In this document: positions 1 to 64,000 of the stretch, piece by piece | Layout: each line of letters begins with the position of its first letter | Position numbering within the stretch: the first letter of the stretch is position 1 | Assembly (NCBI GenBank): GCA_015061905.1 | Contig: SUVQ01000002.1 | Location: 62,001-126,000 of the forward strand | Direction: 5' to 3' | DNA: 64,000 nucleotides | DNA from: Verrucomicrobiota bacterium | GTDB lineage: Bacteria > Verrucomicrobiota > Verrucomicrobiia > Opitutales > UBA953 | The notes under the pieces: model-generated | The model's database searches: none | What the model saw: only the letters and a program-made list of their open reading frames with translations | Told to the model about the DNA's origin: nothing | Program-made: the position numbers and the translations under genes

Positions 1-491
1 ACGTCCACCTTTTCCGAGACTGCGATCTTGCCAAGCCCTTGTCTTGCACCGTTCCCGGCTTGTTCGTGGTAAATCCCGCAAACCGCCTCTTTCCCGGAAT
101 ACGGCGAATAGACTTCAATTCCTTTTACTTCGATGTGTCCGCTATTCGATGCCTCCGGATAAAGGTCTTTAATATGATAGCCGGTAACAATGTCATCTCC
201 CGAGTATCCTCCTCCATCCGTAAAAGTAATCCCGTCGCCCGTTTGCGCCTCATTATTATGCCCGTAAATCAGAACTTTCTCGTCAACGCCGTCCGTAGCA
301 TTAATCAGAATCTTTATGAGCTTTGCCTCAATCTTCACTGCGTCCCCGATGATATGAATTAAGGCTCTAACCGCAGCAGACGTCGCGCCGCCCAATTCCG
401 GCACTGCGCCTGTGTCGGTTTCCTCTGCGCAGAGTGTAGCGGCAGCGAAAAGTGTGAATACGGAGATCCCGGCGAGTTTTTTTAAACACAT
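1..491 (-). CDS. Secreted protein of unknown function, C-terminus cut by window edge
   Basis: An open frame runs from an ATG at 491 to the window edge with no stop, giving about 163 residues. It starts MCLKKLAGISVFTLFAAATLC, a typical signal peptide (basic start, hydrophobic core, small residues before a likely cut near residue 22). The mature part opens with an acidic stretch, then a helical segment, then a Gly/Asp-rich part with short beta-like stretches. I recognise no domain. A good promoter and four tandem 17-bp repeats lie just upstream. It could be a cell-surface protein, perhaps PEP-CTERM-anchored like the one at 58-60 kb, but the end needed to tell is missing. Confidence 0.7.
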   Translation of the reverse strand, partial: MCLKKLAGISVFTLFAAATLCAEETDTGAVPELGGATSAAVRALIHIIGDAVKIEAKLIKILINATDGVDEKVLIYGHNNEAQTGDGITFTDGGGYSGDDIVTGYHIKDLYPEASNSGHIEVKGIEVYSPYSGKEAVCGIYHEQAGNGARQGLGKIAVSEKVD

Positions 492-492
492 A

Positions 493-560
493 TTAAGTAA
501 TGTTATTTTTTAAGTAGTATTATCTTTTAAGTAATATTATCTTTTAAGTAGTGTTTTTGA
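493..560. repeat. Four tandem copies of a 17-bp AT-rich repeat
   Basis: Units at 493-509, 510-526, 527-543 and 544-560 all begin TTAAGTA(A/G)T and continue with an AT-rich tail. Odd and even copies alternate between TTAAGTAAT and TTAAGTAGT. The array sits between the promoter and the start codon of the truncated secreted protein, so it should lie mostly in the 5-prime leader. Confidence 0.8.
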
Positions 561-586
561 TTATCGGGTTTTTCACAAACCGTCAA
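558..586 (-). promoter_or_regulatory. Sigma70-like promoter for the secreted protein
   Basis: On the minus strand TTGACG (581-586) is separated by exactly 17 bp from TAATCA (558-563). The start site would fall close to the beginning of the tandem repeat array, about 60 bp before the ATG at 491. Confidence 0.5.
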
Positions 587-642
587 ACAGAAAAAGAAAC
601 AAAACGAGCGAACGAACGAGAACGTTTACAACATGCCCGAAA

Positions 643-693
643 AAAAATTTTCCCCGCAAAACGTTCCCGTGCACACGGGAACGCCTTGCGGGG
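643..693 (-). terminator. Rho-independent terminator of gdhA built from an inverted motif pair
   Basis: On the minus strand a 20-nt arm (693-674) pairs with another (671-652) across a 2-nt tip, followed by A4 and T8. The arms contain CGTTCCCG and CGGGAACG. Two non-Watson-Crick positions are G-U pairs only in the minus-strand RNA, which fixes the orientation and assigns it to gdhA. Confidence 0.85.
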
Positions 694-723
694 ACTTGTT
701 TCAGAAGCTATCCGCTTCTTTTT

Positions 724-2154
<1,431 letters not shown>

Positions 2155-2307
2155 TCAATAAAAAAAAGATTGCGACGTAAATGCGGTGCTTTTACGGGAG
2201 GGAAAACATTCTTCCAGCTTTTCCTCTTCAAATGAGTTCCCGCCGCCCCGCACGCTTCCCGAAAATAAACTTGTCGAAATGCCGTGCCGCGACATAAAAT
2301 CTGCGAC

Positions 2308-2326
2308 CGTTCCCGCGACGGGAACG
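2308..2326. repeat. Inverted pair of the octamer in the gdhA-galE gap
   Basis: CGTTCCCG (2308-2315) and CGGGAACG (2319-2326) form an 8-bp stem with a 3-nt loop, 37 bp before the galE start. No T-run follows on either strand, so it does not look like a terminator. The rest of the 296-bp gap is AT-rich and shows nothing else I can support. Confidence 0.7.
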
Positions 2327-2363
2327 CATACTTTTCAACCCTCAGCAACAACACAAAAATATT

Positions 2364-3380
2364 ATGAGAATCCTCGTTACCGGAGGCGCCGGCTACATCG
2401 GCACGCACACCGTCATCGAACTGCTCCAAGCGGGCTACGACATCACGATTGTCGACAACCTTTACAACTCGCAGGAAGAAGCCGTCAAGCGCGGCGCGGA
2501 ACTCGCGGGAAAAACGCCGGAATTTCACAAAGTCGATTTGCTCGACTACGCGGCTCTCGAAGAAGTTTTCAAAACGCATAAATTTGACGCCGTCATTCAC
2601 TTTGCGGGGCTGAAAGCCGTCGGCGAATCCGTCGCCAAGCCGTTGTTCTACTACCACAACAACATGACGGGAACGTTCAACCTGCTCGATTTGATGAAAA
2701 AATACGGTTGCCGCAACATCGTGTTTTCCTCCTCGGCAACGGTTTACGGCATGCCGGAAAAAGTGCCGCTGGACGAAGGTTGCTCCACGGGAGCGCTCAA
2801 TCCTTACGGCGCGACAAAGCTCTTCCTCGAACGCGTCATTTCCGACGTCAAGGCAGCGGAACCGGATCTCGGCGTCGTGCTTCTGCGCTACTTCAATCCG
2901 GTCGGCGCGCACCCGTCGGGACGCATCGGCGAAAACCCGAACGGCATTCCGAACAACCTCATGCCCTACATCGCGCAAGTCGCCGTCGGGCGCCTGCCGA
3001 AAGTCAACGTCTTCGGCGATGATTATCCGACGAAGGACGGCACGGGCGTTCGCGACTACATCCACGTCGTCGACCTCGCCCGCGGGCACCTCGCCGCACT
3101 CCAAAAGCTCGAAAAAACGCCGGGTGAAATTTACACCGTCAACCTCGGCACGGGAACGGGCTATTCCGTCCTCGAAATGATTAAAGCGTTTTCCAAAGCC
3201 TGCGGAAAAGACATTCCGTATGTGATTGCGCCGCGCCGCCCGGGCGATGCGCCGGAATGCTACGCCGACCCGAAATACGCCAAGGAACTCCTCGGCTGGG
3301 AAGCCACGCATACGCTCGACGACATGTGCGCGTCCAGCTGGAAGTGGCAGTCGATGAATCCGAACGGCTACGAAGGCTAA
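2364..3380 (+). CDS. galE: UDP-glucose 4-epimerase
   Basis: Interconverts UDP-glucose and UDP-galactose for galactose use and surface polysaccharide precursors. It is an extended SDR-fold protein with the N-terminal NAD-binding motif [11 protein letters not shown] (residues 6-16), the SSSATVYG segment with the catalytic Ser, and the YGATK active-site Tyr-Lys pair near 150. At 338 residues it has the normal GalE length. It is transcribed alone and ends in a terminator made of an inverted motif pair. The first methionine directly precedes the nucleotide-binding strand, so the start is secure. Confidence 0.95.
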
Positions 3381-3413
3381 GATTAAAGCTTAGAGCTTAG
3401 AGCTTAAAGAAGA

Positions 3414-3460
3414 GCGTTCCCGCAAAATCGGCTTTTGCCGCGCGGGAACGCTTTTTTTTT
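3414..3460 (+). terminator. galE terminator, inverted motif pair plus T-tract
   Basis: GCGTTCCCGC (3414-3423) pairs with GCGGGAACGC (3442-3451), followed immediately by nine T residues. The 18-nt centre can pair further internally. Confidence 0.85.
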
Positions 3461-3461
3461 C

Positions 3462-3490
3462 AAAAAGGAGAACAGGCGTCTCGCCTGTTT
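3462..3490. repeat. REP-like palindrome, ACAGGCG family copy 1
   Basis: AAAAGGAG is followed by AACAGGCG (3471-3478), TCT and CGCCTGTT (3482-3489). Almost the same word recurs at 34794-34821, which marks it as a dispersed intergenic palindrome rather than a gene-specific terminator. Confidence 0.6.
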
Positions 3491-3543
3491 CTGCGACTCC
3501 GATCGAGTTAGTAAAAACTTGACGACTTTTTTTTTCGCGTCTT

Positions 3544-4923
3544 TTAAACCAAGGTTCCCGAGAGCGTGGTAACGGTCGCGGAATCAATGCGCACGCGGAC
3601 GATTTTTCCGAGCAAAGATTCGTCGCCCTTGAAAACGACTTTGCGGTCGCCGTCGTTGCGTCCTTGGAAAATATTTTCGCCGCGCTTGGCGGGAGCTTCG
3701 ACCAAGACGTCCTGAATCGTTCCGACGAGCGATTCGTTGCGCGCGAGCGAATGTTTTTCCAAAACGGCGAGCAACTCCTTGTTGCGCGCGTCTTTGATTT
3801 CCTCGGAAATCGGGTCGCCGAGTGCCTCCGCCGGCGTTCCCGCGCGCACGCTGTAGCGGAAAATAAACGCCATGTCGAATTTGACTTCCTCGAAAAGCGA
3901 ACGCGTAAGCTCAAAATCCTCTTCCGTTTCGCCGGGGAAGCCGACGATGACATCCGTCGAAAGATAAATGCCCGGACGCGCCGCGCGCAACGCATTCACA
4001 AGCTCGATAAAGCGGTCCCGCGAATACGGACGGCGCATCGCTTTCAGAATTTTGTCCGAACCGCTCTGCGCGGGAAGATGAATGTAACTGCAAAGCTTCG
4101 GCAAACGGCGATACGCATCGACCAAATCTTCACGGAAGCCGACCGGATGCGGCGACGTGAAACGAATGCGCTCCAAGCCCTCAATCGCATGCAAACGTTC
4201 GAGCAACTGAACAAACGGAGACTTGCCGTTAATCGTCGGGAACTCACGGATGCCGTAGCGATTCACAATTTGCCCGAGAAGCATCACTTCGCGCGTTCCC
4301 GCAGCGACGAGTTCTTCGACTTCCGCGACGATGTCGTCAATCGGACGCGCGCGCTCGTGCCCGCGAGTTTTCGGCACGATGCAATACGCGCAACGCATGT
4401 CGCAGCCCTGCATAATCGAAACGAAGGCGGAAATTTTGCGTCCCGGCGTGTGTTGCGAAATCGTGTTTTGCGAGCCGGCTTCTTCGTCTAAGTCGACGAT
4501 GGACGACGGCTTCGGACCGAGCCCGCGCATCGTCGCAAGCAGTTTGTCCAAATGCTCGGGAACGCGGTGAAATTTTTGCGTTCCGACAATCAAATCCAAA
4601 TCGGGAAGCTGGTCGAGCAAAGCGCGCCCGCGATTTTGCGCCATGCAACCCATGATACCGACGATGCGTTTTTTTCCGTCCGCGGGAACGCCTTTGTCTG
4701 CGTCTTTGGCGCGTTTTTTTCGGTTCGGGAGCAGGCGATACGCCTTGCCGATGGCTTTTTGCTCGGCTTGGTCGCGCACACTACAGGTGTTCAGCAAAAT
4801 GATGTCGGCGTCGAACTCGTTATCGACGATGGAATAACCGCGCCCGCGCAACATTTCCGCGACTGCCTCGCTGTCGCGCTCGTTCATCTGGCAACCGTAA
4901 GTCTTGATATAAACCCGATTCAT
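3544..4923 (-). CDS. miaB: tRNA-2-methylthio-N6-isopentenyladenosine(37) methylthiotransferase MiaB
   Basis: Radical-SAM enzyme that adds the methylthio group to i6A37 in tRNAs reading UNN codons. The N-terminal MTTase domain opens with YIKTYGCQMN, and its conserved cysteines include C12 and the NTCSVRD cysteine. The radical-SAM CxxxCxxC motif is in GCDMRCAYC near residue 175. A C-terminal TRAM-like segment ends the 459-residue protein, a normal MiaB length. The GCQMNxxDS signature favours MiaB over the related RimO and MtaB. It faces galE convergently and is divergent from rmuC. Confidence 0.95.
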   Translation of the reverse strand: MNRVYIKTYGCQMNERDSEAVAEMLRGRGYSIVDNEFDADIILLNTCSVRDQAEQKAIGKAYRLLPNRKKRAKDADKGVPADGKKRIVGIMGCMAQNRGRALLDQLPDLDLIVGTQKFHRVPEHLDKLLATMRGLGPKPSSIVDLDEEAGSQNTISQHTPGRKISAFVSIMQGCDMRCAYCIVPKTRGHERARPIDDIVAEVEELVAAGTREVMLLGQIVNRYGIREFPTINGKSPFVQLLERLHAIEGLERIRFTSPHPVGFREDLVDAYRRLPKLCSYIHLPAQSGSDKILKAMRRPYSRDRFIELVNALRAARPGIYLSTDVIVGFPGETEEDFELTRSLFEEVKFDMAFIFRYSVRAGTPAEALGDPISEEIKDARNKELLAVLEKHSLARNESLVGTIQDVLVEAPAKRGENIFQGRNDGDRKVVFKGDESLLGKIVRVRIDSATVTTLSGTLV

Positions 4924-5081
4924 AAAACGCGTGATTTTCTCGAAAAGATTGCCGGAGTGCGATAAAGAATTTTTTGGTGGCTGGGAACTGGTAGCTGGTA
5001 ACTGGGAATTTGTAATTGGGAACTTGATGCCGGCTCAAAGTTTCCTTGCCACCGAAGCGTGTTTGAGAGAGTTTTTTGCAT

Positions 5082-6404
5082 ATGGATTTTTTTCTGATTT
5101 TTGCAGTTTGCCTGCTCTGCGCGGGCATCGTTTTGCTCCTTCGGATTTTGTCCGAATTAAAAAAACGTTCCGGAACGGAAATCGCCTCCTCCGAAATTCT
5201 TGAAAAATCCGTGCGCGAATTGCGCGACGATGCCGAGCGCACACGCTTCGCCCTCGAAAAAAGCCTCCGCGAATTTAGAGAAGAAACCACGGGAACGGCT
5301 CAACGCCACACCGAAACCGTCCAAAACACTCTCGCCGCGCGTTCCCGCGATCTCAACGAAACGCTCCACTCGCGCTTTGAAACGTTCACGCAAACGCTGA
5401 ACGCAGCCGCGCGCACGCAAGCGGAAACGCTCGACACCTTTCGCGAAGCACAACGAAAATCCGCAGACGAAAACCGGGAAACGCTTGCCGCGTCGCTCGA
5501 AAAACTTCGGGAAGAAAACTCGAAAAAGCTCGACGAAATGCGCGGAATCGTCGATGAAAAACTTCAGTCCGCCTTGGAAAAACGCATCGGCGAATCCTTT
5601 CGCCTCGTCAGCGAACGCCTTGAAAGCGTGCATAAATCCTTGGGAGAAATGCAGTCCGTTGCTGGGAACGTGGTCGACCTCAAACGCGTTTTAACCAATG
5701 TAAAAACGCGCGGCACCTGGGGCGAAGTTCAACTCGGGAACCTGCTCGAAACCATGCTTGCGCCGGAACAATTTTCGCGCAACGTGAAACCGCGCCCGCG
5801 CGGGAACGAAATCGTCGAATTCGCAGTCAGGCTTCCCGGCACGGAAGAAAACGGGAACGCGCCCGTTTGGCTTCCCGTCGACTCGAAGTTCCCCAAAGAA
5901 GATTACGAACGCCTGGTAGAAGCCGCCGAGCGAGCCGACGCATCCGCCGTCGAAGCCGCGTCCAAGCAACTCGCAGACGCCGTCGAAAAATGCGCGCGCG
6001 ACATTCGCAACAAATACATTGCGCCGCCGCACACCACGGATTTCGCCGTTCTTTTCGTGCCGACGGAAGGTCTTTACTCCGAAATTCTTCGCCGCCCCGG
6101 CTTAGCGGAAAAAATTCAGCGGGAATGCCGCGTTCTCGTTGCGGGACCGACGAGTTTTGCCGCTCTTTTAAACAGCCTGCAAATGGGCTTCCGCACGCTC
6201 GCGATACGGAAAAATTCCGCCAAAATCGCCAAAACTCTTCTTGCCGTAAAAAAGGATTTTGAAACCTTCGGAGAGCTTTTGGAAAAAATCGGGAAAAAAA
6301 TTTCCGAGGCGCAATCCGCAATTTCCCAAACAGCGGACAGGCACCGAAAAACCTCCGAAAAGCTGGAACGCTTCGAAGTGCTGGAAATTGAAACGGAAGC
6401 CTGA
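5082..6404 (+). CDS. rmuC: RmuC-family DNA recombination protein
   Basis: RmuC proteins limit recombination at inverted repeats and have a nuclease-like core; the mechanism is not well established. The 440-residue protein has one N-terminal membrane anchor (about residues 3-22), a long Arg/Glu-rich coiled coil (about 30-190), then the conserved core with TRGTWGEVQLGNLLE, LPVDSKFP and LFVPTEGLY. I chose the ATG at 5082; a TTG two codons upstream is the alternative. Given the many inverted motif pairs in this genome, a factor acting on inverted repeats is worth noting, though rmuC is widespread and may be unrelated. Confidence 0.92.
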   Translation: MDFFLIFAVCLLCAGIVLLLRILSELKKRSGTEIASSEILEKSVRELRDDAERTRFALEKSLREFREETTGTAQRHTETVQNTLAARSRDLNETLHSRFETFTQTLNAAARTQAETLDTFREAQRKSADENRETLAASLEKLREENSKKLDEMRGIVDEKLQSALEKRIGESFRLVSERLESVHKSLGEMQSVAGNVVDLKRVLTNVKTRGTWGEVQLGNLLETMLAPEQFSRNVKPRPRGNEIVEFAVRLPGTEENGNAPVWLPVDSKFPKEDYERLVEAAERADASAVEAASKQLADAVEKCARDIRNKYIAPPHTTDFAVLFVPTEGLYSEILRRPGLAEKIQRECRVLVAGPTSFAALLNSLQMGFRTLAIRKNSAKIAKTLLAVKKDFETFGELLEKIGKKISEAQSAISQTADRHRKTSEKLERFEVLEIETEA

Positions 6405-6412
6405 GCCGCGCG

Positions 6413-7015
6413 TCAGAGCGCAAACGCTTCCGGCACAAAAACATTCGCCGCAGGCTGGTCTTTGCCCTTTTTTCCGATGCGCTTGAGCAAACGCCACCCG
6501 GCGGGAACGCCCGGCTCAAAGCCTGCCGGGGTTTCCAGAATCAGCCGCGTATTCGGAGAATCTTTTTTCGCGTAAGCGGAAATTTTTTCCACCACGGATT
6601 CCATTTCCGGCTTTTGCCAAAGTGCCCACGGCGGATCGCAAAAAATTAAATCCGCAAACGGCAAATCCTGCGGGAACGGACGCGCGCCCAGCAAATCCGC
6701 AGACAGAAATCGCACGGCGGGAACGCTCACGCCGCGTGCTTCCAAAGACTTTTTCAGCGCGGCAAAATTCTTTTTTTGAGCAACGGAAGCCGCCGGATTT
6801 TTATCCGCCAAAATCGCGGATGCCGCGCCGCGCGAAAGTGCTTCCCACGAATACGCGCCCGTTCCCGCGAAGCAATCCAGCACGCTTGCGCCCGCGACCA
6901 ATTCGCCCAAAGACGAAAACACCGCCTCGCGCAAATAATCCGTCGCCGGACGAATTTCGCCGCGCGTCGGTAAAATCAGCGGAATGCCGCGTGCGATGCC
7001 TCCGGTAATGCGCAT
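6413..7015 (-). CDS. rsmD: 16S rRNA (guanine966-N2)-methyltransferase RsmD
   Basis: SAM-dependent methyltransferase for G966 of 16S rRNA in the 30S subunit. The N-terminus MRITGGIARG is diagnostic of RsmD, followed by IRPATDYLREAVFSSL, the SAM-binding VLDCFAGTGAYSWEALSRGA and the catalytic DPPW near residue 147. Its 200 residues are a normal length. It ends 8 bp from the convergent rmuC stop and starts 9 bp after the lpxB stop, so it is probably co-transcribed with lpxB. Confidence 0.94.
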   Translation of the reverse strand: MRITGGIARGIPLILPTRGEIRPATDYLREAVFSSLGELVAGASVLDCFAGTGAYSWEALSRGAASAILADKNPAASVAQKKNFAALKKSLEARGVSVPAVRFLSADLLGARPFPQDLPFADLIFCDPPWALWQKPEMESVVEKISAYAKKDSPNTRLILETPAGFEPGVPAGWRLLKRIGKKGKDQPAANVFVPEAFAL

Positions 7016-7024
7016 TTTCGAAAA

Positions 7025-8242
7025 TTATTTTACGGGCTTTTCTTCCAGTTTGGAAAGAATCCACTCCGCCGCATCCGGCGTTCCCGCGCGCGGACGCAAC
7101 AGCTCAAGCAAGTCGTCGCGATCGCGCATCATCGTTTTCAAAATTTCCGGGTTGTCAAAACACGCGGAAAGCCGCGCCGCAAGATTTTCCGGCGTAGCCT
7201 CTTTTTGTAAATATTCCGGATATACATCGCGATCGAGCAAAATGTTTGCCATGCCAAGATAGCGCACCTTGTCTCCGACCAAAAGCCGCCCTATCGCCCA
7301 AGTCAGCGGATTTGCGTAATAAAGAATCGCGCCCGGAATACCGGCAAGCGAGCATGTGCGCGACATCGTTCCCGAGCTCATCAGCACGGCACTCGCAGGT
7401 TGTTGCGTTTCCGCCACCGAATCGACGGGAACGAGTTCAATTCCCTGCGCCGCTTCCGGATCTTCCGCCATCAGATTTTTCAAAATCCCCAAAACCGGCT
7501 CGCCCGGATGAAGCACAACCGCCTTTTGCGCAGGATGCGTTTTCCGGAAAATTTTCCACGCCCCGAGAAGAATCGGGAAAATGCGCGCCACGGGCTTCGG
7601 GCGGCTTCCCGGCAGCAATAAAACGGGTGCGGAAGCGTCAAATTTCACCGGCAAAATATGCTCCGGCTCCGCAAACGGATCTCCCACAAAATGCACGTCA
7701 AGTTTCGTATCTTCATAGCATTTCAGCTCAAACGGGAACAGCACGCCGAGAGAATCCAAAACTTTTTCCATTTCAAAACGCCGATGCGCCTTCCAAGCCC
7801 AAATCTGAGGCGAAACATAGTGAAAAAGCGAAATATCGCCGCCGCCTTTTCGCGAAAGCCCTTCCTTTTTCAACGCTTTTGCCAAACGCAAATTCATTCC
7901 CGGGAAATCCGTAAAACAAATCGCGCGCGGACGATGTTCGCGAATCCACGACAAAATCAGCGAGAAAAGTTTTTTGTAAAACGATAAATTCGAAACCACT
8001 TCCACCAAACCGACGGCGGAAAAAGTCGTCATATTAAAGAGCAACTGCGCTCCCGCATCGCGCATATCGTTCCCGCCGAATGCCGCAATCTTCAATTCCG
8101 GGTTTTTCGCCAGCATTTTCGAAATGACTCCCGCCGAAAGCTCGTCGCCGGAATGCTCGCCGGCAATAAAAAGAATATCCGGACGCCCGGATTTTTCGGG
8201 CAACGGGAACGCGTCAGGGAGCTCGGGCATAGAGTTTTTCAT
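7025..8242 (-). CDS. lpxB: Lipid-A-disaccharide synthase
   Basis: Condenses UDP-2,3-diacylglucosamine with lipid X to form the lipid A disaccharide at the inner membrane, so this organism makes LPS. The 405-residue GT-B enzyme has ILFIAGEHSGDELSAG near its start, then FTDFPGMNLRLAK, YVSPQIWAWK and HFVGDPF, all LpxB hallmarks. I chose the ATG at 8242 because AGGA sits about 8 bp upstream; the frame is open to 8332 but the extra residues are not LpxB-like. No other lpx genes are in the window. Confidence 0.94.
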   Translation of the reverse strand: MKNSMPELPDAFPLPEKSGRPDILFIAGEHSGDELSAGVISKMLAKNPELKIAAFGGNDMRDAGAQLLFNMTTFSAVGLVEVVSNLSFYKKLFSLILSWIREHRPRAICFTDFPGMNLRLAKALKKEGLSRKGGGDISLFHYVSPQIWAWKAHRRFEMEKVLDSLGVLFPFELKCYEDTKLDVHFVGDPFAEPEHILPVKFDASAPVLLLPGSRPKPVARIFPILLGAWKIFRKTHPAQKAVVLHPGEPVLGILKNLMAEDPEAAQGIELVPVDSVAETQQPASAVLMSSGTMSRTCSLAGIPGAILYYANPLTWAIGRLLVGDKVRYLGMANILLDRDVYPEYLQKEATPENLAARLSACFDNPEILKTMMRDRDDLLELLRPRAGTPDAAEWILSKLEEKPVK

Positions 8243-8437
8243 GTGCCAAATCCTACTCCGCAAGCACGTTCCCGACAATCGGAAATTTAAAAACGCAAAG
8301 TTTTTAGGAATCACGGAGCAACACCGAATCACACGGATTTTTTAAGATAAAAACGTGAGCCGAACGCGCAGGAAGAAATAAGACAGAAGCCTTTGCACTG
8401 TGTATCGGATTTGTAAATACAGTTTCGAGGCTGCTTT

Positions 8438-9259
8438 TTACCAAAGAGAAAAACTCCTGTTTGCAAGAAGCGTGCGCAGGGAAAGAGCATCGGAACGCTT
8501 GGCAAGGCGTTTCCCGTTTTCGTCGAGCACGAGCGGCGCGTGCGCCCAGCGCGGCGGCGGTGCGCCGAGTGCGCGATAAAGCAAAATTTGCCGTGCTGTG
8601 GATTTAAGCAAATCCGCACCGCGCACGACTTCGGAAATTTCCATGCGAATATCGTCGGCAACGACGGCGAGCTCATACGCGGGAACGCCGTCACGCCGCC
8701 AAACAACGAAGTCTCCGAAATCTTTCCCGGCGACGAAAGTTTGTTTTCCTTGAATTTCGTCAAAAAACGTAATGCTTTCTCCGTCGGGAACGCGAAAGCG
8801 CCAATTGTAATCCCCGGGCTCAGCAAAATCGCGTCCCGTTCCCGCCGGCGGTCTCCATTCGGCGGGAAAAATCGGCTCGGCGGCTTCATCTTCCGCGTGC
8901 GGTGCGCGCGCGGCGGCGGCAACGTCTTTGCGGGAACGACGGCACGGATAAATCGCTCCGGAATTTTTCAGTTTTTCCCAAACTTTCAGAAAATACGGCA
9001 TATTGTCCGACTGCACATAGGGCGCAAATTTCCCGCCTACATCCGGACCTTCGTCCCATGAAATGCCGAGCCTTTTCAAATCCTCCATTGCGGCGGCGGC
9101 AAATTCTTTTTTGCAACGCAACGTATCTATATCTTCGATACGAAAAACGAGCGTTCCCGCGTTTTCCCGACAACGCTTCGCCGCAAGAGCAAAAGTGCGT
9201 GCGTGCCCGAGATGGAGCAATCCGGTCGGTGTCGGCGCAATTCTTCCGCGGTAAGCCAT
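8438..9259 (-). CDS. gluQ: Glutamyl-Q tRNA(Asp) synthetase
   Basis: A GluRS paralogue without the anticodon-binding domain that attaches glutamate to queuosine in tRNA-Asp. At 273 residues it is far shorter than GltX and ends soon after the KRLAKRSDA motif (the KMSKS equivalent), as GluQ should. The class I signature is RIAPTPTGLLHLGHARTF near the start. Part of the usual zinc site is visible as YPCRRS. I prefer the ATG at 9259 to the in-frame TTG at 9277. A CGGGAG/CTCCCG hairpin spans the region just upstream of the start. It is 26 bp downstream of the NIF3 gene. Confidence 0.93.
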   Translation of the reverse strand: MAYRGRIAPTPTGLLHLGHARTFALAAKRCRENAGTLVFRIEDIDTLRCKKEFAAAAMEDLKRLGISWDEGPDVGGKFAPYVQSDNMPYFLKVWEKLKNSGAIYPCRRSRKDVAAAARAPHAEDEAAEPIFPAEWRPPAGTGRDFAEPGDYNWRFRVPDGESITFFDEIQGKQTFVAGKDFGDFVVWRRDGVPAYELAVVADDIRMEISEVVRGADLLKSTARQILLYRALGAPPPRWAHAPLVLDENGKRLAKRSDALSLRTLLANRSFSLW

Positions 9260-9285
9260 AATCTGCGGGAGAGGCAACGCTCCCG

Positions 9286-10038
9286 TTAGAGCGGATTTTC
9301 AAATCCGACAAATTCCCACGGAAGTGAAAATTTTTCGGAAAGTTCGGCGGCGAGTGCGGAAACGCCCGAAGCCTCCGTAGCGTAATGACCGCACGGATAC
9401 AAATTGAAATTTTCGTCTTGGGCTTTTACGAAATTTTCCTCTTTGATTTCGCCGGTGATGAGCGTATCGCAACGCAGTTGTTTCAGAGACGGAATGGCGG
9501 CGTTCCCGCTTCCGGAGAGAATGGCGATGCGTTCGGGATTTTCGCTCCCGCACTCAATCGCCTTGAATGTTTTCGGGAAAAGTTTTTTCAGTTTTTCCGA
9601 GAGTTGAGCGCGCGGGATTCCCCGGCAAATTGCGGCAAATGCCGTGCCGTTAAATTCCAAGCCCCATTCCGAAATTTCCAATCCCAAGTGCTTGGCAAGC
9701 ACGGCGTTGTTGCCGATTTCGCGATGTGCGTCGAGCGGGAGATGGCTTCCGTAAACGGCGAGATTCGCATCAAGACAGGTTTTAAATTTTTTATAAACCG
9801 TTCCCGTAACGGGATGTTGCGCCTGCCAAAACATCCCGTGATGCACGATGAGAAAATCGATTCCGCGCCGAGCGGCTTCTTCGAAAACGCGCAATCCGGC
9901 ATCCACCGCCGCGCCGATTTTCGTCACGTTCCCGTTGTTCTCGAACTGGAGTCCGTTTACCGCGCCGGGAAAATCCGTCACGCTCTTTTGAGCCGTGCGC
10001 TCGTCGCAATAAGCGACTAATTCTTGGAGAGAAACCAT
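9286..10038 (-). CDS. NIF3/YbgI-like dinuclear metal-centre protein
   Basis: Member of the NIF3 (DUF34) family, which forms toroidal hexamers with a dinuclear metal site; the physiological substrate is unsettled. Metal ligands are visible in LIVHHGMFW near residue 65, GSHLPLDAH near residue 105 and the C-terminal GHYATEASGV. Its 250 residues match the short YbgI form without the central insert. It lies upstream of gluQ on the same strand and is probably co-transcribed. Family assignment is secure, function is not. Confidence 0.9.
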   Translation of the reverse strand: MVSLQELVAYCDERTAQKSVTDFPGAVNGLQFENNGNVTKIGAAVDAGLRVFEEAARRGIDFLIVHHGMFWQAQHPVTGTVYKKFKTCLDANLAVYGSHLPLDAHREIGNNAVLAKHLGLEISEWGLEFNGTAFAAICRGIPRAQLSEKLKKLFPKTFKAIECGSENPERIAILSGSGNAAIPSLKQLRCDTLITGEIKEENFVKAQDENFNLYPCGHYATEASGVSALAAELSEKFSLPWEFVGFENPL

Positions 10039-10127
10039 ACGAACCGAAAATAACTGATAAGTAATAACCGATAACTGATAGGTTGTAACTTTCAGTTAGC
10101 CGTTACTACTTATCAACTATCCACAAA

Positions 10128-10883
10128 TTATTTTTTCTTGCGGGAACGCGAAGGTTTGGCGGGCGGCTCATCGCCCTCGCCCATGTCTCTGCCGAAATCG
10201 GCATCGGAATCGCCGTCCTCGTCGTCCCAGTGCATGGTTTCGTCTTCGTCTAATTTTTCGTCTTCGTAGTCGGGCAAATCGCGCACGGCGGAAAAATCTT
10301 CTTCGCTCTTGGCTTTAATTTTTTCGTCGTCATCGTCGATGCTGAGTTCGTAGCCGTCCGGGACAAATTCGAGAATATCGATAATTTCCTGGAAGAGGTG
10401 CGTTGCGCGCCCTTCCATGAACGCCTGAGTTTGCGATTCGCGAATCTGTTCTTCGAGTTCGGTAACGGTGAGTTTCTGCGCGAACGAAAGCTTGTCGTTC
10501 AGATATTTCATACGCAGCATCGTGATGTGATCGAGAAATTCCGCATAGGCGCCTTTTTCTTCGTCAATCGTATCCGGCAGCGCAAAAAGCTCTTCGTTGG
10601 TATCGAAAAACGTTTCGTTCACGCGCACGAGGCGCGCGGTTTTGTCCGGATTGATTGCCTGAATCTGAAAGGGAATGAAGGCGTTTTCGACGATTTCCGT
10701 CACCAAACCGTAGTCGCGCAGTGCGTCGAGTAAATCGAGGATGTAGCCGACTTGCCGCGGGTCGATGATGCTGAGCGCGTCCGTATCCCACTGAACGGGA
10801 TCGCTGATTTCTTTCACCCACCAATTCATGTCTTCGCCGAAGCGAACGGTGCACCAAGTTAATTGCGGGGACGTTTTAGTCAT
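10128..10883 (-). CDS. Hypothetical protein with acidic C-terminal region and basic tail
   Basis: I do not recognise this 251-residue protein. The first two thirds look globular and mixed alpha/beta (LTWCTVRFGEDMNWWVKEIS near the start). From about residue 165 it becomes strongly acidic with Asp/Glu runs, and it ends in a short basic tail SRSRKKK. No signal peptide or membrane segment is visible. The ATG at 10883 is preferred over the upstream extension to 10934, which is Phe/Lys-rich and unlikely. It is flanked by NIF3 downstream and a terminator upstream, so it has its own transcript start. The acidic-basic tail would suit a nucleic-acid or ribosome-associated protein, but that is a guess. 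Confidence 0.75.
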   Translation of the reverse strand: MTKTSPQLTWCTVRFGEDMNWWVKEISDPVQWDTDALSIIDPRQVGYILDLLDALRDYGLVTEIVENAFIPFQIQAINPDKTARLVRVNETFFDTNEELFALPDTIDEEKGAYAEFLDHITMLRMKYLNDKLSFAQKLTVTELEEQIRESQTQAFMEGRATHLFQEIIDILEFVPDGYELSIDDDDEKIKAKSEEDFSAVRDLPDYEDEKLDEDETMHWDDEDGDSDADFGRDMGEGDEPPAKPSRSRKKK

Positions 10884-10913
10884 AATTTTTTTCGAAAAAA
10901 AGAGAAATTTATC

Positions 10914-10951
10914 GTTAAAAAAGCTCCGGCGCAAAACGGTTGCCGGAGCTT
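10914..10951 (-). terminator. Terminator of the OmpA-like lipoprotein gene
   Basis: On the minus strand AAGCTCCGGC (10951-10942) pairs with GCCGGAGCTT (10930-10921), an 11-nt loop between them, then a run of T. It separates the lipoprotein gene from the acidic hypothetical. Confidence 0.8.
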
Positions 10952-10970
10952 TTTCTAAAAACCGTGGAAG

Positions 10971-11546
10971 TTACTGCGCGTTCCCGTCAACCACGATAAC
11001 TTTGCGGTCTTCGGCGACTTCGGATTTCGTTCCGTTTTGAACGGCATAAGCTTCGCCGAGAGCCTGAATCTGAGCGGAATCGTCCGCGCCGAGATTTTTC
11101 AGGTAATTTTTAACCGCCTGCGCGCGCTTGTCGGAAAGAGCGAGATTGTATTCTTCCGTTCCGAAATAGTCGGAATAGCCGACGATGTAAATGTTGCCGC
11201 GGTTGACGGCGTCGATAATCGCGTCGAGCTTGGCGCGTTCTCCGGCTTCGACGTTAAATTTGTCGAACCCGAAATAAATAACGGCGAGCTTCGCGTTTTC
11301 GGGAATGCTGTTGTTGTTAATCCAATCCGCAACTTTACCGCCGGCGGCGGAATCATCGCGGGCGTCCGTTTCATCAATCACTTCACCGGTCAAAGAGTCA
11401 TCTTCGCCGATGATTTCTTCCGACACGTTCTGCGTGTCCGTTCCCGTGCGGGGAGCACCGTTCCACTGATTGGGAAGATTTTTAGGACCGCAAGCCGTAA
11501 GGATAAAAGCCGCGGCAGCAAGAAGAGCAATTTTTGTGACGTTCAT
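10971..11546 (-). CDS. OmpA/Pal-type peptidoglycan-associated lipoprotein
   Basis: A predicted outer-membrane lipoprotein of 191 residues. The signal peptide ends in the lipobox LTAC with the acylated Cys at about residue 19. A linker rich in Thr, Asp and Glu follows, then a C-terminal OmpA-like domain (about 80-185) with VIYFGFDKFNVE, VGYSDYFGTEEYNLALSDKRAQAVKNYL and a final beta strand. Such domains bind peptidoglycan diaminopimelate and tether the outer membrane. The sequence resembles Pal, but no tol genes are present, so I give no symbol. It follows plsC by 52 bp and has its own terminator. Confidence 0.88.
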   Translation of the reverse strand: MNVTKIALLAAAAFILTACGPKNLPNQWNGAPRTGTDTQNVSEEIIGEDDSLTGEVIDETDARDDSAAGGKVADWINNNSIPENAKLAVIYFGFDKFNVEAGERAKLDAIIDAVNRGNIYIVGYSDYFGTEEYNLALSDKRAQAVKNYLKNLGADDSAQIQALGEAYAVQNGTKSEVAEDRKVIVVDGNAQ

Positions 11547-11598
11547 AAGTGGATTTTGTTTGTGCTTTTATGAAAAAATAAAACGAGCCTGCCCGCAA

Positions 11599-12243
11599 CT
11601 ACATTTTCGGGACGGCGGGCGGTTCCAGCGCGGCGATGCGCTCCATGAAACGGCGGGAAGCTTCGCGGAAGCGATCCGGAGCGTCTTTTCCGGGATCGAA
11701 CTCTTTCGGATAAATCGGTTTTCCGAAGGCGACCCCCAAATTTGCGCGTTGCGGGAACGCGGAACCGCGCGGCAAAACATCTCCTGTGCCGAAAACGCGC
11801 GCCGGCACGACGGGAACGCGTGCCATGCAGGCAATGAGCCCGGCTCCGCCCTGCGCTTTTCCGAGTTGTCCGTCTTTGCTTCGCGTGCCCTCCGGAAACA
11901 GAATCAGCGCGTGGCGTTGTTTCAGCACCGCAAAAACTTTTTTGAATGCGCCGACATCGCTTCCGCCGTCGCGGTCCACGGGAATCACGTTACAATGCGG
12001 GAGCGCACGTTTCAGAATGGGGTTGTTCAACAGCGTTTTTCTCGCAAAAAAATACATTTCGCGCGGAATTACGCACCCGATCAGCGGCGGATCGATAAAG
12101 CTCACGTGATTGCTCGCAATCAGAAAACCGCCTTCCGGCAAATTTTCCAAGCCGCTCACTTCCACGCGCCCGAAGGCACTCATGAACACGCGCGCGCCGT
12201 GGTAAACCAAAGAATAAAATTTTTTATCGGTATAGAGTTCCAT
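11599..12243 (-). CDS. plsC: 1-acyl-sn-glycerol-3-phosphate acyltransferase
   Basis: Acylates lysophosphatidic acid to phosphatidic acid at the inner membrane. The 214-residue protein has the NHVSFID (HX4D) catalytic motif near residue 49 and the FPEGTRSKDG substrate motif near residue 116, then a PVVPAR segment. It lies 22 bp after cmk on the same strand; cmk-plsC is a familiar gene order in other bacteria. Two other acyltransferases are in the window (21740 and the N-terminus of 34992), so substrates may be divided among them. Confidence 0.9.
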   Translation of the reverse strand: MELYTDKKFYSLVYHGARVFMSAFGRVEVSGLENLPEGGFLIASNHVSFIDPPLIGCVIPREMYFFARKTLLNNPILKRALPHCNVIPVDRDGGSDVGAFKKVFAVLKQRHALILFPEGTRSKDGQLGKAQGGAGLIACMARVPVVPARVFGTGDVLPRGSAFPQRANLGVAFGKPIYPKEFDPGKDAPDRFREASRRFMERIAALEPPAVPKM

Positions 12244-12265
12244 GGTTTTGCTGTTGGTTAGAATT

Positions 12266-12931
12266 TTACAGAGAAGAAATCATGCCGCTGATTTTCCCGA
12301 CAACTTGCTCGAGTGTCAAATCCGTGCTGTCGATTTTGATTGCGCCTTCCGGGCAAGCAAGCGGAGCCGCTTTGCGGGAAGAATCCAGTTTGTCGCGCTC
12401 GGCGATGGAATCGGCGATGCCTTCCGCCGCGCGGCGGCGTGCGCGCGCTTCCGGATCAGCCGTGAGGAAAATCCGCAAATCCGCATCCGGAAAAATCACG
12501 CTTCCGATGTCGCGCCCGTCCATAATCAAGCCGTCGAAACCGCGTTCCCGCGCCACCTCTTTTTGCAAACGCTGGTAATCGAAAAGAAATTTCCGCACTT
12601 CCGGAATTGCCGCAAACTGCGAAACCACGGCATTTACCGCATCGTTGCGAATTTCCGCGTCCGCGGGAACGGTTCCTCCGATGCTCATCGCGGCTTCGCG
12701 TTCCCGCACCTCCGTTCCGAGATCCAAATTTTCCAGCGGATTTTCCGCCGCAAAAAAAGCGTCCGCGTCTTTAATTCCGCGCCGCAACAGCGAAAGTGCA
12801 ACCGTGCGATAATGCGCGCCCGTGTCGACGTGCATCAGATTATGTTTCGCGGCAAGTCCGCGCGAAGTCGAAGATTTACCCGACGCCGCTCCGCCGTCCA
12901 CCGCAATCACCAAAAATTTCTTTCCGCTCAT
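12266..12931 (-). CDS. cmk: Cytidylate kinase
   Basis: Phosphorylates CMP and dCMP with ATP. The 221-residue protein begins with a P-loop GGAASGKSS (about residues 13-21), followed by HVDTGAHYRTVA, and has MDGRDIGSVIFPDADLRIFLTA and the Arg-rich lid region typical of Cmk. The start codon overlaps the stop codon of the upstream putative restriction gene as ATGA, so translation is probably coupled to it, an odd partnership for a core nucleotide enzyme. plsC follows 22 bp downstream. Confidence 0.94.
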   Translation of the reverse strand: MSGKKFLVIAVDGGAASGKSSTSRGLAAKHNLMHVDTGAHYRTVALSLLRRGIKDADAFFAAENPLENLDLGTEVREREAAMSIGGTVPADAEIRNDAVNAVVSQFAAIPEVRKFLFDYQRLQKEVARERGFDGLIMDGRDIGSVIFPDADLRIFLTADPEARARRRAAEGIADSIAERDKLDSSRKAAPLACPEGAIKIDSTDLTLEQVVGKISGMISSL

Positions 12932-13695
12932 ACGTTTTTCTTTTCCAAAATAATATTGATAATTGAAAGCACATCGTGACGATGATTTTCACTAAGCATT
13001 CCAAATAATTTCAAAATTTCTAAGAAAACATCTGCATTTTCGCGACCTATGACAAAATCAGCACATTCTTTGGATTTTGCCGTGCGCCCGATCAAACACT
13101 CTTCCGTATGAAGTTCCATTACCGGAAAACATAAATAGAGCATCGGTTGCACACCAACCGCTCGCTGCTTTTCACGCGTAATAATTTCTGCAAATACTTC
13201 AAACGCTCCTAATTTCCGCACAATCAAGGGATACTCCAAAGTCGTTGCCCAGAACAAAACCCCGTTGATTTCCTGTTCGACGAAATTGCGCCGCCGTATT
13301 GCCATATCCGGATGGGCGTCAAACAACTCTCCCCGCTTCAGTTTCAAGAGCTCTTCCGCAAGTTTGCACAAGCGTTGCTGCGGAATAAATCCCCATTTGA
13401 CACAGTAAAAAACATACTCCGAAAGCTCATAGAGAGCTTTTTCTTTTCCGTTCGCGCCGACAAAACGTAATCCTGCCAATGTCGAAAGTTTCAATTTTTC
13501 CGGATCTTTTACAGGAACATCATAGCCTATTTGCCACTCAACATAGCAAGATTGAGAAAACGGAACTTGGCAAGTCGCCACGGGAACGCCATATTCATTG
13601 AGCATCGTGCGTTTTTTGATGCGAATCTTTCCGCTTGTTGCTGTAAGCGGAATAGCAACGCGAAAGCTATCTTCATTTATCTTCCGGATATACAT
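12928..13695 (-). CDS. Putative type II restriction endonuclease or methyltransferase partner
   Basis: I do not recognise the family of this 255-residue protein. The case for restriction is context: it starts 1 bp after the stop of an adenine-type DNA methyltransferase, with no other function apparent. It is mixed alpha/beta and fairly rich in charged residues, with MDxELxTEE-like acidic stretches (VMELHTEECLIGR near residue 190) but no clear PD-(D/E)xK motif I could fix by eye. No signal peptide is seen. Its stop overlaps the cmk start. It could instead be an accessory protein of the methyltransferase. Confidence 0.5.
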   Translation of the reverse strand: MYIRKINEDSFRVAIPLTATSGKIRIKKRTMLNEYGVPVATCQVPFSQSCYVEWQIGYDVPVKDPEKLKLSTLAGLRFVGANGKEKALYELSEYVFYCVKWGFIPQQRLCKLAEELLKLKRGELFDAHPDMAIRRRNFVEQEINGVLFWATTLEYPLIVRKLGAFEVFAEIITREKQRAVGVQPMLYLCFPVMELHTEECLIGRTAKSKECADFVIGRENADVFLEILKLFGMLSENHRHDVLSIINIILEKKNV

Positions 13696-13696
13696 G

Positions 13697-14842
13697 CTAT
13701 GCGACTCCTTTAAAAAGATTTTTAAAGTAAAAATCTACACGCCGAAAGGCTCCGTCCGACACATCCTTCGGAACAGGCAGAAACTCTTCTCTAAAGATTT
13801 CCGGATGCTTTTCGATGCTCAAAACCAAAAAATCGTTCTTTATTTTTTCAAATTCTTCCCGATTAATCATCACATCAAAATTTCCTAAAAAATAAGGAAG
13901 CTTTTGGGAATAATCCTTAAAAATATCGACGTAGCAATAGAGCTCTAACTTTTCCGTCGGAATATAGATTGTGTTTGCCGTATCGTCGGAAATGAACGTA
14001 CGGGAACGCTTCAGCGCGTTCACGTCGCGCATGGTAAAAAATTTATATCGGGACGTTCCCGCCCTTCGCTGAACTCGCGAAGGGTATTTAGGAATATACC
14101 GGCAAACGTAATCATAATCAGAAACCGAAAACGAAATGCCTTCGAACGTCATAAATCGTCGACGAACAATATCCGCATAAGTCGTCCCGAAAGCATTTCG
14201 TTCGTAAACGGCAACCACTATCGGGAAGCCGTTGCTTTTTGATGTGTCCGAAAATTCTCGGCTATTGAGCACCAAAGCCTTTCGTAGAGCGTATTTTCGC
14301 ATGAACGGCTCCAGGAGCTTGAAATTTGCCTGCTTTATCAAATAAGAAAGCGGATGCAACACAACGACATATTCGGGCGAAAGCTTTTCAAACGAAAGCA
14401 GAAAAGAAATACCCAAATCCCGAGTGCGAATATCCGATTCCATTTCACACGGGTTTTCATGCTTAATATGATTTTTTACTCGAGAAGTAACGTCGTTATA
14501 TGGTGGGTTTCCGACAATCACCAACCGTTCCCGAGGAGAAATACCATACTTTTCCCGATTAATATTTTTTAGTGCATTTTCACAAAGAAAGCGCACTCGT
14601 GAAAAATTCTCAGCAGCAACATCAAGTGCAATTTCGTCGATATCTGCCCCTACAAGCCGAACATTTTTTTGCGGGAACGGAACTGAAAAAAAAGCTCCGT
14701 ATCCGCAAGAAGAATCAAGCACGACCTCTACAGTTCCGGCAACTTGCGCAAATAAACCATACGCTACCTCAACCAATCGAGCCGGAGTATAAAAACTCCC
14801 TAAATTAGTTTTTTCCCGATAACTGAGATGCGCTACATCCAT
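13697..14842 (-). CDS. DNA N6-adenine methyltransferase of a type II R-M system
   Basis: A 381-residue class I methyltransferase. Near the N-terminus GSFYTPARLVEVAYGLF is the typical entry motif of gamma-class and type IIG-like N6-adenine methylases. The SAM-binding VVLDSSCGYGAFF and GADIDEIALDVA follow, and the catalytic NPPYND is near residue 112. The C-terminal part is probably the target recognition domain. It sits between pheS (24 bp) and the putative nuclease. It carries the octamer at a normal density, including copies near 14003, 14055, 14525 and 14672, so it is not an obviously recent arrival. Recognition sequence cannot be predicted. Confidence 0.85.
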   Translation of the reverse strand: MDVAHLSYREKTNLGSFYTPARLVEVAYGLFAQVAGTVEVVLDSSCGYGAFFSVPFPQKNVRLVGADIDEIALDVAAENFSRVRFLCENALKNINREKYGISPRERLVIVGNPPYNDVTSRVKNHIKHENPCEMESDIRTRDLGISFLLSFEKLSPEYVVVLHPLSYLIKQANFKLLEPFMRKYALRKALVLNSREFSDTSKSNGFPIVVAVYERNAFGTTYADIVRRRFMTFEGISFSVSDYDYVCRYIPKYPSRVQRRAGTSRYKFFTMRDVNALKRSRTFISDDTANTIYIPTEKLELYCYVDIFKDYSQKLPYFLGNFDVMINREEFEKIKNDFLVLSIEKHPEIFREEFLPVPKDVSDGAFRRVDFYFKNLFKGVA

Positions 14843-14866
14843 AAGGAGGCGTTCCCGTGTGAAAAA

Positions 14867-15907
14867 TTACGCGAATTGGCGCAGGAAGCGCAGGTCGTTG
14901 GCGTAGAAATGGCGAATATCGTCAATCCCGTGAACAAGCATCGCGATGCGTTCCAAGCCGACGCCGAATGCGAGCCCGCTCCATTCGTTCGCGTCGATTC
15001 CGACGTTTTCGAAAACCTTCGGATCGACCAGCCCGCAACCCATGATTTCGAGCCAGCGATCGCTCAGCCGTCCGAGGTTCGGGGACTTAATATCCATTTC
15101 AAAACTCGGTTCCGTGAACGGGAAAAAGCTCGGGCGCAGGCGTGTTTCAACGGAAGTTCCGAAAATTTCCCGCACGAACGAATCAAGAACGCTTTTCAAA
15201 TCTTTCAGTGTCACGTTTTTATCGACCCACAAACCTTCGATCTGGTGAAAATTCGCGGAGTGCGTCGCATCAACCGTATCGCGGCGGAAACAGCGACCGG
15301 GCGCGATAATGCGAATCGGGGGCTTGCGCGCAAGCATTGTGCGAATCTGCACGGAAGAGGTGTGCGAGCGCATCACGTAAGCTTCGTTGCCTTTTTTCGG
15401 CGCGTCTTTGGAAAGCGTTCCCGCCGGCAAAAACAGCGTATCCTGCATGTCGCGCGCCGGGTGCGATTCGGGCGTATTCAGCGCGTCAAAGCAAAACCAC
15501 TCGCTTTCGAGCTCGGGACCTTCGGCAATCGTAAAGCCGAGGCGATGAAAAACACGGCAAATTTCTTCCCGCACTTGCGAGAGCGGATGCGCCATTCCGG
15601 CAAAATCATCCGGAGAGGAAAGCGAGGCGTCAATCGGATCGCCGAGCTTTGCCGCCAATTCGTTTTCTTCGATTCGCGCGAGCGTTGCCGCTAAAGCCGC
15701 GTCGATACGCTGTTTCGCCGCGTTGATAAGCTTGCCCGCTGCGGGCTTTTCTTCTTTGGGAAGCTTCCCGATGGATTTCATCACTTGCGTGAGAGAACCG
15801 TTCGGACCGGAAATTTTTGCCTTAAATGCGTCAAATTCCGGACGCGTTTGAATGCCGGGAGCGGCGGATTCCGTTTCAGAAATTATTGCTTCGAGCTGTG
15901 CCTGCAT
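14867..15907 (-). CDS. pheS: Phenylalanine-tRNA ligase alpha subunit
   Basis: Catalytic subunit of the (alpha-beta)2 class II synthetase. The 346 residues start at the ATG at 15907 (MQAQLEAIISE); the N-terminal coiled-coil arm covers about residues 1-90. Class II motif 2 lies in GRCFRRDTVDATHSANFHQIEG and motif 3 in GLAFGVGLERIAMLVHGIDDIRHFYANDLRFL at the C-terminus. The frame is open to 15961 but the extension is Phe-rich and unlikely. The beta subunit gene pheT is not next to it; the R-M pair occupies the place where pheT might be expected. Confidence 0.95.
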   Translation of the reverse strand: MQAQLEAIISETESAAPGIQTRPEFDAFKAKISGPNGSLTQVMKSIGKLPKEEKPAAGKLINAAKQRIDAALAATLARIEENELAAKLGDPIDASLSSPDDFAGMAHPLSQVREEICRVFHRLGFTIAEGPELESEWFCFDALNTPESHPARDMQDTLFLPAGTLSKDAPKKGNEAYVMRSHTSSVQIRTMLARKPPIRIIAPGRCFRRDTVDATHSANFHQIEGLWVDKNVTLKDLKSVLDSFVREIFGTSVETRLRPSFFPFTEPSFEMDIKSPNLGRLSDRWLEIMGCGLVDPKVFENVGIDANEWSGLAFGVGLERIAMLVHGIDDIRHFYANDLRFLRQFA

Positions 15908-15971
15908 GAATAAAAAAAAATTTTGTAAAAGTTTACGCGGGAACGCGAAAAAAGGGAACAATAAAGAGTGA

Positions 15972-16508
15972 TTAGCGAGAGGAAACCGGAAACGATGCGC
16001 CGCCGGTCGGGTATTTTTCGCGAAGCCGTTTGAAAACGCAGGCGGGAACGTAATCGGACAGGCGCGAAGAATCCAGCTTTACGATTTGTTTCACGAAAGA
16101 GGAATTGAAGCAGATGTATTCCTTCTCCGGCATCATGTAAAGCGTTTCGACACCGGGCTCAAGTCGGCGGTTATGCATGTCCAAAAGCAATTCCGACTCG
16201 AAGTCCGAGACCAGCCGCAACCCGCGAATAATCACGCCCGCCCCCAAGCGCTTGGCGTTGTCAACGGTCAGCCCGCCGAACGTAATGACTTCGACGTTCC
16301 CGGCATCCGCAAGTGCCTCGCGCAACAACTCCACACGCTCCGGAATTTCAAAAAGCGGCTGTTTGTCCGGATTGGCGGCAACGGCGACGATGACGCGATC
16401 AAAAAGTTTCGCCGCGCGGCGAATGATGTGAACGTGCCCGTTGTGCACGGGATCGAAGCTTCCCGGATAGAGAGCCACGCGCGAGGAGAGATTTTTTTTT
16501 GCGGTCAT
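15972..16508 (-). CDS. coaD: Phosphopantetheine adenylyltransferase
   Basis: Fourth step of coenzyme A biosynthesis, making dephospho-CoA from 4-phosphopantetheine and ATP. The nucleotidyltransferase signature YPGSFDPVHNGHVHII (HxGH variant, HNGH) is near residue 20. GVIIRGLRLVSDFESELLLDMHNRRL and the NSSFVKQIV segment (the ISSSxVR equivalent) follow. The 178 residues include a short extension. coaX for the first step of the same pathway lies at 29139-29942. It is divergent from pgsA. Confidence 0.94.
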   Translation of the reverse strand: MTAKKNLSSRVALYPGSFDPVHNGHVHIIRRAAKLFDRVIVAVAANPDKQPLFEIPERVELLREALADAGNVEVITFGGLTVDNAKRLGAGVIIRGLRLVSDFESELLLDMHNRRLEPGVETLYMMPEKEYICFNSSFVKQIVKLDSSRLSDYVPACVFKRLREKYPTGGASFPVSSR

Positions 16509-16593
16509 TTTTTAAATATTTTTATAGAAAAACGTGTTTACAGTCTCGACTTGTCCGCAATCTGTGGCAAGATTTTTAGGAAATTTTTTCGTG

Positions 16594-17196
16594 ATGAAAC
16601 ATCTTCCGAATATTCTCACCCTGTCGCGCATTCCGCTTCTTTTCATCATTGTCGGATTGCTTTGCATTGACGGCTTTAAGTCCGATCTTGCCGCGTTTTT
16701 GCTCTTTTTGTTTGCGGCGGCTTCCGATTGGTTCGACGGCTACATCGCCCGAAAAGTCGGTGCCGTTTCCAATTTCGGGAAACTGATGGACGCGCTGACG
16801 GACAAAATTATCATGGTCGGCTTATTCGTCGCCATGCTCGGGCTCAAATGCAACGCGCCCGCGGGAACGCCGGAAACGATTTTGCCGCAGTTCTGCGTTT
16901 TCCTTGTCATCATCATCATTTGTCGTGAATTTTTAATTACGGGGCTTCGTCTCGTGGCGGCAAGCAACGGGCTTGTGCTGGCGGCGGAACGCGCCGGGAA
17001 GCTGAAAACCGCCCTGCAAATGATTTCTGTTTCGCTCCTGCTTTTTGCTCATGTCTTGCAGGATTCCTCCGCGCCCGCCGCCCTCGCCTCCTGGGTGCGC
17101 GAATGCGGACTGTGGGCGTTCTACGGAGCCGTTTTGCTGACGATTTACTCGGGAACGGGCTACATCATTCGCAATCGAAAAATTTTGATGCAATGA
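16594..17196 (+). CDS. pgsA: CDP-diacylglycerol-glycerol-3-phosphate 3-phosphatidyltransferase
   Basis: Makes phosphatidylglycerol phosphate at the inner membrane. The 200-residue, multi-pass protein contains the full CDP-alcohol phosphotransferase motif, visible as DWFDGYIAR then eight residues then G-x3-D-x3-D (GKLMDALTD), near residues 48-72. I chose the ATG at 16594, preceded by AGGA. The stop overlaps the start of pgpA, which encodes the next enzyme of the pathway. Other CDP-alcohol transferases share the motif; the pgpA neighbour favours PgsA. Confidence 0.92.
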   Translation: MKHLPNILTLSRIPLLFIIVGLLCIDGFKSDLAAFLLFLFAAASDWFDGYIARKVGAVSNFGKLMDALTDKIIMVGLFVAMLGLKCNAPAGTPETILPQFCVFLVIIIICREFLITGLRLVAASNGLVLAAERAGKLKTALQMISVSLLLFAHVLQDSSAPAALASWVRECGLWAFYGAVLLTIYSGTGYIIRNRKILMQ

Positions 17197-17714
17197 GCGA
17201 AAAAACCGATTTCAAAACCAAGCTTCTCGGCACGATTTCAACGCTCGGTCCGCTCGGTCGGCGGCTTCCCGCGCCGGGAACGTGGGGCTCCGTCGCCGGA
17301 GTTGTTTTCTACTGGTTTGCCTTCCAGGGAATCAACACGCCGGGAACGTGGTTGCAATTCGCGATTTGGGCGGCATTGCTCGCCGCCGTTGCCGTTCCCG
17401 TTTGCGAAGCCGGAGAGAAATTTTTGGGAAAAACGGACCCGGGTGAAGTCAACTTTGACGAATTTGCCGTGATGCCGATTTGCTATGCCGGGCTCGGCGA
17501 AATCATCGCGCAAAGCGCAAACACACTCTACTGGCTCACGGCAGGATTTGCCCTGTTCCGCCTCTTCGATATTTTCAAACCTTTCGGAATAAAAAAACTC
17601 CAAAGCCTCAAAGGCGGCTGGGGAGTTGCGGCGGACGATTTTGCGGCGGCGGTTCTCACCTGCGTTTGCCTCTGGATCGGACACTTCATTATTGTTGCAA
17701 GCTCAGCGGCGTAA
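17193..17714 (+). CDS. pgpA: Phosphatidylglycerophosphatase A
   Basis: Dephosphorylates phosphatidylglycerol phosphate to phosphatidylglycerol, directly after PgsA. The start overlaps the pgsA stop (ATGA), so the two are translationally coupled. The 173-residue membrane protein shows PAPGTWGS near residue 28, the acidic DPGEVNFDEFAV, FRLFDIFKPFGI and GGWGVAADDFAAAV, the conserved PgpA blocks. A bidirectional terminator follows. Confidence 0.93.
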   Translation: MSEKTDFKTKLLGTISTLGPLGRRLPAPGTWGSVAGVVFYWFAFQGINTPGTWLQFAIWAALLAAVAVPVCEAGEKFLGKTDPGEVNFDEFAVMPICYAGLGEIIAQSANTLYWLTAGFALFRLFDIFKPFGIKKLQSLKGGWGVAADDFAAAVLTCVCLWIGHFIIVASSAA

Positions 17715-17731
17715 ATTTTTGCCGCTTTCAA

Positions 17732-17769
17732 AAAAAAATCCCGCGAAGCGAAATCGCGGGATTTTTTTT
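17732..17769. terminator. Bidirectional terminator between pgpA and the sulfatase
   Basis: An A-run, ATCCCGCG, a 9-nt loop, CGCGGGAT and a T-run form a symmetrical hairpin that serves pgpA on the plus strand and the sulfatase gene on the minus strand. Confidence 0.85.
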
Positions 17770-17785
17770 GCTTTTTTTTCGAAAT

Positions 17786-19537
17786 TTATTTCGAGACTGC
17801 AGGCTGTTTTAGCGGCGGCTGAAGTTGCACCTTGTCGTCGTTTCGGCGCGGCGTTCCCGGCGTCATGTATTCTTCGGGAACGTTGTATTTCTTTTGCAAT
17901 TCTTTGAGTTTTTTCTTCAGCATTGCCGTAATTTCCTCCGTTCCCGGCTGACCGTAAATATTGTTCATTTCGCTCGGGTCGGCGTTCAAATTAAACAATT
18001 CCCATTTGTCTTCCTTGTAGAAGTGAATGAGCTTCCAATCCTGCGAGCCGTCCGGCGAACGGTAGCTGACGCCGCAATGACGGCGCACGCTGTGTTCCGC
18101 CGGATATTCGTAGTAGCAGTAATAAAGCGAATCGCGCCATTCTTTGACCGGTTTGTCGGACTCGAGCAGTTTTTTGAAAGATTCGCCCTGCATTTCTTCG
18201 GGAACGGCGATTCCGCACATGTCGAGGAAAGTCGGCGCGAAGTCGATATTTTGCGTGAGCTGATTGATTTTGTTGCCCTTCACGATTCCCGGACCACTCA
18301 TCATCATCGGCATACGGAAAGATTCCTCATACATGAAACGTTTGTCGAACCACCCGTGCTCGCCGAGATAAAATCCCTGGTCCGAGGTGTAGCAGACGAC
18401 AGTGTTTTCATCGAGTCCGCTTTTTTTCAGGTAATCCAAAAGTTCTCCCACGCCGTCATCCACGCCGCGAATTGTCGCAAGGTAATCTTGCATATAGCGT
18501 TGATACGCCCAGCTTTGGAATTTTTGGAGCTTATCTTTATTTGCGGCGAGCCAAGCTTCGTCGCGGCGGTGTTTGCGCCATTCGTTCCATTCGGCTTCCG
18601 AGCAGATTTTTGCATCGAAAAACGCATCGTTTTTCGCCGTGTAAGCTTTGATGTAAGCCTGATACTGTTTGTCCGACATGCGCGGCGGGAACATCCAGCG
18701 CGGGAGCGAACGCTGATCCTTTGAGGGGAAAAGCTTCAAGTCCGCCGCCCAGCGCATTGTCCACAACAACGACATATCCTGCTCTTTTGCCGCGAAGCGT
18801 CCTTCGTAATTATCGAAGAAATTTTCCGGTTCCGGGAACGTAACATTGTCGTAAAGATTGTAGTATTTTTCTTTCGGAATCCAATTACGGTGCGGAGCTT
18901 TGTAATGCACCATGAAAAAGAAAGGCTTGGATTTGTCCCGCGTGTTTTCAAGCCAGTTAATGGCACCGTGCGTAACGATATCGGTGGAATAACCTTTGGC
19001 GATAATGTGCCCTTTCGGTCCTTTGAAACGCCCGTTGATGTCGCCGCAAATCAAATCCGGATTAATGTAATGCCCTTGTCCGATGAAAACCTGCCACCAG
19101 TCGAAGCCAGTCGGGTCGCTCGGCAAGTGAATTTTCCCGATAATTCCCGTCTGATACCCGTTGGCATGAAAAACCTTGGCGACGTTGTTTTGACGATTGT
19201 CGAAAGTGCCCCATTCGTTACTCATGTAGCCGTTCGCGTGAGAATGTTTTCCGGTGAGCACGCAGGCGCGGGAAGGCCCGGAAATGGAGTTTGCGCAATA
19301 ATTGCGCATGAATAAAGCTCCGTTATTCGCAATGCGGTCGATATTCGGCGTCGGTGCCAATTTCCCCACGGGATGCCCGTAAGCGGAAATCGCCTGAACC
19401 GCGTGGTCATCACTCATGATGTAGATTACGTTGAGCGGTTTTTTAGTTTTCTGCGGTTCCGCCTGAGCGACGGAAACGACGCCGAAAGAAGCCACGGCAA
19501 GCGCGGCGCAGTAGGAGAAACTGGAGGCTTTTTTCAT
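17786..19537 (-). CDS. Secreted serine-type sulfatase
   Basis: Hydrolyses a sulfate ester outside the cytoplasm, probably on a glycan. The 583 residues start at the ATG at 19537 with a signal peptide cut after VSVAQA. Metal ligands are in YIMSDDHAVQA (D43, D44). The formylglycine site is SGPSR (S86-R90) followed by ACVLTGKH, a Ser-type sulfatase core that needs an anaerobic sulfatase-maturating enzyme, which is not in the window. Later blocks include FFFMVHYKAPHRNW, YTSDQGFYLGEHGWFDKRFMYEESFRMP and a C-terminal subdomain. The sequence resembles GlcNAc-6-sulfate and related glycan sulfatases (inference). The GH20 at 49314 would act on desulfated hexosamines. Confidence 0.92.
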   Translation of the reverse strand: MKKASSFSYCAALAVASFGVVSVAQAEPQKTKKPLNVIYIMSDDHAVQAISAYGHPVGKLAPTPNIDRIANNGALFMRNYCANSISGPSRACVLTGKHSHANGYMSNEWGTFDNRQNNVAKVFHANGYQTGIIGKIHLPSDPTGFDWWQVFIGQGHYINPDLICGDINGRFKGPKGHIIAKGYSTDIVTHGAINWLENTRDKSKPFFFMVHYKAPHRNWIPKEKYYNLYDNVTFPEPENFFDNYEGRFAAKEQDMSLLWTMRWAADLKLFPSKDQRSLPRWMFPPRMSDKQYQAYIKAYTAKNDAFFDAKICSEAEWNEWRKHRRDEAWLAANKDKLQKFQSWAYQRYMQDYLATIRGVDDGVGELLDYLKKSGLDENTVVCYTSDQGFYLGEHGWFDKRFMYEESFRMPMMMSGPGIVKGNKINQLTQNIDFAPTFLDMCGIAVPEEMQGESFKKLLESDKPVKEWRDSLYYCYYEYPAEHSVRRHCGVSYRSPDGSQDWKLIHFYKEDKWELFNLNADPSEMNNIYGQPGTEEITAMLKKKLKELQKKYNVPEEYMTPGTPRRNDDKVQLQPPLKQPAVSK

Positions 19538-19592
19538 ACCCCGCCGATTATGAAAAAGCTTTTTTCCCCTGTCAACGTTCCCGTAATAAAAC

Positions 19593-19666
19593 AAAAAGCC
19601 CCGGCGAGAAGAAAGGAGGAAACTCGCCGGGGCGACCCGTAAGGGAAAGGAGGACAACCTTACGGG
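19593..19666 (-). ncRNA. Two-hairpin tRNA-Cys trailer with anti-Shine-Dalgarno loops
   Basis: On the minus strand, 20 nt past the tRNA-Cys CCA, a 9-bp hairpin (19666-19636, loop 19657-19645) is followed by an 11-bp GC-rich hairpin (19633-19598, loop 19622-19609) and T5. Both loops carry TCCTCCTTTC, which differs by one base from the CCUCCUUUC-type 16S rRNA tail that pairs with Shine-Dalgarno sequences. The second hairpin also works as terminator. It may be a trailer-derived small RNA; expression is unknown. Confidence 0.6.
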
Positions 19667-19686
19667 CTATTGGATTGGGAAGAAAT

Positions 19687-19761
19687 TGGAGGCGTGGGTC
19701 GGAATCGAACCGACTCATAGAGATTTTGCAGACCTCGGCCTTCCCATTTGGCTACCACGCC
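19687..19761 (-). tRNA. tRNA-Cys(GCA)
   Basis: The acceptor GGCGTGG (5-prime) pairs with CCACGCC, and the discriminator base is T (U73), the classic tRNA-Cys determinant, followed by an encoded CCA. The anticodon stem-loop is GAGGT-CTGCAAA-ATCTC with anticodon GCA. The T arm contains GGTTCGATTCC. Length is 75 nt including CCA, type I with a short variable loop. Confidence 0.95.
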
Positions 19762-19907
19762 TGAAAAAGAACAATGTGAAGAAAGACGATACCTTTTTCT
19801 TGCCCGTTGGCAAGCCCGTTTTTGACAAAAAGTTATTCGCATTTATCTTTGAGGCTTGCAGAGTGCCCGCGAAAATAAGAATCTTGCGCCAATCGTATTT
19901 TTTTTTA

Positions 19908-20621
19908 ATGAGCGAATCGGAAAATCAACAGGAATCGGGCAACGGCGAATCCGGGAACGGACGCCGCCAGGTTTTGCGCACCGAGCGGGAATGGCGCAGT
20001 CTGCTCCTTCGCGCGGAAAGCGAAACCGCCAGATTTTTGAAATTTTACGAAGAAACCTTCCGCGTTCCCGAAGAAGAACTCGATGAGGAAGGCGACCGGC
20101 TCGACCGTTGCGCTCTCGCCATGGGCTGGCATCTCAGCGCGGAAGTTGAAGACGGCGACGGTCCCGCGATTCCCGAAAAAAACGATGCGGAAGAAAACGT
20201 TCCCGCGTTCCCGGCAGTTTATTCCCTGCACAATCTTCCGGAAAGCATCGCTGTTTCCGCAATTTACAATTTTGCCCGAAAACACTGGCAACGCATTTGG
20301 AAAACGCCTTACGCCGGAAAGCTTTCCCCGCGCTCGGCGTCCGATCTCGCCGACTCGCTCTCCGCAGCGCATCGCGATATGCTCCTCGCCATCGATGCCG
20401 AGGACGCGATGGAGTTCGGGCTCGCCGTTTGCCTGATGAAAAACGTGCACACGGCACTCAATCGCCATTTTGCGGAAATGGAATGCCTGCCGACTGCCGT
20501 CAACGATGACGCCTACTCCGCCACGGTAAACGAATTGCGCACGGCACTCATGGACTTGCGGGACATTTGCCTGCGGATTCTTCGCGACGCGCGCCGGGAG
20601 CTCGCTAAAGCGGCAAAATAA
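19908..20621 (+). CDS. Hypothetical helical protein
   Basis: I do not recognise this 237-residue protein. The first 20 residues are low-complexity (Ser, Glu, Gly, Asn), then comes an Arg/Glu-rich helical segment (REWRSLLLRAESETARFLKFYEETFRV), an acidic stretch near 70-95, and a longer helical C-terminal half that looks like a helical bundle. No signal peptide or membrane segment is seen. The ATG at 19908 is preferred: the open frame continues upstream through the tRNA gene, which cannot be coding. A weak terminator follows. Confidence 0.75.
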   Translation: MSESENQQESGNGESGNGRRQVLRTEREWRSLLLRAESETARFLKFYEETFRVPEEELDEEGDRLDRCALAMGWHLSAEVEDGDGPAIPEKNDAEENVPAFPAVYSLHNLPESIAVSAIYNFARKHWQRIWKTPYAGKLSPRSASDLADSLSAAHRDMLLAIDAEDAMEFGLAVCLMKNVHTALNRHFAEMECLPTAVNDDAYSATVNELRTALMDLRDICLRILRDARRELAKAAK

Positions 20622-20625
20622 ACGA

Positions 20626-20657
20626 AAAGCCCGGAAACAAAAAAACGCCCGGGCTTT
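20626..20657 (+). terminator. Hairpin after the helical hypothetical gene
   Basis: AAAGCCCGG (20626-20634) pairs with CCGGGCTTT (20649-20657) with a 14-nt A-rich loop. The T-run is short, so the call is moderate. Confidence 0.55.
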
Positions 20658-20727
20658 AGCGTTCCCGCGCAGGACAAACGCTAAATTTCTATTTGTCGCA
20701 ACCGCTTTCGGGAGTAAACTGCGGTGA

Positions 20728-21663
20728 ATGAAAATTCAAATTAATCCCGGCTCTCGGCGCATGCTCTGCCTCGTTACGGCAATGATACTCGGCGGAAGCG
20801 TTCCCGTGCTTTGGCAGGCGTCCGGCGTTTTTTTTGACAACTACGCCGGGAATTTCGTTCCGTGGCTCATCATGACGATGCTCCTGTTCTCTTTCATCGA
20901 CGTTAAATTCGATAAAAGTAGCACGGGCTGGAGCCACGTTCGCATTCCCGTATTTATGGTGGCGTTGGCAATCGCCGCGTATTTCATCGTGAAAAAAATC
21001 ACGGAGAACGAAAATTTTGCCGCGATGGCTTTCCTTATCGCGATGTCTCCGACGGCAAACGCGGCGCCGGTCATTACCGGGCTTCTCGGTCGCCGGGAAG
21101 ATTACGTTACCGTGAGCGTCGTCTCGACCAATCTTTTCACCGCATTTGCGCTTGCGCCGCTCGTGGCACTTGTCATCGGAAACGCGATACAAATCGATAC
21201 TTTTTCCCTGGCATGGAAAACACTCCTTATTATCGGTTCGCCGTTTTGTGCCGCGATGTTTTTTAGGAAATACGTTCCCGCCGCCGCCGATTTTATCCGA
21301 CGCTGGAAGTTTCTCTCTTTTTACCTGTGGATGGTAATGCTTTTTACGGTGTGCGCTCAGAGCTCGGCGTATATCAGCCGGCAGGAAAATCTTTCACTCG
21401 TGATTTTGGCGGAAATTTTCTCGCTCGCCGCCTGCCTGTGTGCAGTAAACTTCGGTGCCGGTTATTTTCTCGGCGAATCACATTTCAGGCGGGAATGCTC
21501 CCAATCCGTCGGACAAAAAAACACAATGCTCATGCTTTGGGTCGGGCTGGCGTTTTTCAACCCGATTGTCGCCTTGGGACCGACCTTCTACGTTGTTTGC
21601 CACAACTTGTGGAATTCCTGGCAACTGCGCAAGGCGGACAAACGCGCAACCACCATTCGCTGA
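20728..21663 (+). CDS. BASS/SBF-like membrane transporter
   Basis: A 311-residue inner-membrane protein with about nine hydrophobic segments. The segment AFLIAMSPTANAAPVITGLLGR near residues 97-118 resembles the crossing region of bile-acid:sodium symporter (BASS) and related transporters, where a conserved unwound helix binds sodium. The name-giving substrate need not apply; many bacterial members move small organic acids. The N-terminus starts with a short polar segment. The assignment is at superfamily level. It precedes a lysophospholipid-type acyltransferase by 76 bp on the same strand. Confidence 0.65.
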   Translation: MKIQINPGSRRMLCLVTAMILGGSVPVLWQASGVFFDNYAGNFVPWLIMTMLLFSFIDVKFDKSSTGWSHVRIPVFMVALAIAAYFIVKKITENENFAAMAFLIAMSPTANAAPVITGLLGRREDYVTVSVVSTNLFTAFALAPLVALVIGNAIQIDTFSLAWKTLLIIGSPFCAAMFFRKYVPAAADFIRRWKFLSFYLWMVMLFTVCAQSSAYISRQENLSLVILAEIFSLAACLCAVNFGAGYFLGESHFRRECSQSVGQKNTMLMLWVGLAFFNPIVALGPTFYVVCHNLWNSWQLRKADKRATTIR

Positions 21664-21739
21664 CAGCGCGGGAACGTAACTTCGGATTTCTATTTTCTTG
21701 CGGTTTCAGCGAGGAAAGTTCATCTTGAGGAATTTTACT

Positions 21740-22447
21740 ATGAGCGAGATTGACCCCCAAAACGATCCGTCCTTCCGCGGGGCTTATAACGAAGCCTACC
21801 AACGCCGCGTGCGCGAAATTCCTTTCTGGAAATCTCTGATTCTGCTTCCGCTGGCGATATTTCTCCGCCTTTGGCTGATGACGCTTCGGATTCACGTATC
21901 GTCGGAAGGCGTGCAGCGCCTCTTCAGAGACAAGAATCCGCTCATCATTATTTTTTGGCACAATCGGCTTTTGATTTCGTCCGAACTTCATCGCCGCTTC
22001 CGTCGCTGGAGCAAAGTCAACGGGCTCGTTTCTCCGTCAAGCGACGGAGCATGGCTGGCGGCATTTTTCCGCATGCTCGGAATCGGTGCCGTTCGCGGAA
22101 GTTCCGGGCGGCGCGGCGGACAGGCGATGATTGAAATCCACAAAAAACTTTCCGCAGGAGAAGACATCGCGATTACGCCCGACGGTCCGCGCGGTCCCGC
22201 TTACCGCTTCAGCCCCGGTGCCGCTCTTCTCGCGCAGAAAACGCATTGCACGCTCGTGATGATTCCGTCCAAATTTCATTGCGCAATCCGCTTAAGAAGC
22301 TGGGACGGGTTCTACATTCCGCTTCCGTTCTCGCGCATTGATATTGACCCGAAATTTATTACTTACGACAAAATGTGGGAGCACATTCCCGCAAAATCCC
22401 TCGCGGAAGAATTTCGTCAAACATTGCTCGCGCTCACGGAAGACTAA
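21740..22447 (+). CDS. DUF374-type lysophospholipid acyltransferase superfamily protein
   Basis: A 235-residue protein with an N-terminal hydrophobic segment (about 28-48), then IIFWHNRLLISS, SSDGAWLA, the conserved VRGSSGRRGG and ITPDGPRGPAY. The last two are the DUF374 signature, related to LPLAT acyltransferases such as LpxL. The usual HX4D appears only as WHNRLL, so the catalytic layout differs from PlsC. The ATG at 21740 has GAGGA about 9 bp upstream. A role in acylating a lipid A or related lipid is likely but not shown. Confidence 0.85.
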   Translation: MSEIDPQNDPSFRGAYNEAYQRRVREIPFWKSLILLPLAIFLRLWLMTLRIHVSSEGVQRLFRDKNPLIIIFWHNRLLISSELHRRFRRWSKVNGLVSPSSDGAWLAAFFRMLGIGAVRGSSGRRGGQAMIEIHKKLSAGEDIAITPDGPRGPAYRFSPGAALLAQKTHCTLVMIPSKFHCAIRLRSWDGFYIPLPFSRIDIDPKFITYDKMWEHIPAKSLAEEFRQTLLALTED

Positions 22448-22487
22448 GGAGTTTTCCGCACGCGTTCCCGCCTGACTTGCCAACGCT

Positions 22488-23675
22488 ATGTCGCAACTGA
22501 AAGTCGTTTCGTTCGATCTTACGGGAACGCTCCTTGCCCTTTCTCCGTCGCTCGGAGAAATATGCGCGAATACGATGCTGGATCTCGGATTAAAAAACGT
22601 TCCCGCCGCCAAAATTTTCGACGCAAGAAAAAAACACGCCCAGCGCGTAGTGCGCGCACACGGGCTGGCACCGACCTCCGAGGCGCGTTCCCGAGAATAT
22701 TGGAAAGCCATGCTTTGGGAAATTTTTGAAGGTGCGGTTCCTTCGGCTCTTTTTCCCAAAGCAAAAGACCTCGTCTACGAGCGCATTGCCGATGCCGCTT
22801 CCTGGCGCGCCGCTCCCGCCGCACGGCGCATACTTGAAACCGTCCGCTTTCTCGGTCTGCGTTGCGTTGTCATTTCCAACGGCGATTCCCGCTGGCGCAA
22901 CGCACTTGACAAACTCGAACTTACGCCGCTTTTCGACAAAATTTTTCTTTCGTCGGAAACCGGCTTCGCCAAGCCGGACGCCCGCGCGTTCGACAATGTT
23001 TGCCTTTCCATGAAAATCCGCCGGGACGAACTTCTCCACGTCGGAGACTCGCTCTCGCACGACGTTTCCCCGGCTCACGCCATCGGCGCAGAAGCCGTTT
23101 GGCTTACGCACACGCCGGACGGCGCGCCTCCGGAACAACGGGTTGCCATTATCGAATCGCTTAACGAATTACCGCCGCTGCTTCAGGCGAAACTTTGCGC
23201 GCTATCCGCAAGGAGACACTTTCCGAGAAGCACGCGCAATTTACTGGCACTCTTGCGCGGACTTCCCGAAGAACAGCAGCCGGACATTCACACTATCGTC
23301 GTCAAAAAAAACTCCAGCGAAACCGGCGCACGCAAATGGCTTCGCACGGAAAATGCGCCCTATACGACGGACAGGGAATTTATCGTTCCCGCCGATACGC
23401 TCGATGATATTTTAAAAAATCACGGAATTTTTTCCGGAAGCATTCAGTCTTCAATTCGCGAAAACTGGGGAAATATCGTTCCCGCCGCCCTCGTCTCCCG
23501 TTGCGTGCCGACGGAGCTTCGCGACGGATTTTCGACCCTTGTCGTCGCGTGCGAAAATGCCGTTATCCGCCAACAAATAGAATTTCGTAAACGCGCAATT
23601 TTAAAAAAAATCCGGGAAATTTCCGGTTGCGAAAAAATCAAAAAAATCATCTTTTCCAATGATTTCTCCGGCTGA
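22488..23675 (+). CDS. HAD-superfamily hydrolase fused to a DciA-like (DUF721) domain
   Basis: One continuous 395-codon frame carries two unrelated parts. Residues 1-225 are a HAD hydrolase: VSFDLTGTL (6-14) supplies the nucleophile Asp, VISNGDSRW motif II, KPDARAF the lysine, and VGDSLSHDVSPAHAIGA motif III/IV. The second Asp of DxDxT is Thr, so phosphatase activity is uncertain. After a basic linker (FPRSTRNLLALLRGLP) residues about 310-390 read SIRENWGNIVPAAL and then LVVACENAVIRQQIEFRKRAILKKI, the pattern of DUF721/DciA, the helicase-loading protein of many bacteria. No in-frame Met starts the second part. Overlaps pncC by 17 bp. Confidence 0.75.
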   Translation: MSQLKVVSFDLTGTLLALSPSLGEICANTMLDLGLKNVPAAKIFDARKKHAQRVVRAHGLAPTSEARSREYWKAMLWEIFEGAVPSALFPKAKDLVYERIADAASWRAAPAARRILETVRFLGLRCVVISNGDSRWRNALDKLELTPLFDKIFLSSETGFAKPDARAFDNVCLSMKIRRDELLHVGDSLSHDVSPAHAIGAEAVWLTHTPDGAPPEQRVAIIESLNELPPLLQAKLCALSARRHFPRSTRNLLALLRGLPEEQQPDIHTIVVKKNSSETGARKWLRTENAPYTTDREFIVPADTLDDILKNHGIFSGSIQSSIRENWGNIVPAALVSRCVPTELRDGFSTLVVACENAVIRQQIEFRKRAILKKIREISGCEKIKKIIFSNDFSG

Positions 23676-24150
23676 AAAAGCGGCAAAAATGCTTCTTGAG
23701 CGCAACGCGACCGTCGCCGTTGCAGAGTCCTGCACGGGCGGACTGCTCGCCGCCGCATTCACGGACGTTCCCGGTGCCAGCTCATTTTTTAAAGGCGGGA
23801 TTGTTACCTACGCCACGGAAACCAAAATCGAACTTCTCGGCGTTCCCGCAGAACTCATAAACCGCGTCGGCGTCGTCAGCGCCGAATGCGCCGAGGCAAT
23901 GGCGCGTAGCGTTGCCGAAAAATTCCGAACGGATTTTGCGCTGAGCACCACAGGGCTCGCCGGACCCGGCGGCGGGACGCCGGAAATTCCGGTCGGCACC
24001 GTTTTTATCGGAATATTTACGCCGGCGGGAACGTTTTCCCTGCATCTGAAATCAACGGGAACGTCGCGCGATGCCGTGCGCCGCGAAGCCGTTTCCGCCG
24101 CGCTCAACGCTTTTTTATCGGCAAGCTTTGAGGAAAACGATGAGAGTTGA
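23659..24150 (+). CDS. pncC: Nicotinamide-nucleotide amidase, CinA C-terminal family
   Basis: Deamidates NMN to nicotinate mononucleotide in NAD salvage. The 163 residues form a stand-alone CinA C-terminal domain with VAVAESCTGGLLAAAFTDVPGASSFFKGGIVTY and STTGLAGPGGGTPEIPVGTVFIGI, both diagnostic. The N-terminal molybdopterin-like domain of full CinA is absent. The name competence-damage-inducible refers to an association in pneumococcus and does not prove competence here. The start lies inside the end of the HAD-DciA gene, so the two are coupled. Confidence 0.92.
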   Translation: MISPAEKAAKMLLERNATVAVAESCTGGLLAAAFTDVPGASSFFKGGIVTYATETKIELLGVPAELINRVGVVSAECAEAMARSVAEKFRTDFALSTTGLAGPGGGTPEIPVGTVFIGIFTPAGTFSLHLKSTGTSRDAVRREAVSAALNAFLSASFEENDES

Positions 24151-24350
24151 GGGCTGAGAGCTTAGAGGTAAATGCGTTCCCGCAAGCGGGAAAAAGGATT
24201 TCGAAAACCTTTTTCGCGAAGCGAGGTGCAAATACCTATCCTCTCTCTCTCCTCGCTCACTTAAAACTCTATTTATAGAGATTCCCTTAAAGAATCCCGA
24301 CTTGTTCACATTTGAAAAATTTTGTTCCCAAAAAAGAAAAAATTTCTTAG

Positions 24351-25961
<1,611 letters not shown>

Positions 25962-25972
25962 GAACAAAAATC

Positions 25973-26015
25973 GAAATTAGGAATTGGCGGATTTTTTCTC
26001 CCGATTCCTAATTTC
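25973..26015. terminator. AT-rich hairpin after pyrG
   Basis: GAAATTAGGAAT (25973-25984) pairs perfectly with ATTCCTAATTTC (26004-26015); the loop contains a T6 run. A similar word (GAAATCAGGAATTA) forms the hairpin at 33473-33510, so these belong to one AT-rich type. Confidence 0.55.
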
Positions 26016-26047
26016 CCGTTTCCGAAGCCTCATTCTTCAGACAACGC

Positions 26048-26815
26048 ATGGAATTTAACTTGAAAAAGGTTTTGAAAGCGATGCTCGCATCGACTTCCGA
26101 ACCGCTTTCCATCAAGGATATCCAGGCCGTTATCACACGCTACCACGAACAGCGGGAAAAACAGCCGGCGGGAACGCAGGATGACGAAAATGCGGACGAA
26201 GCGGGAACGCCGGAACAAGCACTGATTCAAGACATTATCAATCAGGTTCCGACTTTGCTCACGGCAACGCAAATCCGCGAGGCTGTCGCCGAACTTAATC
26301 AGGAAATGGCGGATTCCGGCGACGTTACGCGCATTTTGCAGGGACCGGAAGGATTCCGCATGACGATTGCGCCGGATTACGCCGAGTGGATTCGGCTGTT
26401 GCGCAATGATCCGCGTCCGCAAAAACTGACGCAAGCCGCGCTGGAAACACTCGCCATCGTCGCTTACCGCCAGCCGGTAACGCGCGGCGAAATGGAATCG
26501 ATTCGCGGCGTTTCCGTCGACAGCGCAATTTCCAAACTCTTAGATTTGGAACTCATTGCCGTTTCCGGAAAAGCGGATTTGCCGGGTCGCCCTTCGCAAT
26601 TTTCCACGACCCCCAAATTTCTGGATTTTGTCGGCTTGCAAACGATTTCCGAGCTTCCGGAATCCGACGTGCTTTCGCCGGCGCAAATTTCCGCTTGGAT
26701 CGAACGCGCGAAAAACCCGACGAAGGCAACTGCGGCAGATGTCGGCTTGCCCGACGAATCCGTTCCCGCCAAGCAGACGGAAATACCGCTCGACGACGTT
26801 CCCGCCGCCGAATAA
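26048..26815 (+). CDS. scpB: Segregation and condensation protein B
   Basis: Winged-helix partner in the SMC-ScpAB condensin that organises and segregates the chromosome. It starts [21 protein letters not shown] and contains the conserved [33 protein letters not shown]-type block near residues 138-172, followed by [18 protein letters not shown]. The 255 residues include a low-complexity insert near residue 45, which contains two octamer copies read as PAGT and EAGT, and a C-terminal tail with two more read as VP. scpA and smc are not in the window. Confidence 0.93.
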   Translation: [255 protein letters not shown]

Positions 26816-26856
26816 TTTTCTCTCCTCAAAAAAAAAACGTTTACCTCCGCATTTTC

Positions 26857-27942
26857 ATGAAAGACATTCCCGCCGCCCGCCAAGAAATAGAACGCATCGA
26901 CTCGGAAATTATCCGCCTGCTCGCGGATCGGCAGGAATGCGCTCGCATCATCGGCGAAAATAAGCGCCTCGCGGGAACGAACGTTTTTGTTCCGGAGCGC
27001 GAAGAAGAACTTTTGCGCAAGCTGGAAAAACTCGCCGAAAGCTTAAAAATCCCTTCGGCAAACGTGCGGGCAATTTACCGCGAAATCATCTCCGCCTCGG
27101 TCGCGCTTCAAATGCAGGATTTGCCGGTCGCCTATCTCGGACCGGAAGGCACGTTCACGCATCAGGCGGCGCGAAAAAATTTCGGCGGAAGCGTCAATCT
27201 TATTCCGATGCGCACTATCGGCGAAATTTTTGAAGCCGTCGAGCGCGGCAAAGCCGGATACGGCGTTATTCCGATTGAAAATTCCAACGCGGGAGCCGTT
27301 ACCGGAGCACTCGATACGCTTGCCGAATCCGACTTGAAAATCATCGCGCAAATTCAACTCTCCGTCGAGCAATGCCTAATTTCGCGTTCGCCGCTTGAAA
27401 AAATCACACGCGTTTTATCCAAAGACATCGGGCTCGCCCAATGCTCACAATGGCTCATGCGAAATTTGCCGAACGCCGATTTGGTGCCGACGGACAGCAC
27501 GGCGGCAGCCGTCACGGAGGCCGCGCGCGATGCGAACACGGCAGCAATTGCAAGCTCCGTCGCGGCGGAAATCCACGGCGTTCCCGTGGTGGAAAAAAGC
27601 ATTCAGGACCGCACGGAAAACGTTACGCGCTTTCTCGTCATCGGAAAAAAAGCCAATCCGCCGTGCGCTACGTTTGAAGAAAAAACCAGCCTTGTCGTTT
27701 CCATAAAGAACGAGCCCGGTTCTTTGCTCGGCATGCTCAAACCGTTCTCGGATCGCGGAATCAATTTAGTAAGCATCGAGTCCCGCCCGTCGCGGAAACG
27801 CGCGTGGGAATACCTTTTCTTCATTGATCTCATCGGTTCGTGGGACGCGCCCAACGTCCGCGAAGCCATCGCCGAGCTTGAACGGCATTGCGTTTTTGTC
27901 AAACATCTCGGCTCTTACCCGAATTTGGCATCCGCCTCGTAA
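26857..27942 (+). CDS. pheA: Bifunctional chorismate mutase / prephenate dehydratase
   Basis: Catalyses the two steps from chorismate to phenylpyruvate. Residues 1-85 form the AroQ chorismate mutase helices, the middle is prephenate dehydratase (YLGPEGTFTHQAA, GVIPIENSNAGAV, and the catalytic DRTENVTRFLVIG), and the end is an ACT regulatory domain (SLVVSIKNEPGSLLGMLKPFSDRGINLVSIESRP) for phenylalanine feedback. The 361 residues start at the ATG at 26857. It follows scpB by 41 bp. Confidence 0.95.
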   Translation: MKDIPAARQEIERIDSEIIRLLADRQECARIIGENKRLAGTNVFVPEREEELLRKLEKLAESLKIPSANVRAIYREIISASVALQMQDLPVAYLGPEGTFTHQAARKNFGGSVNLIPMRTIGEIFEAVERGKAGYGVIPIENSNAGAVTGALDTLAESDLKIIAQIQLSVEQCLISRSPLEKITRVLSKDIGLAQCSQWLMRNLPNADLVPTDSTAAAVTEAARDANTAAIASSVAAEIHGVPVVEKSIQDRTENVTRFLVIGKKANPPCATFEEKTSLVVSIKNEPGSLLGMLKPFSDRGINLVSIESRPSRKRAWEYLFFIDLIGSWDAPNVREAIAELERHCVFVKHLGSYPNLASAS

Positions 27943-28057
27943 AACCGACCTCGCGAAAAAATTGCGCCGGCATTTTTTTTGGAGAAGAAAAATCTTCGGA
28001 ATCCCGCTTCATTCTTTACTCTGAGCGCGGGAACGCTAAACTGGGATTCACCCTCAG

Positions 28058-29104
28058 ATGAAGATATTTCCCTCGTTGTTATTTCTGTTTTCTTCGTTCC
28101 CGTGCCTTTGCCTTGCCGACCGGGCGGAAACGCTCCCCGACCGCACAAGCGCATCTCCGGTTTTTTGTCTTAATTCGTTCGATTATTTTAATTTCTCGGG
28201 AATGAAAAAAAGTCCGGCGGGCAACGCTTTGCGGGAACGCATTTTTTACGATTTGAAAATCTCGCCGGACACCGAAGCGCTCATCAACGACCTTAATAAA
28301 AACTACGCGCTGAACGTTCCCGAGTCCGTGGAACGCGCCGTTATCGCCCGATTTTCGCTTCCCGGCAACGGAAACTTCAATACGGCGGAATTTGAATTTT
28401 CGAAAAAACCGGAAGGACAAAAAAGCTACGTCGAAGCATTTTTTGAAAAACTGAGCAAACAAGAGCTTTCCGACATTGATTCCGCCAAGCGACGCAATTC
28501 CGAGGAATCTGCGGGAACGCGTTTCGGCAATCGGGCAATCGCGTTCCCGCCGGAATTGGCGAAAAATCTCCCGAAAGCCTTTCTGGAAAACACCGAATAC
28601 GTTTCGGTCGCGCCCACAGACAACGACGCGCTGATTGTTGTCGCAACCGCCAAAACCTTTCCCGATGCACCGAAATTCCGCAAAACGGAAAGCTATATGC
28701 GAACGCTTGCCTGCGCCTCCCGTCCGGAAATTCTCGTTTACCGGCAGTTCGAACGCCGGGCGACGGAAATTGCGGGCTTCGCGCTCAGCTTCCCTCCCGG
28801 AGAATTTGCAATCACGGAAAAAGACGAACGCATCCGTATTTACGTCGATTTCCGCTGTAGAGACTCGCAGGAAGCCGTTTTCATGGAGCATTTTTTCCTG
28901 CGCTTTAAATTAAGCCTGAACCAGTCTGCGGAAAAACAGCCGGAAGCCGTTCGCGCGCCGCTTCTTTCCGTCGGAAGCTCTTTTTCCATTTCCCGCGAAG
29001 ACGCGATGCTGAAACTTCGCATCGACTGCGCCTCAAAAGATTTTTCGGCGTTTCTAAATTGGCGAAGCTCGTGGTTCCCGAATCCTAAAGAAACGAAGCG
29101 TTAG
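28058..29104 (+). CDS. Secreted protein of unknown function
   Basis: A 348-residue protein with a signal peptide (MKIFPSLLFLFSSFPCLCLA). The mature part begins with a segment around FCLNSFDYFNFSGM, which resembles the opening of substrate-like or structural secreted proteins annotated only as hypothetical in Verrucomicrobiota. It has no cysteine-rich or repeat structure. I recognise no domain. It lies between pheA and coaX on the plus strand with short gaps, so it may be co-transcribed with coaX and lspA. Confidence 0.7.
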   Translation: MKIFPSLLFLFSSFPCLCLADRAETLPDRTSASPVFCLNSFDYFNFSGMKKSPAGNALRERIFYDLKISPDTEALINDLNKNYALNVPESVERAVIARFSLPGNGNFNTAEFEFSKKPEGQKSYVEAFFEKLSKQELSDIDSAKRRNSEESAGTRFGNRAIAFPPELAKNLPKAFLENTEYVSVAPTDNDALIVVATAKTFPDAPKFRKTESYMRTLACASRPEILVYRQFERRATEIAGFALSFPPGEFAITEKDERIRIYVDFRCRDSQEAVFMEHFFLRFKLSLNQSAEKQPEAVRAPLLSVGSSFSISREDAMLKLRIDCASKDFSAFLNWRSSWFPNPKETKR

Positions 29105-29138
29105 ACGCGGGAACGCTTGTTTTTGCCTGAAATTTATT

Positions 29139-29942
29139 ATGAAAATCCTTTGTCTCGACATCGGCAACACGCACACGCATTTTTCCGTCGTCGAAAATCG
29201 CCGCTCCGTTTTCTCGGGAACGCTTAAAACCGCACGGATAGACGATGTTGCAGACGGCGTTCCCGCCCTGCTCCGCTCGCCCGAAATCGAAACTCTCGGC
29301 ATTGGCGGAATTTCTTTTTGCTCCGTCGTTCCCGCCGCCACCGAAAAACTGTTACGCGTGCTCGAAGCGTCGAACGAACTTCCGGTTTGCCGCGTTTATC
29401 ACGGAAATTGTCCGGGCTTGGGCATTCATTATCCGACACCGGCGGAAATCGGTCCAGACCGCCTCGCCAACTGCATCGGAGCGCAAGCCCGCTTCGGCGC
29501 GCCCGCCGTCATCATCGACATGGGCACGGCGGTAACGTTCGACATTCTTTCCGAACACGGCTACGAAGGCGGAATTATCGCGCCCGGGCTTGAGATTATG
29601 ACGCGCTATTTACACGAGCAAACGGCACTTTTGCCCGCATTAAACCCGAAGGAACTTTTGCTCGCGGAAGACACGGAAGGCATCGGAAAATCCACGCTGA
29701 GCGCGATGAAGCTCGGTTGCGCCGTCGGTTTTGCCGGCATGATTGAAAAACTTCTGGAAACCGTTCTCGCGCAACTTGAGCGCTGGGAGATTCGCAATCC
29801 CAAAATCATTGCGACAGGCGGTTGCGCCGGCATTCTTCCGCGAACGTGGAAAAATCGCGTTCATTGGGCTCCGTTTATCACCGTCCAAGGCTTGGAAGAG
29901 GCTTTTCTGCGCACATTTCCCGCTAATCACCAAAACCAATAG
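29139..29942 (+). CDS. coaX: Type III pantothenate kinase
   Basis: First step of coenzyme A biosynthesis. The 267-residue ASKHA-fold protein has LCLDIGNTHTHFSVV near its start, GPDRLANCIGAQARFG in the middle and IIDMGTAVTFDILSEHGYEGGIIAPG, the CoaX hallmarks. Type III kinases are insensitive to CoA feedback. coaD of the same pathway is at 15972-16508. lspA follows after 74 bp. Confidence 0.94.
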   Translation: MKILCLDIGNTHTHFSVVENRRSVFSGTLKTARIDDVADGVPALLRSPEIETLGIGGISFCSVVPAATEKLLRVLEASNELPVCRVYHGNCPGLGIHYPTPAEIGPDRLANCIGAQARFGAPAVIIDMGTAVTFDILSEHGYEGGIIAPGLEIMTRYLHEQTALLPALNPKELLLAEDTEGIGKSTLSAMKLGCAVGFAGMIEKLLETVLAQLERWEIRNPKIIATGGCAGILPRTWKNRVHWAPFITVQGLEEAFLRTFPANHQNQ

Positions 29943-29989
29943 CCAAAAGCCAATCCGCAAATTTCAATTTGCGGGAACGCAAAGTTTCG

Positions 29990-30008
29990 GTAGAATGAAC
30001 TATTCTAC
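29990..30008. repeat. Short inverted repeat upstream of lspA
   Basis: GTAGAAT (29990-29996) and ATTCTAC (30002-30008) lie 9 bp before the lspA ATG. A second hairpin, CCGCAAAT / ATTTGCGG, lies at 29955-29974. Either could be an operator or leader hairpin; nothing decides between them. Confidence 0.4.
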
Positions 30009-30016
30009 GCGTCGAA

Positions 30017-30592
30017 ATGAATCGTTCGTTAAAAATTAAATTTTGCAGATACGCACTTTTTTGGAAACTTGCGGCGGGAACATTTTTCGCCGACCAGGTT
30101 TCAAAGCTTTTGGTCGTAGCCACGCTTCCGCCGATGACGCCGGGACTTCCGGGCTTTGACCCGAGCGATTGCGTTCCCGTAACCGTTATTCCGGATTTTT
30201 TCAATCTCGTTTACGTCGGAAATTTCGGCGCGGCATGGGGAATTTTACACGGACAAAAGATTTTTCTGACCCTGTTTGCGCTGATTGCGCTCGGAGCGAT
30301 TTTCTTTTTCCGCAAACATCTTGAAATTGAGCGCCGCCCGGTCCAGATCGCCTTCGGCTTGCTGGTCGGCGGCATTGTCGGGAACGTCATAGACCGGCTT
30401 TGGCACGGCTTCGTGATTGATTTTCTCGACTTTCGGATTCCGATTATCGACTACCGCTGGCCGGCGTTTAACATCGCGGACTGCGGCATCGTCTGCGGCG
30501 TCGGGCTATTCCTGATTTTGAACACGCTCCCGCTTTTCGGCTACAACCATCCGGAAGCCAAGCGTTTCAACGAACAGGATAATTTGAAATAG
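30017..30592 (+). CDS. lspA: Lipoprotein signal peptidase
   Basis: Aspartic protease of the inner membrane that cleaves prolipoproteins such as the OmpA-like one at 10971. The 191 residues have four hydrophobic segments. ADQVSKLL is near residue 25, and the catalytic aspartates are in GGIVGNVIDRLWHGFVIDFLDF and WPAFNIADCGIV. The segment between the first two membrane helices is slightly longer than in E. coli LspA (Pro-rich, residues 33-50). A thioesterase gene follows after 22 bp. Confidence 0.93.
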   Translation: MNRSLKIKFCRYALFWKLAAGTFFADQVSKLLVVATLPPMTPGLPGFDPSDCVPVTVIPDFFNLVYVGNFGAAWGILHGQKIFLTLFALIALGAIFFFRKHLEIERRPVQIAFGLLVGGIVGNVIDRLWHGFVIDFLDFRIPIIDYRWPAFNIADCGIVCGVGLFLILNTLPLFGYNHPEAKRFNEQDNLK

Positions 30593-30614
30593 AAAAAAAT
30601 ATCAGGACTTTTAA

Positions 30615-31043
30615 ATGACAGAAAAAAACGACAACCCCGTTTTCGCCCGCTTCGTCACGGAAATGCGCGTGCGCCCGGACGACATTGACCTTTACAGCCA
30701 CGTTCACAGCTCCCGCTATCTCGACTACATTCTCGCGGCGCGTTTTGACCAAATGGAACGCTGCTACAAAATGTCCATGCAGGAATTTGCCGCGATGGGG
30801 CTCGGCTGGTTTCAGCGCGCGCTCACGATTAATTACAAACGCCCGCTCGAAATCGCCGAAAAATTCACGGTGGAAACTGGAATCGAACGCTTCCTGAAAG
30901 ACGGCGTGGTCGTCTCTTTCAAAATTTTTAAAGAAAACGGAAAACTTTCTGCCGACGGCGAAGGAAATTACGCGCTCATCGACATGAAAACACGCCGCGC
31001 AACCGCAATTCCGGAAGAAATCCTCAAAAAATATTCAATATAA
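30615..31043 (+). CDS. Hotdog-fold acyl-CoA thioesterase (4HBT/YbgC-like)
   Basis: A 142-residue hotdog protein. The 4HBT active-site region is RPDDIDLYSHVHSSRYLDYILAARFDQ, with the Asp and His-Val pattern typical of YbgC and FadM thioesterases, then YKRPLEIAEKFTVET in the central strands. The substrate is probably an acyl-CoA or acyl-ACP. The stop and the next gene's start overlap as TAATG, so the outer-membrane protein gene downstream is translationally coupled. Confidence 0.85.
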   Translation: MTEKNDNPVFARFVTEMRVRPDDIDLYSHVHSSRYLDYILAARFDQMERCYKMSMQEFAAMGLGWFQRALTINYKRPLEIAEKFTVETGIERFLKDGVVVSFKIFKENGKLSADGEGNYALIDMKTRRATAIPEEILKKYSI

Positions 31044-31744
31044 TGAAAAAACTTTGCGTTCCCGCCCTTTTCTTTGTTTGCGTCGGCATGTTCGGCGTTC
31101 CCGCTTTCGCACAAGTTGCCGCCGAACCGTATAATCCGGTCAAGGCTCTGCGCGAAGGACGCGACGACTCCAACGAACGCGTCGGCTTGCCTAAAAAACA
31201 TCGCGACGACAGCATCACGCTCTCCGTCGCCCCGGAATATTTTTGGGACTTCGGAAGCGATTTACCCGACGCCGACGGCTGGGGCACCAGCGTGGCGGCT
31301 TCCGTTCTTTTTGATTCGGCAACGCCGGATTGGGATTTTTTGGCGGAGCTTGAATTTCTCGCGTTCACGGCGGAAAGCGGGCACTACATTGCGAAAAGCC
31401 GTCGTGTCAAAGAGACGCTCCAATCGGGAAATATCTTGCTCAATCTCGGACTTTCGCGTGAATTTTCCGAAAAATTCGTTTTCGATGCGCTACTCGGAAT
31501 CGGCTTCGGCGCGACCTACGGCGAAATCAAAGGTCCGAATTTCAAAACCTCCAGCCACGGCAACTGGACAACAACGCTTTCGCTAAAACTTCGCGGCGAA
31601 TATCGGCTCGACAAAAACTGGAGCCTTTTCACCGCGTATCGCTTCGCCTACATTTCGCCTTCGATTGCCTCGAAAATCGCGGACTGGCACAATCTTGATC
31701 TGCTTTCGCAATCCGTTGAACTCGGAATGCGTTACCGTTTTTAA
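31043..31744 (+). CDS. Outer-membrane beta-barrel protein
   Basis: A 233-residue protein with a signal peptide (MKKLCVPALFFVCVGMFGVPAFAQ) and a mature part made of alternating hydrophobic and polar beta strands, such as FDALLGIGFGATYGEIKG and WSLFTAYRFAYISP. It ends in ...MRYRF, the aromatic C-terminal signature recognised by the Bam machinery. It looks like an 8- to 10-strand barrel. The ligand is unknown. Two octamer copies sit in the signal peptide region. Confidence 0.8.
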   Translation: MKKLCVPALFFVCVGMFGVPAFAQVAAEPYNPVKALREGRDDSNERVGLPKKHRDDSITLSVAPEYFWDFGSDLPDADGWGTSVAASVLFDSATPDWDFLAELEFLAFTAESGHYIAKSRRVKETLQSGNILLNLGLSREFSEKFVFDALLGIGFGATYGEIKGPNFKTSSHGNWTTTLSLKLRGEYRLDKNWSLFTAYRFAYISPSIASKIADWHNLDLLSQSVELGMRYRF

Positions 31745-31751
31745 AAAATTG

Positions 31752-31813
31752 GAAATTAAAAATGAAAAATGTGAATGACCTCCATTTTTCCTCATTTCTG
31801 ATTTTTTAATTTC
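31752..31813. terminator. AT-rich hairpin after the beta-barrel gene
   Basis: GAAATTAAAAA near 31752 pairs with TTTTTTAATTTC ending at 31813, and inner segments (TGAAAAATG with CATTTTTCCTCA) also pair imperfectly. It lies before the POT transporter. Confidence 0.45.
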
Positions 31814-31843
31814 TCATTCTTAATCCCTCAATCCCAAGACACA

Positions 31844-33460
31844 ATGACAGACTCCACTACAGAAAACGTTCCCGAGACAAAGAAAACCTCCTCCGGCTGG
31901 CTGGCGCCGTTTTTCGAGCTGAACTTCATCGAAATGATGGAGCGCCTCGCCTACAACAGCGTGCGCGTCGTCGCACCGATTTACATTATGCAGGCGGACA
32001 ACGTCGGCGGGCTTCACCTGACCGCCGCCGCCAAGGGCACGCTCTACGCGTGGTGGGCAGTCGTGCAGTGCTTTTTGCCGATTATTACCGGCGGGTTCGC
32101 CGACCGCTACGGCTACAAAAAAATGATGGTGATTTCCGTCGCCACGATGTCGATCGGCTATTTGCTCATGGCGTTTTTGCGCGATTTGCCGTCGCTGGAC
32201 GCGCTCGCGGGAACGCTCGCGTTTGACGGCGTGAACGGTAATTACATCGGATTTCTCATCGGAATTACGGTTTTTGCAACCGGTTCGGCACTTTTCAAAC
32301 CCGGCATCCAAGGCGCGCTTTCGCACACGCTCCCGAAAGAAAAATCCTCGCTCGGCTGGGGCGTTTTCTATTGGGTCGTCAATATCGGCGCGCTCATCGG
32401 GCACTACATTCCCGTGGTTTTTCTTTCGGAAAACTTTATGTCGGACGCGCTCGGCGTTGCCAATTCCGTTGCTCGCTGGCGTCTCGTTTTCATCATTTCG
32501 GCGGCGATGATTTTGGTGAATTTCCTGCCGCTTCTGTTCTTTAAAGACACGCCCTCGGGCGCGTCCAAAACCCTCGGCATCGGGCGCGTTCTCGTCAACG
32601 CGATTAAGGACATTTTCCAACCGCGCCTGCTTACGTGGATTCTCATCATGTCCGGTTTTTGGCTGATGATGTTCCAGCTTTGGGACTTGCAACCGAACTT
32701 CCTTGAAGACTGGGTTTCGAGCGCGAACGTCGCGGCGACGGCAAACGCGATTCTCCCGGAAAGCATTTCAAAATACTTTGTGGAAACGCTCCCGGACGGC
32801 ACGTTGCGCATTCCGCAAGCGGTGCTCATCAGCGCAAACGCGACGTTTATTATTCTCGGTGTCGTCGGCGTGTCGTGGATTACGCGCAAAATGCGCACGC
32901 TCGACGCGATGATCTTCGGGATGGCGATGGCGACAATCGGCGTCGTCGTTGCGGGCTACACGCAAAACGCGTGGTTCTTCCTGCTCGGCGTGCTGTTTTT
33001 CTCGCTCGGCGAAATGTTCACGGGACCGAAAAAATCTCAGTATCTTTCCGAAATCGCGCCGAACGACAAAAAAGGCGTTTACCTCGCTTACATCAACATT
33101 CCCGTCGGCGTCGGGATTTTCGCGGGCGCGAAACTCGCGGGACTCATTTACGGGAACGTCGGCGAAAAGGCGACGCTCGCCTTGCGCTACATCGCCGAGC
33201 AAAAAGGCATCGAATGGCGCCCGTTTTTCGACAACGTGAGCGACTTGGAAAAGACGCTCGGCATCACGCGCAACGAAGCCATGCCCGCGCTCGAAAAAAT
33301 GCTGAATCTTTCTTCGCAGGAAGCGACGACGCTTCTTTGGGACACATATTCGCCGAACCTCACCGTCTGGCTTCCCTTCGCGGCAATCGGCGTTGTTTCC
33401 GCCATCGCGCTCGTCATTTTCTCGCAAATGGCGAAAAAATGGAAAGACATGAACGCGTAA
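31844..33460 (+). CDS. POT/PTR-family MFS transporter
   Basis: A 538-residue inner-membrane transporter with 12 or more hydrophobic segments. The first helix contains FFELNFIEMMERLAYNSVR, matching the ExxER proton-coupling motif of the proton-dependent oligopeptide transporter family, and GGFADRYGYKKMM is the MFS loop 2-3 motif. FKPGIQGALSHTLP and FSLGEMFTGPKKSQYLSEIAP are further POT-like blocks. The most likely cargo is di- or tripeptides. A long loop follows helix 7 and the C-terminal part has an extra acidic insert (about 440-490). Confidence 0.82.
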   Translation: MTDSTTENVPETKKTSSGWLAPFFELNFIEMMERLAYNSVRVVAPIYIMQADNVGGLHLTAAAKGTLYAWWAVVQCFLPIITGGFADRYGYKKMMVISVATMSIGYLLMAFLRDLPSLDALAGTLAFDGVNGNYIGFLIGITVFATGSALFKPGIQGALSHTLPKEKSSLGWGVFYWVVNIGALIGHYIPVVFLSENFMSDALGVANSVARWRLVFIISAAMILVNFLPLLFFKDTPSGASKTLGIGRVLVNAIKDIFQPRLLTWILIMSGFWLMMFQLWDLQPNFLEDWVSSANVAATANAILPESISKYFVETLPDGTLRIPQAVLISANATFIILGVVGVSWITRKMRTLDAMIFGMAMATIGVVVAGYTQNAWFFLLGVLFFSLGEMFTGPKKSQYLSEIAPNDKKGVYLAYINIPVGVGIFAGAKLAGLIYGNVGEKATLALRYIAEQKGIEWRPFFDNVSDLEKTLGITRNEAMPALEKMLNLSSQEATTLLWDTYSPNLTVWLPFAAIGVVSAIALVIFSQMAKKWKDMNA

Positions 33461-33472
33461 GATAGAGAAAAA

Positions 33473-33510
33473 GAAATCAGGAATTAAGAAGAATGCTAAT
33501 TCCTGATTTC
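33473..33510. terminator. Bidirectional AT-rich terminator between POT and hemW
   Basis: GAAATCAGGAATTA (33473-33486) pairs perfectly with TAATTCCTGATTTC (33497-33510) over a 10-nt loop. The right arm overlaps the last codons of hemW, which converges on the POT gene. Confidence 0.65.
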
Positions 33511-34698
33511 AAGAATTTTGAGCGCAATGGCGTCCGCAACGAGGAGACCTCGTTTTGTCGGGCGCCAAATATTTTCGGGAACGCCGGACTCCAAGTAACC
33601 GGATTCGCGCAAATCTTTTCCCAAATCGGCTAAATGCGTTCCCGCGGGAACGCCGAAGCGTTGCGAAAGTTCGGACAAATCGAATCCTTCCGCCAAGCGT
33701 AGACCGAAAATCATCGCATCTTCAAAAAGCTGCGTAGCGGAAAGTTTTTCGATTTCTTCGTGCGCGGGAACGCCGTCGGTTATTTTTTCCAGCCACAACG
33801 CAAGATTTGCCGGATTTCGGAAACGCTTTTCGCCGCATTGCGACGCCGCCGACGGACCGAAGCCGAGCCATTCCGCCATTTTCCAAGTATTGAAATTATG
33901 AATACATTTTTTCCCGCCGCGCGCGTGATTGGCAACTTCGTATTGTTCGTATCCGGCAGCTGAAAGTTGTTCCCAAGTTTTCAAATAAAGTTCCGCCTCG
34001 CGCTCGGGAGATTTTTCTTCCGGATTAAATTTTCCGGATTTTTTCAAACGCACCAAAAGCGGCGCGTCTTCCTCCAAAATCAGGCAATACGCGGAAAGAT
34101 GCTCCGGCAAAAGTTTTATCGCCGTTGCCAAATCGTTTTCCCAGCGCAAAGGATTTTCTCCGGGAACGGCAAAAATCAGATCAAAATTCACGTTGTCGAA
34201 ACCCGCCGAGCGAATCATTTCGTAAGCGGAAAAAATCTGCTTCGGAGCGTGGCGACGCCCGAGAAGCGCGAGCGTTTCCGCATCGAACGACTGCACGCCG
34301 AGTGAAATCCGGTTCACGCCGCAATCGCGCAAAGCGCGAAGCTTGTCCGGCTTGACTGTTCCCGGTGCGAGTTCGACAGACCATTCCGCCGGTGCGTTCC
34401 CGCCGTTGGCGCGTAGCAACATTTTCGCCAAACGGGAAAAATTCCCGGCAGAGAGCACGCCGGGCGTGCCGCCGCCGACAAAAAAAGTTTCCGCCGCGCG
34501 CGGGAACGGAACGAGTGCGAGTTCCTTTTCAATTCCGGCGAGCCAAGCCTCCACGGAAGCTTTATGCGGAGCTTCGCGGTAAAACGCGCAATAATCGCAC
34601 GCGCTCCCGCAAAACGGCACGTGAACGTAAATTCCCAGCGATGCCGCGTTCCCGCCCTGCTCGGTGCTGTTTTCCGGAAAAACATTCATGTTCCGCAT
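33496..34698 (-). CDS. hemW: Radical SAM heme chaperone HemW-like
   Basis: A HemN-like radical-SAM protein of about 400 residues. The cluster motif is in YVHVPFCGSACDYCAF (CxxxCxxC) near residue 27, followed by FVGGGTPGVLS, GVQSFDAETLALLGRRH and VNFDLIFAVPGE, and a C-terminal HemN domain with a winged-helix end. The short form matches HemW, which delivers heme, rather than true coproporphyrinogen dehydrogenase. I use the ATG at 34698 (GGAAG upstream); 34689 is also possible. Confidence 0.88.
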   Translation of the reverse strand: MRNMNVFPENSTEQGGNAASLGIYVHVPFCGSACDYCAFYREAPHKASVEAWLAGIEKELALVPFPRAAETFFVGGGTPGVLSAGNFSRLAKMLLRANGGNAPAEWSVELAPGTVKPDKLRALRDCGVNRISLGVQSFDAETLALLGRRHAPKQIFSAYEMIRSAGFDNVNFDLIFAVPGENPLRWENDLATAIKLLPEHLSAYCLILEEDAPLLVRLKKSGKFNPEEKSPEREAELYLKTWEQLSAAGYEQYEVANHARGGKKCIHNFNTWKMAEWLGFGPSAASQCGEKRFRNPANLALWLEKITDGVPAHEEIEKLSATQLFEDAMIFGLRLAEGFDLSELSQRFGVPAGTHLADLGKDLRESGYLESGVPENIWRPTKRGLLVADAIALKILEIRN

Positions 34699-34792
34699 TT
34701 TCCGCTTCCGTGGGTTAAATTTCAATTTGAATTATGACTTCCGAATGAAGTCTTTTCGACGAAATAGAAGACTCAAGCGGAGTTTGATTTTC

Positions 34793-34860
34793 CCAAAGGA
34801 GCACAGGCGTCCTCGCCTGTGGCGTTAAAGCCTGCGTGCGAGACACACGTTCTCCTTTGG
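34793..34860. repeat. REP-like nested palindrome, ACAGGCG family copy 2
   Basis: CCAAAGGAG (34793-34801) and CTCCTTTGG (34852-34860) enclose CACAGGCG-TCCT-CGCCTGTG (34802-34821). The word AAAGGAGxACAGGCGTC matches the copy at 3464-3480. It sits in the 290-bp gap between hemW and the Aas-like gene, which otherwise holds imperfect short inverted repeats. Confidence 0.65.
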
Positions 34861-34991
34861 ATAGAGCGGAAAAACGAACCCAAACTTTGCCTTCCCGCGT
34901 CAAACGACGAAGTCCGGGAGGGCTTCGCTCCCGTAAATTGAAATTTTCGTTCCTTTTTTAAAAATTGCAAAAAACCGCCAAAATTTTCAAA

Positions 34992-37322
34992 ATGGGCGGC
35001 ATGATTTATCCCTTACTCCTCGCAATTCTCATTGTTTTGTGGATTATTTCCGGAATCTATTTCAAACGGTATTCCAAATTCCGTTATGAAGCCTCGTGGT
35101 TTTACGCGTTTTTCCGACCGATTTGTGTCATTCTCTGCGCGCTGTGTTACCGCCGCCGCACGCTCGGCGAAGGCAACATTCCCTCGACCGGCGGTTGCAT
35201 CATTATCGCCAACCACATGTCCTACGCGGACGTCGTGTGCCTCGGGCTCGCCTGCCCGCGCCCGTTGCGCTACGTCTCGTGGTCCGGGCTTGAAAAGCAT
35301 TTTCTCCTGCGCGTTCTCATGCGCGCGATGAACACGATTCCGATTTCTCCCGCGAACGCGAAGGACGGAATGAAAGCCGCCGTCGATGCCGTGAAGTCCG
35401 GGCAAGTCGTCTGCATTTTCCCGGAAGGTTGCATGACGCGCAACGGAAGCCTTCAGCCGTTCATGGGCGGCTTCCAGGTGGTTGCACGCAAAGCGGACGT
35501 TCCCGTCGTTCCCGCGTATATTGACGGGCTCTGGTATTCCATTTTCAGCTATCGTCGCAAAAAATTTATTTGGAAGAAGCCGCGAATTTCCCGCCTTCCC
35601 GTAACGATTGCATTCGGCAAACCATTCAAAATGGGGAAGCGCGAAGGCGAAAAAACTTACCAACAAATGCGCTCCATCGTGCTTGAACTCGGCACGAAAG
35701 TTTTTTCCGCCCGCGAAGAGCTGAAAGGACACCTTGCCGCAACGCTGACAGACGCCTGCGCGCGCAGACCGTTTAAAACTGCGATTATCGACCGCTCCGT
35801 CGGGCGCCGCACGATGTCGCGAGGCATTCTTTTTGCCGCGTCCATGTGCCTTGCGCATCGGTTTAAAAAGGAACTCCACGAACGCCGCGTCGGGCTCGTG
35901 CTTCCGCCCGGGCTCGCCGGCATGGTGGCGAACTACGCCTGCACGCTCGCCGGGAAAATTCCGGTCAATTTGAACTTTACACTCGGTCGCGCCCAACTCG
36001 AATCCTGCCTCGCCCGCGCGAACATCAAAACCGTCATTACGGTCGGCGCGATGAAAAAGCAGCTCAACGACCGCTTCCCGGATTTCCCGTGGCCGGACTG
36101 CCAAATTGATATTTTGGACGAAATTAAACAGCTTCCGAAGCTCAAGCTTCTCGGCATCTTCGCGATGACGGTTCTGCTTCCGTCTTTTGCGCTGAAAAAG
36201 ATTTTCTCAATTCCCACAAAGGGCGGCTCCGAAGAAGCCACTATTCTCTTCACGAGCGGAAGCTCCGGAATGCCGAAAGGTGCCGTGATTTCTCACAAAA
36301 ATATTCTCGCCAACTGTGCCCAGATTGACGAATACGACGTGCTACCGCCCAACACGCGACTGCTCGGAAATCTCCCGATTTTCCACAGCTTCGGCTACAC
36401 GGTTCAACTTTGGTTCGCACCGACAAGCGACGAAGTGCTTGCCGTTTCCACGCCCTCTCCTCTTGATTTCGCGAAAAATCTTCAGGTTATCCGCGAAGAA
36501 CGTTGCACCGTCCTTCTCAGCACACCGACCTTCTTGCGCAATTACCTGAAAAAAGCTCCGCCGGAATATTTGATGACCGTGGATCTCGTTGTCGGCGGCG
36601 CGGAAAAAACACCCGCCGGCTTCGCAGAAGCGTGGGAAGAAAAATTCTCGCTCGCGCCGACACGCTATCTCGAAGGCTACGGCATGACGGAAGCGTCTCC
36701 GGTCGTTGCCGTGAACAAACCGGACGTCGTCGAACGCGCCACCGGGAACGTGCATCGCGGAATGAAAAAAGGCTCCGTCGGCGTGCTTTTCCCCGGCATG
36801 AACGCCAAAGTCTGCCACACCGAAACCGGAGAAATCCTTCCCTACAACGAGCCCGGAATGCTCTATCTTAAAGGTCCGAACATTTTTGAAGGCTACATTA
36901 ACGACGAAGGCGTTCCCGTTCCCGTAACGGATGCCAAGGGCTGGTATGAAAGCGGAGACATTGTGGAAATGGACAAATACGGGTTCATTTCCATCAAAGG
37001 GCGGCTCTCCCGCTTTTCCAAAATCGGCGGCGAAATGGTGCCGCACGGAAGCGTCGAAGAAGCAATTCAGGAAATTCTCAACCTGAGCAACGAAACTTTG
37101 CAACTTGCGGTTGCCGGACGCCCGGATCCGCAAAAAGGCGAAGCACTCGTTATCGTTACGACCATCGAAAATCTCGATGTTCAGGCTCTCGGACGCAAGC
37201 TTGCCGATGCCGGATTCCCGAATCTGTGGATTCCGCGCGAAGTCAAAGTCATTCCGGAAATGCCGGTTCTCGGCACCGGTAAACTCGACATCAAATCGCT
37301 TTCCGACATCGCAAAAGGTTAA
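34992..37322 (+). CDS. Aas-like acyltransferase / acyl-ACP synthetase fusion
   Basis: A 776-residue membrane-bound two-domain enzyme. After an N-terminal transmembrane helix comes a PlsC-type domain with NHMSYAD (HX4D) near residue 72 and FPEGCMTRNG. From about residue 240 it has an adenylate-forming domain with ILFTSGSSGMPKGAVISHKN (the ATP-binding motif) near 420 and GYGMTEASP. E. coli Aas has the same order and reacylates lysophosphatidylethanolamine with acyl-ACP made in situ; the LplT flippase domain sometimes fused to it is absent. Start chosen at the ATG at 34992. A terminator follows. Confidence 0.88.
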   Translation: MGGMIYPLLLAILIVLWIISGIYFKRYSKFRYEASWFYAFFRPICVILCALCYRRRTLGEGNIPSTGGCIIIANHMSYADVVCLGLACPRPLRYVSWSGLEKHFLLRVLMRAMNTIPISPANAKDGMKAAVDAVKSGQVVCIFPEGCMTRNGSLQPFMGGFQVVARKADVPVVPAYIDGLWYSIFSYRRKKFIWKKPRISRLPVTIAFGKPFKMGKREGEKTYQQMRSIVLELGTKVFSAREELKGHLAATLTDACARRPFKTAIIDRSVGRRTMSRGILFAASMCLAHRFKKELHERRVGLVLPPGLAGMVANYACTLAGKIPVNLNFTLGRAQLESCLARANIKTVITVGAMKKQLNDRFPDFPWPDCQIDILDEIKQLPKLKLLGIFAMTVLLPSFALKKIFSIPTKGGSEEATILFTSGSSGMPKGAVISHKNILANCAQIDEYDVLPPNTRLLGNLPIFHSFGYTVQLWFAPTSDEVLAVSTPSPLDFAKNLQVIREERCTVLLSTPTFLRNYLKKAPPEYLMTVDLVVGGAEKTPAGFAEAWEEKFSLAPTRYLEGYGMTEASPVVAVNKPDVVERATGNVHRGMKKGSVGVLFPGMNAKVCHTETGEILPYNEPGMLYLKGPNIFEGYINDEGVPVPVTDAKGWYESGDIVEMDKYGFISIKGRLSRFSKIGGEMVPHGSVEEAIQEILNLSNETLQLAVAGRPDPQKGEALVIVTTIENLDVQALGRKLADAGFPNLWIPREVKVIPEMPVLGTGKLDIKSLSDIAKG

Positions 37323-37340
37323 GGAAAACTCTTAATCCGA

Positions 37341-37372
37341 AAAAAGACAGGCGTTCCCGTCTGTCTTTTTTT
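37341..37372 (+). terminator. Terminator of the Aas-like gene with the motif in its loop
   Basis: AAAAAGACAG (37341-37350) pairs with CTGTCTTTTT (37361-37370); the 10-nt loop is GCGTTCCCGT, one copy of the octamer. Confidence 0.85.
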
Positions 37373-37437
37373 GTCGCGTAAAATCTCCGCACGCATCTGC
37401 CGAAACAAGGATTTTCGTGCTTTTTTTGAAAATTTCC

Positions 37438-37465
37438 TTGTCGCGTTCCCGCAGAAGTTTAGACT
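37438..37465 (+). promoter_or_regulatory. Possible aspS promoter
   Basis: TTGTCG (37438-37443) and TAGACT (37460-37465) are spaced by 16 bp, 25 bp before the ATG. The octamer CGTTCCCG begins the spacer. The match to consensus is moderate. Confidence 0.35.
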
Positions 37466-37489
37466 TGGCGGCTTTCACGTTTAAATACA

Positions 37490-39283
37490 ATGTTGCGCAC
37501 ACATACTTGCAATTGTTTGACGACTGCCGATGCCGGTAAAAAAGTCACGCTCATCGGCTGGGTCGATACCGTTCGCGACCTCGGCGGCGTTCGTTTCGTT
37601 GACCTCCGCGACCGCGAAGGCATTACGCAAATCGTTTTCAATCCGTCCAATCCCTCGGTTCACGAAATCGCTAAAAATCTCAAATCCGAAAGCGTGATTG
37701 AAGTTACGGGAACGGTTACACCCCGCGAAGCAGAAACGATTAACGAAAAGCTCGCCACGGGAACGGTTGAAGTCGTTGCCGAAGAAATTACCGTGCACAA
37801 CGTTTGCGCGCCGCTTCCCTTCCCGATGGAAGACGACAAGGCGGATAAAGTGAACGAAGACTTGCGCCTTTCTTACCGCTACCTCGACCTGCGCCGCCCC
37901 CGCAACCTCAAACTCATGCGCATGCGCGCCAAAGCGGGACACGCGATTCGCAACTACCTTGACGAACAGGCATTTGTCGAAGTCGAAACTCCGATTCTTT
38001 TCAAAAGCACACCGGAAGGCGCACGCGAGTTTCTCGTGCCTTCCCGCCTGAATCCCGGACAGTTCTACGCGCTCACGCAATCGCCGCAACAATACAAGCA
38101 AATGCTGATGGTTTCCGGCATTGAACGCTATTACCAAATGGCAAAATGCTTCCGCGACGAAGATTTGCGCGCCGACCGCCAGCCGGAATTTACCCAGGTC
38201 GATATCGAAATGTCCTTCATCGAACGCGAAGACATTTACGCGCTCATCGAAGGCATGCTCAAACGCGTTTGGAAAGACGTGCTCAACGTCGATATCCCGA
38301 CCCCGTTCCCGCGCATGCCCTATCAGGAAGCGATGGATCGCTACGGCGTGGACAAGCCGGACACGCGCTTTGCAATCGAAATCACGGATTTTACGGAGCT
38401 TTTCAAAAATTCCGCGTTCAAAGTTTTCAACACCGTCGCCAACACCAAGGGCTGCGTCGTTCGCGCGATTAACGCGAAAGGTCTTGAAGACATCACTCAG
38501 GGCGAGCTCACGAATCTGGAAACCATCGCCAAAACGCTCGGTGCCAAAGGTCTTGCCTTCATCAAGGCGGCAAACGGCGAATGGAAATCCCCTATTTTGA
38601 AATTTTTCTCCGAAGAAGAAAAAGCCGCGCTCAAGGAAAAACTCAACATCGAAGATGGCGACATCGTCTTCTTTGCGGCAGCTCCGTGGGAACAGGCTTC
38701 CGCCATTCTCGGACGCATCCGCCTCGAAGCGGCAAAGCTTCTGCAAGCTCGCGGACGCCTCGAAATTCCGGCAGACAAATACAATTTCCTCTGGGTTATC
38801 GAGTTCCCGCTGATGCTCTGGGACGAAGAACAAAACCGCTTCGTTTCCGCGCACCACCCCTTCACCGCGCCCGTCAAGGAAGACGTGCCGCTCCTCGAAA
38901 CCAATCCGCACGCCGTTCGCGGACAACACTACGACATCGTGCTCAACGGTGTCGAGCTCGGCGGCGGCTCCATCCGTATCCATAATCCGGATATGCAGAA
39001 AAAAGTTTTTGAAGACGTGCTCAAAATCCCGGCGGACGTCGTCGAAACCCGCTTCGGCTACATGCTCAAGGCGTTCAGCTACGGTGCGCCGCCGCACGGC
39101 GGGATCGCACTCGGCTTCGACCGCCTCGTCACCATGCTCGCCGGTCGCACTTCGATTCGAGACCTCCTCGCGTTCCCGAAAACACAGCGCGGTCAGGATC
39201 TGATGGCGCAGTGCCCGTCCGCCGTTACGCCGCGCCAACTCAAGGACGTTCACATCGACCTCCGGGACGAAGAACAGCTCTGA
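37490..39283 (+). CDS. aspS: Aspartate-tRNA ligase
   Basis: Class II synthetase of 597 residues, the bacterial form with a GAD insert. The N-terminal OB fold (about 15-105) has GWVDTVRDLGGVRFVDLRDREGITQIVF. Motif 2 lies in CFRDEDLRADRQPEFTQVDIEMSF, and motif 3 in GGIALGFDRLVTMLAG near the end. The insertion domain lies around 290-410. Whether it is discriminating or not cannot be fixed from sequence alone. It is monocistronic with a motif-bearing terminator. Confidence 0.96.
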   Translation: MLRTHTCNCLTTADAGKKVTLIGWVDTVRDLGGVRFVDLRDREGITQIVFNPSNPSVHEIAKNLKSESVIEVTGTVTPREAETINEKLATGTVEVVAEEITVHNVCAPLPFPMEDDKADKVNEDLRLSYRYLDLRRPRNLKLMRMRAKAGHAIRNYLDEQAFVEVETPILFKSTPEGAREFLVPSRLNPGQFYALTQSPQQYKQMLMVSGIERYYQMAKCFRDEDLRADRQPEFTQVDIEMSFIEREDIYALIEGMLKRVWKDVLNVDIPTPFPRMPYQEAMDRYGVDKPDTRFAIEITDFTELFKNSAFKVFNTVANTKGCVVRAINAKGLEDITQGELTNLETIAKTLGAKGLAFIKAANGEWKSPILKFFSEEEKAALKEKLNIEDGDIVFFAAAPWEQASAILGRIRLEAAKLLQARGRLEIPADKYNFLWVIEFPLMLWDEEQNRFVSAHHPFTAPVKEDVPLLETNPHAVRGQHYDIVLNGVELGGGSIRIHNPDMQKKVFEDVLKIPADVVETRFGYMLKAFSYGAPPHGGIALGFDRLVTMLAGRTSIRDLLAFPKTQRGQDLMAQCPSAVTPRQLKDVHIDLRDEEQL

Positions 39284-39310
39284 TCGGATTTTTCCGAATT
39301 CCGATAAATG

Positions 39311-39350
39311 AAAATGCGCTCCCGGATTTATTTCGGGAACGCATTTTTTA
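39311..39350 (+). terminator. aspS terminator with one intact and one altered motif arm
   Basis: AAAATGCGCTCCCG (39311-39324) pairs with CGGGAACGCATTTT (39334-39347) and a T-run. The right arm holds CGGGAACG; the left arm has GCGCTCCCG in place of GCGTTCCCG, leaving a mismatch and a G-T pair. Confidence 0.8.
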
Positions 39351-39360
39351 TTTGGAGAAA

Positions 39361-39411
39361 ATGAATCTGCCCTTGATAAAAACAGGCGGGAACGGCAAAA
39401 TTCCCCTATAA
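39361..39411 (+). CDS. Possible 16-residue leader peptide of the acyl cluster
   Basis: The sequence TTGGAGAAA precedes an ATG opening MNLPLIKTGGNGKIPL, whose TAA overlaps the ATG of the acetyltransferase gene as TAATG. The downstream gene has no Shine-Dalgarno sequence of its own, so this short frame may deliver ribosomes to the operon. Chance occurrence cannot be excluded. Confidence 0.35.
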   Translation: MNLPLIKTGGNGKIPL

Positions 39412-40052
39412 TGAAAGACATTGCCATTTACGGCGCAGGCGGCTTCGGACGGGAAACCGCCTGCCTGATCAGAGAAATCAACGAAGTCTCCCCGACGTGG
39501 AACTTCGTCGGTTTCTTCGACGATGGCATTCCTGCGGGAACGCAAACGCCGCGCGGCAAAATTCTCGGCGGGCTGGACGCGCTCAACGCGCACAACGGTG
39601 AACTCGCGCTCGTTTTTGCCATCGCCGCCCCGAAAACCCTTGAACACCTTTCAAAAAATATCTCAAATCCGAACATCACGTTTCCGAACATTATCGCACC
39701 GACGGCACGCATCATGGATCCCGCCACACTCCGCCTCGGCAGGGGAAATCTCATTTCTCATCAGTCGGTGATTTCGTGCGATGTCGAACTCGGCAATTTC
39801 AACCTGTTCAACACGCAAATTTACATCGGGCACGATTCAAAAATCGGTGATTTCAATATGTTTAATCCCAGTGTCCGTATCTCCGGAAATATTACTGCGG
39901 GAAACCGCAATTTCTTCGGCGTTTCCTCCGTTGTTCTTCAGGGAGTCTCGCTCGGCGACGATGTAACGCTCGGCGCGAATAGCGTCCTCGTCCGCACGCC
40001 GAAAGACGGAAAAACCTACATCGGCAATCCCGCAACTCTTTTTGATATTTAA
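39411..40052 (+). CDS. NeuD/PglD-family sugar O- or N-acyltransferase
   Basis: A 213-residue acyltransferase. The N-terminal Rossmann-like part opens with MKDIAIYGAGGFGRETACLI (sugar-nucleotide binding), and the C-terminal half is a left-handed beta helix of hexapeptide repeats (for example ISCDVELGNFNLFNTQIYIGHDSKIGDF) with a likely catalytic His near GHDSKIG. NeuD and PglD transfer acetyl groups to sugars such as sialic acid and bacillosamine precursors. As first gene of the seven-gene operon, it could attach the acyl group made by the downstream ACP-based genes to a surface sugar. Confidence 0.85.
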   Translation: MKDIAIYGAGGFGRETACLIREINEVSPTWNFVGFFDDGIPAGTQTPRGKILGGLDALNAHNGELALVFAIAAPKTLEHLSKNISNPNITFPNIIAPTARIMDPATLRLGRGNLISHQSVISCDVELGNFNLFNTQIYIGHDSKIGDFNMFNPSVRISGNITAGNRNFFGVSSVVLQGVSLGDDVTLGANSVLVRTPKDGKTYIGNPATLFDI

Positions 40053-40054
40053 AA

Positions 40055-40285
40055 ATGACGTCTCAAAATTTCATTGAAATATTTTCTGCGCTCTTAACTC
40101 AAACACCTGCGGGAACGCTCTCCGAAGCAACAAAGTTCAAGGAACTTCCCGAGTGGAGCTCCCTTCTCGCGCTTTCGCTCATGGCGCTTGTCGAAGACGA
40201 ATGCGACGTGCTCCTCAAAGGAGACGACATCCGCAACGCTGAAACGCTCGGAGATCTTTTCAGCGCCGTAGAACGCAACCGCTAA
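40055..40285 (+). CDS. Acyl carrier protein-like protein 1
   Basis: A 76-residue acidic helical protein, ACP-sized, 2 bp after the acetyltransferase stop. The attachment region reads PEWSSLLAL (residues 33-40) instead of the usual DSL; S35 or S36 would carry phosphopantetheine. Replacement of the Asp is uncommon but occurs in specialised ACPs. It precedes the FabG-like gene, so it probably holds the chain being reduced. One octamer sits near its start, read as PAGT. Confidence 0.75.
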   Translation: MTSQNFIEIFSALLTQTPAGTLSEATKFKELPEWSSLLALSLMALVEDECDVLLKGDDIRNAETLGDLFSAVERNR

Positions 40286-40298
40286 AAACGCTTCCGCC

Positions 40299-41063
40299 AT
40301 GGCAAAAAATCCGTTTTCGCTTGAAGGTAAAGTCATTTTGGTGACGGGTGCGTCGTCGGGAATCGGGCGCGCTTGCGCCGTCGCCTGCGCCGAAGCGGGC
40401 GCCTCCGTCGTCATCACCGGACGCGACGAACCACGCCTTGAAGAAACTTTTCAAATGCTTCCGCGCCCGCTCGGTGCGTTTACGGCGAAATGCGTTGCGG
40501 ATTTGTCCGACGAGAAAGATTTTGAAAACCTTCTCGAAGCCTCTCCCACGCCCTACGACGGCATCGTTCACTGCGCCGGAATTTCAAAGTTGCGCCCGTT
40601 CCCGTTTGCCTCGCCCCAAGTTCTCGAAAAACTTTTGAGCGTTAACACGCTCGCGCCGATTGAACTGACACGGCGTTTGCTGAAAAACGGAACCGTTCGC
40701 GACGGAGCCTCAATCGTTTTTGTTTCTTCAGTCGCGGGAACGCGCATTACTTCAGTCGGGCAAACCGCATACGCACTTTCCAAAGCCGCGCTCTGCGGTG
40801 CGGCAAAAGCGATGGCGCTCGAACTCGCTTACCAAAAAACGCGCGTTAACTGCATCTGCCCGGGAGCGGTGGAAACGCCCATCCACGCAAGCATCGGGCT
40901 GAGCGAAGCACACCTCAACGAAGACGCGCAAAAAAACTACCCGCTCCGGCGCTATGGGAAACCGGAAGAAATCGCCTACGCCGCGGTCTATCTCCTCTCC
41001 GACGCGGCGGCATGGACCACGGGAACGGAACTCGTCATCGACGGCGGGCTGACATTGCGCTAA
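40299..41063 (+). CDS. FabG-like SDR 3-oxoacyl-ACP reductase
   Basis: A 254-residue classical SDR. It has VILVTGASSGIGRACAVA (cofactor binding, residues 10-27), HCAGISKLRPF (the NAG equivalent), SSVAG with the catalytic Ser, and YALSKAALCG with the Tyr-Lys pair near 155, then CPGAVETPIHA. The sequence fits 3-oxoacyl-ACP reductases but SDR substrates are hard to read. Its place between an ACP and a ketosynthase gene supports beta-keto reduction in the cluster. Confidence 0.82.
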   Translation: MAKNPFSLEGKVILVTGASSGIGRACAVACAEAGASVVITGRDEPRLEETFQMLPRPLGAFTAKCVADLSDEKDFENLLEASPTPYDGIVHCAGISKLRPFPFASPQVLEKLLSVNTLAPIELTRRLLKNGTVRDGASIVFVSSVAGTRITSVGQTAYALSKAALCGAAKAMALELAYQKTRVNCICPGAVETPIHASIGLSEAHLNEDAQKNYPLRRYGKPEEIAYAAVYLLSDAAAWTTGTELVIDGGLTLR

Positions 41064-41076
41064 AAGACAATTTTCT

Positions 41077-42141
41077 ATGGCAAATTTTCGCTTCAACGGC
41101 ATCGGCATCCGCGCCCTCTCCGCTTGCGTTCCCGCAGAAATTTCGCGCAATGAAGAGGCCTTAAAAAATCTCGTTCCCGCAGAAGAAATCGGAAAAACCA
41201 TTAATGCAATCGGCATTCGAGAAAAACGGATTGTGCCGCCAAACGTTTGCGCGTCGGACCTATGCTTCGCCGCCGCCGAAAAACTCTTTTCAGACAATCC
41301 CGACCTTTCCCGAGAAAGCATCGACGTTTTGCTTTTCATGAGCCAAACCGGCGATTTTAAAATTCCCGCGACGGCTCCGATACTCCAACAGAGACTCGGA
41401 CTCTCAAAAAACTGCGCGGCAATGGATTTGTCGCTCGGTTGTTCCGGCTACGTCTACGCGCTTTCCTCCGCTTTTGCCTACGCAAATTTGCCGACGGTTC
41501 GCCGTGTGCTTTTGCTCGACGGAGAAACATTTTCCAAAATCGTCAATCCGCGCGACCGCGTGAACGCGCCACTCTACGGCGACGCGGGAACGGCAACAAT
41601 CATTGAAAAATCCGAGGATTTCGGGGAAACCTGTTTCGTTCTGAAAACAGACGGGAACGGCGAAGATTCCGTAAAAATTCCCGCCGGCGGCTGCCGCGTT
41701 CCCGCTTCTGCAGAAACGCTCTCAGAGGAAGCGGACAACGAAGGAAATATTCGCTCCGCCTGCGAAGTTTTCATGAACGGAATGGATGTTTTCAACTTTG
41801 CGATTCGCAGCGTTCCCGCCGTCATGAAAGAAACCGCGGAATTTGCGGGATTTTCGCCAAGCGAAGCGGACGGCATCGTCTTCCATCAAGCGAACAAAAT
41901 GATGACCGATTTTCTTGCGGCACGCATGAAAATTCCCTCCGAAAAAATCCTGTATTCACTCGACAAATACGGAAATACGAGTTCCGCCTCCATTCCGCTC
42001 ACGATTTCCGAATGCGGGAAAAATCTCTCCGCACGGGAACGCGTTTTCATCTGCGGATTCGGTGCCGGTCTTTCCTGGGGCGCCGCAACGCTTTCGCTCG
42101 CTTCGACAAACATTTCCGCTCCCGTCACATTTGGAGAATAA
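41077..42141 (+). CDS. Ketoacyl synthase III (FabH)-like condensing enzyme
   Basis: A 354-residue thiolase-fold enzyme with the FabH catalytic triad: Cys122 in SLGCSGYVYAL, His in IVFHQANKMM near 270 and Asn in KYGNTSSAS near 300. It lies in a specialised cluster with its own ACPs and an FkbH gene, not with fab genes, so it is likely a pathway-specific condensing or acyl-transfer enzyme. In tetronate pathways a FabH-like protein joins glyceryl-ACP to a beta-ketoacyl chain; the same gene partners are present here. Confidence 0.82.
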   Translation: MANFRFNGIGIRALSACVPAEISRNEEALKNLVPAEEIGKTINAIGIREKRIVPPNVCASDLCFAAAEKLFSDNPDLSRESIDVLLFMSQTGDFKIPATAPILQQRLGLSKNCAAMDLSLGCSGYVYALSSAFAYANLPTVRRVLLLDGETFSKIVNPRDRVNAPLYGDAGTATIIEKSEDFGETCFVLKTDGNGEDSVKIPAGGCRVPASAETLSEEADNEGNIRSACEVFMNGMDVFNFAIRSVPAVMKETAEFAGFSPSEADGIVFHQANKMMTDFLAARMKIPSEKILYSLDKYGNTSSASIPLTISECGKNLSARERVFICGFGAGLSWGAATLSLASTNISAPVTFGE

Positions 42142-42147
42142 CGGCTA

Positions 42148-42564
42148 ATGAACATTTCCGATTTTAAAATTCATCACATCGGCGTAGCCGTCGCCGACAT
42201 TGAAAGCGCCGCCGATGTATATCGGGAAAACGGCTATCTTTGCACAACGCCGGTTTTTGATCCTCTCCAAAACGTAAACATTTGCTTTGCGGAAAAACCG
42301 GACGAATTACGCGCAGAGCTACTCGCACCTGCCGACGAGAGGTCTCCCGTTTCTGACATCTTGAAGAAAAGCGGCGGAGAACCGGAAGTTTACCACGTTT
42401 GTTACGCAGTTCCCGATATTGACCAAACGATTTCCGACCTGCGCAAAGAACGATGGCTTCTCGTAAAACCGCCCGTTCCCGCTGTCGCCTGCGGGAATGC
42501 ACGCGTCGCGTTTCTATACTCGAAAGAAGCCGGACTCATTGAGCTATTGGAAGAAAAATCGTGA
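42148..42564 (+). CDS. VOC-superfamily (glyoxalase/epimerase-like) protein
   Basis: A 138-residue single-chain VOC protein with paired beta-alpha-beta modules: IHHIGVAVADIESAADVYRENGY at the start, EPEVYHVCYAVPDID in the middle and a C-terminal AGLIELLEE. The His, His and Glu of these segments fit the metal site of methylmalonyl-CoA epimerase and glyoxalase relatives. In the cluster it could epimerise or rearrange an acyl-ACP intermediate. The stop overlaps the FkbH start by 4 bp. Confidence 0.75.
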   Translation: MNISDFKIHHIGVAVADIESAADVYRENGYLCTTPVFDPLQNVNICFAEKPDELRAELLAPADERSPVSDILKKSGGEPEVYHVCYAVPDIDQTISDLRKERWLLVKPPVPAVACGNARVAFLYSKEAGLIELLEEKS

Positions 42565-44123
42565 AACTTTTTGTTTTCAGGAACGCGACGCTTGAGCCGT
42601 TTTTTCCGCGAGAAGAAACGGAGTTTTCCGGCTACGGCGATATTTCACGCGTTCCCGAAAATGCGGAAAAAATTTGCTGGTTTTACACGCTTCCGCCGGA
42701 TGTTTCTCCGCAAGAAGCACAGAAGCTCGCCGCTGATTTTCTGCAAAAACTGGATTTGGTACTGACTCGGATTCCCGGCGGGAAATCGCTCGAACTCACG
42801 CGCCTCGCGCTCCCGCAAAGCGCACCGCTTGTTTCGGCGGACACGCGTTTGCGCGATACCGTTGATGCTTACGACGCCGCACTGGAAAAAATCGCACGGG
42901 AACGCGAAAACACGCAAGTCCTCGATGCACCGACCGCGTGCGTCGATTGGCGTATGTGGTTTCTTGCGCAAATGCCCTTTTCTTCCGCAAAAAAATCTCA
43001 GGAAGCAGATGTTCCCGCGCCCGTTCCCGCCGTGCGCAAAAAATGCCTTGTTTTGGATTGCGACGACACGCTTTGGGGCGGAACGCTCGGCGAAGACGGA
43101 TTTTCCGGAATCAAAATCGGCGGCGATTTTCCCGGCAACGCTTTCACGTTTTTCCAAAAAAAATGCGTCGAGCTTGCCGAAAGCGGAATCATTCTCGCCG
43201 TTTGCTCCAAAAACAACGAAGGAGACGTTCGCGAAGTTTTTGAAAAGCATCCCGCAATGATTCTGCGGCGTGAACACATTTCCGCGTGGCGTGTAAATTG
43301 GCGCGACAAAGCGGAAAATCTGCGTGAAATCGCGGCGGAGCTCAATATCGGCTTGGATTCGCTTGTGTTCGTCGACAATGAGGCGCGGGAACGCGAGCGC
43401 GTTGCCTCGGCGTTCGAAGGTATTGTCGCGACACCGGAATTTCCGCGCCGTGCTTACGAGCTTCCCGCGTTTTTTGAAAAACTCGTCGATGAATTTTTCC
43501 GTTGCGAAAAATTGACCGCCGAGGATTTGTCGAAAACGCAACAATACCGCGACGCCGCCGCGCGTAACGAAGCCGCGAGGAATTTTTCCTCACTCGAAGA
43601 TTACATTGCCTCGCTGGAAATCCGGCTTCTTGTCGCGCCTGCCGACGATTTTTCGTTGCCGAGACTGGCGCAACTTACGCAGAAGACGAACCAGTTTAAT
43701 TTGACAACACGGCGGCGCACGGAAACGGAATTGCGCGATTTTCTTGCCTGCGGGAACGTCGTTTTCTCGCTTTCCGTTGCAGACAAAATCGGAGATCTCG
43801 GTATCGTCGGCGAATCGGAAATCTCATTTTCCGCAGACAAAAAAATCGCCCGCATCGAAAATTTTATGCTGAGTTGCCGGGCACTCGGGCGCGGCATCGA
43901 AACCGTATTCGCCCAAAAAATCCTTTGTATTCTGCGGGAACGCGGCGTAGAAACCGTCTTTGCGGAATATTTGCCGACGGCAAAAAATGCGCCGTGCAAA
44001 GATTTTCTTTCATCTCTCGGATTTGTTTCCGGGGAAAATTCTTCTTCGTCTTTTCGCTTGAATTTGCGGGAACGCGATGCGATAAAAATCGATCCGATTT
44101 ACCAATTTGTATCCGATGAATAA
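42561..44123 (+). CDS. FkbH-like HAD-IIIC protein, probable glyceryl-ACP synthase
   Basis: A 520-residue FkbH family protein. The N-terminal 155 residues are variable. The HAD-IIIC core begins with LVLDCDDTLWGGTLGEDG (D166, D168), then AVCSKNNEGDVREVFEKHP and VFVDNEARERERV. A C-terminal GNAT-like part has LTQKTNQFNLTTRR, the FkbH hallmark, and IENFMLSCRALGRGIE. Characterised FkbH proteins dephosphorylate 1,3-bisphosphoglycerate and load glyceryl on an ACP for methoxymalonate or tetronate units. The ACP gene that follows overlaps it by 8 bp and is the obvious partner. Confidence 0.88.
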   Translation: MKLFVFRNATLEPFFPREETEFSGYGDISRVPENAEKICWFYTLPPDVSPQEAQKLAADFLQKLDLVLTRIPGGKSLELTRLALPQSAPLVSADTRLRDTVDAYDAALEKIARERENTQVLDAPTACVDWRMWFLAQMPFSSAKKSQEADVPAPVPAVRKKCLVLDCDDTLWGGTLGEDGFSGIKIGGDFPGNAFTFFQKKCVELAESGIILAVCSKNNEGDVREVFEKHPAMILRREHISAWRVNWRDKAENLREIAAELNIGLDSLVFVDNEARERERVASAFEGIVATPEFPRRAYELPAFFEKLVDEFFRCEKLTAEDLSKTQQYRDAAARNEAARNFSSLEDYIASLEIRLLVAPADDFSLPRLAQLTQKTNQFNLTTRRRTETELRDFLACGNVVFSLSVADKIGDLGIVGESEISFSADKKIARIENFMLSCRALGRGIETVFAQKILCILRERGVETVFAEYLPTAKNAPCKDFLSSLGFVSGENSSSSFRLNLRERDAIKIDPIYQFVSDE

Positions 44124-44346
44124 CGACATTTCCCCTCGCCTCGAAAACGTTTTTAAAACGACACTCGGTATCGACGCCGTTCCCGCCGGGCTTTCGCAAA
44201 AAAATTGCGAAGCGTGGGATTCCGTAAACCACCTGAATCTGATTCTCGCGCTGGAAGCGGAATTCGGCGTTGCGTTCGAGCCGGAAGAAATTGCCGCCAT
44301 GCAGGACTTGGAGACGGTAAAAAAACAGCTCGCGGCGAAGCTGTAA
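44116..44346 (+). CDS. Acyl carrier protein 2, partner of the FkbH-like protein
   Basis: A 76-residue ACP with the attachment motif EAWDSVNHLNLI (S36) and a standard acidic helix 2 (LEAEFGVAFEPEEIAAM). The start codon at 44116 lies inside the end of the FkbH-like gene, so expression is coupled. The WDS form is typical of ACPs working with FkbH enzymes. It ends the seven-gene operon; the next gene is on the other strand. Confidence 0.85.
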   Translation: MNNDISPRLENVFKTTLGIDAVPAGLSQKNCEAWDSVNHLNLILALEAEFGVAFEPEEIAAMQDLETVKKQLAAKL

Positions 44347-44364
44347 ACCCTGAGTATCGTGCTC

Positions 44365-44697
44365 TTAATCGCGGAGGATGAGCGCGATAAAAACGAGGTT
44401 TTCCGTTCCCGTATTTTCAAGCCCGTGCCCTTTCCCGCTCGGCGTAAACGTTACCTCGCCGGGAGCTACGGACCGGATTTCTCCGTTGTCGTTATACGTT
44501 CCCGTGCCGGAAAGAATGTAGTAGGTTTCGCTCTCGCCGTGATGCTCGTGGTAGCCGATGGAACACCCGGGCGCGAGTGTGATTTCGGCAAACATACGAG
44601 TCTTGTCATTCAATTCCGCCGACGTAAGCAGATGTTTTTTGACAGTGTCGCCGTTCCCGCCGGCAACGTTTTTCGCAATTTCAATTTTCGGAAACAT
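44365..44697 (-). CDS. Small cupin-domain protein
   Basis: A 110-residue single cupin. The metal motif reads GYHEHHGESETYYILSGTG near residues 48-66 (His, His, Glu), and the second motif is GKGHGLENTG near 88-97. Such proteins are sugar isomerases, dioxygenases or sensors; nothing here narrows it. It converges on the ACP operon with an 18-bp gap and follows the Fic gene by 8 bp on the same strand. Confidence 0.85.
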   Translation of the reverse strand: MFPKIEIAKNVAGGNGDTVKKHLLTSAELNDKTRMFAEITLAPGCSIGYHEHHGESETYYILSGTGTYNDNGEIRSVAPGEVTFTPSGKGHGLENTGTENLVFIALILRD

Positions 44698-44705
44698 ATT
44701 TTCGA

Positions 44706-45974
44706 TTATTTTTTCAAATTTTTATTTTCATTAAAGAGAACCAGTCCCTTAACCGTCAGGCGGTATTTTTGGCGGGGATGGTTCGGCTTGTCCGGATATA
44801 GCGGCACCGCCACACCGGATTTCAGTGCCGGACTTAGCGTATATTCGATGAAGTTTTTACGATCTTTCAAACCGACCGCCGCCATCGCCTCTTTTACCGA
44901 AAGCGCAGTCGTTCCCGTCGCTAAAACAAAGCGGCGGACATTTTCGCTAAGCTCTCCCCAAACGGCAACCGAACTTGCGGCGGTGGTATTACTACTTACG
45001 GGGGAACTTGTGGGGGAGCCCTCGAAGCTTGCGGGGGAAGTTGAGGGGGAGCTTACTGGGGAGCTTACTGGGGAACTTGTTGTCGGACTTGCGGGGGAAG
45101 TGATGGGCGTTCCCCATTCTGCGGGAGCGTTAACGAGCAAGTGGCGATTACTCAACTGGTTCATTTCTCCCAAAAGCAGATTTCGAAAAAATCGAACCAA
45201 AAATTCAAAATTCGGCGTGATGCCTTTTTTCACGTTGCGATAATTGGCGCGAACGAGCGCGTTGCGGAAATACCACGAATGCCGTTCAAACAAAGTGTTG
45301 TCCGCCTCGAATCCGATAGAGCGCAAATATTTTATGATAAAAATCGCTGTCGTTCGCGTGTTCCCTTCGCAAAACGGATGAATCTGCCACAAGCCGGAAA
45401 CGAATTTCGCAAGATGAAGAATCGTTTCGTTCATGTTCAGCCCCGCATAGGAAAATTTCCGCTCCTGCATGATGTCGTATTCCAGCGTCCGCACGAGTTC
45501 CTCGCAACTGACATATAGTACCGTGTCGCCGCGTAGCACCCATTCTTTTTTAGTGATGTCGAACGGACGAAGCGTTCCCGCGTGGTCAAACACGCCTTCA
45601 AAAATGCGGCGATGCGTCGAGACAAATCCGGGAACGCTGAACGAAAACGATTTTTCGCTGAGCAGTTTTGCGATGTTGACGGCAACTTTGTCTGCCTCCT
45701 GCGCCTCCGCTTCGTCGGGAAGCCGCGCTGTTCGCGTTTGGTAGTAGCCGCACACTAAGTCCCGTGCGTCGTCGATAGAAATTTCGCCTTGGATGTGGCG
45801 CAACGCCGTTTCCTTTAAGTATTCGGAAACGTGAAGCCCGTCCACAGCTTGCAAGCCGATAGCCGTTTTCCATGCGGAAGCACGTTCCCGCGTATGCGGT
45901 TCGCTCACGCGAAGATACTCGTCGAAATTAGAAAATTTCGCCTCGTCTTCCCGCAGATATTCTTCGAAATCCAT
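44706..45974 (-). CDS. Fic-family AMP transferase with C-terminal winged helix
   Basis: A 422-residue Fic protein with the full catalytic motif HPFCEGNTRT (199-208). The N-terminal helical region (TAIGLQAVDGLHVSEYL, then IQGEISIDDARDLV) resembles the antitoxin-like helices fused in other Fic proteins. Residues about 285-325 are a Ser/Pro/Thr/Val linker made of SSPV repeats, encoded by G-rich tandem repeats on the plus strand, and the end is a winged-helix domain (YRLTVKGLVLF). Such proteins usually AMPylate a target and act as toxins or regulators. Confidence 0.88.
   Translation of the reverse strand: MDFEEYLREDEAKFSNFDEYLRVSEPHTRERASAWKTAIGLQAVDGLHVSEYLKETALRHIQGEISIDDARDLVCGYYQTRTARLPDEAEAQEADKVAVNIAKLLSEKSFSFSVPGFVSTHRRIFEGVFDHAGTLRPFDITKKEWVLRGDTVLYVSCEELVRTLEYDIMQERKFSYAGLNMNETILHLAKFVSGLWQIHPFCEGNTRTTAIFIIKYLRSIGFEADNTLFERHSWYFRNALVRANYRNVKKGITPNFEFLVRFFRNLLLGEMNQLSNRHLLVNAPAEWGTPITSPASPTTSSPVSSPVSSPSTSPASFEGSPTSSPVSSNTTAASSVAVWGELSENVRRFVLATGTTALSVKEAMAAVGLKDRKNFIEYTLSPALKSGVAVPLYPDKPNHPRQKYRLTVKGLVLFNENKNLKK
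44998..45107 (+). repeat. G-run tandem repeat inside the Fic linker
   Basis: The plus strand has at least seven runs of four or five G within about 110 bp, including 12-bp units GGGGAGCTTACT. They encode the SSPV linker on the other strand. The runs could form a G-quadruplex. Confidence 0.7.
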
Positions 45975-46193
45975 CGGCTTTTATTGTGTCCGAAAAGCCG
46001 CGGGAACGCGAGAACAAAGGGGATTTTTAGTGAACAATGAATAGTGAATAACAAATAACGCTTTGTGTGTGTTGCGCTGCAAAACGAAAGTAATAATCAT
46101 TCACTATTAATCATTTGTTATTCATTAAAATCTTGCTTCCCGCTCCCGCCAAGCACCCGGCATTGCGATCTACACACCGTCCCACTCTTCCCA

Positions 46194-46808
46194 TTACTTT
46201 CCTCTCTTCCCTCCCATTTTTCGCGCTTCAATACGCATGCGCGACATCTTTTCTTTCAAACCGCCGTCTTCGAGAAATTTTTCTTCGAGTGCCGCCACTT
46301 GTTTATCCAGCAGAAAGCCTGTTTGGTGAATGAGCACAATAATGATGTTGGCGACCACGTCCGCCGGACGCGTTTCGATAAATTCGCGATAGTTTTCGTA
46401 ACTGCCGCTGTTTTTGCGGCAAAGCCCGCGGACAAATCTTGCTTCCCGGGAATCCGTATCCCACGCCGCGTAGCCGTGAACGTTGAGAAAATCTTTGTAA
46501 TCTTCGAGAAGCTCCGCAAGGCTCGCGCGGGCAACATTCGTCAAAAAAAGCTCGGATTGCTTACTGCCCGCGCCCGCCATCGAGCCTTCTACGATGTTTT
46601 GCTTGCCGCTGCGCGCCGCCTGAATCATCTGGTCGATGGTGCGGTCGCCGCGCTTGAGGAAGCGTTGCGTGAATTTCACCGTCGCTAAGAAAACAACGTT
46701 CGATCGCTGATAGGAAAGAAGTTTTTCATAGGGCTTGTAACTGAGGATTTGTTTCACTCCGGGGCGGGAAGAACGAGAAGAACGGGACGATTTTTCGAGC
46801 TCGGACAT
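46194..46808 (-). CDS. Four-helix-bundle protein with suffix domain
   Basis: A 204-residue helical protein. The core (about 25-125) resembles the four-helix-bundle family related to the 23S rRNA intervening-sequence proteins (RSNVVFLATVKFTQRFLKRGDRTIDQMIQAARSGKQNIVEGSMAGAG, LFLTNVARASLAELLEDYKDFL). The C-terminal part, from about residue 130, matches what I know as the four-helix suffix domain. The N-terminus is Ser/Arg-rich. Avd proteins of diversity-generating retroelements share this fold, but no reverse transcriptase or template repeat was seen, so that role is not supported. It has no octamer copy. Confidence 0.75.
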   Translation of the reverse strand: MSELEKSSRSSRSSRPGVKQILSYKPYEKLLSYQRSNVVFLATVKFTQRFLKRGDRTIDQMIQAARSGKQNIVEGSMAGAGSKQSELFLTNVARASLAELLEDYKDFLNVHGYAAWDTDSREARFVRGLCRKNSGSYENYREFIETRPADVVANIIIVLIHQTGFLLDKQVAALEEKFLEDGGLKEKMSRMRIEARKMGGKRGK

Positions 46809-47018
46809 GAGAACTATTCTTCAATCCGATTTCCTACTTTGCGAGTAGAAAAAAAACAAACCTTTCTCAAAAAAAAACCGCGGGAACATCCCGCGTTCCC
46901 TCCCTCATCCCATCTTCCCGTTCCCCTACCAACCGCACTCATCCGGCACGCCGACACCGCCCCCTTTAACGAAATTCACAAAAATGCCTATCTTCACAAA
47001 AAAATCTAACTCAGATTC

Positions 47019-47966
47019 TCAAATATCAAAAAAATCATCTATCTTCTTCTTTATCGCGCAAAGAGCTTCTTTATCTTCTCCTTTATTCTCATCGATACGC
47101 CGCTCCAGTTTATTTGCGATATCCTCTTTATTCCACGCAATCTGTGAGCAATAAAACTCCCCGTCAGCGTTCTCCAAACTCAAGTGTAAAGCACAAACCG
47201 TTGCAACCAAAAAGCCATACACATAGTCTTTACTTTCAGAAAACAAGCCTTCGAGCTTAAATTTCTTTTTTTTCTCCATTGATAGCGAACACGCATATAA
47301 AGAAAAAAGCCCGCAAAGAGAAGAACATTCAAGGAACGCAAGCTCTCTTCTTTCAATCCATCCCTTCACCTCTGCGTTCGGTTGCTCTTTTTCCGTTCCC
47401 TTCGACTCTTGATTTCTATAATTTTTAGAGTTAGAAGCCACCCGAGTCACAATTCTCTCCTCGGCTTCGTGCATACATACGTTAACACGCCTATGAAATT
47501 CTTCTGCGATTTTCCCTATTTGCGTTCCTAGTGCTTCTGATTTTGATTCTAGCTGTTTTTCTGCATCTGAAATCTTTGACAAAGTATCAGATAACGTTCG
47601 AGACGCATCCGATACTGCATTTGTTGCATCTTCAATTTTTGCAAATTGGCGATTTATATCCGCAGAAGATTGAACTGTTACAAAAATTGCGAGAATTGAT
47701 AGCACGATTGATGTTATTGTCGATGCGAACGAAATATACGAGAAAATTTCGCTTCCATTTCCTACGCATTTGCTTGTTGCTAAGAGAATCACGGCAGCAC
47801 ACAAGAAACCAACGATATAGTTCCGATGTAATTTTACATTCCTCTGATTCAAGAACGCTTCCATATTCGTATTTGCTTTCCTCTGAGAACAAAAGCCAAA
47901 CACGATAGCAACAATCGCAACAATTGCTGCACATATAATTAATGTGATTAGTAACGCGTCATTCAT
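47019..47966 (-). CDS. Membrane-anchored coiled-coil protein of unknown function
   Basis: A 315-residue protein. Three hydrophobic segments (about 4-25, 49-65, 75-97) are followed by a coiled coil (about 100-165, DINRQFAKIEDATNAVSDASRTLSDTLSKISDAEKQLESKSEALG) and a cytoplasmic helical domain with several Cys. I recognise no family. The base composition is clearly more AT-rich than neighbouring core genes, and the gene lacks the octamer. It follows a second small membrane protein gene on the same strand. This layout, membrane segments, coiled coil and soluble domain, is seen in several defence effectors, but that is only an analogy. Confidence 0.7.
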   Translation of the reverse strand: MNDALLITLIICAAIVAIVAIVFGFCSQRKANTNMEAFLNQRNVKLHRNYIVGFLCAAVILLATSKCVGNGSEIFSYISFASTITSIVLSILAIFVTVQSSADINRQFAKIEDATNAVSDASRTLSDTLSKISDAEKQLESKSEALGTQIGKIAEEFHRRVNVCMHEAEERIVTRVASNSKNYRNQESKGTEKEQPNAEVKGWIERRELAFLECSSLCGLFSLYACSLSMEKKKKFKLEGLFSESKDYVYGFLVATVCALHLSLENADGEFYCSQIAWNKEDIANKLERRIDENKGEDKEALCAIKKKIDDFFDI

Positions 47967-48007
47967 GTTAGTTTTAGAATTTTATGTTAAAAGCATATAA
48001 TGAATAC

Positions 48008-48454
48008 TTAGGCTCCATTTGTCGGAAAAACGAAGATTCTAAACAAATCCTGGCAAAGCCTCAAGATACAGTATACTGACGAAAAAATTATGGGAACAAC
48101 TATCATTACTTTGCCGACTTTCCACCATCCGCAGTCCCACAGAGAAAACTCTGGGACAAGGAAAATAAAGACAATTTCGAAAAGTGATAAGTAAATGGAG
48201 AATCGATAAAAGTCTCTCAATCGATGCAACTCCGTTCGATAATGAAAAATTTTGCGGTCGTATAATAGTTTTTTTAAAGGAGTATTGAAGATTATTGATA
48301 ACGACGTAATCTCGAATCCGATCACAATGGACAAAAATGTTATAAGATTTGAATACATCGTTCCACTTGCCACATCGCCAACATCAAAGAACCCACCAAT
48401 GACAAGAGAAACAATAACAATACTCAGGAATATCTTCAAATCACGCCCTCGCAT
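48008..48454 (-). CDS. Small four-helix membrane protein
   Basis: A 148-residue protein with about four hydrophobic segments (7-23, 34-55, 86-102, 115-133), separated by a basic loop (LKKLLYDRKIFHYRTELHRLRDF). No known domain is recognised. The start overlaps the end of the HsdS-like fragment by 14 bp, and the next gene on the strand is the coiled-coil membrane protein, so the three may form one transcript. It is AT-rich and has no octamer copy. Confidence 0.65.
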   Translation of the reverse strand: MRGRDLKIFLSIVIVSLVIGGFFDVGDVASGTMYSNLITFLSIVIGFEITSLSIIFNTPLKKLLYDRKIFHYRTELHRLRDFYRFSIYLSLFEIVFIFLVPEFSLWDCGWWKVGKVMIVVPIIFSSVYCILRLCQDLFRIFVFPTNGA

Positions 48455-48830
48455 CGCGAATCTCCTTTAGTAATCCGATTTTTACCGACTCGACATCAAA
48501 CAAATTCTCCTCTGTTTTAAGAGCATCAACCTCGAAAACCGTGTATGCCTGAGAAATAATCGCGGGAACGTCATCTGAAAGTAAGGCAATTGAAACCTTA
48601 TCGCCATTACGGGAAGTAACCGGACCATAAGCAAATTGTTCCCGCGTAACGATTTTGTATGACGACATATCCGTCCCGATCGTGTTGGCGATGGATGGGA
48701 TAAATTCTTTGGAAACACTAACGCCGAGCAAGCGCGTTACCGCCAAATCGCGGTTGCGGGAATCAACTTCGCGGATGTAATCCCCGAGGCGTTTGTAGTC
48801 GGTTTTATTCATCAGAGGGTTTTCGGGCAT
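48441..48830 (-). pseudogene. Truncated type I restriction specificity subunit (HsdS fragment)
   Basis: A 129-residue frame that matches the first half of a type I HsdS target-recognition domain: YKRLGDYIREVDSRNRDLAVTRLLGVSVSKEFIPSIANTIG, then YKIVTREQFAYGPVTSRNGDKVSIAL. Full HsdS proteins have about 400 residues with two such domains. The C-terminal end (VKIGLLKEIRDARA) is not HsdS-like. With the HsdM fragment upstream it looks like the remains of a type I R-M locus, unless the fragment has been kept for another use. Confidence 0.75.
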
Positions 48831-48861
48831 ATCCGTGAGTAAAGTATCAATTTTCGGCGTG

Positions 48862-48954
48862 TTATTTTACTTTTGGGGCTAAAAGTAAAATAAGGCACTT
48901 TCTTATTTTAGTTTCGAGGCTAAAAGTAAAATAACGGATTTTCTTATTTTACTT
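48862..48954. repeat. Cluster of AT-rich inverted repeats TTATTTTACTTTT
   Basis: TTATTTTACTTTT (48862-48874) and AAAAGTAAAATAA (48881-48893) form a perfect 13-bp inverted repeat with a 6-nt loop. A near copy follows (48903-48914 with 48922-48934, one mismatch in the arm), and a third left arm TTATTTTACTTT lies at 48943-48954. They sit between the HsdS and HsdM fragments. Confidence 0.8.
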
Positions 48955-48966
48955 TCCGTAAATAAG

Positions 48967-49010
48967 GCAGGCGCGGGAACGTCAGGAGGTGCCGGCGTTC
49001 CCGCGCCTGC
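48967..49010. repeat. Perfect 15-bp inverted repeat containing a motif pair
   Basis: GCAGGCGCGGGAACG (48967-48981) pairs with CGTTCCCGCGCCTGC (48996-49010), loop 14 nt. No T-run follows on either strand, so termination is uncertain. Confidence 0.8.
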
Positions 49011-49059
49011 TCATTTGCTCTTCCGGACACCGTTTGAGTTATTAGAGATTTTCGAATAA

Positions 49060-49313
49060 CTACCGTCCTTTTCGATTCTCCTGCAGCTTAATTTCGTAGC
49101 CGAGGTTTTTGAAGAGGCTGAGCACTTTTTCGCGGGAACGCGCTTCCTCGGCGAGCAATTCGGACATCTCGGCTTGGAGCTCGCGCATTTTTGTGTCGAA
49201 ATCCACGGATTCATCGCGATTGACGAACTCGATGTATTTGCTGGGGACAAGCGACCAGCCTTTGGCTTCGATTTCTTCGAGCGTGGCGGAGTAGCAATAT
49301 TCGGGAACGTTTT
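49060..49313 (-). pseudogene. C-terminal fragment of type I DNA methyltransferase HsdM
   Basis: On the minus strand a frame ending in TAG at 49060 reads KNVPEYCYSATLEEIEAKGW, followed by SLVPSKYIEFVNRDE, a DFDTKMRELQAEMSELLAEE helix and LFKNLGYEIKL. This is the typical last 80 residues of HsdM. The upstream boundary coincides with the stop codon of the GH20 gene (49314-49316), so the rest of hsdM has been lost, most likely by a recombination that joined the GH20 gene to it. There is no start codon in a sensible place. Confidence 0.8.
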
Positions 49314-51098
49314 TTACTTTCCGCGTTTTTTAACGGAGGCGGGAAGCTCGTATTTTTCCCAAACTTTGTAGCCTGCGGGGAGCGGAGCTTCCGCCGACGG
49401 ACGCGCGTTCACGCCGGCAAACACGTAGCGTTTTTGCTGAATTTTTACGCGGCGCAAAAAGTCTTCGTAGCTTCTGTTTTCTCGGTTGCCCCATGCGTTC
49501 TCGCTCATCGCGCTCAAGCGAGGGAAATAGTGAAATTCGAGAACCTGCTCGTTCGGAGTTTTTTCGCCCCAAAAGCAGGCTTGCACGCCGAGAACGTGTT
49601 TCTGCTCTTTTTCGGTCAGTCCTTTCGGAACCGGGTCAAAATCCCACGCCTGCTTCATCGGCATCACGCCGCCTTGCGAGAGCACGAACGGTTTATCTTC
49701 CTTGCTGTAAGCCCAATTGTAGTAGCAACGCGGGCGCGTCGCGATGATGAGGTCGTGCCCGGCACGCGGAGCAATTTTCGGGTCGGTGTATTCGCGCCAA
49801 TGCATCACGGTGCAATTTTCGGGAATGCCGCCTTCGACGATTTCGTCCCAACCGATGACCTTTTTTCCTTTCGATTCGAGAAATTTCTGAATGCGGGCGA
49901 TCGTGTAGCTTTGGAGGCGTTCTTCGGCGGTGTGTCCGTTCCCGGCAAAAAGTTTTTCGTCTTTAATACGTTTTTGGCAATCGGCGCATTTTTGCCAAGC
50001 CCCTTTCGGGCATTCGTCCCCGCCGATGTGAACGTATTCTCCGGGGAAAAGGTCGATCACTTCCGTATAAATCTGTTTCAAAAACTCAAAGGTTTTTTCC
50101 TTTCCCGGACAGTAAACTTTTCCGAAAACGCCGCCGCCGAGCGGCAAAGCACCCGGCGAACGCCCGTCGCAGGAAAACTCCGGATAAGCGAGCAACGCCG
50201 CTGAAGAATGCCCGGGAATTTCTATTTCGGGAACGATGGTAATGAAGCGTTCCCGCGCGTATTTGACGATTTCGCGAATGTCTTTTTGCGAATAAAAACC
50301 GCCGTATTGCCCCTCTTTATTCCAATGCGGAGAATCTTCTTTCACAAATTTCGGATTTTCGCGAATGAGCAAATTCGAACGCCACGCGCCGACTTCCGTG
50401 AGGCGCGGATATTTTTTAATTTCAATGCGCCAACCCTGGTCTTCCGTCAGATGCCAATGAAAACGGTTCATTTTATGCCACGAAATCGTGTCGATAAAAC
50501 GCATGATGGCTTCTTTGGAGAAGAAATGCCGCCCGCAGTCCACATTGGCACCGCGCCAAGCAAATCTCGGCGAGTCCGTAATTTTGGCACAGGGCAAGCT
50601 CCAGGAGATTTTTTCTTTCACGGGAACGCGGGAATAAATTTCCGGCGGCATCATCTGCCGCACGGTTTGCAAGCCGTAAAAAAGCCCCGCAGGTGTCGAC
50701 GCTACGATGTGAATGCGCGAAGTCGAGACATCAAGCGTATAGCCTTCAGACGGGATTTTTGCCGTTTTTTTCAACTCCAAGCGAAGCGTTGTTTTCCCCA
50801 CGCCTTTTTCCGCCGTTTTCAGTTTCATTCCGGTCGCTTTCGCAATTTCCTTCGCAAAATAACGCGCCACCGGCTTAGCGTCTTTCCCGACATACACGAT
50901 GAGCGTTTCCGGATGGAAAATAAATTTTCCCCGCTTCGCCACATAGGTTTCGGGCTTCGGAATAATCGTGTGTTCAGACGTTCCCGCCCGCCCTTTCGAT
51001 TGCGCCGAAAGCGTTCCCGCCCACAAAAACAGACAGAGGACAAAAACGAAAATTTTTCGAAAAGAAACCGGAGTTATAAAATTGCACGCAAACATCAT
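49314..51098 (-). CDS. Secreted GH20 beta-N-acetylhexosaminidase
   Basis: Removes terminal beta-linked GlcNAc or GalNAc from glycans. The 594 residues start with a signal peptide (hydrophobic core VFVLCLFLWAGTLSA). A GH20b N-terminal domain (about 45-170) leads to the catalytic barrel: WRGANVDCGRHFFSKEAIMRFID, FHWHLTEDQGWRIEIKKYP, PEIEIPGHSSAALLAYPE, and the catalytic pair in HIGGDECPKGAW. Together with the sulfatase at 17786 it suggests use of sulfated host or algal glycans (inference). Its end abuts the HsdM remnant. Confidence 0.93.
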   Translation of the reverse strand: MMFACNFITPVSFRKIFVFVLCLFLWAGTLSAQSKGRAGTSEHTIIPKPETYVAKRGKFIFHPETLIVYVGKDAKPVARYFAKEIAKATGMKLKTAEKGVGKTTLRLELKKTAKIPSEGYTLDVSTSRIHIVASTPAGLFYGLQTVRQMMPPEIYSRVPVKEKISWSLPCAKITDSPRFAWRGANVDCGRHFFSKEAIMRFIDTISWHKMNRFHWHLTEDQGWRIEIKKYPRLTEVGAWRSNLLIRENPKFVKEDSPHWNKEGQYGGFYSQKDIREIVKYARERFITIVPEIEIPGHSSAALLAYPEFSCDGRSPGALPLGGGVFGKVYCPGKEKTFEFLKQIYTEVIDLFPGEYVHIGGDECPKGAWQKCADCQKRIKDEKLFAGNGHTAEERLQSYTIARIQKFLESKGKKVIGWDEIVEGGIPENCTVMHWREYTDPKIAPRAGHDLIIATRPRCYYNWAYSKEDKPFVLSQGGVMPMKQAWDFDPVPKGLTEKEQKHVLGVQACFWGEKTPNEQVLEFHYFPRLSAMSENAWGNRENRSYEDFLRRVKIQQKRYVFAGVNARPSAEAPLPAGYKVWEKYELPASVKKRGK

Positions 51099-51302
51099 GC
51101 GCGATTATGAGTTTTTCCGACCAATCGTCAACCGTTGCGATTTTGTTTTTTTCTTGCGGACGCCATTTGTCTGCCTACAATTTTGACTAACGTGCGCAAG
51201 GTTCTTTTTTTTGCGTTCCCGCAGAGAATCAAACCGTTGCACGCCTCCTGTTTTTTTGTTCATAAAAATCCTCTAAATCACACCACGAAATCTCGAATCA
51301 TT

Positions 51303-52622
51303 ATGGCATCCCCTAAAGTTATCTGTGTTATCATGGGCGGCGGGCGCGGCACCCGTCTTTATCCGCTGACGGCCGCACGTTGCAAACCGGCGGTTCCTCT
51401 CGCCGGCAAATACCGCCTGATTGACATTCCGATCAGCAACTGCCTCAACTCCGGCTTTAACAGCATTTACATCCTCACACAGTTTAACACGGCTTCACTC
51501 CACCACCACATTCAGCGCACCTACAAACTCGACGTCTTCGGGCGCGGCGGTGTCGACATTCTCGCGGCGGAACAAAACATGGAAAGCGAAGCCTGGTATC
51601 AGGGCACAGCCGACGCCGTGCGCCACAACCTCCAACACTTCGCAATGAAGGACGAAGACCTCGTTCTCATTCTCTCCGGCGACCAGCTCTTCCGCATGGA
51701 CTTCCGCCCGATGATTCTCCAGCACTTGGAACAAAACGCAGCCGTTACCATCGCCGCTAAAGCAATGCCGAAATCCGAAGTAACCGGGCTCGGCGTCATG
51801 CGCGTTACCGAAGACAGCGAAATTTCCGAATTTGTCGAAAAACCGAAAGACCCCGCCGTCATCGATTCCCTCGTCATCGGAGGAAAGCTCCGTGCGAACC
51901 TTTCGGACAAAACCGACACGGAATACTGCCTCGCGTCGATGGGCATCTACGTTTTCAACGCAAAATTCATCAAGGAATGCCTTGCCAACGACATGAAGGA
52001 CTTCGGCAAAGAAGTCATTCCCGGCTTGCTCGGAAAACACAAGCTCGTCGCCCACGTTTTCGATAATTACTGGGAAGACATCGGAACCGTTCGCGCCTTC
52101 TGGGAAACCAACCTCGCGCTCACGGATCCGGTTCCGCCGTTTGATTTCTTCGACGAACGCGATCCGATTTACACGCACGACCGCCTGCTCCCGGCGGCAA
52201 AAGTCAACTCCTGCGTTTTCGACCGCGTTATCTGCGCCGAAGGTGCGATTCTCTCCAACGCAAAATTGGAACGTTGCGTCATCGGCATCCGCTCCGTCAT
52301 CAACAACGCCAAGCTCAAAAACGTTGTCATGATGGGCGCCGATGTTTACGAAACCATCGACGAAATTATCGCCAACAAAGAATCCGGGCTGATTTCCATC
52401 GGCGTCGGTGAAAACTGCGTCATCGAAGACACGATTATCGACAAAAACGCACGCATCGGCGAAGGTTGCAAACTCTCGCCGAACGGTATTGAAGACGGTT
52501 GGGAAGAAAACGGAATCTGCGTCCGCGACGGCGTTCTCATCGTCAAAAAAGACGCCGTCGTTCCCGCGGGAACGGTTATCGGAAAACTTTCCTGCACCTG
52601 CGCTTGCTCTGAAAAAGATTAA
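51303..52622 (+). CDS. glgC: Glucose-1-phosphate adenylyltransferase (ADP-glucose pyrophosphorylase)
   Basis: Makes ADP-glucose for glycogen synthesis. The 439 residues start at the ATG at 51303, with MGGGRGTRLYPLTAARCKPAVPLAGKYRLIDIPISNCLNSG near the N-terminus (nucleotide loop), DVFGRGGVDILAAEQ, and HVFDNYWEDIGTVRAFWE; the C-terminal half is the left-handed beta helix. The open frame continues upstream to 51135 but the extra residues are not GlgC-like. The only octamer copies are an inverted pair near the 3-prime end, 52560-52575. Confidence 0.94.
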   Translation: MASPKVICVIMGGGRGTRLYPLTAARCKPAVPLAGKYRLIDIPISNCLNSGFNSIYILTQFNTASLHHHIQRTYKLDVFGRGGVDILAAEQNMESEAWYQGTADAVRHNLQHFAMKDEDLVLILSGDQLFRMDFRPMILQHLEQNAAVTIAAKAMPKSEVTGLGVMRVTEDSEISEFVEKPKDPAVIDSLVIGGKLRANLSDKTDTEYCLASMGIYVFNAKFIKECLANDMKDFGKEVIPGLLGKHKLVAHVFDNYWEDIGTVRAFWETNLALTDPVPPFDFFDERDPIYTHDRLLPAAKVNSCVFDRVICAEGAILSNAKLERCVIGIRSVINNAKLKNVVMMGADVYETIDEIIANKESGLISIGVGENCVIEDTIIDKNARIGEGCKLSPNGIEDGWEENGICVRDGVLIVKKDAVVPAGTVIGKLSCTCACSEKD

Positions 52623-52658
52623 GCTGCAAAAAGACGACAACGCCGCCTCTTGGACCCG

Positions 52659-53354
52659 ATGCAAGAAAGTCCAACCGACGACCTCAAGCCCCGTGAACGC
52701 CTCGAGCGTCGCGGGGCGCGTTGTCTCTGCGACGACGAACTTCTCGCCGTCTTGCTCGATACCGTCGGGAACGCAAAAAACACGCCGGAATCCGATGCTC
52801 ATAAAGTTTTACAAACATCAAACGGCTCCTTCTTTCAGCTTTCCCGCTGGGAGATTTCCGATTTTCTCTCCCTCGGAATCTCGTGGCTGCGCGCCTGCAA
52901 TCTCGTTGCCGCATTCGAAATCGGCAGGCGCATCGAGGAGCGCACTGAATTTTCGGCTCCGCTAACGACCGCCGAAGATATTTTTAAATTTTTCGAACGA
53001 AAAACCCTCCCGCTCGATCGCGAAAAATGCTGGGTGCTTTGCACGGATGCAAAAAACAGAGTCATCCGCTTTGAAGAAATTACGGCGGGAACGGCAACGG
53101 CATCCGTTTTTCATCCGAGAGATTTTCTTCGCCCCGCAATCCGCGCCAACGCCTCCGCCCTCGCCCTCGTCCACAATCACCCCAGCGGCGACGCTTCGCC
53201 CTCCGCAAGCGATATTCGCATCACGCGCTCGCTCGCGGAAGCCTGCAAGATTTTCGACATTCGACTCCTCGATCACGTCATTATCGGCAGGCGCAATATC
53301 CCGCCGCACACTCGCGGCTACTTTTCCTTTTCCGACTCCGGACTTCTCCCGTAA
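52659..53354 (+). CDS. radC: RadC/JAB-domain protein
   Basis: A 231-residue RadC-family protein. The N-terminal helix-hairpin region (KPRERLERRGARCLCDDELLAVLL) is followed by the MPN/JAB metalloprotease-like core with ALVHNHPSGDASPSASD, the HxH-x10-D zinc motif near residues 170-186, and LLDHVIIGRR. Despite the name, a DNA-repair role is not established; family members occur in mobile elements and with competence genes. The ATG at 52659 is preferred over a TTG at 52650. It follows glgC by 36 bp. Confidence 0.9.
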   Translation: MQESPTDDLKPRERLERRGARCLCDDELLAVLLDTVGNAKNTPESDAHKVLQTSNGSFFQLSRWEISDFLSLGISWLRACNLVAAFEIGRRIEERTEFSAPLTTAEDIFKFFERKTLPLDREKCWVLCTDAKNRVIRFEEITAGTATASVFHPRDFLRPAIRANASALALVHNHPSGDASPSASDIRITRSLAEACKIFDIRLLDHVIIGRRNIPPHTRGYFSFSDSGLLP

Positions 53355-53387
53355 AAAAAAGAAAACGGGAAAAACTTTGCTTTCTCC

Positions 53388-53801
53388 ATGCGATTTACTT
53401 CGTTTAAACGTTCCCGCAACGAAACGCCCTGCGAATGGCTGATTGAGCCTTTGCGTTCCCGCGAAGGCTTTTTTGTGCGGCGCACTTTCGGATGCTGGTC
53501 GTTTTACATCGGAGAGAAAAACGTTTTGCTTTACGTTCCCGCCGGCGACGAAGACGGCGAAGGCATTTTGATTCCGACTTCGCCGGAATTTCACGCATCG
53601 CTCACGACGGAATTTCCCGCACTCGCACAACATTCGTTGTTGAAAAAATGGCTCTGCCTCGGAGCCGGAAACGAGGATTATGAAGAAACCGCCGAAGCGA
53701 TTGTCCGGCTCATCTTGCGCGGAGATGCGCGCATCGGCGTTCCCGGCAACATCCGAGGTCGGGCGAAGGGACAAAAAAAGCCTTCGAGGTCAAGAAAATA
53801 A
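53388..53801 (+). CDS. Hypothetical protein, possibly TfoX/YjbR-like
   Basis: A 137-residue protein. The stretch VRRTFGCWSFYIGEKNVLLYV (about 31-51) faintly resembles the N-terminal domain of TfoX-type and MmcQ/YjbR proteins (RRMFGGxGxYxxxxxFxLI), and the C-terminal KKWLCLGAGNEDYEETAEAIVRLILRGDARIGV looks like a conserved small-protein motif I cannot name. It ends in a basic tail. Three octamer copies lie in its first 50 codons and one near the end. The resemblance is weak and no function is claimed. Confidence 0.65.
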   Translation: MRFTSFKRSRNETPCEWLIEPLRSREGFFVRRTFGCWSFYIGEKNVLLYVPAGDEDGEGILIPTSPEFHASLTTEFPALAQHSLLKKWLCLGAGNEDYEETAEAIVRLILRGDARIGVPGNIRGRAKGQKKPSRSRK

Positions 53802-53876
53802 GGCGTTCCTGTCGCCGTTTTTTTTGAACTTTTGTTCTTGTCCAAGGATAGATTTTCGGGCAGGTTTTTACATGCT

Positions 53877-55031
53877 ATGAAGAACTTATTTCTCTCAGCC
53901 GCAATGATGTCGGCATTCGCCGGAATGGCGTTTGCCGCAAACTCCTCATCAACTGCTCCGCAGAGCGACGTTCCCGAATTGAGCGTCGATAAATTCCTCT
54001 CGGCGGCGCACAACATGCAGGAAGCCATCAAAAACGAAGATCCCGTTCTCGAAAAATTCAATCTCGATGTCGACGATCTTCAGATTATGATGCCCGACGA
54101 ACAGTTCCAAGCCGTATGCGATGCCATTTCTTCGCACTACGCGGAAATCGCAATCGGGGACAACAACAGTGCTAAGTTCGAAGACGCAAAAGCGATTTTC
54201 GGAGCGGAAAACGCAAAGGAAATCCAGCCGTTTATCGGAAACCAGCCTGCCATCGACAACGCACGCCGCCAACTCCGCGGTGCCTACGAAGTCTTCGCAG
54301 ACTACCACTCCACGCAGGAACTCGCGTCCTCCGTCGTGGACTGGAACTGGGGCGATTCCTGGGGCGTAACGATTAACCCGAACGTCGGGACACTCGGTAT
54401 GGGGATTGATGCCGGATACGAATTTAACCGCTTCTTTAAAGTCCGCGCCCACTACGGCACGGGCCGCTTGGATACAACGGTAACGCTTTCCGACACGGAT
54501 GCCTCCCTTGAATGGGAAAATCAGGACAACTACGGGCTGTTTGTTGATTGGCACCCGAAAGGTTCGCAGTTCCACGTCACGCTCGGTCTCATGCGCATGG
54601 ATCCGCGCATTCGAGTCGAAGCGAAATACGACGGACACACAAGCCAAGATTTCACGGCGATGGGCGGGTCTAAGTATGATTACTATGTAACCTCCGATTA
54701 CATCATGGAAGGTGAATGGAAAAATGAGATCCAACCGTATGTCGGTATAGGTTGGTCTTCTGACGGAAGCAAAAAACGCACGCTTTATTTCTCCATCGAC
54801 CTCGGTCTCGCTTACTTGGGAGAAGGGAATTACAAGCAAAGTGGATCTCCTCACTTCTACCAACGGGAAAATGGCGGAGCTCCTTCAGCAGGCATTGCTA
54901 ACGCGGACGCAATGGCAACACTCCAGCAGTTCGACTCGAATGTCCGTGAAGCCGTGGATAAAGTGGCGGACTTCCTGAACGACATGTATGTCTATCCGGT
55001 CATCCAGATCGGTGGCGGTATTCGCTTCTAA
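53877..55031 (+). CDS. Outer-membrane beta-barrel protein with helical N-terminal region
   Basis: A 384-residue protein with signal peptide MKNLFLSAAMMSAFAGMAFA. The N-terminal mature part (about 25-150) is helical and acidic; the rest alternates beta strands and turns (GWSSDGSKKRTLYFSIDLGLAYLG) and ends in ...QIGGGIRF with the terminal Phe of barrel proteins. A short helical insert (about 345-370) precedes the last strand. Function is unknown. The ATG at 53877 is chosen because it starts the signal peptide. Confidence 0.78.
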   Translation: MKNLFLSAAMMSAFAGMAFAANSSSTAPQSDVPELSVDKFLSAAHNMQEAIKNEDPVLEKFNLDVDDLQIMMPDEQFQAVCDAISSHYAEIAIGDNNSAKFEDAKAIFGAENAKEIQPFIGNQPAIDNARRQLRGAYEVFADYHSTQELASSVVDWNWGDSWGVTINPNVGTLGMGIDAGYEFNRFFKVRAHYGTGRLDTTVTLSDTDASLEWENQDNYGLFVDWHPKGSQFHVTLGLMRMDPRIRVEAKYDGHTSQDFTAMGGSKYDYYVTSDYIMEGEWKNEIQPYVGIGWSSDGSKKRTLYFSIDLGLAYLGEGNYKQSGSPHFYQRENGGAPSAGIANADAMATLQQFDSNVREAVDKVADFLNDMYVYPVIQIGGGIRF

Positions 55032-55050
55032 TCGGCGTTCCCGCTTACAA

Positions 55051-55088
55051 AAAAAGCTCTTTCGCAGTTTTCTGCGAGAGAGCTTTTT
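55051..55088. terminator. Terminator of the beta-barrel gene
   Basis: AAAAAGCTCTTTCGCAG (55051-55067) pairs with CTGCGAGAGAGCTTTTT (55072-55088) with one mismatch. It is T-tailed on the plus strand and A-fronted, so it can also end rnpB transcripts on the minus strand. Confidence 0.8.
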
Positions 55089-55123
55089 ATTTCCCGAGAA
55101 CGTTTTTTGCGGGAAATTCAAAA

Positions 55124-55520
55124 TCTTCGAGGTGCTATAAGCCGGATTCCGTAGCGCGGGGCGCTTTCGCGTTCCCGCGTTCGCATTCATTCCTCTGAAG
55201 CGCGTTCCCGCGCCTCCCGCCTTGCGGCGGTGCGACATACCCGCGAGCATCGGACGGGCAGCCCGCTCGCCTATTCTGTCTTGCACCGGATTGGGTTTGT
55301 CCTGCCTCCTTCGTTGCCGTCGGAGCGGTGAGCTTTTACCTCGCCTTTTCACCCTTACCCGCGCGTTCCCGCGTAGGCGGTTTGTTTTCTGTGACACTGT
55401 CCGTCAACGCGCCTTGCGACGCGCCGCCCCCGTTTTCACGGGGAATCCTGCCCTGTGGTGTCCGGACTTTCCTCTCGCAAAAACCTGCGTTCCCGCGAGC
55501 GAATGCGCGCACCTCGAAGA
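55124..55520 (-). ncRNA. rnpB: RNase P RNA (bacterial type A)
   Basis: The catalytic RNA that matures tRNA 5-prime ends. On the minus strand the 5-prime TCTTCGAGGTGC and 3-prime GCACCTCGAAGA form a perfect 12-bp P1. Conserved GAGGAAAGTCCGGAC (55474-55460) follows, then ACAGAAAACAAACCGCC (55393-55377), GGTAAGGGTGAAAAGG and the 3-prime GAATCCGGCTTATAGCACC. Four octamer copies sit in variable helices; in each the core can fold as a short stem closed by a GGAA tetraloop. Length is about 397 nt. Confidence 0.95.
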
Positions 55521-55528
55521 CGCCCTCC

Positions 55529-55557
55529 ATTGTCGGAAGAACTTTCCGAAAAAGCAA
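55529..55557 (-). promoter_or_regulatory. Likely rnpB promoter
   Basis: TTGCTT (55557-55552) and GACAAT (55534-55529) on the minus strand are spaced by exactly 17 bp and end 8 bp before the rnpB P1 start. Confidence 0.55.
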
Positions 55558-55797
55558 ACGGAAATTTGTTGTTCCGGGCGGAACAAGAGTGGAAAAGTGG
55601 AAGAGTGGATTCGGTGCACTTTATGATGAGGCAAGGCGCACTCGTTGCGTTCTCTATTTACAATTCCGCGGAAATAATACAGAATGAACACTTCCTTTTT
55701 TTACAGATTGGGCGCGGTGCCTGATCGGAAGGGAAAAACAACCATCAACCCTGCGCAAACACGAAGTTTTCGCAGATCAAGAAAGTTAAAACCACAA

Positions 55798-57507
55798 ATG
55801 TCATCCTTAATGGAACAGCTGCTCGCTGAAAGCAGCTTCGGAACGCTCACCCCGGGCTCTATCATCAAAGGCACGGTTATCGAAATTCGCCAAAACGACG
55901 TTGTTGTCGACATCGGCGGCAAATCCGAAGGGGTCGTTCCCGCAAATGAATTCGCCGACATCACGGAAGTCCAAATCGGCGACGAGATTGAAGTCTATCT
56001 CGAAAAAACCGAAGACCGTAACGGCGCTCCCGTCATCTCCTACGACAAAGCGCAACAAAAGAAGAACTGGGAAACCATCGTCGCCGAATGCAAGGAAGGC
56101 TCCATCCTTCCGGGTCGCGTCAAAGCGAAAGTCAAAGGCGGGCTCATTGTTTCGATGGGCATCGATGCGTTCCTTCCGGCTTCGCAAATCGACGTTCAGC
56201 CGCCGAAGAATCTCGACCAATACATCGGCCAAACCTACGACTTCAAGGTCCTGAAAATCAATCTCGACCGCAAAAACATTGTTATTTCCCGCCGCGAGCT
56301 CATCGAAGAACAACGCAACGAAAAGCGCCGCGCCCTTCTCGACGAAATCAAGCCGGGCGACATCCGCCGCGGTATCGTCAAGAATCTCACGGACTACGGT
56401 GCCTTCATCGATCTCGACGGTTTGGACGGCTTGCTCCACATCACGGATATGAGCTGGGGTCGCATTTCTCACCCGAAGGAAGTTCTCTCCATCGGCGAAG
56501 AAATCAACGTCATGATTATTGAAGTCGATCGCGACCGCGAACGCGTTTCTCTCGGACTCAAGCAATGCACGAGCAACCCGTGGGAATCCATCGAAAAGAA
56601 ATACCCGGTCGGAGCGAAAGTTCACGGCAAGGTCGTCAACCTCGTTCAATACGGCGCGTTTGTCGAAATCGAACAAGGCGTTGAAGGGCTCGTTCACGTC
56701 ACGGAACTTTCCTGGACGAAGCGCATTGCAAAACCGAGCGACGTTCTCAAGATCGGTCAGGAAGTTGACGCCGTCATTCTCGGCATCAACAAGGAAGAAC
56801 AGAAAATCTCCCTCGGCATCCGCCAGCTCGAACCGAATCCGTGGGATATGGTTCGCCACAACTACCCGGTCGGCGCCCGCGTTCACGGCAAGGTCCGCAA
56901 CCTCACGACGTTCGGCGCGTTTGTCGAACTCGAAGAAGGTATCGACGGCATGGTTCACGTTTCCGACATGAGCTGGACGCGTCGCATTAATCACCCGGGC
57001 GAAATGCTCAAGAAGGGCGACGAAGTCGAAGCTATCGTTCTCGACGTCGATGTCGACCAGCAACGCATCGCTCTCGGCATGAAGCAAACGCAGGACGACC
57101 CGTGGTCTGACGTGGATCGCAAATTCCACATCGGCGATATCGTTTCCGGCAAGGTTACGAAGATCACGGCGTTCGGTGCGTTCATCGAACTCGAAGACGC
57201 GATCGACGGTCTCGTCCACATCTCCCAAATCGGTGAAGACCACGTCGAAAAAATCAAAGACGTGCTCAAAATCGGACAGGAAGTTTCCGCCCGCGTCATC
57301 AAAATCGACAAGGACGATCGCCGCATCGGACTCTCGATCAAGGCCGCGAACTACGACTCCGCGCAACTCCAAGCGGAAATCCGCGCTTACGACCGCATCC
57401 GCGGAAACTCCGGCGACCGCAACAATGCGCCGCAAACGACCTCGACGGCGTCCGACGACAAGGGCTTCGGCTCCCTCGGCGACCTCCTCGACAAAGCGTC
57501 GTTCTAA
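55798..57507 (+). CDS. rpsA: 30S ribosomal protein S1
   Basis: RNA-binding protein that unfolds mRNA for initiation on the 30S subunit. The 569 residues hold six S1/OB repeats; the central ones are well conserved, for example RRGIVKNLTDYGAFIDLDGLDGLLHITDMSWGRISHPKEVL. Translation is taken from the ATG at 55798 (MSSLMEQLL), since the upstream part is Arg-rich and unlike S1. No strong Shine-Dalgarno is seen, common for rpsA. The 277-bp upstream gap holds the rnpB promoter and the rpsA leader. It has one octamer copy (near 55936, codons VP), an unusually low count. Confidence 0.95.
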   Translation: MSSLMEQLLAESSFGTLTPGSIIKGTVIEIRQNDVVVDIGGKSEGVVPANEFADITEVQIGDEIEVYLEKTEDRNGAPVISYDKAQQKKNWETIVAECKEGSILPGRVKAKVKGGLIVSMGIDAFLPASQIDVQPPKNLDQYIGQTYDFKVLKINLDRKNIVISRRELIEEQRNEKRRALLDEIKPGDIRRGIVKNLTDYGAFIDLDGLDGLLHITDMSWGRISHPKEVLSIGEEINVMIIEVDRDRERVSLGLKQCTSNPWESIEKKYPVGAKVHGKVVNLVQYGAFVEIEQGVEGLVHVTELSWTKRIAKPSDVLKIGQEVDAVILGINKEEQKISLGIRQLEPNPWDMVRHNYPVGARVHGKVRNLTTFGAFVELEEGIDGMVHVSDMSWTRRINHPGEMLKKGDEVEAIVLDVDVDQQRIALGMKQTQDDPWSDVDRKFHIGDIVSGKVTKITAFGAFIELEDAIDGLVHISQIGEDHVEKIKDVLKIGQEVSARVIKIDKDDRRIGLSIKAANYDSAQLQAEIRAYDRIRGNSGDRNNAPQTTSTASDDKGFGSLGDLLDKASF

Positions 57508-57530
57508 TCCGGATTTTAAAATCCGAAACA

Positions 57531-57573
57531 AAAAAACGTTCCCGCAGGTTTTCCTCGGGAACGTTTTTTTTTG
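57531..57573. terminator. rpsA terminator, inverted motif pair
   Basis: AAAAAACGTTCCCG (57531-57544) pairs with CGGGAACGTTTTTT (57556-57569) plus more T. The A-run and T-run make it usable from both strands. Confidence 0.88.
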
Positions 57574-57610
57574 TGCGAAACACGGGAGAAAGGAACCGCG
57601 AATTACGATG

Positions 57611-57766
57611 CGAACAAAGGGGAAGCGGCACTCCTGCCGCTTCTGCAGAAAATAGCGTGCGTCCCTAACGTAAATTTTTGTGAAACGCATTGCGTGCGAA
57701 AGCGAAAAAACCTTCTCTTTCGCACCGCGTTCCCGTCGGAAGCGGCAAGAGTGCCGCTTCTCCCAT
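57611..57766. repeat. 156-bp direct repeat, copy A
   Basis: The same 156 bp recurs at 60077-60232 without indels and, by eye, with three substitutions. Each end carries a hairpin of the type GAAGCGGCACTCCTGCCGCTTC; the right-end hairpin is the reverse complement of the left one but for one base. The layout resembles a REP doublet or small MITE. It has no open frame of note and begins 38 bp after the rpsA terminator. Confidence 0.9.
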
Positions 57767-57953
57767 AACGCACCGCAAAGCGGCGGCGATTTTTTTCCGA
57801 ATCACTCCGAAATAAAACCCCATCGGCTTTTTCGCGAAAATGCTTGTAAACCGTTTTTTTTTTGTAAAATCGGTCTTTCTAAACGGGACATTTCCTCCTA
57901 ACAAACAAAAAGCACGGTGCTTTTTCAAAATGTCTCAAAACACAAGGTTTCTC
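57767..57953. other. Leader region of the PEP-CTERM gene with terminator-like hairpin
   Basis: AT-rich leader. AAAAAGCAC (57907-57915) and GTGCTTTTT (57917-57925) form a terminator-like hairpin 28 bp before the ATG, which could attenuate transcription. TCCTCC at 57892-57897 resembles an anti-Shine-Dalgarno sequence. No promoter stands out. Confidence 0.4.
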
Positions 57954-59981
57954 ATGAAAACAAAATTATCCTTTATCACACTCCTCGCTTCCGCCGTCGC
58001 GGGAACGCCTCTTTTTTCCGCCGAAGAAGACTATTCTTACGGTGCTCTTTCTGGATGGGATTTCAGCAATCAAGATCTCTCATTTTCAAATTTTTATTGT
58101 GCAGATTTGGCAAACGCTAAATTTGTAAACGCAATTTTGATAAATGCTAATTTTTCTAGCGCGAATTCACGAGTTCGTACAAATCTCACTAATGCCAATT
58201 TAGAAAACGCCAATCTTTCCAATGTGAATTTTGAATTGGCAACATTAGATAACACGAATTTTGAAAATGCGATTATTACGGGTGCAAATTTTAAAGGTGC
58301 ATACTCTCTTACGAATGAGCAGATTTATTCAACCCAAAGCTATCGGGAGAAAAATTTGAGAGGGTGTGACTTTGGCTATTTCTATGCACCTAATTTAAAC
58401 TTCTACGAACAAGATCTTGAGAATGCCGTATTTACTCGCGCCACGATTTCCGAATCAAATTTTAACGACACAAATCTTACAAACGCAGTTTTCCAAAGAG
58501 CAAATTTATCCGGCACAACGTTTTTTAATGCGATAATTGTTGGTGCAGATTTTGTCGATACGACAAAAAGGGGATTTACCAAAGAGCAACTATACTCAAC
58601 CCAAAGCTACCAAGACTATTGCTTGGAAGGAATCGATTTTAGGTATAACGATTTTTCCGGATGGAATTTTTCCAAACAAAATCTCACGAATGTAAATTTT
58701 GATTCGGCTGAGTTAACAAGAGCCGATCTCTCCGGCGCGACCATTGTCGGAGCTAATTTTGACGAAACGGTTTCGAAAGGTTTTACTCAAGAGCAACTTT
58801 ATTCCACAAAAAGCTACGGCGAAGGAATCCTGGTCGGAATCAGCTTAAGGAATAATACGCTTTCCGGCTGGAATTTCAGAAATCAAAATCTCACGGGAGC
58901 AAATTTCTCCTTAAGCACTCTAAAGGAAACGGATTTTCGAGGCTCGGTCGGCTTCGGTTTGATGTGGGATTCCGATAAGAAATCATTTTACTATCATGAT
59001 ACGAGCGGAACAAACAACCATGATACGAACGGAACGAACGTAATTCTCGCAGACGGAACAATCGGAAATTTCGATGTGACGACGGGAACGAATTTCCGGA
59101 TTTGCGCACACGAAATTTCCGCAAAACTAAATGACAACGGAATAATTGCGGACGGCGGAAATATGGAACTTGCCGGCGGTGTGCTTGAAGTAAACGGAAC
59201 GTTGGTAAACTACGGGAACATCAGCATCAATGCGCGCCAAAACGGCGGGAACGCACAAATAGTGATTAAAAATGAAGCAGGTCTTACCAACGCCGGAACG
59301 ATACTTATTCATGCCGGAAGCCTCTCGGAAAAAGAATCCGTCACGATTTTTGCCAACGCCGGCGGAGATGCGGTTGCGTTCAACCAAGGCACCATCAAAG
59401 CGTTTGGCGGAACTTACGCAAACGGCATTTTCACGGCAGGCGCAAAGAACGAAGCCGTAGCGGGAACGCCCCTGAATGTTGAAGTCAGCGTCGGCTCATC
59501 AATTACGATTGAGGACAACAATCGTGAAACGGAAACGGGCGCTAAGCACACGGTTTCATTATCGGCTTCGGCTCCGGTTGTCATTGAGTCGATTACGAAT
59601 CTCGATATTGCCGAAATTGTTCTCGGCGAAACGACTTACGAAATCGGAGCTTCGTGGGATTTCAAATTCTCCGAAAAAGCCGACGATACGGAAGTTTTGG
59701 TGACGATGCAGGTCGGCGCCGGGCTTTCTTTGGACACGATTAAAGTTTTCCACCGCTCGAACGAAGCCGGGGCAGCGTGGACGGATTACACCGACAATGT
59801 CGGAAGCCTCACATATAATTCCGTTACGGGAGAACTCAGCTTCCTTGCGACGGATTTTTCAAGCTACGCCGCCACGGGAACGCACAGCAGCATTGCCGTT
59901 CCCGAGCCGTCGGCATTCGGTTTGCTCGCGGGTATCGGCGCGTTGGCGCTCGTAGCTTCGCGTCGCCGCCGTCGCGATTAA
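57954..59981 (+). CDS. Pentapeptide-repeat PEP-CTERM surface protein
   Basis: A 675-residue secreted protein. Signal peptide 1-22; about 30-330 is a pentapeptide-repeat beta helix (LANAKFVNAILINANFSSAN, LTNANLENANLSNVNF) interrupted three times by a conserved insert with EQ(I/L)YSTQSY and a following LSGWNF-QNLT turn. Residues about 350-560 are Gly/Asn/Thr-rich beta repeats, and the end is VPEPSAFGLLAGIGALALVA then five Arg: a PEP-CTERM signal for exosortase processing (no exosortase in the window). The repeat domain is AT-rich and lacks the octamer, whereas the rest has five copies. It lies between two 156-bp repeats. Confidence 0.88.
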   Translation: MKTKLSFITLLASAVAGTPLFSAEEDYSYGALSGWDFSNQDLSFSNFYCADLANAKFVNAILINANFSSANSRVRTNLTNANLENANLSNVNFELATLDNTNFENAIITGANFKGAYSLTNEQIYSTQSYREKNLRGCDFGYFYAPNLNFYEQDLENAVFTRATISESNFNDTNLTNAVFQRANLSGTTFFNAIIVGADFVDTTKRGFTKEQLYSTQSYQDYCLEGIDFRYNDFSGWNFSKQNLTNVNFDSAELTRADLSGATIVGANFDETVSKGFTQEQLYSTKSYGEGILVGISLRNNTLSGWNFRNQNLTGANFSLSTLKETDFRGSVGFGLMWDSDKKSFYYHDTSGTNNHDTNGTNVILADGTIGNFDVTTGTNFRICAHEISAKLNDNGIIADGGNMELAGGVLEVNGTLVNYGNISINARQNGGNAQIVIKNEAGLTNAGTILIHAGSLSEKESVTIFANAGGDAVAFNQGTIKAFGGTYANGIFTAGAKNEAVAGTPLNVEVSVGSSITIEDNNRETETGAKHTVSLSASAPVVIESITNLDIAEIVLGETTYEIGASWDFKFSEKADDTEVLVTMQVGAGLSLDTIKVFHRSNEAGAAWTDYTDNVGSLTYNSVTGELSFLATDFSSYAATGTHSSIAVPEPSAFGLLAGIGALALVASRRRRRD

Positions 59982-60023
59982 TCGCAGAGCGATTGTGGAT
60001 TTCAAATTATTTGTGATAAAAAA

Positions 60024-60053
60024 GCGTTCCCGTGGCGAAAGTCGCGGGAACGC
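60024..60053 (-). terminator. Minus-strand terminator after the PEP-CTERM gene
   Basis: GCGTTCCCG (60024-60032) and CGGGAACGC (60045-60053) pair; the T-run (TTTTTT) lies on the minus strand side only. No minus-strand gene upstream of it is visible, so it may end an antisense transcript or be part of the repeat area. Confidence 0.55.
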
Positions 60054-60076
60054 ACACGCAACGTATCCGCAGGAGA

Positions 60077-60232
60077 CGAACAAAGGGGAAGCGGCACTCC
60101 TGCCGCTTCTGCAGAAAATAGCGTGCATCCCTAACGTAAATTTTTGAGAAACGCATTGCGTGCGAAAGCGAAAAAACCTTCTCTTTCGCACCGAGTTCCC
60201 GTCGGAAGCGGCAAGAGTGCCGCTTCTCCCAT
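60077..60232. repeat. 156-bp direct repeat, copy B
   Basis: Second copy of the element at 57611-57766, same orientation. Differences seen by eye are single substitutions near 60127, 60147 and 60195; the last changes CGTTCCCG to AGTTCCCG and so removes an octamer. The rest of the 391-bp gap before the next gene holds the hairpin at 60024, one further octamer near 60263, and a C7-T10 run. Confidence 0.9.
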
Positions 60233-60372
60233 TATTCCCGTAAATCTCCGAGCGACAACATCGTTCCCGCACATAGTCTCCGAACGAGACAAACACGGTC
60301 GCCCCCCCCTTTTTTTTTTAATTCGGGAAAATTTTCTTGCTCACGCATAGTCGATTAAAAGAAAATGTTTTC

Positions 60373-62202
60373 GTGAAATACGCCCCTAAATTTACCGTCG
60401 CCCTTTGCGCGCTTTTGTTGGCGCTGAATCCGTGTGTTCCGTCCGCGTTTGCGGACGTTCCCGTGAAATCGAAATCGACGCAATCCGCCGCCAAGAAAAA
60501 AACCGCAGCGAAGACGTCCGGGAAAAAAGCTTCGGACAAAAAAGGCGACGCCAAGAAATCTTCCGACAAGGACGATAAAAAAGCCGCGCCGACCGGAGGC
60601 GAATGGGGCGATCCCGGCAAGCTTCAGCGCCGCATCGAGCAAAGTATCGGCAAAAATTTCAAAACGTGGTCTCCGGCGGAACTCGACAAATTTTTCAAGG
60701 ACGAAGACAATCTCAAAAACCTTGCCCGCTGGGAACTGCTTCGCGCGCTTCAGGAAGACGAAGAGGAATTTAAGGATTTTAAAATGTCCGTGAAAAAATC
60801 CGACGTTCGTCGCTTTTACGGAGAATTTTCGGACGACTTAGAATGGATTGAAGGCTACCTCTACACGGCTCCGCCGAAAAACGCACATTTTGCCATGAAG
60901 CTTCTTCGCGCATTTATCGAAAAAGACGAAGAAGTCAAAAGCGTTCCCGCGATAAAAAAAATCGCCACCGGCGTTGTCGGGGAATTTTCCCGGCGCGGGT
61001 GGTTTGACGATGAATTTGAAACGGATCCGGAACTCAAAATCAAAAACGGGCCGACCCGCATCTACAAGCGCTTCAAATTTTTCTCGGAAAGCTGGCGCGA
61101 AAAACGTTTGAATAAAATTTTTGACGATTTGGATTTTTGGGACACACGAATTATCGTCGGCGTAACCGGACGCACGAACAATATTTATTTCGGAAGCGAA
61201 GAATCGCTACGTTGGGGGCAAGACAACGTCAAACTCCCCGAAGCCGGCTACGCAAGCCCGCGCGATATTTTCCAAATGCCTTACCGCCTTTGGAACAAGG
61301 TCGGCGACAGCGTCCACTCGTCCGATTACTACGCACCCTTCATGAGTTGGTATGGAAACAATCAGCTCAAGCGCGCACGAGAAGTAGGCTGCGTTTGCGG
61401 CGGTGTCTCGCACTACGGAGCCACGGCTGCCTGCGCAAACGGCATTCCCGCCGTTACAATGGGCGAGCCGGGGCACTGCGCGTTTGCCACGCGTCAAAAG
61501 GGCAAGTGGCGGGACAACAACTCGGTTGCATGGGATCGTAGCCTTCATTGGCGGCTTTGGGACGAAACCTCGTGGCAATTTCTTCATTTAACGCAAGCGG
61601 TTTACGACGATGTTAAAACCGCCTACGCCGCATTCCGCGCGGGAACGCTCGCGCGCATCGTCGCGTCCGAAAAGAAAAAGCCGACTCCGGATCGCGTGCT
61701 TGAGCTCTACGAATACGCGATCGAAAAACAGCCGATAAATTTCCCGATCTGGCGCGAATATCTTGAATTTGCCCAAGCGCAGAAAAAAGACAAGGCGTTT
61801 TGGAAGAATGCGCAAAAGAAAATTCTCGATGCCTTTTTGCCGGAATTTCCGGATGTTGCCGCCACGCTTCTCGGGAAAATCGTTTATCCGAACCTGCTCC
61901 CGCTGATTGATAACGACGACGAAAAAATCGCTCTCTTTTCGAATTTTTGGGAAAAATCCGAAAGTTTCGGTTGCGGTCGCTGGGATTGCGAAGCGTCCTG
62001 GGAATACGAAATCCGCGCACTCGGCGGGAACGCCGAAAGCTACAAGGCGTTTCGCAAAAATTATAATGCGAAAGAACCTTCCAAGCCGCCGAGCGGCGGT
62101 GCCGCCGGGCGTTATTTGGAGAAAATTGCGCCTCTTGTCTCCGCCAAAAAGGATTATTCCAAGTGCTTCGAACTCTGGAAATCGGGAACGCCGAGAAAAT
62201 AA
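60373..62202 (+). CDS. Secreted transglutaminase-like protein
   Basis: A 609-residue protein from a GTG at 60373 (a TTG at 60337 is the alternative; no ATG is available). Signal peptide VKYAPKFTVALCALLLALNPCVPSAFA, then a Lys-rich low-complexity stretch (KSTQSAAKKKTAAKTSGKKA), a helical region, and a core with REVGCVCGGVSHYGATAACANGIP (C340, C342) and MGEPGHCAFATR (H368) followed by HWRLWDETSW. This Cys-His arrangement resembles transglutaminase-fold peptidases or amidases. The C-terminal part has tetratrico-like helices (YEYAIEKQPINFPIWREYLEFAQ). The next gene encodes a secreted thioredoxin-like protein. Confidence 0.75.
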   Translation: MKYAPKFTVALCALLLALNPCVPSAFADVPVKSKSTQSAAKKKTAAKTSGKKASDKKGDAKKSSDKDDKKAAPTGGEWGDPGKLQRRIEQSIGKNFKTWSPAELDKFFKDEDNLKNLARWELLRALQEDEEEFKDFKMSVKKSDVRRFYGEFSDDLEWIEGYLYTAPPKNAHFAMKLLRAFIEKDEEVKSVPAIKKIATGVVGEFSRRGWFDDEFETDPELKIKNGPTRIYKRFKFFSESWREKRLNKIFDDLDFWDTRIIVGVTGRTNNIYFGSEESLRWGQDNVKLPEAGYASPRDIFQMPYRLWNKVGDSVHSSDYYAPFMSWYGNNQLKRAREVGCVCGGVSHYGATAACANGIPAVTMGEPGHCAFATRQKGKWRDNNSVAWDRSLHWRLWDETSWQFLHLTQAVYDDVKTAYAAFRAGTLARIVASEKKKPTPDRVLELYEYAIEKQPINFPIWREYLEFAQAQKKDKAFWKNAQKKILDAFLPEFPDVAATLLGKIVYPNLLPLIDNDDEKIALFSNFWEKSESFGCGRWDCEASWEYEIRALGGNAESYKAFRKNYNAKEPSKPPSGGAAGRYLEKIAPLVSAKKDYSKCFELWKSGTPRK

Positions 62203-62249
62203 CGGCAAGCTTTCCGTTTTTCGAACCTTCAAAAAAGGAAAACATTTCT

Positions 62250-63197
62250 ATGCTCAAAAAATTTTTTATCGCCCTGCTCTGCCTGATTTTCGCGGGAACG
62301 TCCGCATTCGCCGCGTTTTCCGCCAAAACGTTTGCCGCAGCGAAAAAGCGAAACCCCAAGGATGGAATCATCGTTTATTTTTACGGTCCCGACTGGGACG
62401 TGCGCAGCACCAAGATGCTGAAAACGCTTTGGGAAAGCTCTGAAATAAAAAACGCCTGCGGAGACGCTTCCATGCTTTCCGTTCCCGTTTATCAGGAACC
62501 GAACGAAAAACAGAAAAAAAATGCGAAAACAATTCGCGAAGGCATGAAAGTGCCTCACATTTTTTCTTATCCGGCAATCGTGATGTTCACGGAAGAAGGA
62601 GAAAAATATTACATTTTGCAAGGCGACGAAATTTTTGAGAATAAAGCCGAAGTCGCCGAAACCATCAAGGCAAAACTCAAACTCTTTCGGGAACGCAAAG
62701 CTATCTTGAAAAAAGCTGAACGCGCGAAAGGAATCGAAAAAGCGAAGCTTTACGGCGAAGCCCTTTTGGAAGGAATCGAGCCGCCCGCGAACGCGCTTAA
62801 AACAATTAAAGCAAACGACCCGAAAGGCGAAACGCCCTACGCCAAACGCCTTGAGTTTGACGTTTTTAAGTTGCTGACGGATCAGACCTATAAAGATCCG
62901 GACAAACCGGACAAAGTTTTAATTAAGCCGGACGCCGCCGTCGCCCTCGTCACCCAACTTGCCATAGAGGACGAAACCACCTATTTGCCCGAACAACGCC
63001 AAGAACTTCTCGCCTGTTGCGCCGCCTACCTGCGCCGCCTCGACAAAACCGATTCGCGCATCAAAACGCTTCACAAAAAAATCTTAGAAATCAATCCCGA
63101 TTCCGTTTGGGCGGATTTCGTGAAGGATTCGGAAGCGCAGTGGATGGGTGTTGAAAAGAAAAAAGATAAAAAAGAAAAACGCCGCAAAAGGAAGTGA
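62250..63197 (+). CDS. Secreted thioredoxin-fold protein lacking the CxxC motif
   Basis: A 315-residue protein from the ATG at 62250 (AGGA upstream). Signal peptide MLKKFFIALLCLIFAGTSAFA, then a segment IIVYFYGPDWDVRSTKMLKTLWES that matches the thioredoxin start, with the active-site CxxC replaced by DVRST, then a cis-Pro-like SYPAIVMFTEEG. The rest is Lys-rich and helical with a basic tail. It begins 47 bp after the transglutaminase-like gene and both are secreted, so they probably act together. The loss of cysteines argues against disulfide exchange. Confidence 0.78.
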   Translation: MLKKFFIALLCLIFAGTSAFAAFSAKTFAAAKKRNPKDGIIVYFYGPDWDVRSTKMLKTLWESSEIKNACGDASMLSVPVYQEPNEKQKKNAKTIREGMKVPHIFSYPAIVMFTEEGEKYYILQGDEIFENKAEVAETIKAKLKLFRERKAILKKAERAKGIEKAKLYGEALLEGIEPPANALKTIKANDPKGETPYAKRLEFDVFKLLTDQTYKDPDKPDKVLIKPDAAVALVTQLAIEDETTYLPEQRQELLACCAAYLRRLDKTDSRIKTLHKKILEINPDSVWADFVKDSEAQWMGVEKKKDKKEKRRKRK

Positions 63198-63230
63198 GCG
63201 AAAACCGCGTCTCTTTCTAATCTTTAATCC

Positions 63231-64000
63231 TCAATCTTTCCGCTCTTTCTTCGCTTCGTTTTCGAGCATTTTTTGAGCGGGAACAAGTCCTTTTTCCGCG
63301 GCTTTTTTTGCCCATTCAAGAGCTTCTGCCCGATTGACGGGAACGCCCTCTCCGTTTATCAGACAAACCGCCAAATTGAATTGTGAAGCCGCATGTCCCT
63401 GCTCGGCGGCGAGGCGGAAAAGGCGCACCGCTTTCGCTTTGTCGGCGGGAACGCCGCGTCCGTAATAATAAATTCGGGCAAGTTCATATTGTCCGATGAC
63501 AGAGCCGGCTTCAGCGGCGGCATTCAGCCATTTAATGCTTTCGGCGATTTTCCCTGAATCTTTGCAAAGAACGCCGTAAAGAGCGCGAAAATAGGCTAAT
63601 TTTTTCGGATCAAATTCTTCCCCCGGCGCAGGCTCCACCGCAAGTTCCAGCCAATGCGTGCCCTGCGCGCGGTTTTTCCGCATTCCGCCGAAGCCTCCGA
63701 GATACGCGTCCACCAGAAAAGAGCGGGCAAACCAAAGACCTTGTTCCGCCGCCTTCGTTATGCGGAGAAGACCGCCTTCGATGTCTGCGGGAACGGCTTT
63801 CCCTTCTATCAGCAGGCAGCCGAGGACAAAATCCCCGTAAACGCTTCCTTGGAGAGAGGCTTTTTCCGCCCAGGAAACGGCTTCTTCCGCGTTCCCGTTC
63901 GTGTAGTAATAACTTGCCAAAAATCCCTGCGCGTCCGCGTCGTTTTGCTCTGCGGCAGAGCGCAAAAAAATCACGCCGAGAATTTCATTTTTCTCAAGAA
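63231..64000 (-). CDS. Sel1-repeat (SLR) protein, start beyond window
   Basis: The frame is open from 63231 to the window edge (LEKNEILGVIFLRSAAEQND...), so the GTG at 63974 is probably not the true start. The visible 256 residues are Sel1-like repeats of 36-40 residues, for example YELARIYYYGRGVPADKAKAVRLFRLAAEQGHAASQFNLAVCLINGEGVPVNRAEALEWAKKAAEKG. Such TPR-like solenoids mediate protein-protein contacts. Whether the protein is secreted depends on the missing N-terminus. Four octamer copies are present, some read as VP in the VPADK and VPVNR turns. Confidence 0.85.
   Translation of the reverse strand, partial: LEKNEILGVIFLRSAAEQNDADAQGFLASYYYTNGNAEEAVSWAEKASLQGSVYGDFVLGCLLIEGKAVPADIEGGLLRITKAAEQGLWFARSFLVDAYLGGFGGMRKNRAQGTHWLELAVEPAPGEEFDPKKLAYFRALYGVLCKDSGKIAESIKWLNAAAEAGSVIGQYELARIYYYGRGVPADKAKAVRLFRLAAEQGHAASQFNLAVCLINGEGVPVNRAEALEWAKKAAEKGLVPAQKMLENEAKKERKD

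What the first reader, a model, noticed from the sequence alone, without database searches (positions are those of the whole stretch)
19593..19761. tRNA-Cys trailer with two hairpins displaying anti-Shine-Dalgarno loops
Downstream of tRNA-Cys, hairpins of 9 bp and 11 bp each present TCCTCCTTTC in the loop, while their stems share no sequence. Loop identity with stem divergence suggests the loop is the functional part. C-rich, anti-SD loops are used by small RNAs (for example alphaproteobacterial cuckoo RNAs) to block ribosome sites. A tRNA-linked RNA of this type might respond to tRNA processing. I do not know this RNA as a described family.
Basis: partly seen in the sequence, partly recalled or inferred. 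Interest (0 to 1): 0.68.

Follow-up and report, generated by a model that had tools for sequence, protein, structure and literature searches.

The report
tRNA-Cys-linked anti-Shine-Dalgarno loop RNA
In gut Verrucomicrobiota the transcript of a cysteine tRNA carries a short extra RNA whose hairpin tips copy the ribosome's mRNA-binding tail; the tips are preserved while the stems change, and free-standing RNAs of the same design occur in another class of the phylum, so this looks like an undescribed gene-silencing RNA.

Summary
Downstream of tRNA-Cys (minus strand) are a 10-bp and an 11-bp hairpin, each with UCCUCCUUUC in its loop. The second is the intrinsic terminator. The terminator loop is kept in 7 of 8 genomes of the genus although the stem has been wholly replaced in two of them; the first hairpin's loop is kept in five. 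All 11 stem pairs covary. No ordinary tRNA trailer in this genome has such a loop, and no strong match was found elsewhere in the order. A tRNA-like gene in a resident prophage carries the same loop on an unrelated stem. In another class of the phylum the hairpin ends free-standing RNAs, up to 10 copies per genome, none next to a tRNA; one (G513) has the same two-hairpin layout and a promoter-like site. Rfam has no match. The design is that of alphaproteobacterial alpha-r14/NfeR1 and Bartonella BbsR14 RNAs, without shown homology. The most likely role is base-pairing with rare strong Shine-Dalgarno sites. Against a broad translation blocker, the window's genome and family barely use such sites (11% versus 8% background), whereas the other class does (38% versus 6%). 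No transcript data exist. I rate it a new variant of a known kind.

The parts
19687..19761 (-). tRNA-Cys (anticodon GCA), with encoded CCA, 5' part of the transcript
   Evidence: ARAGORN; Rfam RF00005 57.7 bits
19786..19813 (-). likely tRNA-Cys promoter, TTGCCA-16-TATCGT (9 of 12)
   Evidence: consensus scan; upstream region partly conserved in G007, G004, G005
19668..19686 (-). single-stranded spacer ATTTCTTCCCAATCCAATA; CCCAATCCAA core kept in six genomes, partly in G006
19635..19667 (-). hairpin 1 (10 bp), loop TTGTCCTCCTTTC
   Evidence: loop also in G007, G004, G005, G002; absent from hairpin 1 of G001 and G006
19598..19633 (-). hairpin 2 (11 bp), loop TTTCCTCCTTTCTT; stem of the intrinsic terminator
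   Evidence: conserved loop with covarying stem
19585..19597 (-). terminator T-tract TTTTTGTTTTATT
   Evidence: T-tract also present in all genus members that have the hairpin
19547..19575 (-). separate promoter (TTGACA-17-CATAAT, 11 of 12) of the downstream sulfatase gene, which would be nearly leaderless
   Evidence: sulfatase Pfam PF00884. Not part of the RNA; shows that the next gene does not depend on it

Best explanation
It is a small-RNA module built into the 3' end of the tRNA-Cys transcript. One promoter makes tRNA-Cys, a single-stranded spacer, and one or two hairpins, the last of which terminates transcription. Cutting at the tRNA 3' end would release an RNA of about 100 nt whose loops copy the 16S rRNA anti-Shine-Dalgarno tail (UCCUCCUUU). 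The loops would base-pair with the few mRNAs that have a strong AAAGGAGG site and block their translation, as NfeR1-type RNAs do. Shown: anatomy, loop conservation with stem covariation, the terminator position, match to the 16S tail, and look-alikes not linked to tRNA. Inferred: release of a stable RNA, base-pairing, targets and silencing.
For: Loop kept and stems replaced in 7 of 8 genus genomes. All 11 pairs with double-sided changes, covariation 0.98 against 0.28 in shuffles and at most 0.17 when slid, and 0.85 against 0.20 on 82 distinct hairpins. Among 44 tRNAs of this genome only tRNA-Cys and a prophage tRNA-like gene have it. Trailer kept in G001 and G006 though the flanking genes differ, so it does not serve the sulfatase. 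In other genera, mostly of another class: 77 distinct hairpins, 69 with a T-tract, 60 with CCTCC, none tRNA-linked. G513 has two hairpins with TCCTCC loops, the second a terminator, behind a promoter-like site. Loop equals 10 nt of the 16S tail. Loop pairs at -19 kcal/mol with the start region of a phage-like HTH gene (AGAAAGGAGGAA before ATG) against a background median of -2.9. NfeR1 loops of the same design silence ntrB at its start region (PMC10746234).
Against: Shine-Dalgarno motifs are nearly absent from this genome (11% of 165 genes against 8% background) and from sampled genomes of its family, so targets are few. Hairpin 1 has the loop in only 5 of 8 genomes, and G003 has neither. No transcript, target or phenotype data. 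The 16S tail is from G006, as the window's own assembly lacks a 16S gene. The order-level absence rests on a model search with strict filters.
Confidence: 0.55

Rival explanations
1. The loop is a binding site for a protein, or a decoy of the 16S tail for a protein or ribosome-maturation factor, rather than an antisense to mRNA.
For: The loop copies the 16S tail in a genome that hardly uses Shine-Dalgarno pairing. The loop-closing G-C pairs are almost invariant (77 and 75 of 82), and U stretches flanking CCUCC are conserved too.
Against: No candidate protein known; the GAUCA part of the 16S tail recognised by Era (own knowledge) is missing from the loops; loop flanks vary.
Confidence: 0.2
2. 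These are ordinary intrinsic terminators; the shared loop reflects inheritance of a recent duplication or a bias towards C/U-rich loops.
For: Hairpin 2 is a terminator with a T-tract; most look-alikes are terminators too.
Against: Stems are entirely different while loops are the same, with double-sided changes at every pair. Other tRNA terminators in the same genome have other loops, and of the CCTCCTT-plus-T-run matches genome-wide only the tRNA-Cys and prophage copies have the TTTCCTCCTTTC loop on a long stem.
Confidence: 0.15
3. The trailer acts as a sponge for another small RNA that carries GGAGG in its seed, as the E. [quoted passage not shown]
For: The precedent is a tRNA 3' external transcribed spacer of a transcript that also holds a tRNA-Cys (PMC6191717).
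Against: No partner RNA was identified; a sponge would not readily explain the free-standing multi-copy RNAs of the other class.
Confidence: 0.1

Closest known systems
alpha-r14 / NfeR1 and the cuckoo RNA family (alphaproteobacteria; PMC10746234)
   Different: Motif CCUCCUCCC against UCCUCCUUU; NfeR1 has three hairpins and its own promoter; different phylum; no Rfam match; here fused to tRNA-Cys; host genome nearly without Shine-Dalgarno sites
BbsR14 of Bartonella bacilliformis (PMC7717549)
   Different: Different phylum; no tRNA link mentioned in the passage read; no homology shown
3'ETS-leuZ of E. coli (PMC6191717)
   Same: Functional RNA cut from the 3' trailer, including the terminator, of a tRNA transcript that also contains a tRNA-Cys gene
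   Different: Acts as a sponge for RyhB; no anti-Shine-Dalgarno loops described; no homology
Free-standing anti-SD-loop terminator RNAs found here in another class of the phylum (genus g140, G513, G386, G442)
   Same: Same hairpin: loop UUUCCUCC(U)CUUUU on a covarying stem, followed by a T-tract; G513 has the same two-hairpin layout
   Different: No tRNA nearby, own 5' domains, several copies per genome in g140; common descent with the window RNA not established

Membership tests
cuckoo / alpha-r14 (NfeR1) | two or more hairpins with identical CCUCC loops on unrelated stems | tested here: met
cuckoo / alpha-r14 (NfeR1) | exact motif CCUCCUCCC | tested here: not met
   loop is UCCUCCUUUC
cuckoo / alpha-r14 (NfeR1) | recognisable by an Rfam covariance model at gathering score | tested here: not met
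   only RNase P and tRNA match in the window; only tRNA in relatives. Whether Rfam holds a cuckoo model was not checked
cuckoo / alpha-r14 (NfeR1) | base-pairs with mRNA start regions and silences them | not testable with these tools
   only duplex energies computed
tRNA 3'ETS regulatory RNAs | lies between a tRNA 3' end and its terminator on the same transcript | tested here: met
   tRNA-Cys followed by hairpins and T-tract with no second promoter found between; co-transcription itself is inferred
tRNA 3'ETS regulatory RNAs | accumulates as an RNA after processing | not testable with these tools
   no RNA data
anti-SD-loop terminator hairpins of the phylum (model R3) | 11-pair covarying stem around a UCCUCC loop, followed by a T-tract | tested here: met
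   window hairpin 2 scores 49.1 bits, but it was in the seed of the model

The most novel reading that the evidence does not exclude
In a lineage that has almost given up Shine-Dalgarno sites, a steadily made anti-Shine-Dalgarno RNA attached to a tRNA could selectively silence incoming genes that still use them, such as phage genes; a resident prophage carries its own version of the loop. Two or three of the roughly half dozen genes with AAGGAGG before ATG look phage-derived or phage-like.
Probability: 0.07. Interest if true: 0.9.

Novelty: new variant of a known kind. Interest (0 to 1): 0.6.

Why it matters
Anti-Shine-Dalgarno-loop RNAs of this design are known to me from alphaproteobacteria. 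Finding the same design in Verrucomicrobiota, once as the tail of a tRNA transcript and elsewhere as multi-copy free-standing RNAs, suggests that copying the ribosome's own tail in a hairpin loop is a recurrent solution. The contrast between one class that uses Shine-Dalgarno sites and one family that does not makes it testable what such RNAs do when their expected targets are rare.

Tried and rejected
Plus-strand reading (GGAGG loops, CsrA-sponge-like): rejected, because the T-tract follows the hairpins on the minus strand in the window and relatives. Regulation of the downstream sulfatase: rejected, because it has its own promoter and was not found next to the trailer in G001 and G006. A general feature of this genome's terminators: rejected. 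Pairing of the spacer with the tRNA D-loop (UGGGAAG/CUUCCCA): by eye in the window only, and not kept in G001. The two loops are the same sequence and cannot pair with each other. Weak R2 hits in other genera of the family and in G218 look like coding sequence or chance; R2 hits L378 and L380 are GC-rich hairpins without CCTCC. Viral contigs: the terminase search found one remote 4.8-kb contig; the pattern scan gave 120 unsorted matches and was not pursued.

Full report
Observation. The minus strand reads tRNA-Cys (19761-19687), a 19-nt spacer, hairpin 1 (19667-19635), hairpin 2 (19633-19598) and a T-tract. Both loops hold TCCTCCTTTC, the only two copies in the window against 0.14 expected. 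The stretch folds far better than shuffles (z = -6.4). Hairpin 2 with TTTTTGTTTTATT is an intrinsic terminator. The next gene, a sulfatase, has its own promoter-like site.

Setting. The window is part of a 2.08-Mb draft genome in 17 contigs. The nearest named relative by sulfatase (97%) is an Opitutales MAG from sheep rectum, so Verrucomicrobiota; the trailer is present there too. The assembly has no 16S gene; the one in genus member G006 ends GGATCACCTCCTTTCTATGGAG, sharing CCTCCTTTCT with the terminator loop.

Conservation in the genus. Trailers were read in the genus. G007, G004, G005 and G002 have both loops. G001 and G006 keep the loop in the terminator on completely different stems and have a first hairpin without it. 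G003 has an ordinary terminator. Flanking genes differ in G001 and G006. The spacer core CCCAATCCAA is kept in six genomes. A covariance model (R1, then R2 from 12 hairpins) gives double-sided changes at all 11 pairs. Over 79 family genomes strong hits fall only in this genus; over 373 order genomes likewise, apart from one weak hit in G218, which on reading has a short A/T-rich stem. Among 44 tRNAs of the genome only tRNA-Cys and the prophage tRNA-like gene have such a trailer.

Prophage copy. At C3:209673-209709 the same loop sits on an unrelated stem with a T-tract, about 90 nt downstream of a low-scoring, 85-nt tRNA-like gene (43 bits). It lies in a prophage, upstream of terminase, head-tail adaptor and other phage-like genes on the same strand. 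Its terminase has under 30% identity to the best listed phage records. The locus was not found in the other genus members.

Wider phylum. With R2, 388 genomes of the phylum were searched. Beyond GC-rich and coding false hits, clear hairpins with UCCUCC or similar loops appear outside the window's class: genus g140 with several copies per genome, and G513, G386, G442 and, less clearly, G428. G513 has two successive hairpins with TCCTCC loops, the second a terminator, behind TTGACA-TATCTT. Model R3 (27 hairpins) over 346 genomes of the class of G697 finds 23 genomes, mostly g140, up to 10 copies in one. Of 77 distinct hairpins outside the window's genus, 69 have a T-tract, 60 have CCTCC, none has a tRNA within 350 nt upstream on the same strand. 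They follow several different 5' domains, such as AAAATGGG..TTGTTGGGTTCCC. Covariation on 82 distinct hairpins: 96.6% of cells paired, score 0.85 against 0.20 shuffled. These alignments were fitted to the model, which favours pairing; the slid controls (at most 0.22) and the unrelated stems argue that the result is real. Common descent of the window RNA and these RNAs is not shown; convergence is possible.

Function. Identical loops on unrelated stems are how the NfeR1/alpha-r14 RNAs are described, and NfeR1 silences ntrB through these loops (PMC10746234); Bartonella BbsR14 has two TTCCTCCTAA loops (PMC7717549). A tRNA trailer with a regulatory role is known in E. coli (PMC6191717). Rfam shows no match. 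I therefore favour an anti-Shine-Dalgarno antisense RNA. The difficulty is target supply. With crude gene starts, core motifs lie upstream of 11% of 165 genes here against 8% background, and no more in G004, G008 and G009; in G697 it is 38% against 6% with the same method. AAGGAGG-N-TG is rarer than its reversed control (56 against 178). The few genes with AAGGAGG before ATG include a T7 gp14-like virion protein, an HTH protein that looks phage-like, a BACON-domain protein and an FrhB protein. The HTH gene pairs with the loop over 12 nt (-19.1 kcal/mol). These are predictions on a handful of genes, without accessibility modelling or expression data.

Verdict. The hairpins are real and the loop is very probably under selection. 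That it is a trans-acting RNA against strong Shine-Dalgarno sites is the best reading but unproven (about 0.55). It is a new variant of a known kind; the tRNA-Cys fusion, the multi-copy look-alikes in another class and the Shine-Dalgarno-poor host are the unexpected parts.

Noticed in passing
L041:1637-1718 (-), G000:C3:209802-209883: An 85-nt degenerate tRNA-like gene (called Gly-TCC, 43 bits) in a prophage, followed by a terminator with the same anti-SD loop; not found in other genus members.
   Followed up: partly
window and L465-L474, L485-L492, L501-L504: Shine-Dalgarno motifs are almost absent upstream of genes in the window's genome and in sampled genomes of its family, although the 16S tail of G006 keeps CCUCC.
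   Followed up: partly
L391-L398, L404-L464 (genus g140 and others): Tandem and dispersed short RNAs with several different 5' hairpins (for example AAAATGGG..TTGTTGGGTTCCCGTTTT) sharing an anti-SD-loop terminator; up to 10 copies per genome.
   Followed up: partly
L192, G003:C5:51752-51785: In G003, which lacks the tRNA-Cys trailer, a promoter-like site and a short hairpin with loop TTCCTATCCTTTTCC stand alone; possibly a degenerate relative.
   Followed up: no
window 19537-19575 (-): The sulfatase promoter TTGACA-17-CATAAT lies so close to the ATG that the mRNA would be nearly leaderless.
   Followed up: no
L044, G000:C6:180695-180746: A terminator-like hairpin whose stem itself pairs AAGGAGG with CCTCCTT, followed by a T-run.
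   Followed up: no
window 55122-55518 (-): Bacterial RNase P RNA class A (RF00010, 223.9 bits); an ordinary gene.
   Followed up: no
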